Part shown: one piece after another, positions 1 through 27,559 of the stretch
Layout: the number at the start of each line of letters is the position of its first letter
How positions within the stretch are numbered: position 1 is the stretch's first letter
DNA from: a virus
Virus record (IMG/VR): IMGVR_UViG_3300021197_000084
Location: 1 to 27,559 of that record
Length of the DNA stretch: 27,559 nucleotides
Reading direction: 5' to 3' (one strand)
Notes under the pieces: model-generated
The model's input: only the letters and a program-made list of their open reading frames with translations
What the model was told of the DNA's origin: nothing
The model's database searches: none
Program-made: the position numbers and the translations under genes

Positions 1-2
1 CT

Positions 3-125
3 ACAGTGGTCGGATGGGTCAAAGAAACACTAGGCGCAGACGAATGCACTCGCGTAGAGGGCAAAGTAGCAGACCAGATTACAAAGTCTAAAACACCTCC
101 AACATCTTGGGGTAAGCCGTTCTAA
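3..125 (+). CDS. C-terminal end of an unknown phage protein (partial)
   Basis: An open frame enters from the left edge of the window and ends at TAA 123-125, leaving 40 residues. The visible tail is mixed polar with one Cys and ends in Trp-Gly-Lys-Pro-Phe. No domain can be recognised from so short a piece. It lies 21 bases upstream of a holin-like gene and in the same direction as the virion operon, so it is probably the end of a virion or lysis-associated gene. The function is unassigned. Confidence 0.55.
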   Translation, partial: TVVGWVKETLGADECTRVEGKVADQITKSKTPPTSWGKPF

Positions 126-146
126 AACTTAAAAGGATTTAAAACT

Positions 147-308
147 ATGAACGAAACAAAAGAAGTAGTAGATATAGCCGCCGCTAGTACAGGCGTTCTT
201 ACAATGATTAGTTGGTTGCCGCCCACTGCTTCTTTGTTTACTATTGTGTGGCTAGGCATTAGGATTTATGAGTCTGAGACAGTTCAGAAACTTGTTAATA
301 AAAGGTAG
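147..308 (+). CDS. Small holin-like membrane protein
   Basis: This 53-aa frame is preceded by AAAAGGA about nine bases before the ATG. Residues 10-40 form one long hydrophobic stretch broken by Pro-Pro (Trp-Leu-Pro-Pro-Thr-Ala), then a short charged tail that reads Tyr-Glu-Ser-Glu-Thr-Val-Gln-Lys. That layout, one or two tight membrane spans with a basic end, fits small phage holins that pierce the inner membrane to release endolysin. The Pro-Pro break and the E-T-V-Q-K tail recur, from memory, in annotated marine podophage holins. A second and better holin candidate lies at 15731, so this one may be an antiholin, a pinholin or simply a membrane protein. It sits just before the 1813-aa virion protein, far from the endolysin. 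Confidence 0.6.
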   Translation: MNETKEVVDIAAASTGVLTMISWLPPTASLFTIVWLGIRIYESETVQKLVNKR

Positions 309-316
309 ATTAAAAG

Positions 317-3300
317 ATGAGTAAAAAAAGAAATACGCGAAATACTAATAAGTCTTTGAAGGCTCTAAAGCGCAAGCAATATGCACGGGGCGGTAGAAAT
401 TCTGTTAAAAGTCAACGCGAGTTATTAGAAGAGCAACAAAAAAAATCTTTAGCTAATGTACAGCCACGCGTTCAACCACCAAAAGATACTTCAACGCCTA
501 TTAAAGCAGGGACTCCTGCGACAAAAGGCGGAACTCTTTTAAATCCTAAAGACACAAAATTATCAGAGCCTAAAGTAAATCCTTCTTTATATTCTGATCC
601 AAACTTAGGCAGAGGAAGAGCAACAACTCAAACTAAAGGAATTGGGGCTATACAACAACAAACTGGCCCTTTGACTAGAGTTATATCTGATCCTGTTAAA
701 CCTTCAGCGCCTACAGCACCCCCACCTATGCCTAGAGATAGTGATCTTAGTTCTGAGCAAAGAAGGCAGGCCGAAGCTTCAAGACAAGAAGTAATAGACA
801 ATTTAAGAAGACTTGGAAGAGATACAAGCAATGCAGAAAATTCTCCGTTAACTGATTTTGTAAGAAATGTCAGCGCTCAGTCTCAGTCTCCTAGAGATTC
901 TGATGGCTCTCAAGAAGCAAGACGAGGACGTAGAGGCTCTACTCCTCCACCACGGGCTACTGAACCTACAGCACCTCCGGCAGGAAGCACACCGCCACCG
1001 CCTACTAATTCTACAGGAGGCTCTACACCAGACCCTGAAAGTCCTACAGATGTTCCATTAGGAATGGATCAGCCCGATAGAGGCTCTGTAACTCCACCAG
1101 AAGGCACAGACGCACCTATAGGTATAGATGTTAGAGGCCCACGAGCAGAACTACAACAAATGGAAGCAGTATCTTTAGACCCTACTGTCGGCATTTCTAC
1201 AGACGTTCAACAACTTGGTGAAGCGCCTGAAGCTACAATGACAGGCGTAAGCGCCCAAGAAATGGTAGCACAACAAGGCAAAGCAGATCAAGCAACTGTT
1301 GCAGGAGTAGATTCTGTAGCCGAACAGTACGCAAATAAATACGTAGAACAATATCCAGAATGGAACGAAACACAAAAAGCTGAAGCTAAAGCATGGGCCT
1401 TCCAAGCTAAAAAAGGCGGTAAGCAAGCAATGCCTTCATGGTTAATGAGTTCAGACTTTAATCGTGGTTTAGGCGTTGCTAATAAAATGGATTATGATAC
1501 AACTTCAAGGGATGCAACAACTTACGAAGCCTCTACAGCAGAAAGACTAGCAGACATTGAAGCCGCACAAGGCAAAGTTACAAAAGAAGGTGTAGCTGTT
1601 CCTGCAACTGCTGAAGAAGTAAGAACAGCAAAGCGCCGAAGAGACGATGAAGCAGAAGCTTTAGGAGATGCAGTAGGCCGCCCAGATTACAAAGACTATG
1701 CTAAAGGCGCTATGGATGACAGCGACTACGGCTTTGATCCTTCAACAGTCGATGAGCCTAAAGTAACTACAAGCGAAGGCATGACTATACCACAATCTAA
1801 AGTTGATGAAATTAAATTAGATGCTGAAAAACGTGGCCTTGATCCTACAGAAGCTTTAGATACTTACAGCAAAGCAATGGTACAGCGTGAAATTCAAACA
1901 GGTAAAGCCGCAGAAGGAACCGCCGCTGAGCTTGGTACAGCACCTACTGAAACAGCCGCACAAGCAGACTTCTTAGGGGCCGCTGATGTTGCCGCAGGAC
2001 GTAAAGAACAAATAGCTGATGCAGGCGAAGCAGGCTTTGCAACCCGTGAAGCTGAGCAAGCAACACGCGTTGGAGACATGAAATCAGCAATAGCCGCTGA
2101 AGTTCAAGCACAAAAAGATACACGTACTGCTATTACAGACGATGTGTCTGCTCAAGCCGAAGCAGAACAAACAGCTAAATTAGATGCATTTACTTTAGAA
2201 TTATCAAGACAAGCTGTTACAGGTACAGCAGTCGAAAGACAATACGAAGATCGTTTAGGTGTTCCTCCTGCAAGAACAGCCGCACAAGCTGAATACTTTA
2301 ATGCAGACTTTACACCAGAAGGTGGTAATACAGATATAGATGCTATGCCTGCTTATGAAGTAGCGGCTACAAGAACTGCACAGGTTGCAGAAGCTTCTAC
2401 AAGAATTGCAAACGAATTAGGCGATGTACCTTCAGTAGACTTAGAAGGTCGTGAAGCTATTACAGGCGAAGCACCTGTAGGAAATGCCGCGCAAATTGGT
2501 GGTATACCTACAATGGCCGCCGCAACTATGCAAGCCGTAACAGGACAAGATAGAACTGTAGCCGCCGCAGATATGATGGAGGTTGTTGCTAATATACCTG
2601 AAAACATTACAGCGGCTGTAACTCAAGACCCTGCAACTGTAGAAGCTCAACTAGATACTGGTGCTGACCCAACGGTCACAGCGGCTGTTGCGGCACTACC
2701 ACAAGAAGCACTTGTTTCTACGCAAATGGAAGGTCTTTTAGCAGGAATGGAAGATGGACAAACCCCTGCATGGGCTAGACCCGCAGTAGCGGCTATAGAG
2801 GCTCAGATGGCGCGTAGAGGCCTATCAACTTCTACAGTAGGTCGTGATGCACTCTTTAACGCTATTATACAAAGTGCATTACCTATAGCTCAGAGCAATG
2901 CTCAAGCTCTTCAACAACGCGCACAACAAAACTTATCTAACGAACAACAAGCTAATCTTGCTTCTGCACAAAATACTATGCAAGTGCGTATGCAAAATCT
3001 TGCTAACCGTCAGACTGCCGCATCTCAAACAGCAGACATGGCACAGCAAATTGCAGTACAGCAAGGCACATTTGATCAACAAGCTGTAATGACTTCTGCT
3101 CAACAACAGCAAGAAGCTCGTATGGCTACTTCACAGATGGCTCAGCAACGAGCGCAACAAGAATCTGCACAAACTCAGCAGGCCGCTATAGCTCAGCTAA
3201 GTACTAATGCTCAGATGGACTTAGCAAACTTGCAAGCTCTTAATGCCGCAGGTACTCAAAACTTAAACGCAGAACAACAAGCAAGACTACAGACATACAC

Positions 3301-5758
3301 TGCTCAAGTTAATAAAACTATGCGGCAAGCTGAGTTAACTCAAGATATGGCAAAAGCTAATCTTTCTCCTGCTCTACAGGTTGAAATGCAAAGAGTATCT
3401 GAAACCAATGCCGCCGCTAGAGATACAATGACCGCAGAGCAAACAGAACGTCTTACAGAGCTTCAAACTCTTATAGACTTCCGTAAGACTGATGCTACAT
3501 TTGCTCAACAAATGGACATGGCTAATATGTCCAACGAGCAACAAATAAACTTAGCAATGCTACAAGAAAAAGCCGCTACGGATTCAGCAAACTTTACAGC
3601 GGAGAATCAATTTGAACTAACTCGTTTAAACAATATTGTTGCACGTTCTACGCGCCAAGCAGAACTAGATCAACAAATGGAAGTTGCTAATTTAGATAGT
3701 AGTTTAAGAATAGAACTTTCTGAGTTGTCAGAGAAAAACAATACTGCTCGTGCTGAAATGTCAGCCGACCAACAAATGCGTTTAAAGAACTTAGAAACCT
3801 TAGTAAACTTTAAAACTACAAATGCTCAGCTAGGCCAACAAATGGATATGGCTAATATGGGCAACGCTCAGCAAATGGAAATGGCAATGTTGGCTGACAA
3901 AGCCGCTACAGACAGTGCTAACTTTACAGAGGCTAATCGCTTTAAATTGACTCAGCTTCAAACTGCCGCACAACACATGGCACAAAATACTGAGTTCCGT
4001 CAGCAAACTGAACTAGCTAATTTAAGCACTGAAGAGCGTTTACAGCTTGCAAACCTTACGGCTCAGAACCAAGCATCTTCAGAAAACTTAAATGCTAGTC
4101 AACAAGTAGAGCTTGCAAACTTAAATGCTAAGCTCACTACAGGCGTAAAGAATGCTGAAATGCGTCAGCAAGCAATTGCTCAAACCTTTAGTGCTGATCA
4201 GCAAATAGAGCTTGCAAACTTAGAAGCTATGAATCGTGCTGATGCTGAATCACTATCTAACGAACAACAATCTACATTAGCTACATATAACGCAACAGTA
4301 CAGCGCACTATACGTCAGACCGAACTTAACTCACGTATGGAAGAAGTCAACTTAGATGCAAGACTTAAAGTTGAGTTGTCTGAGCTTTCTGAAAAGAATG
4401 CAACAGAAAGAGCCAACATGACTACAGATCAGCAAATGAGACTTGCTAATCTAAATACTCTTGTAGACTTTAAGAAAGCTGATGCAGGTTTTGCACAACA
4501 AATGGAGCTTGCAAACTTAGGCAACGAACAGCAAATGGAGCTTGCAATGCTTCAAGAAAAGTCTGCTGTAGATGCCGCTAACTTTACTGAAGCTAACAGA
4601 GGCAGAACCCAAGAGCTTAATACTTACGTTCAGGTCATGTCACAAAACGAACAGTTTAAACAAAATGCTGACATGGCTAATCTTTCTATGGAAGAAAAGA
4701 TTGAGCTTGCTAATTTAAGTTCTAGAAGTCAAGCTGATATGGCTTCTATGTCTGCTGAGAATATTCAACAGCTTCAAATGTACGAAAAGAAAATGCAAGC
4801 AGGACAGGTCAACGCACAGCTTGCACAGGCTATGGGCTTAGCAAATCTTAGCAACGAGCAAGCCGCCGGAATGTTTAACGCTCAAATGAATGCTAATCTT
4901 GATGTAGCCGCAATGAGCAACGAACAACAAATGGAACTCGCTAACAGCAAGTTTATGCAGAGCATGACAGCTACGCAATTTAGCGCCGATCAACAGTCAG
5001 CTATTCAAAATGCTACAATGCTAACTCAAGTAGATTTGGCTAATGCAGATGCAAGAACTAGAGTGTCTGTAGAGAACGCTAAAAACTTCTTATCTATGGA
5101 CATGGCTAATCTTAATAATCGTCAGCAAGGGATTGTTATGGATCAGCAACTAGAGCAACAAGCACTACTATCCGATCAAGCCGCACAAAATGCCGCTAAA
5201 CAATTTGGTGCAACATCTCAAAATCAAATAGATCAGTTTATGATTAGTCAGTCTAATAGCATGAAGCAGTTTAATACAAGTGCGCGAAATGCTATGGAGT
5301 CCTTTAATGTTACTGAAGCTAATCGTATGGAAGCTATTGAAGCAGGTAACTTCTTACAGGCTGATCAGTTTACAGCGCAATTAGATGCAGACATTAATAA
5401 GTTTAATGCTTCTATAGAAACTCAACGAGATCAATGGAACGCCGCAAATGCACAGGCTGTTGAGCAATCAAACATTAACTGGCGTAGACAGGCTAACACT
5501 ATTGATACTGCGGCGGCTAATGCGGCTAATCAACAAAATGTTCAAAATGCTTATAACATCTCTGCACTAGATCAAACTCAGTTGTGGCAACAGTTGCGCG
5601 ATGAAGCTAATTATATACGAACAGCTTATGAAAGCGAAGAACAACGTAAAGCAACTTTGTATGCAACGGCTATTGGTAATGAAGCAGGAGCCAGTGGAGA
5701 AAAAGGCTCTTCAAGTTCTACCTCACTAATTAATTTAATTGACGATGTATTTGGGTAA
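317..5758 (+). CDS. Giant repetitive putative virion protein (1813 aa)
   Basis: This is the largest gene in the window. Residues 1-45 are Lys/Arg-rich and contain a Tyr-Ala-Arg-Gly-Gly motif at 22-26. Residues 45-270 are rich in Pro, Ser and Thr and look disordered. Residues 270-845 are Ala/Glu/Gln/Thr-rich, probably helical, and mostly acidic. From residue 848 to about 1782 the chain is a tandem array of 11-residue units with a consensus near L-A-N-L-S-N-E-Q-Q-M-E and no insertion or deletion that I can find. The C-terminal 30 residues are Gly/Ser-rich. There is no enzyme motif. From memory, proteins with similar Asn/Gln-rich C-terminal repeats are frequent and functionally unassigned in marine phages. 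Position next to the internal-virion-like genes suggests a virion component, such as a fibre or an ejected helical protein. That role is inference. RBS strength is poor (AGG about 11 bases upstream). Confidence 0.85.
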   Translation: MSKKRNTRNTNKSLKALKRKQYARGGRNSVKSQRELLEEQQKKSLANVQPRVQPPKDTSTPIKAGTPATKGGTLLNPKDTKLSEPKVNPSLYSDPNLGRGRATTQTKGIGAIQQQTGPLTRVISDPVKPSAPTAPPPMPRDSDLSSEQRRQAEASRQEVIDNLRRLGRDTSNAENSPLTDFVRNVSAQSQSPRDSDGSQEARRGRRGSTPPPRATEPTAPPAGSTPPPPTNSTGGSTPDPESPTDVPLGMDQPDRGSVTPPEGTDAPIGIDVRGPRAELQQMEAVSLDPTVGISTDVQQLGEAPEATMTGVSAQEMVAQQGKADQATVAGVDSVAEQYANKYVEQYPEWNETQKAEAKAWAFQAKKGGKQAMPSWLMSSDFNRGLGVANKMDYDTTSRDATTYEASTAERLADIEAAQGKVTKEGVAVPATAEEVRTAKRRRDDEAEALGDAVGRPDYKDYAKGAMDDSDYGFDPSTVDEPKVTTSEGMTIPQSKVDEIKLDAEKRGLDPTEALDTYSKAMVQREIQTGKAAEGTAAELGTAPTETAAQADFLGAADVAAGRKEQIADAGEAGFATREAEQATRVGDMKSAIAAEVQAQKDTRTAITDDVSAQAEAEQTAKLDAFTLELSRQAVTGTAVERQYEDRLGVPPARTAAQAEYFNADFTPEGGNTDIDAMPAYEVAATRTAQVAEASTRIANELGDVPSVDLEGREAITGEAPVGNAAQIGGIPTMAAATMQAVTGQDRTVAAADMMEVVANIPENITAAVTQDPATVEAQLDTGADPTVTAAVAALPQEALVSTQMEGLLAGMEDGQTPAWARPAVAAIEAQMARRGLSTSTVGRDALFNAIIQSALPIAQSNAQALQQRAQQNLSNEQQANLASAQNTMQVRMQNLANRQTAASQTADMAQQIAVQQGTFDQQAVMTSAQQQQEARMATSQMAQQRAQQESAQTQQAAIAQLSTNAQMDLANLQALNAAGTQNLNAEQQARLQTYTAQVNKTMRQAELTQDMAKANLSPALQVEMQRVSETNAAARDTMTAEQTERLTELQTLIDFRKTDATFAQQMDMANMSNEQQINLAMLQEKAATDSANFTAENQFELTRLNNIVARSTRQAELDQQMEVANLDSSLRIELSELSEKNNTARAEMSADQQMRLKNLETLVNFKTTNAQLGQQMDMANMGNAQQMEMAMLADKAATDSANFTEANRFKLTQLQTAAQHMAQNTEFRQQTELANLSTEERLQLANLTAQNQASSENLNASQQVELANLNAKLTTGVKNAEMRQQAIAQTFSADQQIELANLEAMNRADAESLSNEQQSTLATYNATVQRTIRQTELNSRMEEVNLDARLKVELSELSEKNATERANMTTDQQMRLANLNTLVDFKKADAGFAQQMELANLGNEQQMELAMLQEKSAVDAANFTEANRGRTQELNTYVQVMSQNEQFKQNADMANLSMEEKIELANLSSRSQADMASMSAENIQQLQMYEKKMQAGQVNAQLAQAMGLANLSNEQAAGMFNAQMNANLDVAAMSNEQQMELANSKFMQSMTATQFSADQQSAIQNATMLTQVDLANADARTRVSVENAKNFLSMDMANLNNRQQGIVMDQQLEQQALLSDQAAQNAAKQFGATSQNQIDQFMISQSNSMKQFNTSARNAMESFNVTEANRMEAIEAGNFLQADQFTAQLDADINKFNASIETQRDQWNAANAQAVEQSNINWRRQANTIDTAAANAANQQNVQNAYNISALDQTQLWQQLRDEANYIRTAYESEEQRKATLYATAIGNEAGASGEKGSSSSTSLINLIDDVFG
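2858..5662 (+). repeat. About 85 in-frame 11-residue (33-nt) repeats
   Basis: Within the 1813-aa protein the residues at 848 + 11n keep one register to about residue 1782. Anchors checked by counting codons: Asn848, Met1002, Leu1398 (LANLGNEQQME), Leu1508 (LANLSNEQAAG) and Ala1750 are all equal to 1 modulo 11. Position 1 is mostly Leu/Met, 2 often Ala, 3 often Asn, 4 Leu/Met/Phe, 8-9 often Gln-Gln, 10 Met/Ile/Phe/Ala and 11 Glu/Asp. The consensus is strongest for residues 958-1660 and fades at both ends. The DNA itself has diverged, so the repeat is clearer in protein than in nucleotides. Confidence 0.9.
3320..4969 (+). repeat. Higher-order 330-nt (110-aa) repeat blocks
   Basis: Ten 11-residue units form a block that recurs. 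Blocks of type A begin at residues 1002, 1112 and 1332 (nt 3320, 3650 and 4310). Each opens with R-Q-A/T-E-L, runs through a LSELSEKN-like unit, D-F-K/R, Q-Q-M-D/E and M/L-A-N-M/L, and closes with the A-N-F-T unit. Blocks of type B begin at residues 1222 and 1442 (nt 3980 and 4640), opening with Q-N-x-x-F-K/R-Q and A-N-L-S-x-E-E. The order is A-A-B-A-B. A weaker B-like block seems to precede at residues 892-1001. This points to growth by duplication of 330-nt segments on top of the 33-nt unit. Confidence 0.8.
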
Positions 5759-5771
5759 AGGAGAAGTATAG

Positions 5772-6848
5772 ATGGGTTTTTTAAGTAAGCTTTGGAAAGG
5801 TGTTAAAAAAACATTTAAAAAGATTGGTAAAGGTATTAAAAGTGCTTTTATGAAAGTTGGCAAGTTTATGAATAAAATCGGCATTGTAGGCCAAATAGCT
5901 TTAGGATTAATTTTGCCCGGAATTGGTTCGGCTTTAGGAGCTTGGGCAGGCACGACATTAGCCGCAGGTTCTACAGCAGGTGTAATTGCTAAAGGAGCCG
6001 CTACATTTGTAAACGCCGCAATTAATGTTGGGACAAAAGTCGGGTCTGTATTTAAAACTGTTACACAGGGAGTTACTAAAGTTGTAGGAGATACTGTAGG
6101 GGCTGTATTAAATAAAGTTCCTAAACTTGGAGATACTTTAAAAACTTTAACAGGCGGTAGATTAGATATAACTCAAAAAACCTTTAAGGGCGCTTTTAAA
6201 ACAGCAGGTAATGTTCTTACAGACACTGTAGCCGCAGGTAAAGATTTATTTAGTATGGATACTTTAACAGGAGACAATAGATTTTATCTTGAATCACTCG
6301 AAAAAAATATAGCTTCTGGAAATGTAAAAGACAGTTCAGTTAGTTCTGGTAAAATAGGCGCTTTGCCTGATCCTGAATTTACAGAACAAATTAAAGATGT
6401 AGGAAGCGATTTTAAAATAGTTGATGGTAAAATGATTTCTACAACTCCTTCAACTACAACTACAAGCCCTTCTTTATTATCAGGCGGTTCAACTAATGTT
6501 CCTACTGCTACTAAAAATATAGGGCCTTTAAAAGAAGGATATGAGTTTTTAAAAGAAAAAGGTCAAGAACAAATTGAAAAATTTGGAGATAAAGTAACTA
6601 GTGATTTATCGGCTAAATGGACAGGAACAGGCCCACAAGCCGCAGAAATAACAAGTTACAGCAGTTCACCTGCATCTTCAGAGCCTATTGTAATAGGACA
6701 AGACTCTACAATTATGGGAACTCAAGCATATCAAGCGGCTATGCAGGGTAATAATGTATTAGGTTTCTTTGGCAATCCTTCTTTAATTTACAACGCTGAA
6801 CAAGAAACAGCTAATTTTGTTAGACAACAACAGGCAGGGGGCATTTAA
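5772..6848 (+). CDS. Putative virion protein with cationic amphipathic N-terminus (358 aa)
   Basis: AAAGGAGAAG stands six bases before the ATG. Residues 2-38 carry about a dozen Lys spaced with Phe, Leu, Ile and Gly, an amphipathic pattern like membrane-active peptides. Residues 39-78 are Gly/Ala/Ile-rich and hydrophobic (IALGLILPGIG), so this part could insert in a membrane. Residues 80-165 alternate Val/Lys/Gly/Thr, and the rest is a Ser/Thr-rich, probably flexible tail. No enzyme motif is seen. The stop codon overlaps the next start by one base (TAATG at 6846). Its place between the repeat giant and the internal-virion-like genes suggests a minor virion or ejection protein that contacts the membrane. 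That is inference, and a structural role outside ejection is equally possible. Confidence 0.75.
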   Translation: MGFLSKLWKGVKKTFKKIGKGIKSAFMKVGKFMNKIGIVGQIALGLILPGIGSALGAWAGTTLAAGSTAGVIAKGAATFVNAAINVGTKVGSVFKTVTQGVTKVVGDTVGAVLNKVPKLGDTLKTLTGGRLDITQKTFKGAFKTAGNVLTDTVAAGKDLFSMDTLTGDNRFYLESLEKNIASGNVKDSSVSSGKIGALPDPEFTEQIKDVGSDFKIVDGKMISTTPSTTTTSPSLLSGGSTNVPTATKNIGPLKEGYEFLKEKGQEQIEKFGDKVTSDLSAKWTGTGPQAAEITSYSSSPASSEPIVIGQDSTIMGTQAYQAAMQGNNVLGFFGNPSLIYNAEQETANFVRQQQAGGI

Positions 6849-7444
6849 TGGCTACAATCGGAGACGAGTTACAAGTCTTAAAAGGTAATTCAAATCGTCC
6901 TGTTGCGGGTTCTTCTTTAACAGGTGATCCAGAAAACCCTGCACCCTATGAAAGGCCCCCTAAGTTTACATCTGTTCATGCGGCAAGTGAAGATTTGTTT
7001 ATGCAACTTATTGAACCTAAAAAATATGTAACTATTATGGAAGCGGTTGATGATGGCATTCCTGTTATGCAAATAACTCAAATGATATTATTTAATGAGT
7101 TTCAAAAAGGATCGTTTAATCCTGATTTAATGTTAATGTTAGTAGAACCTTTAGCATATATGATTATTGCGCTTGCAGAACGATTAGATTTAGATATTGT
7201 AATTGATGAAGATGACGAAGAAGAAATTTTTGGAGTTAATTTTAAAGAAGATAAAATTAAAGAGCTTAAAGGAGCCGCTTCAACTGGAGCAGTTCCCGCA
7301 AACATGATAACTCCTGAAATGCAAGAAAGAATAGAAGAGCTTCCTGAGACTTTAGAAGAAACTTCTCAAAGTCTTTTAGCACCTCCTGTTGTTGAAGAGA
7401 CTTCTGAAACCGAAACCCCTGAAAGTTTAATGGCAAGAAGGTAA
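6848..7444 (+). CDS. Conserved-looking phage protein of unknown function (198 aa)
   Basis: AGGGGG lies six bases before the ATG, inside the end of the preceding gene. The first 50 residues are Pro-rich. Residues 50-125 look like a compact helical domain (MEAVDDGIPVMQITQM, then a Leu/Met-rich helix ending in a run of Asp/Glu around residue 120). The tail from about 140 is Glu/Thr/Pro-rich and acidic. Proteins of this general type, with a pattern 'dG-I-P-V-...-P-D-...-E-P', are to my memory common and unnamed in marine phages. The acidic tail could mimic nucleic acid or bind the basic neighbours, but there is no direct evidence. The gene is part of the virion operon and is followed after seven bases by the 633-aa gene. 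Confidence 0.75.
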   Translation: MATIGDELQVLKGNSNRPVAGSSLTGDPENPAPYERPPKFTSVHAASEDLFMQLIEPKKYVTIMEAVDDGIPVMQITQMILFNEFQKGSFNPDLMLMLVEPLAYMIIALAERLDLDIVIDEDDEEEIFGVNFKEDKIKELKGAASTGAVPANMITPEMQERIEELPETLEETSQSLLAPPVVEETSETETPESLMARR

Positions 7445-7451
7445 TTAAATA

Positions 7452-9353
7452 ATGGCTATAGAAGAATTTGGAAAAAGTTTATTGGCAGATGTGCGTAAGC
7501 GAAAAGAAGATCAAGCTCGTAAAGCTCGTAAACGCGAAAAAAAACAAGCTTTGCAAAGTCTTGTATTTAAAGGCGTAGTTGGTATAGGCAACACTCTTCT
7601 TAAAGATAAAGCTGACAAGTTTTTAGAAAGCGAACAATTTTACAAAGAAAACATGCAGTTTAAAAAGGGCTACAACATATCTAATGAATATATAGCTCAA
7701 GAAAAAGAAGCTAGAAATAGTACTTTAGGTTATAATGCTTATTGGACAAAACTTGCTCCGGCAGATCAAATAGATTTAGCGATGACAGAAAAATATGGTG
7801 CTGAAAGTCTTTACAATATTTCAGATTGGGCAAACATGCGTTCAGAACTTATGAGTCAAATGGGAAAGGCGGCTAGAACAAATCACGAAAAAGGCCTTGA
7901 AAATGCAAAATCTTTTATTAATCAAGCAGGAGATAAAGGAGCAGAATTTTATTCTAATTTTGCAAAGCAATCTAGGCCTTCTACAATTAAAGATTTAATA
8001 ACAAACACTGTTAGGTCTTCAATAGGTGGAAAAGATTTAAATGTTGCGTCTAGAGAGTTAACTCGTAAAAGTTATTTAGGAGATGCACAAGCTTTAATTG
8101 CTTACGATAAAACTTGGGATCAAACAGGGAGCAATCAAATTTCTGAATTTTTTGCAGACACTTCACAAACTTTAAGATCAAAAGCTCCTGTATTAAAAGA
8201 AGAGTATATTGACTTAGGAAACAAAGATATATTTGGCGTACCTAAAGGAAAAGAGCCTGTAATTATAGGTACATTTCCAAACGGAGATGAACGCATTGTT
8301 AACAAAACTGGAGAAATAGCAATGTCTGTTAACGAAGCTCAAGACTTTTCAGCTTATAATGATTGGGTTGGTAAACATTCAACAGATTCTATAGATGCTA
8401 AAGCTCAACAACAAATTGGAATGTTGGCTCTTACAAAACACGCAACTGAGGAAGATACAAAGTTTTTTAATAATATAGCTAAAGAAACAGGAAGTAAGTT
8501 TTTTGGCAATGATCGTAATAAAGCAATAGCTCAAAAAAATAAATCAATTCAAGCTCATATTGCAGGTTTAAAACTTATATATAGAAATGGTTATGGAATG
8601 GGCGAAGAAACTAGTGAGCGTTTAGCTGTAGCTATGTATAGAAAACAAGAAGAGTTTATAGTAGAACAAAAAAAATCAGGTGTTTTAGGAGCTAATCCGT
8701 TTAGTCACGGTAAAACTTTTGGTACTATGATTGCAATGGCTGAACAACAAGCTCTTCCAAGCAGACCTAGAAACTTTAGTAACGCTGATATTGAAGAAGT
8801 TATAGCTTCTCCTGATGGAAAAGCAGAACTATTTAATGATTATAGACAATTAACTCCTAAAGCTATGTCAAAATATGATGAGTTAGTTGAGCAAACAGGT
8901 AATGCTTTTGTAGTTCAATCTCATACAAGAATAAAAGGCTTGGCAAAAATTTCTAACGATAATCCTAAAATTAAAGATTTAGGAACAATTGAAGAACTAT
9001 ATGAAAAATCTTTAATAAAACCTCCTGTTAGATTAGAAGTTGTAGATAAAGATTTAAACAAGCAAGTTAAAATTAAAGATACTTTATTAAATGCAACCCC
9101 TAGTTTATTAGCAAACATGCCTGTTCCTCCGGCCTTGCCAACAGACAGCACTATTCAAGAAAAAGAAACTTATCAAAAAATGTATAGGAATCAAAATAAA
9201 GAATATATGAAAATTTTAAAGGCTCAAAAAACTTTACAAAATAATATGGATATGACAAGAAAACAAGGACGAACTACTAGCCAAGGGATAACATCTGCTC
9301 AAAAATATTTAAACAGTTTGTACACTGACTATATGAATAAATACGGAGATTAG
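7452..9353 (+). CDS. Putative internal virion / ejection protein (633 aa)
   Basis: The first 35 residues are very basic (RKRKEDQARKARKREKKQ), followed by a short hydrophobic helix (LVFKGVVGIGNTLL). The rest is a long, mostly helical, charged chain without Cys clusters or enzyme motifs. Size and position just upstream of a 1719-aa partner resemble the order of T7 gp15 (747 aa) and gp16 (1318 aa), which are ejected and form the channel across the cell envelope. I see no direct sequence match to gp15, so this assignment is from layout and composition only. It starts seven bases after the previous stop and ends with TAG one base before the next ATG. Confidence 0.75.
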   Translation: MAIEEFGKSLLADVRKRKEDQARKARKREKKQALQSLVFKGVVGIGNTLLKDKADKFLESEQFYKENMQFKKGYNISNEYIAQEKEARNSTLGYNAYWTKLAPADQIDLAMTEKYGAESLYNISDWANMRSELMSQMGKAARTNHEKGLENAKSFINQAGDKGAEFYSNFAKQSRPSTIKDLITNTVRSSIGGKDLNVASRELTRKSYLGDAQALIAYDKTWDQTGSNQISEFFADTSQTLRSKAPVLKEEYIDLGNKDIFGVPKGKEPVIIGTFPNGDERIVNKTGEIAMSVNEAQDFSAYNDWVGKHSTDSIDAKAQQQIGMLALTKHATEEDTKFFNNIAKETGSKFFGNDRNKAIAQKNKSIQAHIAGLKLIYRNGYGMGEETSERLAVAMYRKQEEFIVEQKKSGVLGANPFSHGKTFGTMIAMAEQQALPSRPRNFSNADIEEVIASPDGKAELFNDYRQLTPKAMSKYDELVEQTGNAFVVQSHTRIKGLAKISNDNPKIKDLGTIEELYEKSLIKPPVRLEVVDKDLNKQVKIKDTLLNATPSLLANMPVPPALPTDSTIQEKETYQKMYRNQNKEYMKILKAQKTLQNNMDMTRKQGRTTSQGITSAQKYLNSLYTDYMNKYGD

Positions 9354-9354
9354 A

Positions 9355-12300
9355 ATGAGCAATAGATATACTGGAAGTTTTTCAGACTCTCGTGGCGAAG
9401 ACTCTTCTTCTTTTTTTACAGGCGTACCTAAATCTTTAGGGCCTTACACGGCTACTAGATTTAGAGAAGACACAGGTGTTAAAAAAGATTGGTCGATAGT
9501 GCGTGAATACATGGCAGGCAAAGTTCTTGATCCCGCATCTCTTGATTTAATGTCTGAAGATGCAGATGTTTTAGAGTCTTTTCGTGATAGCGAGTCTCGT
9601 TTTGAAAATATGATTGCAAAAGCGTTAGTGTTAGAAGAGGCTCCTCAAGAAATTAAAGATAGTTACAAGCGAATACAAGATAAATTTGCTAATATTGATA
9701 AAGAAGGTATTGGTGAGTGGGCCGAAATGATAAAAGACTATGGCATAGATGCTGTTACTGACCCGTTCAATATTGGTGCTGTGTGGTTTGCGGCTCAAAC
9801 AGGAGGCGTTGGCGCACCTGCGGCGTTAGCGGCTAGAGAAACTGCAAAGGCCGGAGCAAAAACAGCACTTAAAAAGGCTTTAACTGGGCCTTCTACTGTA
9901 GCTCGATTGCCATCTAAAAGCGCATCAACTATAGTACGTGAAGCACCTACACAAGAATCAACTTTACGAACTCTTAGAGCTTTAATAGATAAAAACCCTA
10001 TGAAATCTGTAGCAACTCTTGGTGCAGTTCAAGGAACAGTAGATGATCTATCTCGTCAGAATTTAGCTATAACTGTAGGCTCTCAAGAAGATTTTAACCC
10101 CCTTCAAACAGTAGTTACAGCGGGAGCTTCAGCAGGTGCTAATACTATAATGACTGTTGGAATTAATAAACTGACCAAAAAGTTTAAAGCTGATTCTGAT
10201 ATAGATGAGTTTACACCTGAAAGGGGCGCTGAGCTTTTTGACGAGGGCGTTGAAGGCGAGTGGATTCCTGCTTCTGGAGCAGGGATATTAAATGACTTAG
10301 ATCGTTTAATTTCTGGGCCTTCTGGAAGCTATAAAGATATAACACCTGACGAAGAGCTTATACAAAAGTATGCGGCTGATTTAGGGGGAGGTGCTAAAAC
10401 TGTAGAAGAAGTACAGGCTATTATTATGGCGGCGGCTCAGACAGAAAAAACAGCAGGAGCTATAAAAAATAAAATAAAAAAAGACCTGTACGCTCACGCT
10501 ACGCACAATACTAGCCGATGGTTAGGAAAGGCTTCAGGAGTTTTAAGTCCTTTTGCAAAAGTATCTCCAACAGCTAAATTACTTCAAGAAAAGTTTTCAC
10601 ATGAAATGGGTATAAGTTGGAAAGTTGATAGTCGTTTAGTTGGAAAAGATTTTTTTGAAACTCAACGTGAAATTCAAGGTCGTTTTTTTGAGGACTATAG
10701 ATCTATTGTAGAGCCTTTAACAACTAGTAAATTTTTAAGACGTAATGAAGATAATGCTAAGCTTGCTGATGAAATTAACGATGCTTTAATGTTAGCTGTT
10801 CGAGGACAAAAAGCAAAAAGCTCTGACAATGGTTTATCTTCTGAAATAAACAAAGAAATTAATAAAGCTTCAGTAGGTGTTAAAAATTTATACATGCAAA
10901 TGGGCGCTGAGCTTAAAGAAGCAGGGCTTATTGAAAATGAAGTAGCTGATTATATTCCTAGATCGTGGAATAAAAAGGCTATTTTAGAAAACAAAGAAGG
11001 CCTAGCTAAATTATTTGAAGATCAAAATGTTGTTTCTAAAGGCAAAGGAATGGAAACAGTTGAAGACATGTTAAGAATTGACAGCCAATTAGATGGCGGC
11101 GGTTCTGGCGGTTTCTTTTTCTCAGCTAAACGATCTTTTGACAACATTAAAAGGGATGCAGATTTTCAAGAGTTTTTAGATACTGACGTTAGAGCAACTA
11201 TGAATCTTTATACTTTTCAAGCCGCTAAAGGTTTAGCAAAAGTTAGAACTTTAGGTGTGCGAAACGAAAAAGAATTTAAAGATTTTTATATAAATCAAAT
11301 CCGAAAAGAAATGGCAGAAGCAGGAGAAACATTTACCTCTAAAGATGCCGAAAGAATTACTAGAGTTTATCGAACTACTACTTCTGAAAACTTAAACAGG
11401 TTTGGCAAATACGCTCAAGGCGCAGTAGATGGCTACGGTTTAGTAAACAGAGTAGCTTACTTAGGTCTTGCAACAGTATCTAGTTTAACAGAAGCCTTCT
11501 TAAACTTTAGTAAAGCAGGGTTTAAAAATAGTTTTAAAGGCTTGTCAGAAGCTATGGAGCTTTCGTACAAAGGCGCTACAGGAAACATCCAATCTAAACT
11601 AATGTCTCAGCACAATATGACAGCCGCAGAAGCAAGAGCAGAAATGCGTAAGTTTAGTTTAGGAATGGACATGGGATTAACTCAGTTAGAAAATCGTTTA
11701 GGCGGTGATGACTTACAAACTAAATGGATGCAAAAAGCAAGCAGTGGTTTCTTTAAAATGACTTTGCTTGAAGATTGGACAAAGTTTGTACAAACAAGTT
11801 CATTTATGAGCGGTAAGAATTTAATTGAAGAAAACATTCAAGCTCTTGTAGCGCATGGTTCTAGGCCATTAGGTAAAAGACAAAACACTTTAATAGGAGA
11901 GTTGGCTGAATTAGATATAAATTATAAAGATGCTATGGAGTGGTACAAGCGTGGAGCTAAAAGGAATGACGAGTTTTATGATAAAAAGTTTTTGGCAGGT
12001 GCGGCACGATATGCTAACTCTGTAATTTTACAGCCTTCTGGAATGTCTAATTTAAAGCCTTTATTGTTTAGCAACCCTAAAACTTCTATAGCTTTTCAGT
12101 TAATGGGATACCCTGCGGCATTTACAAACACTGTTCTTAAACGTGGAGCAAAACAACTTACTAAAGATGTAAGAAGCGGCGACCCTAGAAACGTAGGTAA
12201 GGTTGCAGTGACTGCTATATCAATGGTACAAGTTGCTCGTATTATGAATGATTGGAGATCAGACGGGAAGTCAGAAGAAAAAGGCACACTTAATGCAAAC

Positions 12301-14514
12301 TTACAGGCAGTAAAGCGTGTGGGCGGTTTAGGTATCTTAGCTGACAACATTACTAAAGGTTATGATGCCGCTAAATATAATCAGTCTGTTCTTGGATATG
12401 CTACAATGCCTTTTGGCCCACTAGCTACAGATGCTTTAAGTGCTACTAGGCGAGGCGTTGTTCCTACATTAGCTAGAAAAATACCTGCCGCTACATCTCC
12501 AGTACAACGAATTTTAGGAATTGTAGATGAAGACGAAGCAGAAAAGTTTAAAGCTGACATGGATCAGTTTGTATATGAAGCAGATAAAAAAGTATCTGAG
12601 TTTGAAAAATCACTTATACCTGAGTTTGAAAGTACTGGAGGACTATTAAATTATGCAACTGGAGGCATAGTTACAGACGTTCCTAATGTACCTACAGAGC
12701 CTGATGAAAGAATAAATAAATTAACAGGTCGCCCATATAACGAAGATGCAGGTGAAGCTTATACAGACATAGAAGATCGTACTAGATTTTCTATGGGTGG
12801 TAGACTAATAGCTAAAAAACTAACTAGTTCTTTTAATAAGAAAACTCCCTCGCCTTTAAGACAATCCGAAGATGCTGAGTTTATAGCTAGACAGCAAGCA
12901 GAAATTGACCCAGATGGTGTTGTTCTTTACGGTATACAAGATGATCTTTTAGACTTAAACAGGTCTATGGAGGCTAATAGAGCTTCTCAAACAACTCAAA
13001 GAGCAAACACAGTTGGAACAGCTACTAAAGCATCAGACTATTTAGACTCTTTAGGAGCAAGCGGAAGGTCTTTAGACTATGGAGCAGGTAAAGGTTTAAA
13101 TGCAAAAGCTAATCAAATAGATGACACTTTTGAACCTTTCCCTGAAGATGCTTTTAATCCTACTTTTGTTTCTCCAAAAGATGTTCCAGAAAATACTTAT
13201 GGTAAAATAATAAGCACTAATGTAATTAATGTTCTTCCTCCCGCTTTAAGAAAAGAAGCTGTTCTTAAAATAGGCGGCGCTTTAAAAATAGGTGGCAGGG
13301 CTTTAATACAAACGTGGGATGCCGGAGCCGCTAAAGCAGGAATGGCTTCTAAAAAAGCAACTATTGTAAAAAACGAACCGTTAGCTTTTACTACTTCTAC
13401 AGGCTCTTATCAAAAAGGTTTTACTAAAAATGAACTTGAAGAATATGTTCAAAAAACATTGGGTAAAAACTTTGAGGTATCTAGTGTCCCGTCTAAACAG
13501 GGCATAAGCGGAGTTGCTGTTGTTATAACTAAAAAGTCTAAAAGACTTCAGAAGTTTGAAGGGGGTGTTGCTGATAGTTATACAATTCAACGAGGAGACA
13601 CTTTAACTAAAATAGCACGAGAAAATCAAACAACTGTAGAAGAGCTAGCAAAAATTAATGAAATTAAAGATATAAATAAAATATATGCAGACGATGTTTT
13701 AAAATTATCAAACCCTTCAGGAGTAGCAATACTTAAACAATTAAAAGAAACCCCTAATAAAGAACAACTAAAAACAATAGAAAAAATAGCTAAGAAAATA
13801 AACGATAGAAAAATAACAAATGTTACTGAAGAAGTAGCTAATGAATATAAAGAAGTAATTATTAAAAATACATTAGCGGCTAAAAATTATATTCTTTCAA
13901 AAACTGACGAGGTTAAAGATAAAATTGAAAATGTAATTAAAGATATTGAAATTCCTGAAATAAATTTTGAGTCTAAAGGAAGAACATCAGAAAACAATAA
14001 AGGAATGCAACCCGCTAACTTACTACCTCAAAATATTATGGCTTATGCTAAATACGTAGCAGGGAATAAACTTGGCCTAGAAGGTTCGGGAAAAGATATA
14101 GACGTAGCTAAATTTGGAACAAAACAAAAAGAAGTTTTAAAACAAGCAATGAAAAACGCTGTTAAAGACGGAAGAAATTATATAAAATATTCTGATTATC
14201 CTAATATGAAAACAGGCGAAAGGCCAGATAAATTTTACAAAGCTAGTCGCTCTGCTAGATCATTAGTAGATTTAGTTAAAGAGTCTTTTACTGATCCTGT
14301 TTTTGAAATGTTTACAACAACTGGAGTATTTAGTTTTAAACAACTCCCTAATGGAAAGTTTGAAATTATTCCAGATGTGTATGACTTTGATAAATCTAAA
14401 AGCGGTGGTAAAAATAGAAAAGAAGCTATAGATAGTTATGGTTCTTTAACTCAACAAGCTCAAGACATCAGTGAAAATCAAACATATCATTTTAATGTTA
14501 AAGGAACAATCTAA
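9355..14514 (+). CDS. Giant multidomain virion protein with methyltransferase-like and LysM domains (1719 aa)
   Basis: GGAG lies six bases before the ATG. Residues 1-1090 form an internal-virion-protein-like body, largely helical, with an Ala/Gly-rich hydrophobic section near 130-180 and a region near 700-920 of the type found in long ejected proteins (FFKMTLLEDWTKFVQ). Linkers with aromatic-x-x-Gly-Gly occur at 1100-1104 and 1145-1149, with a related F-E-G-G at 1401-1404. Residues about 1215-1398 look like a class I SAM methyltransferase: motif I LDYGAGKG at 1240-1247, then E-P-F-P, then TNVINVLPP from 1288 and KIGGRALIQTW. Residues 1409-1451 are a LysM domain (YTIQRGDTLTKIA) that should bind peptidoglycan. 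A Lys-rich linker leads to a C-terminal domain with D-V-Y-D at 1674-1677. Likely role: an ejected protein similar in position to T7 gp16, here carrying extra domains. The ejection is inferred, the domains are seen. Confidence 0.85.
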   Translation: MSNRYTGSFSDSRGEDSSSFFTGVPKSLGPYTATRFREDTGVKKDWSIVREYMAGKVLDPASLDLMSEDADVLESFRDSESRFENMIAKALVLEEAPQEIKDSYKRIQDKFANIDKEGIGEWAEMIKDYGIDAVTDPFNIGAVWFAAQTGGVGAPAALAARETAKAGAKTALKKALTGPSTVARLPSKSASTIVREAPTQESTLRTLRALIDKNPMKSVATLGAVQGTVDDLSRQNLAITVGSQEDFNPLQTVVTAGASAGANTIMTVGINKLTKKFKADSDIDEFTPERGAELFDEGVEGEWIPASGAGILNDLDRLISGPSGSYKDITPDEELIQKYAADLGGGAKTVEEVQAIIMAAAQTEKTAGAIKNKIKKDLYAHATHNTSRWLGKASGVLSPFAKVSPTAKLLQEKFSHEMGISWKVDSRLVGKDFFETQREIQGRFFEDYRSIVEPLTTSKFLRRNEDNAKLADEINDALMLAVRGQKAKSSDNGLSSEINKEINKASVGVKNLYMQMGAELKEAGLIENEVADYIPRSWNKKAILENKEGLAKLFEDQNVVSKGKGMETVEDMLRIDSQLDGGGSGGFFFSAKRSFDNIKRDADFQEFLDTDVRATMNLYTFQAAKGLAKVRTLGVRNEKEFKDFYINQIRKEMAEAGETFTSKDAERITRVYRTTTSENLNRFGKYAQGAVDGYGLVNRVAYLGLATVSSLTEAFLNFSKAGFKNSFKGLSEAMELSYKGATGNIQSKLMSQHNMTAAEARAEMRKFSLGMDMGLTQLENRLGGDDLQTKWMQKASSGFFKMTLLEDWTKFVQTSSFMSGKNLIEENIQALVAHGSRPLGKRQNTLIGELAELDINYKDAMEWYKRGAKRNDEFYDKKFLAGAARYANSVILQPSGMSNLKPLLFSNPKTSIAFQLMGYPAAFTNTVLKRGAKQLTKDVRSGDPRNVGKVAVTAISMVQVARIMNDWRSDGKSEEKGTLNANLQAVKRVGGLGILADNITKGYDAAKYNQSVLGYATMPFGPLATDALSATRRGVVPTLARKIPAATSPVQRILGIVDEDEAEKFKADMDQFVYEADKKVSEFEKSLIPEFESTGGLLNYATGGIVTDVPNVPTEPDERINKLTGRPYNEDAGEAYTDIEDRTRFSMGGRLIAKKLTSSFNKKTPSPLRQSEDAEFIARQQAEIDPDGVVLYGIQDDLLDLNRSMEANRASQTTQRANTVGTATKASDYLDSLGASGRSLDYGAGKGLNAKANQIDDTFEPFPEDAFNPTFVSPKDVPENTYGKIISTNVINVLPPALRKEAVLKIGGALKIGGRALIQTWDAGAAKAGMASKKATIVKNEPLAFTTSTGSYQKGFTKNELEEYVQKTLGKNFEVSSVPSKQGISGVAVVITKKSKRLQKFEGGVADSYTIQRGDTLTKIARENQTTVEELAKINEIKDINKIYADDVLKLSNPSGVAILKQLKETPNKEQLKTIEKIAKKINDRKITNVTEEVANEYKEVIIKNTLAAKNYILSKTDEVKDKIENVIKDIEIPEINFESKGRTSENNKGMQPANLLPQNIMAYAKYVAGNKLGLEGSGKDIDVAKFGTKQKEVLKQAMKNAVKDGRNYIKYSDYPNMKTGERPDKFYKASRSARSLVDLVKESFTDPVFEMFTTTGVFSFKQLPNGKFEIIPDVYDFDKSKSGGKNRKEAIDSYGSLTQQAQDISENQTYHFNVKGTI

Positions 14515-14871
14515 ATGAAAGACGATTTTAAATACTTTAAACTCTCAGACTTTGATTGCCAAGAAACAGGCGAGAACGAAATGGACGAGGGATTTATACA
14601 AAAACTAGACCACTTGAGAGAGGTGTGTGGCTTTCCGTTTTATATAACTAGTGGCTACAGGAGTCCCAACCACAGCATAGAGAAAGCAAAAAAAATTGGA
14701 GGTACACATACCCGTGGGATTGCCGCCGACATTTATGTCAATGGTGGACGACAACGTATGCAGATAGTGAGACATGCTTGTGCAATGGGCTTTGTAGGCA
14801 TTGGAGTTGCAAAGGCTTTTGTGCATGTAGATATGCGAGATGATTTTAAACCAGTACTTTGGTGCTATTAA
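14515..14871 (+). CDS. Endolysin, M15-type peptidase (VanY-like)
   Basis: This 118-aa protein cuts peptide cross-links in peptidoglycan. It shows the zinc peptidase pattern of the M15 family: SGYRSP at 46-51 (Arg49), then GGTHTRGIAADI with His65 and Asp72, then HVD with His104 and Asp106. His65, Asp72 and His104 would bind zinc. The length fits the short Peptidase_M15_3-type endolysins of phages. There is no signal peptide or membrane span, so it needs the holin to reach the wall. The ATG follows the stop of the 1719-aa gene directly, with AAGGA nine bases upstream. Assignment of the fold is strong. The exact bond cut (D-Ala-D-Ala, or L-Ala-D-Glu) cannot be read from sequence. Confidence 0.92.
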   Translation: MKDDFKYFKLSDFDCQETGENEMDEGFIQKLDHLREVCGFPFYITSGYRSPNHSIEKAKKIGGTHTRGIAADIYVNGGRQRMQIVRHACAMGFVGIGVAKAFVHVDMRDDFKPVLWCY

Positions 14872-14895
14872 TTTTAAACACTAGGAGATATGAAC

Positions 14896-15198
14896 ATGTC
14901 AGATAAAGGAATCGTCATTCCAACTTGGGCTATACCATTAGTGGTATCGTTGTTTGTGGGTGCAATTAGCTACGGTGCGGCACAGGCCAATGCAGAAACA
15001 ACTACTAAAGAAGTTAAGCGCATTGAAGTCATTGTCAAAGAGACTGCAAAGAAAGCGGCTGAAAACGGACAGGCCCAAGCTGTAACAGAAACTAAGGTTG
15101 ATGCTATTGTTGAATCCTTGGCCCGTCAAGAAAAAATACAAGAAAAAACTAACGATCAAATCTCTGCGTTAGTGGCGGCTTTACTAGCTAAACAATAA
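14896..15198 (+). CDS. Membrane-anchored coiled-coil protein, possible spanin-like lysis protein
   Basis: Two start codons are close together. AGGAG at 14883-14887 is only two bases before ATG 14890 but eight before ATG 14896, so I choose 14896 (100 aa). One membrane span at about residues 8-28 (IPLVVSLFVGAISYG) is followed by a soluble helical, Ala/Glu/Lys/Gln-rich domain that looks like a coiled coil. The pattern of an N-terminal anchor with a periplasmic coiled coil fits i-spanins (Rz-like) and also XhlA-type proteins. No lipoprotein partner is obvious nearby. It directly follows the endolysin and overlaps the next gene by one base (TAATG). Lysis involvement is inferred from layout. Confidence 0.75.
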   Translation: MSDKGIVIPTWAIPLVVSLFVGAISYGAAQANAETTTKEVKRIEVIVKETAKKAAENGQAQAVTETKVDAIVESLARQEKIQEKTNDQISALVAALLAKQ

Positions 15199-15389
15199 TG
15201 AAGATGGTGTTTGCTCTATTGTTTTTCGTAAGCGGCGAAGTAGTCGAGGAACAAACACAATATTATTTAAAGAAGTCACATTGTATTTATATGTGTCAAG
15301 AACTATCAAGACCAAGCAACAAGTACGAACCTGTTGACTGCAAGTGTCAGGTTCAGTGGGTTGATGTAAACAGCACGGTAATACGATGA
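15198..15389 (+). CDS. Small Cys-containing hypothetical protein (63 aa)
   Basis: The N-terminus (MKMVFALLFFVSG) is a short hydrophobic run that resembles a weak signal sequence or simply a buried strand. Four Cys at about residues 29, 33, 48 and 50 (CIYMC and CKC) could form disulfides or bind metal. There is no lipobox. It is similar in plan to the next gene: the same MK-x-VFAL start, an acidic middle, then Tyr/Cys. The start overlaps the upstream stop by one base, and the end overlaps the next start by four (ATGA). It lies in the lysis region, so an envelope role is possible. No function is known to me. Confidence 0.65.
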   Translation: MKMVFALLFFVSGEVVEEQTQYYLKKSHCIYMCQELSRPSNKYEPVDCKCQVQWVDVNSTVIR

Positions 15390-15628
15390 AACAATTAGTG
15401 TTTGCATTAATGTTAGAGACGCTTACTGCTGATGGTCTTGTAATTGAAACCGAAGAGTATGGTGTATGGGCCGATGTAAACAAATGCACATACTTTAGTA
15501 GGAGTATAAGCTTACAAGGCATCGAAGGCACAGCAGGGATTACATTTAAAAAAGCATTCCCTGTACCTGTAAGGGCTTATTGTAAGCCTAAGTATGTAGA
15601 CCCTCAAACAACGGAGATATTTGAATGA
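15386..15628 (+). CDS. Small Cys-containing hypothetical protein, sister of the preceding gene (80 aa)
   Basis: It opens with MKQLVFALML and continues with an acidic segment (VIETEEYGVWADVNKC), like its upstream neighbour, and carries two Cys (residues 34 and 67). The shared opening and gene order suggest an old tandem duplication, although the two are too short and diverged for me to prove it by eye. No lipobox and no clear membrane helix are visible. It overlaps the previous gene by four bases and the following micropeptide by four (ATGA at 15625), so translation is coupled. Function is unknown. Confidence 0.65.
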   Translation: MKQLVFALMLETLTADGLVIETEEYGVWADVNKCTYFSRSISLQGIEGTAGITFKKAFPVPVRAYCKPKYVDPQTTEIFE

Positions 15629-15726
15629 TTTCAGGTCAAGATTGGTCGGACAGCGCAACATGGGGCGGTTTGATTCTCGCTTTAATACTCCTTGGGCTTA
15701 CTATGTATTGGTTAATATTTAGGTGA
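15625..15726 (+). CDS. Membrane micropeptide (33 aa)
   Basis: The start ATG overlaps the TGA of the previous gene (ATGA), and the TGA stop is four bases before the next ATG. The GGAGAT in 15613-15618 gives a reasonable RBS. Residues 1-13 are polar and hold Trp and Asp; residues 14-31 form one strong membrane span (LILALILLGLTMYWLIF), then a single Arg. Tight packing between two likely genes, a good RBS and a coherent membrane helix support its being real despite its size. It may modify holin timing, but that is a guess from position. Confidence 0.6.
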   Translation: MISGQDWSDSATWGGLILALILLGLTMYWLIFR

Positions 15727-15730
15727 AATT

Positions 15731-16108
15731 ATGTTAGAACAATTAATAGGGCCAGTGTCAGGACTCTTGGACAAGTTCATTGAAGACAAGGACAAGAAGG
15801 CGGCACTAGCACACGAGATAAGTACGATGGCAGAGCGACACGCTCAAGAGCTTGCCAAGGGTCAGCTAGAAGTTAACAAAACTGAGGCGGCACACAAGAG
15901 CTTGTTTGTTTCTGGATGGCGGCCCGCAGTTGGTTGGTGTTGTTGTATGGCCCTGCTGTATAACACACTCTTATCGCCAATACTAGGCATATGGTTTGTT
16001 GTGCCGGAGGTTGATGCTTCATTACTAACACCTGTCTTAATGGGCATGTTAGGTTTAGGAGCTATGCGTACAGTAGAGAAAACAAAATCAGTAGCGAGGG
16101 ACAGTTAA
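15731..16108 (+). CDS. Holin, 3-TM type
   Basis: This 125-aa protein should form the inner-membrane lesion through which the endolysin escapes. Residues 1-55 are a charged helical segment with Glu/Lys/Ala. From residue 57 come a Ser-Gly-Trp-Arg-Pro turn, a first span with Cys70-Cys71-Cys72, a second span (LLSPILGIWFVVP) and a third (LLTPVLMGMLGLGAM). The 'GWRP' turn and this order match, from memory, the holin family first named from gene transfer agents (Holin_3TMs). It is downstream of the endolysin in the same operon. AGGTGAA lies a few bases before the ATG. It overlaps the next start by one base. Confidence 0.85.
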   Translation: MLEQLIGPVSGLLDKFIEDKDKKAALAHEISTMAERHAQELAKGQLEVNKTEAAHKSLFVSGWRPAVGWCCCMALLYNTLLSPILGIWFVVPEVDASLLTPVLMGMLGLGAMRTVEKTKSVARDS

Positions 16109-16290
16109 TGCCTGCAAAAAAGAAATCAACAGTCAACAAGGCAGGTAATTATACCAAGCCTACAATGCGTAAGAACTTATTTAACAAAATTAAAGCAGGT
16201 TCTAAGGGCGGCAAAGCAGGGCAGTGGAGCGCACGAAAGGCTCAGATGCTTGCCAAGCAATACAAAGCTAAAGGAGGCGGTTACAAATGA
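16108..16290 (+). CDS. Small basic protein (60 aa)
   Basis: The protein is Lys/Gly/Ala-rich with hardly any acidic residue. The middle reads KAGSKGGKAGQWSARKAQML and the end is Gly-Gly-Gly-Tyr-Lys. From memory, very similar short proteins occur in many marine phages without an assigned function. The strong positive charge suggests nucleic-acid binding. It is the first of four such genes in a row and overlaps its neighbours by one (start) and three (end) bases, so the four are probably made together late in infection. Confidence 0.75.
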   Translation: MPAKKKSTVNKAGNYTKPTMRKNLFNKIKAGSKGGKAGQWSARKAQMLAKQYKAKGGGYK

Positions 16291-16433
16291 AAGTTAAAGC
16301 ACCTAAAGGCCATCACTGGATGAAACAAAAAGATGGTACAATGAATCTAATGAAGCACACTGGCAAGTTTGTTAAGCATAAAGGCGCTTCACTTGAAGCT
16401 AATTTTAAAGTACAAAAGGTTCATAAGAAATAA
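16287..16433 (+). CDS. Small basic protein (48 aa)
   Basis: A start ATG overlapping the previous TGA, with GGAGG about ten bases upstream (AAAGGAGGCGG), and a TAA overlapping the next ATG frame a 48-residue reading frame. It is Lys/His-rich (KAPKGHHWMKQKDGTMN, then KHTGKFVKHKG). There is no membrane helix. The good RBS and end-to-end coupling support a real gene. Its charge matches the other three members of this small cluster. Function is unknown; a role with DNA or RNA is inferred from charge alone. Confidence 0.65.
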   Translation: MKVKAPKGHHWMKQKDGTMNLMKHTGKFVKHKGASLEANFKVQKVHKK

Positions 16434-16675
16434 TGGCACTTAAAAAATCTCAAAAGTCTTTAAAGAAATGGACAAAGCAAAAGTGGACTACTGCATCTGG
16501 AAAACCTAGCGGTAAAACTGGCGAAGTCTATGCGCCTAAAAAGACTATACAGAAACTTAAATCAACTGCGGCAGGTAGAAAGAAGCTTGCGGCGGCGAAT
16601 AAAAAGAAAAGAGAAGCAACAGCCAAAGGTAAACAACACGCTAAGCATGGCCTTCATAAAGGAAAGAAACGATGA
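16433..16675 (+). CDS. Small basic protein, DUF5872-like (80 aa)
   Basis: The protein is extremely Lys-rich. Residues 10-36 (LKKWTKQKWTTASGKPSG, then TGEVYAPKK) match my memory of the DUF5872 pattern of an aromatic-basic stretch, 'SGKPS', then 'TGE-Y-P'. The C-terminal half is an Ala/Lys helix ending in KHGLHKGKKR. The family is spread among phages and bacteria and has no established function. Translation is coupled to both neighbours (TAATG at the start, ATGA at the end). DNA binding is inferred from charge. Confidence 0.75.
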   Translation: MALKKSQKSLKKWTKQKWTTASGKPSGKTGEVYAPKKTIQKLKSTAAGRKKLAAANKKKREATAKGKQHAKHGLHKGKKR

Positions 16676-16992
16676 GAGAAGACTACAAGAAAGGCGGTAA
16701 AGCTAAAAAGAAAAGAGACCCAAGACTAGAGAGGGCAGGAGTTAGTGGATTCAATAAACCGAAACGTACCCCCAAGCATCCAAAGAAAAGCCATGTTGTC
16801 GTGGCGAAAGAAGGTGACAAAATCAAGACGATTAGGTTTGGAGAACAAGGGGCAAGCACCGCAGGAAAACCCAAGGCGGGTGAATCTGACCGTATGAAAA
16901 AGAAACGAGCCTCTTTTAAAGCTCGTCATAGAAAAAATATAGCTAAAGGCAAAATGTCTGCGGCTTATTGGGCTAACAGAGAAAAGTGGTAG
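16672..16992 (+). CDS. Basic protein common in marine phages, DUF6321-like (106 aa)
   Basis: The pattern DPRLERAGVSGFNKPKRTPK, then SHVVVAKEGDKIKTIRFGEQ, then ARHRKNIAKGKMSAAYWAN closely resembles a protein that I recall in many marine phages (annotated as DUF6321 in some). The middle forms a small predicted beta unit around the IKTIRFG strand, flanked by basic segments. There is no catalytic motif. It is the last and largest of the basic cluster, with GAGAGAAG-type sequence at its overlapping start. Function is unknown; I would not go beyond 'probable nucleic-acid-associated'. Confidence 0.8.
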   Translation: MREDYKKGGKAKKKRDPRLERAGVSGFNKPKRTPKHPKKSHVVVAKEGDKIKTIRFGEQGASTAGKPKAGESDRMKKKRASFKARHRKNIAKGKMSAAYWANREKW

Positions 16993-16995
16993 ACT

Positions 16996-17151
16996 ATGCA
17001 GAGGATATGGACACTGTGGGCTTTAAGCCTAGGCGAAACAGTGGATAGCACATCTTCTGATGCCCATACTGTAGCTGTAATAAAGACAGTACTGGTTGTT
17101 ATTAATTTGTTCTGTTGTTTTTGTATTATATATAATACGTTTTCAGGCTAA
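16996..17151 (+). CDS. Small C-terminal membrane protein (51 aa)
   Basis: ATG follows the preceding stop by three bases. The N-terminal half contains LWALSLGETVDSTSSD, and residues 28-47 form one membrane span (VIKTVLVVINLFCCFCIIY) that includes Cys-Cys and another Cys. From memory, short marine phage proteins with the same 'LW-x-L-x-LGE' start and C-terminal helix are frequent and unassigned. It is the last gene of the + strand block; its stop overlaps the stop of the opposing gene by four bases (17148-17151), so the two messages are antisense at this junction. Confidence 0.65.
   Translation: MQRIWTLWALSLGETVDSTSSDAHTVAVIKTVLVVINLFCCFCIIYNTFSG
17123..17138. other. 16-bp perfect palindrome at the convergent junction
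   Basis: GTATTATATATAATAC is identical to its reverse complement. It lies inside the 3' end of the last + gene, 10 bases before the overlapping stop codons. On the + strand it is followed by CGTTTTC, on the - strand by AAAAACAACAG. As RNA it gives only a six-pair A/U-rich stem with a four-base loop, so it would be a weak terminator. It could instead be a site bound by a dimeric protein. No further evidence is visible. Confidence 0.4.
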
Positions 17152-17375
17152 TCTACAACATGATTAAGCGCACTTAACTCTGACTCTAAAAACTCATGCA
17201 TTTCTTCTAGTTTTGGTTTCGTAAGCTGTACAATGTTTCTTATAATAGACAGTTCATCATCTTTAAAAACCCTGTGCAAATCCTTTTCGGGTATGCCGCT
17301 CATCTCTGTAACGACATGCCCGTCAGAATTAACAAGTATTTTAAAGCTTATTATATTCCCTTCTTTAAAGCTCAC
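17148..17375 (-). CDS. Hypothetical protein at the end of the replication operon (75 aa)
   Basis: The start is uncertain. GTG codons occur at 17384, 17381 and 17375; AGGTGG within the last codons of nrdJ is five bases before GTG 17375, so I prefer that one. The protein is acidic and soluble, with SFKEGNIISFKILVNSDGHV (two strands) and a long C-terminal helix containing LTKPKLEEMHEFLESE. No domain is recognised. It overlaps the end of nrdJ by 11 bases and shares its last four bases with the opposing + gene. It is the last gene of the - block. Function is unknown. Confidence 0.65.
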   Translation of the reverse strand: MSFKEGNIISFKILVNSDGHVVTEMSGIPEKDLHRVFKDDELSIIRNIVQLTKPKLEEMHEFLESELSALNHVVD

Positions 17376-19239
17376 AAGCACCACCTACACAAGCCAACTC
17401 CTGTGAGCCTGTAGTATTATCTTCCTGTTCAAAGTCTCCTAGGTCTTCCCAATCAACTCCCTTTGGCATAGAAGTTAGTAGCTCTTTATATTTATCGGCA
17501 TCTATGTCCTCATAAGGAGCTTGCTGATATACATGATCACTGTATGGAAGTAAGCTAATACCGCTACACAAATCAAAGTTCTCCCAAATCCACTGCGCTA
17601 CCTGAAGAAACTCATCGTCTGTGTAGTAGACTGTGATACTTGGTTTATGTTCGCACCAATGGTTCTGATATGTTTTCCACAAAGCCAATTGTTGCATAGC
17701 TCCAACTTGTTTAACTGTTGTACTGGTCTTAGGAGACTTTACAGGAAAACTAAACACAACAGAAGAGGGAGACATAACATCTTGCTCTACTGGGAATCCT
17801 GCTTGCTCCATAAAGACTGCAAGTGGGTCTTTCTTATCTGAACGTACTCGTCTAATGTAGTGCTTAGAAAAACGAGGATGAATACCAGAGGCACTATCAA
17901 CAAGCTGAGATACAGTACCGCTTGGCTTAACACAAGTAATAGCCACAGACTGATTGATTCCAAGCTTCTCAGCCCACTTCTTATTGGTTTTAATAGCAAC
18001 ATCCTTTAGCTCCTCTAGCCACTGTGCTGTTTTGTCTGAGGATACCCCCAAAGTAGGATGATCCATAATGCCTGTCATGCTTAAACCTAACAGTGCTTCT
18101 TCTTCTGTGTTTCGCTTCCAAACATTCCGCAAATAACGGAAGTCTGTAAGGGTTGCTTGTAGTGTACCAATAATAGCGGCTGTTTCTACTTTAGATTTAA
18201 GAGTCTTTAAATTATCATCAGACCGTATAACTACCTCAGACAAGTTACAGAACTGATTACTGCGTAGTATTATTTCACTACATGGATTAGTACCAAAGTC
18301 TTGCTCAGAATCTCTACGACCATTGAGGCTTGCAACTTTCTGTGCCGCAACACGACTAAAGATACCACGCTCACCCGCTTTAGATTCATACATAGTACTC
18401 ATCTCGTTTAAGAAAGCTTCAAAGTCAGGCTTCTCTGTGTAGGCTACGCTGTTATTTGCTAGTCTTCTTTGTCCCTCGTTCTCCCACCAAGCTCCATTCT
18501 TAGCTCTAGCCATGCGTTGATCAGTTAAATTAGATAAGCTTATGAGTGCTGAGCGCCTAACGCCACCTACAACTACAATGTCTGCAATCTTACACACAAT
18601 ATCGTGGCACTCTAAGGATGTTAGCTTGCGTCCTGCGGCTTTAGAGAACACACTTACACAAAAGTTAAATAAATCTATGAGTGGCTCTGGCCCTGATGCA
18701 CGACCACCAAATGTTTTAAGTCTTTCTCCTGCACCACGCACTTTACTCATGTCCCACTTAGGAATCTTACCTGCGTACAGCATAGCAACAAGCTCACGGA
18801 ATGCAGATGCCCAACCAATCTTACTGTCAGCTACAACAATCACAGTGTCTGTAGGGTGAAAGCTCTCAGCAACCTCTGGAAGTTTGTTTATGAAGTTGCG
18901 CTCTACACTAAACCCAACACCAGTACCACACATAAGCACATACATAAGCTCGTCAAAAGAACGAGGAGAATCTATATGCAAGTAACTACAGTTAAACCCT
19001 GCTACATTATCTTTATCTAGTGCTTGACCTGCTGTCATCATGCATCTCATACTAGGCATGACTTCTAAATTATGTATTGCATCGTATATTTTTTTACCTT
19101 CACGAACTGTTATCTGTTCACGATCTCTCCAGAACTGAACATAACGATAAACTGTTTCTTCCCATGTTTCTCTGCGGCTTTGTTCGGGTAGCCATCGTGC
19201 GTAGCGTGACTTGTGTATAAACTGTTGGTACTGATCCAT
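17365..19239 (-). CDS. nrdJ: Class II (adenosylcobalamin-dependent) ribonucleotide reductase
   Basis: This 624-aa enzyme turns ribonucleotides into deoxynucleotides for phage DNA synthesis with a B12 coenzyme. Cys84 (FNCSYL) and Cys331 (FCNLSE) match the redox pair C119/C419 of Lactobacillus leichmannii RTPR. Asn318, Cys320 and Glu322 (NPCSEI) match the radical site with C408 and E410. The 11-residue spacing between C320 and C331 is the same as in that enzyme. The C-terminal C617 and C622 (CVGGACEL) match the C731/C736 shuttle pair, again five residues apart. The protein is shorter than the 739-aa Lactobacillus form. It belongs to the monomeric NTP-type class. AGAGGAA precedes the ATG. Marine podophages of the SIO1/cobavirus type are known to carry this class. 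B12 must come from the host or the medium. Confidence 0.95.
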   Translation of the reverse strand: MDQYQQFIHKSRYARWLPEQSRRETWEETVYRYVQFWRDREQITVREGKKIYDAIHNLEVMPSMRCMMTAGQALDKDNVAGFNCSYLHIDSPRSFDELMYVLMCGTGVGFSVERNFINKLPEVAESFHPTDTVIVVADSKIGWASAFRELVAMLYAGKIPKWDMSKVRGAGERLKTFGGRASGPEPLIDLFNFCVSVFSKAAGRKLTSLECHDIVCKIADIVVVGGVRRSALISLSNLTDQRMARAKNGAWWENEGQRRLANNSVAYTEKPDFEAFLNEMSTMYESKAGERGIFSRVAAQKVASLNGRRDSEQDFGTNPCSEIILRSNQFCNLSEVVIRSDDNLKTLKSKVETAAIIGTLQATLTDFRYLRNVWKRNTEEEALLGLSMTGIMDHPTLGVSSDKTAQWLEELKDVAIKTNKKWAEKLGINQSVAITCVKPSGTVSQLVDSASGIHPRFSKHYIRRVRSDKKDPLAVFMEQAGFPVEQDVMSPSSVVFSFPVKSPKTSTTVKQVGAMQQLALWKTYQNHWCEHKPSITVYYTDDEFLQVAQWIWENFDLCSGISLLPYSDHVYQQAPYEDIDADKYKELLTSMPKGVDWEDLGDFEQEDNTTGSQELACVGGACEL

Positions 19240-19241
19240 TG

Positions 19242-19382
19242 TTATTCCTCTGTAAAATATTTAATGTTTTTGTTTTCTTTGCGCCTAGTCTCTTTTAGTT
19301 TAGAAGAACTCTGAATCTTTTTAAACTTCTTCTTCCTTAAAAAACTATCTCTTCTTTTATCTTTACGATTAACTTCTTCCAT
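19242..19382 (-). CDS. Basic micropeptide between DUF3310 gene and nrdJ (46 aa)
   Basis: ATG at 19382 lies inside the last codons of the upstream DUF3310 gene (14-base overlap), and TAA at 19242 lies inside the RBS region of nrdJ, so the reading frame fills the gap exactly. The peptide is dominated by Lys and Arg (VNRKDKRRDSFLRKKKFKKI) with a few Glu at both ends. There is no membrane helix. A purine-rich AGAGAAAAAAG stands upstream. The exact fit between the two genes supports it, the low-complexity sequence argues for caution. Function is unknown. Confidence 0.5.
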   Translation of the reverse strand: MEEVNRKDKRRDSFLRKKKFKKIQSSSKLKETRRKENKNIKYFTEE

Positions 19383-19722
19383 CTTTTTTCTCTAATAGTT
19401 CGACTATTTTATTTAAATACCATATAGCTTTACGTGCATCCTGTATAGGTTTGTCTTTGTTAAACAACCTAGAGCCTGTATATTTTAACACATTGCCGTG
19501 GCAATAAACAATAGCACCTTCAACACCTAGTACATCTACAATGTAATCAATAGTTTCTATACTTCCGTGGTTGTAATGCGGAGGGTGATCAACCGCCTCA
19601 GTAATAGCAGAGGAGGCTTTACTCCAACCTCTAGTAGCTCTGTCCCACTCTTCGGGTGTAGCATCATTAAGTCTAGATATATCTTGTTTCATTTTTAAGT
19701 ACTCTTCTATTTCGTTAGTCAT
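19369..19722 (-). CDS. DUF3310 protein, related to the C-terminal half of T7 gp1.7
   Basis: Residues 45-110 carry the DUF3310 signature: VDHPPHYNHGSIETIDYI, then YCHGNVLKY (73-81), then D-A-R-K-A-I-W-Y-L-N-K. T7 gp1.7 has the same plan in its C-terminal half (P-S-H-Y, E-A-I-E-V-I, Y-C-F-G-N-I-L-K-Y, K-A-D-F-Y). T7 gp1.7 is described as a nucleotide kinase acting on dTMP and dGMP and lacks a classical Walker motif. A role in nucleotide supply would fit the neighbourhood of nrdJ, but the N-terminal part differs, so kinase activity is inference. It overlaps the end of the endonuclease gene by eight bases. Confidence 0.88.
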   Translation of the reverse strand: MTNEIEEYLKMKQDISRLNDATPEEWDRATRGWSKASSAITEAVDHPPHYNHGSIETIDYIVDVLGVEGAIVYCHGNVLKYTGSRLFNKDKPIQDARKAIWYLNKIVELLEKKDGRS

Positions 19723-20185
19723 TAAAAGTTTCTCTCTTCTTTACGTTGATCCAGTTGTCAGGTATACTATTCTCACTGAACCATCTAAAGTCGTTGGCAC
19801 TAGCCCACTCTCCGTGGCTTCTTTTAGTTCCGTCCTTGCGCCTCTTAGCTTGAGGCATTGGGGCGCTAGGATTAGCAAACAAAAACACTAGCTCAGTGTC
19901 TTCGGGTAAAGCCTTACTGATCCAAATGTATTTACTGTACTCTGCGTAGTCCCAAAATCTACCCTTGGCTTCAAGTAATATTTTCTTCCCTTCAATCTCC
20001 CGTATAAAATCAGGATGATAATGATGATCAACGGTGTACGGGAGCTTATCAGTATGACAACTCCAAGAGTCTAGTATGCCTGTATGTAATTCGTATTCCC
20101 AATTAGAGTCATAACCAACCACTAAGTTTTTAGACTCAGGGCGAACTGCTCTGGGCTTACGCTTACCCTTTCTTATTTTAGTCAA
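19715..20185 (-). CDS. T7 endonuclease I-like Holliday junction resolvase
   Basis: This 156-aa nuclease should cleave branched DNA such as Holliday junctions and replication intermediates and help degrade host DNA, as T7 gp3 does. Catalytic residues line up with T7 endonuclease I E20, D55, E65 and K67: Glu30 (SNWEYEL), Asp59 (HPDF), Glu72 and Lys74 (LLEAKG). The C-terminal part follows T7 gp3 as well (SHGEWA near 124-129, then I-P-D-N-W-I). The length (156) is close to the 149 of T7. The start is a TTG at 20185 that overlaps the TGA of the upstream gene (TTGA); AGAGG lies about 11 bases before it. The basic N-terminal 20 residues are extra. Confidence 0.93.
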   Translation of the reverse strand: MTKIRKGKRKPRAVRPESKNLVVGYDSNWEYELHTGILDSWSCHTDKLPYTVDHHYHPDFIREIEGKKILLEAKGRFWDYAEYSKYIWISKALPEDTELVFLFANPSAPMPQAKRRKDGTKRSHGEWASANDFRWFSENSIPDNWINVKKRETFND

Positions 20186-20343
20186 TGTATAATCGCCTCT
20201 CTTTTTTCTAGCTCTAAACCTATTATAGCGTGGAGATCAGAAAGAAACTCACTATCTACATCGGCTATGGTATTGTCTGAGTTGTAAAGAAAACTGCCTA
20301 CTGCTATAATCATTTGATTAACATCTAAGACTTTGCTATCCAT
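20182..20343 (-). CDS. Hypothetical small acidic protein (53 aa)
   Basis: The frame runs from ATG 20343, which lies inside the end of the upstream gene, to TGA 20182, which overlaps the TTG start of endonuclease I. AAAGGATAT just upstream gives an RBS. The protein is acidic and probably helical (VLDVNQMIIAVGSFLYNSDN, then DVDSEFLSDLHAIIGLELEK). No domain is known to me. The end-to-end overlaps with both neighbours support a real gene. Because it couples translation to the unusual TTG start, it may also serve to set endonuclease I level. Confidence 0.6.
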   Translation of the reverse strand: MDSKVLDVNQMIIAVGSFLYNSDNTIADVDSEFLSDLHAIIGLELEKREAIIH

Positions 20344-20609
20344 TGTATATCCTTTAGAGTTATACTTTCAATAGCACGATCAGGCCACAAAACTAACAGT
20401 CTTTTTATTTTATTTTTAATCCACTTAGGGTGATAGGCGTTTAAGTACATAGTTCGTTCAGCCATAAAGTGAGTTTGTGTGGGCATAAAGTTTAAATAAT
20501 TTTTAGTATTTATTTTAAGGCCCTCTTCTTCGTTCAACAAACTACGCAACCAATCAACAAGAATCACTGAGGCTTGAGCTTGGATGCGCTTGGTTTTCTT
20601 TTTGTTCAT
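20325..20609 (-). CDS. Hypothetical protein, marine phage type (94 aa)
   Basis: GAGGA is six bases before the ATG, which overlaps the exonuclease stop (ATGA). The protein is basic at the N-terminus, then mixed helical: VILVDWLRSLLNEEEG, then KNYLNFMPTQTHFMAERTMY and LNAYHPKWIKNKIKRL. The 'A-x-V-x-x-V-D-W-L' and 'H-P-K-W' patterns are, from memory, shared with unassigned proteins of other marine podophages, where they also lie near replication genes. No catalytic motif is seen. A link to replication or recombination is inferred from location only. Confidence 0.75.
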   Translation of the reverse strand: MNKKKTKRIQAQASVILVDWLRSLLNEEEGLKINTKNYLNFMPTQTHFMAERTMYLNAYHPKWIKNKIKRLLVLWPDRAIESITLKDIQWIAKS

Positions 20610-21460
20610 ATTAATTCCTCGACTTTAGGTTCAACTTCTACTTTAGTTAAGTACGCTAAACCATTGGAATACTTGAAAGTTCTTAGGCCTGCTCCATCGT
20701 TGGAGTCTTTGTAGCATTCATATTTATACTTACACCAACTACAACCTTTAGGTAATTTCATGTTGCCTTTCTTACCATCAGGTATGGGAGTATAGCATAA
20801 TTCAGGAGGGGTGTCAAGCTTTAATGCAGGAATCAGAGATTTAATTGATGTTTTTATGTTAGGCTTGTCCATGTCATCGGGCGTGTACATGCACAACTCG
20901 CCGCTCTCTTTGTTGATAACCAAGAACCCGCCATTATCTGTACCCTCTGCCGCTTCATACCCTGCAAGCTGACCAAGGTATCCAAAGGGATCGTCCTGTG
21001 CTAAGCGGCCATCTTTAAACTTGTTAAACGCAAAGCGAGAAGCAGTCTTGACATCCACTACCTCACCGTTTATCTTGCAATCCATGTGACCTACAATACC
21101 ATTAACATCTACTTCTTTCTGTTCATCTGTTACTTTGTGGTCTGTCATTCTTACAAGCATCAACACAATCTCTTCAAGCAAGTGGCCGTACAGGAACTTG
21201 ATTTGCGTTGGGCCATCAACAAGACCACGGCCTTGAGGATCACGCTTCTCAAACCACAACTGTCGTGCGGGCTTGCCGACATTAGACATACGCACAGTGA
21301 ATTCTTTGTTACGCTCAGAAGGAGATGCCCAAGACATCAAAGCCTCTTTAATACCTACTAAAGTATTATCAATGTCTTTTTCTGTAAGCGGTAAGGGCTT
21401 GCCATCTGACAAACCTTCAAGGTGTTTGTAGATGTCAGGCACTACATTATTAAGACTCAT
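20606..21460 (-). CDS. PD-(D/E)XK exonuclease with Fe-S cluster Cys (Cas4/RecB-like)
   Basis: The 284-aa protein has the core of this nuclease family: Asp127 (GHMDC), Asp136-x-Lys138 (VDVKTAS), and Gln164-x-x-x-Tyr168 (GQLAGY). Cys222, Cys240, Cys243 and Cys249 (ELCY, then CSWCKYKYEC) resemble the four Cys that hold a 4Fe-4S cluster in Cas4-type and AddB-type nucleases. It probably degrades DNA ends, replacing the T7 gp6 exonuclease, and could work with SSB in recombination. It is not part of a CRISPR system: there is no cas1, cas2 or array here. AAGGA eight bases before the ATG lies inside the end of the GIY-YIG-like gene, with an 11-base overlap. Confidence 0.88.
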   Translation of the reverse strand: MSLNNVVPDIYKHLEGLSDGKPLPLTEKDIDNTLVGIKEALMSWASPSERNKEFTVRMSNVGKPARQLWFEKRDPQGRGLVDGPTQIKFLYGHLLEEIVLMLVRMTDHKVTDEQKEVDVNGIVGHMDCKINGEVVDVKTASRFAFNKFKDGRLAQDDPFGYLGQLAGYEAAEGTDNGGFLVINKESGELCMYTPDDMDKPNIKTSIKSLIPALKLDTPPELCYTPIPDGKKGNMKLPKGCSWCKYKYECYKDSNDGAGLRTFKYSNGLAYLTKVEVEPKVEELI

Positions 21461-21917
21461 TGGGCATATCCTTTATAATAGTTTTAATTTTATTTAAAGA
21501 GAGCTTAAACCATTCTCCTCTGTTATCGCATCCTGTTGCTGTAAGTTTATCATGTACTAATTTTTCTGTCTTTTTTCTATCGGCAAAAAACTCAGAGTAC
21601 TCTAATTTAAAATCACGTAAAGGACTAGATGTTTGATAAGTTCTACACCTGTCCTCTGCATCTACAGCCATGCCAACCTTGTACCAACCTTTCCATGCAG
21701 GGTTAGATACTACATAGATGTGGCCTCGTTTTACTTTATCGTACTTGTTATAAACTGCCTGACCTATAGAGGCCGCTAGTCTTTTAAGTTTATTTTTTCT
21801 ATTCTTAATTGTATCACAAGCGTTGCAAATATAGTTACACTTTTTAAGATTAGAAGCGTAAAAGTTTTCTTCTGTTAAAAGAACATTACAATGATTACAG
21901 ATTTTATTGTCTTTCAT
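21450..21917 (-). CDS. Zinc-finger plus GIY-YIG-like (T5orf172-type) nuclease
   Basis: Residues 7-34 carry two Cys pairs (CNHC and, at 31-34, CNAC), a likely zinc finger. Residues 65-140 look like a T5orf172/MUG113-type GIY-YIG domain: HIYVVSN at 66-72, WYKVG at 78-82, Arg90 in a DRCRTYQ segment, a helix with KTEKLVHDKL, and Gly-Glu135-Trp-Phe. Such genes in phages are often free-standing homing endonucleases, which spread by cutting genomes that lack them. Here it lies between DNA polymerase and exonuclease genes and overlaps both sides, with the RBS of the exonuclease in its 3' end. It may also be a fixed component of the module. Activity is inferred from motifs. Confidence 0.82.
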   Translation of the reverse strand: MKDNKICNHCNVLLTEENFYASNLKKCNYICNACDTIKNRKNKLKRLAASIGQAVYNKYDKVKRGHIYVVSNPAWKGWYKVGMAVDAEDRCRTYQTSSPLRDFKLEYSEFFADRKKTEKLVHDKLTATGCDNRGEWFKLSLNKIKTIIKDMPNES

Positions 21918-22191
21918 AATAGTCTATAGCCTCTATTATTTCGTAATCGTTATCGTCTTCTAAAGTTCCAAGCTTTAGAGGGACAACATCTTTATCTCCA
22001 GTGTGTACTATCTTATGTCCTGTTATTACATACATACATTCTATTAAAACATCTTTTTTGTAATTTAAAACTTTTACTGCCACCAAAGGTTTCGTCCCAG
22101 TGGGCATCCTAAATATCCCACCTATAGGGACATTGTATCTCAAGTTCACAAACTCTCGAAGCTTTACCGCAGTAGTCTCAGTGTGTTTCAC
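21904..22191 (-). CDS. Hypothetical protein downstream of DNA polymerase (95 aa)
   Basis: Two GTG starts are possible. GTG 22191 has GGGGAG seven bases upstream, while GTG 22221 has no RBS, so I choose 22191. The protein starts KHTETTAVKLREFVNLRYNV and then seems to form a small beta-rich unit (IFRMPTGTKPLVAVKVLNY, IECMYVITG), with an acidic end. No motif is recognised. It overlaps the polymerase stop by 14 bases and the next ATG by 14 bases. Its position suggests a replication accessory factor, but no feature supports a specific role. Confidence 0.65.
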   Translation of the reverse strand: MKHTETTAVKLREFVNLRYNVPIGGIFRMPTGTKPLVAVKVLNYKKDVLIECMYVITGHKIVHTGDKDVVPLKLGTLEDDNDYEIIEAIDYYERQ

Positions 22192-23950
22192 TCCAGTTCT
22201 CCCCGACCTTATAGTCTGCACCCAATGGGCAATTAAGTTTAAACATACACCCTGCTTCTTTAATGGCCCGTACTCCTGCTTCTCCTACAGCTTTGGCGTG
22301 ATCAGCGTGGCACTCTATTTGCCATTCATCGTGTACATTAGCTACAAACTTAGCATCCCAACCATTAGAAGTTATCTTATCGTTTAAAAGAATCAAGGCT
22401 TTCTTCATTACTATTGCGCCTGCTCCCTGTAATAAAGTATTCAAGGCCGCATGTTCTGAACGGACTGTAAGCTTACGACCATCTAGTGCCTTAACGAACC
22501 CGCTCCTAGCTTCTCTTTGTACTCTGTCTGTAAGATTTTTAAATGATGGGAGATTATCAAAGAAGCGTTGTCTAAGTCCTTTACCAACCGCTCTACCTCT
22601 CCCAACCACTGATCCAAGTTTTGCATCTCCCGCTCCGTAAAGGAGGGCATAGATGAAAGTTTTTGCCTTATCTCTTGATTCAATTCTAGCAAGTTGTTGA
22701 TTAGTGGTGTGTATGTCTCCGTTAAGTATTTCATTTGTGTAGCCCTCGTCATTTAAGTAGTGTGCTAACATTCTTAATTCCAAACCTGAAGCATCTATTC
22801 CTACTAGCTTGTAGTTATCTGGAACAGTCCAACAGCTTCGACACTCTTCACCATAAGGAGACTTAGTGCTTGGAATCTGGGCTGTGTTGGGATGTGAATG
22901 AGTCATGCGCCCTGTCACTGCCCCATTAGGATTTACAAAGCCGTGTATTCTTCCTGTATCTTCGTTAAGCTCTTTGAGCCAACTCTTAGCTTGAGCCAAT
23001 CGTTTCTGTAACATAAGATACCTAGCAATCATAGCGGCCTGTGGAATATTTTTAACTCTATTTAAAGTGGCTTCGTCCACAATAGGTTGACCCGTGGGTG
23101 TGTGTTTTTGTGGGTTCCAACCAAAACGAATTAAGTATTCGCCAATTTGTTTACGTGATCCCAAGTTAAAAGGTGTTTCAGTTTTACGAGAGATGGGCTT
23201 GTTGTATATATCCAAAGATAATCTTTCGTACTCTCCGTCTGTCAGCCTTGTACCGTTACCGTGTTGATCTGTCGCAGTCTTAGCTACTGCTCCTGTAGCT
23301 GTGAACTTAGGCGTAAGTATCTGCGTGGTGATAACGGGCTTGAACTCTTCGTGTACTTCTTGTTCTAAGTCGTGTAGTTTAGTTTCAAACATAGCAACTA
23401 AGCTCATTGTCTTTTCAATGTCTAAACAAAAACCATTGTCACGTTGCTGATTAATTATCTTAGCTACAGCGTGTTCTATCTGTACTGATTGTGGTGTAAA
23501 CCCACGGCTCTCAACCTTCAATGCTTCATATACTTTAGTGTTAAGCAACACATCGTTCTTACAATACTCTAGCATCTCTGGACTGTAAGCTTCCCAAGCA
23601 TCTTCTTGTTTTCCAAAGTCACCTTTATGAAAGCCTAGTCGATAGCCCCAACCCTCAAGACCATGATTACCTTCTCGTGTAGGTTTAAAAAGCCTTGAAA
23701 GAACAAGAGTATCAACGATCTTCTTGTCGAACAAGTCTAGTCCTGCAACCTTCTTAATTGCAGGGATGTCATAGCCTATTAAGTTGTGACCAATTAGTTT
23801 TGTTGCAGAAGATAACATATCATAGCCTTCTTGCAACTGTGTGTTGTCAAATGTAAATACGTCCTTAGTCTCTACGTCTTGAGCCACAATACAAAATATC
23901 TTTGTGGGGTCTAAGCCGTCTGCTTCTATATCAAATACTAAATTACTCAT
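22178..23950 (-). CDS. DNA polymerase, family A, T7 gp5-like
   Basis: The 590-aa enzyme copies the phage genome. Start ATG 23950 has AGG eight bases upstream; a GTG at 23959 would add three residues. The 3'-5' exonuclease motifs are complete: Asp7-x-Glu9 (FDIEADG), Asn56 to Asp61 (HNLIGYD), Asp133 (YCKND). Polymerase motif A is DASGLELR (Asp386), motif B RDKAKTFIYALLYGAG with Arg426, Lys430, Tyr434 and Tyr438, and motif C VHDE (540-542 HDE). The match to T7 (RDNAKTFIYGFLYGAG) is very close. Tyr434 sits at the E. coli Phe762 position, as in T7. An insertion of about 58 residues near 203-261 falls where T7 has its thioredoxin-binding loop, but the sequence is different, so thioredoxin use is uncertain. 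Confidence 0.96.
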   Translation of the reverse strand: MSNLVFDIEADGLDPTKIFCIVAQDVETKDVFTFDNTQLQEGYDMLSSATKLIGHNLIGYDIPAIKKVAGLDLFDKKIVDTLVLSRLFKPTREGNHGLEGWGYRLGFHKGDFGKQEDAWEAYSPEMLEYCKNDVLLNTKVYEALKVESRGFTPQSVQIEHAVAKIINQQRDNGFCLDIEKTMSLVAMFETKLHDLEQEVHEEFKPVITTQILTPKFTATGAVAKTATDQHGNGTRLTDGEYERLSLDIYNKPISRKTETPFNLGSRKQIGEYLIRFGWNPQKHTPTGQPIVDEATLNRVKNIPQAAMIARYLMLQKRLAQAKSWLKELNEDTGRIHGFVNPNGAVTGRMTHSHPNTAQIPSTKSPYGEECRSCWTVPDNYKLVGIDASGLELRMLAHYLNDEGYTNEILNGDIHTTNQQLARIESRDKAKTFIYALLYGAGDAKLGSVVGRGRAVGKGLRQRFFDNLPSFKNLTDRVQREARSGFVKALDGRKLTVRSEHAALNTLLQGAGAIVMKKALILLNDKITSNGWDAKFVANVHDEWQIECHADHAKAVGEAGVRAIKEAGCMFKLNCPLGADYKVGENWSETH

Positions 23951-24140
23951 TTTCTTCACCTAATTTTAATTGGGGACTGCGAGGGTCTTTAAGCATCTCT
24001 TCGTAGTAGTATGACAGAACGTCATGTTCTATTGCTATTTTTATACCCTCGACAGTGTAATGCGCCCACCTTATAACAGTTATAGGCCTAAACAATTTGT
24101 TGTGTTTATCTATCTCGAACCCGTTAAAGGTGGTTGTCAT
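23943..24140 (-). CDS. Hypothetical protein between helicase and polymerase (65 aa)
   Basis: The start ATG overlaps the helicase stop (ATGA), and the stop overlaps the polymerase start by eight bases, so this gene couples translation of the two. The protein reads TTTFNGFEIDKHNKLFRPIT, then a helical segment (AIEHDVLSYYYEEMLKD) and a charged end. There is no recognised domain. A similar small gene between helicase and polymerase genes is common in T7-like marine phages from memory, without assigned function. Confidence 0.72.
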   Translation of the reverse strand: MTTTFNGFEIDKHNKLFRPITVIRWAHYTVEGIKIAIEHDVLSYYYEEMLKDPRSPQLKLGEENE

Positions 24141-25804
24141 ATAATGTCTCCCTCAAATTGAGAGGGATCATAAGCATCTAACTCTCTGAGTCTTCCTGTG
24201 TTACCATCATATAAAAGATTGGTAGCTACACCCACATCTCCAGTATACCTAGACTTCAGTACCCTGACCTTGGTGGTGGAGGCTTCGATCTCATCGTCTG
24301 ATTGTTGGTTGCGCTCCAAGGAAAGAACACAATCACTTAGCTGAGCAATACTCTGACTACCTCTAAGATGATTAAGTCCTGTCTCAATACCGTTCTCGTG
24401 TCCACGGTTGCCATCAATCCTGCGGAGGTGTGATACAAGAATCATGCCACATCCTGTCTCCTCAACCATCGTTCTTAGTCGATGCATAATTTGATCTATG
24501 GCTTTGCGCTCATCGTTTTCAAGGGTGGATAGGACTAACATGTGCAAGTGATCTACTACAATCCATTTACAATCTAATCCGATTATCATGTAGCGTAGCT
24601 TGCTAAAGATGTCTTCAAGGTTATTGACTCCGTGGTGTGCATGAATCCATACACGCCCCTCGTTCTCACCCATGAATACTTTCTTAAAACATTCGTCCAA
24701 TTGATCGGGGGTGTAAGTAGACTTAACGCTGTCTAAATGCAGTTTAGCATCTGCCTCAATCGCCATGATTCCTTCGGCAGTTCGTGACCAGTTCTCTTCA
24801 AGTGCTACTACACCCACGTTATCTTTTGTTTTATTTATAAGCCAGTGTTCAAGTTCTCTAGTGACAGAAGATTTACCTAAACCTGTACCACCTGTCAGGG
24901 TAACTAGCTCTCCTTCTCGTAGACCTTCTAGCTTTTTATTTAAACCATACCAAGGATAAGGTATCGCTTGTTTTCTTTCAAGACGTAGTTTCTGATATGC
25001 TTCAAGCTGTTCAGACAGATTCAAAACACCAGAAGGTGTATAGACTTTAGCATCCCAGAAAGCACTGACGTATGCCGCATGTCTACCCTGACGCAACATA
25101 TCATTAGCGTCCTTGTAATCCACGGGCAGTGTCATTATCTTAGCTTTCTTTGGTGTTAATAGTTTTGCTACGGCTTGAGCCGCTTCTTTACCATGCTTAT
25201 CATTGTCAAAATTAATGACTACACAATCAAAAGACTCAAGGTATTCTAGGCTATTCTTAACATCAGCAACGCCACCTTGCGCCCCTGACTTTATAGAAAC
25301 GACAGGCCACTTAGAACCAAGTAGCTCGTAAGCGGCCATGCCATCGCATTCACCCTCTGTTAAAGTTATAAAATTACCACCTGCTTTAAACAGATTTTCT
25401 CCAAACAACCCCACCTCTTTTGGACTACCTGTCCACGCAAACTCTTTGTTCTGTTTACGTATCTTAGTACCTGCTAACTCGTGTCCATTGTAGTAGGGGT
25501 AGTAGTGCTTATCAATCTTACCATTTAGTAGTGTTGACTTTACCCCATATTTCTTAGCTGTTTCTAAACTTATCTTTCGGTCAGTCAATTCATTAAACGT
25601 AGCTGTTGAACTATTGTTCATCTTATTGTTCCTTCGATGTATTTCAAACTCCGTTTCTACATCATTGTGTTGCACTTCCGCTGTGCTATAGTTTGGTAAA
25701 TAAGTCCCACAACTGAAGCACCACCCAGATCCATTATCGTTAACTGAAACTGGGTCACTGCCTCCACAAGCGGGACAAGGTAGCCTGTGTTTAACAAAAG
25801 GCAT
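24137..25804 (-). CDS. Primase-helicase, T7 gp4-like
   Basis: The 555-aa protein should make RNA primers and unwind DNA at the fork, as T7 gp4 (566 aa). The order is an N-terminal zinc ribbon with Cys10, Cys13, Cys29 and Cys32 (CPACGG, CFSCG), a toprim primase core with Glu150 (LTEGECDG) and Asp200-x-Asp202 (NFDND), a linker at 250-285, then a RecA/DnaB-type motor with Walker A GGTGLGKSS (305-313), an E-E pair (VALEENWS) and Walker B IVVDHLHM. AGGAG is eight bases before the start. A second in-frame start at Met62 (25621) has its own RBS (see separate entry). The gene is followed by a small gene and the polymerase, as in T7-like replication modules. Confidence 0.95.
   Translation of the reverse strand: MPFVKHRLPCPACGGSDPVSVNDNGSGWCFSCGTYLPNYSTAEVQHNDVETEFEIHRRNNKMNNSSTATFNELTDRKISLETAKKYGVKSTLLNGKIDKHYYPYYNGHELAGTKIRKQNKEFAWTGSPKEVGLFGENLFKAGGNFITLTEGECDGMAAYELLGSKWPVVSIKSGAQGGVADVKNSLEYLESFDCVVINFDNDKHGKEAAQAVAKLLTPKKAKIMTLPVDYKDANDMLRQGRHAAYVSAFWDAKVYTPSGVLNLSEQLEAYQKLRLERKQAIPYPWYGLNKKLEGLREGELVTLTGGTGLGKSSVTRELEHWLINKTKDNVGVVALEENWSRTAEGIMAIEADAKLHLDSVKSTYTPDQLDECFKKVFMGENEGRVWIHAHHGVNNLEDIFSKLRYMIIGLDCKWIVVDHLHMLVLSTLENDERKAIDQIMHRLRTMVEETGCGMILVSHLRRIDGNRGHENGIETGLNHLRGSQSIAQLSDCVLSLERNQQSDDEIEASTTKVRVLKSRYTGDVGVATNLLYDGNTGRLRELDAYDPSQFEGDII
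25619..25635 (-). promoter_or_regulatory. Internal ribosome-binding site and start for helicase-only form
   Basis: On the - strand GAAGGA (25635-25630) lies eight bases before an in-frame ATG (25621-25619), which encodes Met62 of the primase-helicase. Start there would drop the zinc ribbon but keep the toprim and helicase. T7 makes a short form 4B from Met64 of gene 4 in the same way. The spacing and strength of the RBS are as good as for other genes in this window. That it is used is inference. Confidence 0.65.
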
Positions 25805-25815
25805 ACGCCTTACTC

Positions 25816-26064
25816 CTATTTGTTACCTCGTGTTTCATCATCGGAGGATGCTTCAATGATAGCCTCGTCTACCAAATGCTCATCCATACTGCCAGTTAGA
25901 GTCATAATAGATGCACGAGCGAGTGTAACATTCAACTCTGCCTCTCGTAACTTACCCTGTGCATTGACTAGCACTCCAAACACTGACTGTCCTTCGGGTG
26001 ATAGTTGCCCTACGTCATAAGTCACATCGTCTTTGATGTAGGTGTATTGTGGTGCGTCACTCAT
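25816..26064 (-). CDS. Hypothetical small acidic protein, DUF6447-like (82 aa)
   Basis: The ATG overlaps the stop of the SSB gene (ATGA) and the stop is 11 bases before the helicase start. The protein is acidic and mostly helical; residues 8-35 read YTYIKDDVTYDVGQLSPEGQ and the end is Asp/Glu-rich. The opening resembles, from memory, DUF6447-type phage proteins, where a short hairpin precedes a helix. No function is known. Position between SSB and helicase suggests a replication-linked role. Confidence 0.72.
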   Translation of the reverse strand: MSDAPQYTYIKDDVTYDVGQLSPEGQSVFGVLVNAQGKLREAELNVTLARASIMTLTGSMDEHLVDEAIIEASSDDETRGNK

Positions 26065-26492
26065 AGTTCATCCTCCATAGATGGTTCTGCTGTTATACCT
26101 AGTTCTTCGCCATCAGGTGTCCCGACTTCTACTAGATCAAGCACTTGCATAGCTTGAAAGTCTAGACCCTTGAAAGTCCCATACTTGTTTGTGGTTTCCC
26201 ACTCATTGTACTGAACTTTCACAGTGGAGCCGTTACCTACACGAGCATCCAAAGGATTCTTATACTGGTCGATAAGCTTTGGAGCCTGTCTTATCATACC
26301 GTTTGGCCCTTCAACCTTACGCTTAATTAAAAGAGCAGGGCCTTCGTCCATGTCTTTGATGCTGAATCCACGCGCCTTAAAATCTTCAGCGGTAGCTTCA
26401 TCAACAACCAAGTTGACTGAATAGATAGGTTCAAAGGTTGTGTTGGGTGTTGTGACTGATGCCCAGTATGCTGAGCCTTCAATTATTGCCAT
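26061..26492 (-). CDS. ssDNA-binding protein, T7 gp2.5-like
   Basis: The 143-aa protein looks like a small OB-fold protein with alternating strands: IIEGSAYWASV, PIYSVNLVVDE, GPALLIKRKV, GSTVKVQYNEW and GTFKGLDFQAMQVLDL. It ends in an acidic tail (EPSMEDEL), a hallmark of SSBs such as T7 gp2.5 that contacts polymerase and helicase. T7 gp2.5 is longer (232 aa), so this is a compact form. AGAGGAAA lies five bases before the ATG. It is the first gene downstream of a good sigma70-like promoter and heads the replication operon. Identity rests on fold pattern, tail and position. Confidence 0.82.
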   Translation of the reverse strand: MAIIEGSAYWASVTTPNTTFEPIYSVNLVVDEATAEDFKARGFSIKDMDEGPALLIKRKVEGPNGMIRQAPKLIDQYKNPLDARVGNGSTVKVQYNEWETTNKYGTFKGLDFQAMQVLDLVEVGTPDGEELGITAEPSMEDEL

Positions 26493-26526
26493 GTTACTTT
26501 CCTCTGTTGGTTAAAATAGAGCGCAC

Positions 26527-26555
26527 ATATTAACACACTCTTATAAGTTTGTCAA
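26527..26555 (-). promoter_or_regulatory. Sigma70-like promoter for the replication operon
   Basis: On the - strand TTGACA (26555-26550) matches the -35 consensus fully. A spacer of 17 bases leads to TAATAT (26532-26527), 4 of 6 to the -10 consensus. It lies 34 bases upstream of the SSB start, in the largest intergenic gap of the window. The spacer contains CTTATAAG, an 8-bp palindrome that could be an operator half or chance. No other promoter of this quality was seen, which fits a long operon read by host RNA polymerase. Confidence 0.7.
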
Positions 26556-26556
26556 G

Positions 26557-26661
26557 TTATATTTTATCTATCGCTATAACAGTTATAATTACTGCGACTA
26601 TAACTGCTACAAGTATTAGACCCTTCCAATCGTCAGAGTCTTTGTAATCAAAGTTACTCAC
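26557..26661 (-). CDS. Membrane micropeptide (34 aa)
   Basis: GTG at 26661 has AGGAG seven bases upstream. The first 14 residues are polar and Asp-rich (SNFDYKDSDDWKG), then one membrane span runs to the end (LILVAVIVAVIITVIAI) with a DKI tail. It overlaps the stop of the upstream micropeptide by eight bases. Its TAA lies next to the -35 box of the promoter. The good RBS and coherent helix support a real gene. Function is unknown. Confidence 0.58.
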   Translation of the reverse strand: MSNFDYKDSDDWKGLILVAVIVAVIITVIAIDKI

Positions 26662-26767
26662 CTTCGCTCTCCTTTTTAAGTTCTGAAATCATTTGTTCTG
26701 ATACATACAAAAGTTTTATTGCATATACACACGCTGTAACACACGCTATTGTCAGTAATAAATCCAT
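26654..26767 (-). CDS. Membrane micropeptide (37 aa)
   Basis: ATG 26767 begins a 37-residue frame with an N-terminal membrane span (DLLLTIACVTACVYAIKLLY, two Cys) and a charged C-terminal helix (SEQMISELKKESEGE). It starts four bases after the stop of the next upstream micropeptide. No clear RBS is visible beyond weak purines, and the coding sequence ends within the next gene's start. Its likelihood rests on packing and composition. Function is unknown. Confidence 0.5.
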   Translation of the reverse strand: MDLLLTIACVTACVYAIKLLYVSEQMISELKKESEGE

Positions 26768-26771
26768 AAGA

Positions 26772-26876
26772 TTATACCCTTAAAACTAAAATAAGATTAA
26801 TGATTGTAAGCAGTGCCGCCAAGACAACCACAGTTCTAACTGTCTTAATGAATCTAGACTCAAACTTACTTGTCAT
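26772..26876 (-). CDS. Membrane micropeptide (34 aa)
   Basis: ATG 26876 lies inside the end of the upstream gene (11-base overlap). A short basic head (TSKFESRFIKTVRT) is followed by one membrane span (VVVLAALLTIINLILVL) and Arg-Val at the end. A longer frame from 26975 exists, but its N-terminal part only shadows the neighbour and lacks an RBS, so I keep the short version. Three such peptides stand in a row here. Function is unknown. Confidence 0.52.
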   Translation of the reverse strand: MTSKFESRFIKTVRTVVVLAALLTIINLILVLRV

Positions 26877-27027
26877 CTCTGTCTTTTCTTCTTGAATCCA
26901 GTTTGCCGCCTTGAGCAAGATACTGGAGCATACCGATTTCATTGAGTCTTTGTTTACGCTTATCTTTTCTAACACTTGATACCTCCCGATATTGTTGTTT
27001 AAATTCTGTGTCCCTTCCGTTAGACAT
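26866..27027 (-). CDS. Small basic hypothetical protein (53 aa)
   Basis: ATG 27027 overlaps the stop of the upstream gene by eight bases, and GAGG lies six bases before it; an upstream GTG frame to 27051 has no RBS. The protein is charged and helical (NGRDTEFKQQYREVSSVRKD, then GMLQYLAQGGKLDSRRKDRDDK). The C-terminal 'RRKDRDD' pattern recalls short unassigned marine phage proteins. It may bind nucleic acid, on charge alone. Confidence 0.6.
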   Translation of the reverse strand: MSNGRDTEFKQQYREVSSVRKDKRKQRLNEIGMLQYLAQGGKLDSRRKDRDDK

Positions 27028-27229
27028 CTCTAGCCTCAAATGCCTGACCAATTGTAATAATAATAAAAGGAAATAAAATTACTACACCTTCAAAAGATGC
27101 AGGCCTAACTCCAAACCAATCATCACTGCTCACCCAGATGGGGCGGCTATTTACAAACTCTAGATCAAGTCCGACACCGTTCCGTAGTCCGATACTAAAT
27201 GTAATGTTACCAAATAAATTTATTGTCAT
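27020..27229 (-). CDS. Hypothetical protein with C-terminal membrane helix (69 aa)
   Basis: The start ATG overlaps the upstream TAA by one base (TAATG). The first half is strand-like (TINLFGNITFSIGLRNGVGL, then a Trp-rich WVSSDDWFG), and residues 46-62 form a membrane span (FEGVVILFPFIIITIGQ). The C-terminus is short and charged. Small proteins of this plan occur near early genes of marine phages from memory, without assigned function. Confidence 0.65.
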   Translation of the reverse strand: MTINLFGNITFSIGLRNGVGLDLEFVNSRPIWVSSDDWFGVRPASFEGVVILFPFIIITIGQAFEARDV

Positions 27230-27426
27230 TATTTACTATCCTCAAGTTGTTGATTAATATTATATTCACTTGGAGAATAACCAAACATTGAGGCAGTCTG
27301 ATAGATAATGTGTTCAACCAAATCCATATCTACATCAGAGTTACAATGTATCTTATAAACACCCCCACTCTGTGCGGCTTCTCGTAAAGAAAAGTAATCG
27401 CCTGTTCTGTATAGATTAATTTCCAT
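27229..27426 (-). CDS. Hypothetical small protein (65 aa)
   Basis: GGAG seven bases upstream selects ATG 27426; a longer frame to 27462 overlaps the upstream gene and lacks an RBS. The protein reads EINLYRTGDYFSLREAAQSG, then VYKIHCNSDVDMD and a helical, acidic end. It looks soluble and compact. No domain is recognised. It is coupled by a one-base overlap to the next gene. Confidence 0.62.
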   Translation of the reverse strand: MEINLYRTGDYFSLREAAQSGGVYKIHCNSDVDMDLVEHIIYQTASMFGYSPSEYNINQQLEDSK

Positions 27427-27427
27427 T

Positions 27428-27559
27428 TTATTTCTCCGTGTATGGCTTGATGTACTCGCCAACAGTTAAGTCAGACGAGGTGATGTGGTTTATAACTACC
27501 TTCCACTCACTTGGTGTCCAACGTGTTTTTTCACCACAAACTAAATCTAATATAGCGTT
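27428..27559 (-). CDS. C-terminal end of an unknown protein (partial)
   Basis: An open frame enters from the right edge on the - strand and ends in TAA 27430-27428, giving 43 residues: a Cys near the start (LVCGEKTRWTPSEW), a short helix (KVVINHITSSDL) and a final YIKPYTEK. The stop is one base before the next ATG. The fragment is too short to identify and probably belongs to the early gene cluster. Confidence 0.5.
   Translation of the reverse strand, partial: NAILDLVCGEKTRWTPSEWKVVINHITSSDLTVGEYIKPYTEK

Follow-up and report, generated by a model that had tools for sequence, protein, structure and literature searches.

The marine podoviruses related to HMO-2011 encode a giant protein with a long array of 11-residue (hendecad) repeats, in which the phase is strictly kept and array lengths are quantised, the array of one clade changes in steps of 110 residues, and the gene lies in a constant neighbourhood. 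We tentatively read it, at slightly less than an even chance, as a hendecad-helix ejection protein whose copies associate laterally to form a tube or a rod. From these observations we infer a continuous helix, side-by-side packing, a function in ejection, and a role as a conduit or in setting a length. To our knowledge, variation in the length of repeats in phages has so far been interpreted as a ruler only where a long tail exists. In the present phages, which have almost no tail, all 21 length classes obey the same 11-residue arithmetic and no exception was seen. This raises the question of what a podovirus measures or builds with 11-residue units. The array changes its length by exact units, as though it were a ruler, or a tube with components that have to be kept aligned.

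The Hendecad Protein and Its Gene Neighbourhood

The sequence analysed, hereafter the window, is the whole stretch of 27,559 bases at positions 1–27,559 of IMG/VR virus record IMGVR_UViG_3300021197_000084. As judged from translations compared with the HMO-2011 annotation, its gene order is that of an HMO-2011-type podovirus, with structural genes running rightward and replication genes (ribonucleotide reductase, DNA polymerase and primase-helicase, read from translations) running leftward. The hendecad protein (1813 residues, 317..5758, plus strand) has relatives in 27 named phage records and in IMG/VR; no Pfam, PHROG or NCBIfam model matched its ORF, and no relatives were found in cellular genomes (GTDB contigs). 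Its N-terminal region (residues 1–812, 317..2752, plus strand) is rich in proline, serine and threonine, variable and not quantised, with 97 distinct lengths among 105 relatives. There follows an N-terminal anchor (residues 813–866, 2753..2914, plus strand) with the single-copy motif WARPAVAAIEAQMARRGLSTSTVGRDALFNAIIQSALPIAQ, in which P, W, A, P and A are invariant across 16 diverse members. The array from Pro856 to Trp1722 (2882..5482, plus strand) spans 866 residues, or 78 x 11 + 8, and includes an expandable middle of four 110-residue units (residues 1002–1441, 3320..4639, plus strand), to which length changes of exactly 10, 20 or 30 hendecads map, as well as a constant distal block of eight hendecads of the type QFNAxxxNAxx with an aromatic residue at position 2 (5201..5464, plus strand). 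The C-terminal anchor (residues 1716–1785, 5462..5671, plus strand) reads NINWRRQANT...LWQQLRDEANYIR, and the spacing between its two tryptophans is invariably 35.

Four further genes follow on the same strand. The first encodes a 358-residue protein (5772..6848) with a basic amphipathic N terminus and a hydrophobic segment at residues 33–60, which has sub-threshold Pfam matches only and is a candidate membrane-active ejection protein. It is followed by a 198-residue protein (6848..7444), a 633-residue protein assigned to the T7 gp15 position by position only (7452..9353), and a 1719-residue protein with LysM at the T7 gp16 position (9355..14514), which matches PHROG 7348 (E 6e-248), a family carrying the label ‘endolysin’. 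Ahead of LysM, the part of the 1719-residue protein encoded at 12955–13650 resembles a SAM-methyltransferase fold, and a PDB sequence search with this part gave no match. A homologue of the 198-residue protein lies downstream of the hendecad gene, on the same strand and within 11–2219 bp, in all 202 loci with enough downstream sequence. Next in the named phages come a mid-sized protein (~370–760 residues) and then a giant one (~820–1720 residues), an order that resembles, in the sizes of the proteins, T7 gp15 followed by gp16. The downstream genes look like a DNA-ejection cluster, the equivalence to gp15 and gp16 being suggested by order, size, LysM and PHROG 7348. Directly after the hendecad gene of HTVC115P stands gp46 (L061:5585-6034), annotated as a toxin-activating lysine-acyltransferase (HlyC type), and an annotated N-acyltransferase (L352:4730-5203) stands just before a Peptidase_S74 protein of Rhizobium phage RHph_N2; modification of ejection proteins is a possible function of such genes.

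Periodicity and Anatomy of the Array

The initial annotation, made from the sequence of the window, had described about 85 consecutive 11-residue repeats over some 935 residues. Its coordinates and reading frame are right (base 2858 corresponds to residue 848, and base 5662 to the end of residue 1782). The five residues that it had assigned to one phase (848, 1002, 1398, 1508 and 1750) do share it, all being 1 modulo 11. The autocorrelation that it had proposed as a check gave a significant lag-11 signal, which is strong over residues ~855–1756: with BLOSUM scoring over residues 847–1782, z scores against composition-preserving shuffles were 9.6, 11.8, 11.2 and 11.3 at lags 11, 22, 33 and 44, with adjoining lags at or below zero, and the same autocorrelation found no lag-11 signal in residues 1–846. 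Between ~833 and ~1756, a leave-out profile assigned the same phase to each 44-residue window. The register thus stands as far as ~1756, but the last ~30 residues of the described range (within 1735–1782) were not scored in phase, and hence 78 units between the anchors, or ~82 overall, is the better count. Super-periods, which had gone unmentioned, are also present: lags 55, 110, 165, 220, 275, 330 and 385 exceed all other multiples of 11, so that the 11-residue units are grouped into periods of 55 and these in turn into periods of 110, with identity of up to 27% at lags 110 and 330.

The family-wide consensus is L/M/I/V at position 1, A/F at 2, N (62%) at 3, A/L at 4, Q/S/N/T at 5, mixed residues at 6, a charged residue at 7, Q/N at 8, Q (50%) at 9, A/M/V/I at 10 and a charged residue at 11, which bears out the Asn/Gln-rich character first noticed in the window protein. 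Helix breakers are nearly absent: the 27,775 array residues of 73 representatives that are less than 80% identical to one another include 7 prolines, and they include no cysteine. Mapped onto an 11/3 helix, positions 1/4/8 make up one hydrophobic face and positions 2/6/10 another, opposed to it, while the side with positions 7/11 is charged and the one with positions 5/9 (Q/S/T) is uncharged. The suggestion of two contact faces agrees with the second hydrophobic harmonic exceeding the first in 72 of the 73 members, while the amplitude of the bifacial hydrophobic pattern alone is not significant in a permutation over the 11 positions (p = 0.13). A single-faced amphipathic membrane helix of the alpha-synuclein or LEA type was rejected, as the first hydrophobic harmonic is close to zero and two faces are found instead; a globular or amyloid-like Gln/Asn domain was rejected in view of the strict 11-residue periodicity and the predicted helices. 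The face pattern is compatible with an alpha-helical barrel having an amide-lined lumen.

Structure prediction is in line with the hendecad helix that had been proposed, as the AF2 models are all-helical and without a globular fold, though of low confidence (pLDDT 66, and 46 for a 1068-residue part of the window protein, the latter being uninterpretable). Foldseek against the PDB returned no relative of known structure, phmmer with the array against all PDB chains gave no match at E<=1, and a search of BFVD yielded three strong matches only, apparently members of the hendecad family. Taking a straight helix at 0.15 nm per residue, the window array would be ~129–130 nm long, and 12 to 98 hendecads would extend over 21 to 163 nm. 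A straight tube of 130 nm would far exceed the cell envelope, so that proteins of 38–98 units would fold back, bundle or project.

Length Quantisation among Relatives

Relatives were gathered from IMG/VR scans and named phages, in sets that over-represent marine metagenomes and the 80 best matches of each scan, and the array was bracketed by the single-copy motifs SALPIAQ (Pro856) and NWRRQ (Trp1722). The distance from Pro856 to Trp1722 equals 8 modulo 11 in all 270 distinct relatives counted in these sets, as had been expected from the window alone, array lengths differing by multiples of 11 residues throughout. These distances range about sevenfold, from 140 to 1086 residues, and fall into 21 length classes of 12, 13, 14, 15, 16, 19, 20, 21, 25, 27, 28, 30, 32, 37, 38, 48, 58, 68, 78, 88 and 98 units. 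The rule held for 47 of 47 distinct cores at first look and for 116 of 116 after a second scan; it was then recorded beforehand as a prediction, to which 153 of 153 new cores conformed, these coming from four scans seeded with the HMO-2011, phiM6, HTVC033P and MQM1 proteins. One member overlooked by the anchor model and found by hand (L010, 98 units) conforms as well. Members with no countable anchor distance, which either run off the end of a contig or have a broken frame, were left out of the 270; in L048 and L053 the N- and C-terminal anchors lie in separate ORFs, a broken frame that may be a sequencing error or real. The claim that the array contains no indel extends to the family, in which 2306 of 2306 windows of the 73 representatives are in phase. 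The 270 relatives are not independent of each other, yet changes off the 11-residue grid are seen in none. Unit number changed at least 31 times by parsimony on a 73-row tree of the anchor regions, a rough figure because the tree had 128 columns only and many of its forks were unresolved.

Other lengths serve as controls. Between the first Met and Pro856, 97 different distances occur with no preferred class modulo 11, and the C-terminal tail and the 358-, 198- and 633-residue families vary in length over many such classes. Ten genomes of the 21-unit class, all sharing these genes, have arrays of 67% identity without a single indel, large or small, whereas indels per 1000 aligned residues number 6 in the C-terminal tail, 17 in the N-terminal region, 23 in the 198-residue protein and 55 in the 358-residue protein. 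The inference of selection against length changes other than in units of 11, drawn originally from one protein, is therefore upheld both by the 270 relatives and by the contrast between the array and its flanks and neighbours. The length of the N-terminal region, which looks disordered, rises with unit number (Spearman 0.67, n=105, confounded by phylogeny), and unit number correlates weakly or not at all with the lengths of the downstream proteins.

How the Array Changes in Length

In the clade of the window protein the classes lie ten units apart (38, 48, 58, 68, 78, 88 and 98), and an alignment at unit resolution shows that 10, 20 or 30 units were gained or lost within the repeated middle. 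The window differs by 330 nt from L007, as L018 does from L039. Units 1, 2 and 4 of the four 110-residue units are 51–60% identical in protein and 56–59% in DNA, and unit 3 is 26–27% identical to these. Deeper branches show one-unit changes (19/20, 15/16 and 37/38), which lie in divergent parts. Growth takes place in the NL-type part, and the last eight units are kept in all members. The proposed step of 33 nt accordingly holds in so far as differences are multiples of 11 residues, but the window clade moves 330 nt at a time.

C-Terminal Domains

Among the members scanned with Pfam, only the Roseobacter phages CRP-3 (14 units) and CRP-212 carry Peptidase_S74 at the C terminus; the tail of a metagenomic relative with 14 units, L244, is S74-like, and the Pfam search found no S74 in the window protein or in most members. 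An S-D-x-x-L-K type motif is kept in L244 and in one (L070) of the two Pfam-positive members (L069 and L070), which makes self-cleavage plausible. Forty-four HMO-2011-type members (20 units) end instead in a CWVAREVYG...RWxxFRxWL domain (e.g., L054:13000-13161), preceded by a Gly/Ala-rich hydrophobic segment. Peptidase_S74 is best known as a chaperone of trimeric fibres. The three S74-bearing members match PHROGs labelled ‘virion structural protein’ (E 4e-13 to 2e-9), two of them also ‘DNA ejection protein’ (5e-10 and 5e-4), while matches to tail-fibre PHROGs are weaker (3e-4 and 1e-3). Stripped of S74, these members gave no PHROG match; the matches thus reflect a domain in common and are not proof of homology to ejection proteins. 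BLAST hits that contain the domain likewise include proteins of DNA ejection and injection. The domain also occurs in a podoviral protein of Salmonella phage 7-11 annotated as DNA ejection/injection, and in a protein encoded just before a P22-like injection translocase in Pseudomonas phage AH02. Homology to the S74 proteins of 7-11, AH02, RHph_N2 and PVA1 was considered and rejected, none being found outside S74. Lag-11 periodicity is absent from T7 gp14–gp16 and from three of the four S74 proteins tested; that of RHph_N2 has a weak lag-11 signal which does not recur at 22 or 33.

Comparison with Known Systems

The closest known case of the same 11-residue arithmetic is that of the siphophage tape-measure proteins (Belcaid et al. 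2011, PMC3271669; TP901-1, PMC5099701), to which no sequence link was seen. They too are long helical phage proteins with 11-residue units in variable number, they change length through duplication or loss of units, and they have an aromatic residue at a fixed position, as the hendecad family has F/W at position 2 of its last eight units. In contrast, the phages of the hendecad family are podoviruses with tails too short to measure, their arrays have no 18-residue units and keep strict phase over up to 98 units, and their variable part is rich in N, Q and L rather than aromatic. The marker [FW]x10 occurs seven times running in none of 104 members and five times running in 23. CRP-1 to CRP-3 have short tails (PMC6918029), and the tail of Aeromonas phage MQM1 measures 9.2 nm (PMC10410586) against 27 nm for its array of 16 units if straight, so that the array does not measure the virion tail there.

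A different likeness is offered by the DNA pilot protein H of phiX174, an alpha-helical decameric tube (PDB 4JPP) that has been proposed to serve as a tube for ssDNA (PMC7354561). It has three hendecads only, followed by heptads, in a tube of 17 nm (PMC7354561), but these hendecads follow the pattern QxE[LI]Ax[ML]xNE in the frame that the family uses, and they too have an uncharged face rich in Q/N (inner surface described in PMC7354561). Scored against the family profile, the H hendecads (QKEIAEMQNET; sequences from PMC7354561) reach +12.6 bits in one frame and are negative in the other ten (permutation p = 0.01–0.02), with Q, E, A, N and E placed as in the window consensus. The virus is unrelated and the array has no detectable homology to H; the resemblance is one of analogy, not homology. 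Like the podovirus ejection proteins (T7 gp14-gp15-gp16 and P22 gp7-gp20-gp16), the hendecad protein is encoded at the head of a cluster whose last product is a giant protein of gp16 size, and the S74 domain of some members is found in annotated ejection proteins as well. Homology to T7 gp14, the best of four T7 proteins at 7.5 bits, was rejected, since unrelated ORFs reach 8.7 bits. A broad literature search found no published virion proteomics for any member of the hendecad family.

Possible Function and Alternative Explanations

If our tentative reading is right, the hendecad protein would be the first product of the DNA-ejection (internal virion) cluster and would form one continuous 11/3 alpha-helix between the anchors, with the number of hendecads free and their phase fixed. 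Copies would pack laterally via both hydrophobic faces to give a tube or rod, the charged side pointing outward and the Gln-rich side inward; the physical model for this arrangement is the tube of the phiX174 pilot protein. Indels of lengths other than multiples of 11 residues would rotate the whole remainder of the helix through part of a turn, breaking both seams, and would be selected out, while gains and losses of whole hendecads would be tolerated. In the window clade, the array would have become longer or shorter as 110-residue (330-bp) units were exchanged in register. The further idea that these marine short-tailed phages build, after attachment, a helical tube across the envelope with a heritable and digitally adjustable length (12 to 98 hendecads), altered one unit at a time over long evolutionary times and by 110-residue blocks in the window clade, is rather unlikely.

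The main rival places the protein on the virion surface, as a fibre or appendage whose reach would depend on the length of its shaft, a right-handed (hendecad) trimeric coiled coil, the C-terminal S74 or CWVAREVYG domain being a folding chaperone or tip. We regard this as rather unlikely. The S74 domains of CRP-3 and CRP-212, the S74-like tail of L244, the fibre PHROG matches and the CWVAREVYG domain of the 44 HMO-2011-type members would all suit a fibre, and in HMO-2011 and phiM6 tail-fibre genes do lie a few genes upstream. However, S74 is known from ejection- or injection-linked podoviral proteins (7-11 and AH02) too, and the window protein and most members are without it. Moreover, the gene adjoins the ejection-type cluster in 202 of 202 loci, lysis genes stand between the fibre genes and the hendecad gene in several phages, and two opposed hydrophobic faces fit a plain trimer poorly. 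The place in a cluster of internal proteins would also suit a rod or scaffold of the internal capsid core, lying round the portal or along the DNA and forming no conduit, with a length that follows capsid or genome architecture; a helix as long as 129 nm would fit there only if wound or folded. This we hold to be improbable, as genomes stay at ~53–56 kb in HMO-2011, CRP and HTVC103P-type records although units range from 14 to 28, and the charged and uncharged sides, judging from the face pattern, would suit a tube better than a rod.

Quantisation could also be a mutational by-product, with repeats recombining only in register and no structural constraint at work, and the 330-bp steps of the window clade do fall in the most repetitive part of the array. 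In-register exchange of 330 bp accounts for the ten-unit step, but not for the lack of ordinary indels of 1–6 residues. The window repeats are just 38–59% identical in DNA, and single-hendecad steps are found in divergent parts; together with the absence of array indels in the ten genomes of the 21-unit class, against 6–55 per 1000 residues elsewhere, these observations mean that ordinary indels must be removed by selection, which points to selection for phase and leaves the by-product explanation very improbable.

Cultured Members and Their Annotation

The cultured members, which are phages of Rhizobium, Roseobacter, Vibrio, Aeromonas and Pelagibacter with 13 to 28 units, constitute a natural length series, and the family as a whole amounts to a natural experiment of great clarity in which the phase of a helix is the trait under selection. 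Rhizobium phage RHph_N3_19 has 13 units, Vibrio phage CHOED 15, HMO-2011 20 and HTVC103P 28. The group is widespread and abundant in the sea, and nearly all of the annotated members examined here are listed as ‘hypothetical’. The member in Caudoviricetes sp. ctYwJ313 (L063:4693-7281) is annotated as ‘huntingtin’, evidently because it is rich in glutamine.
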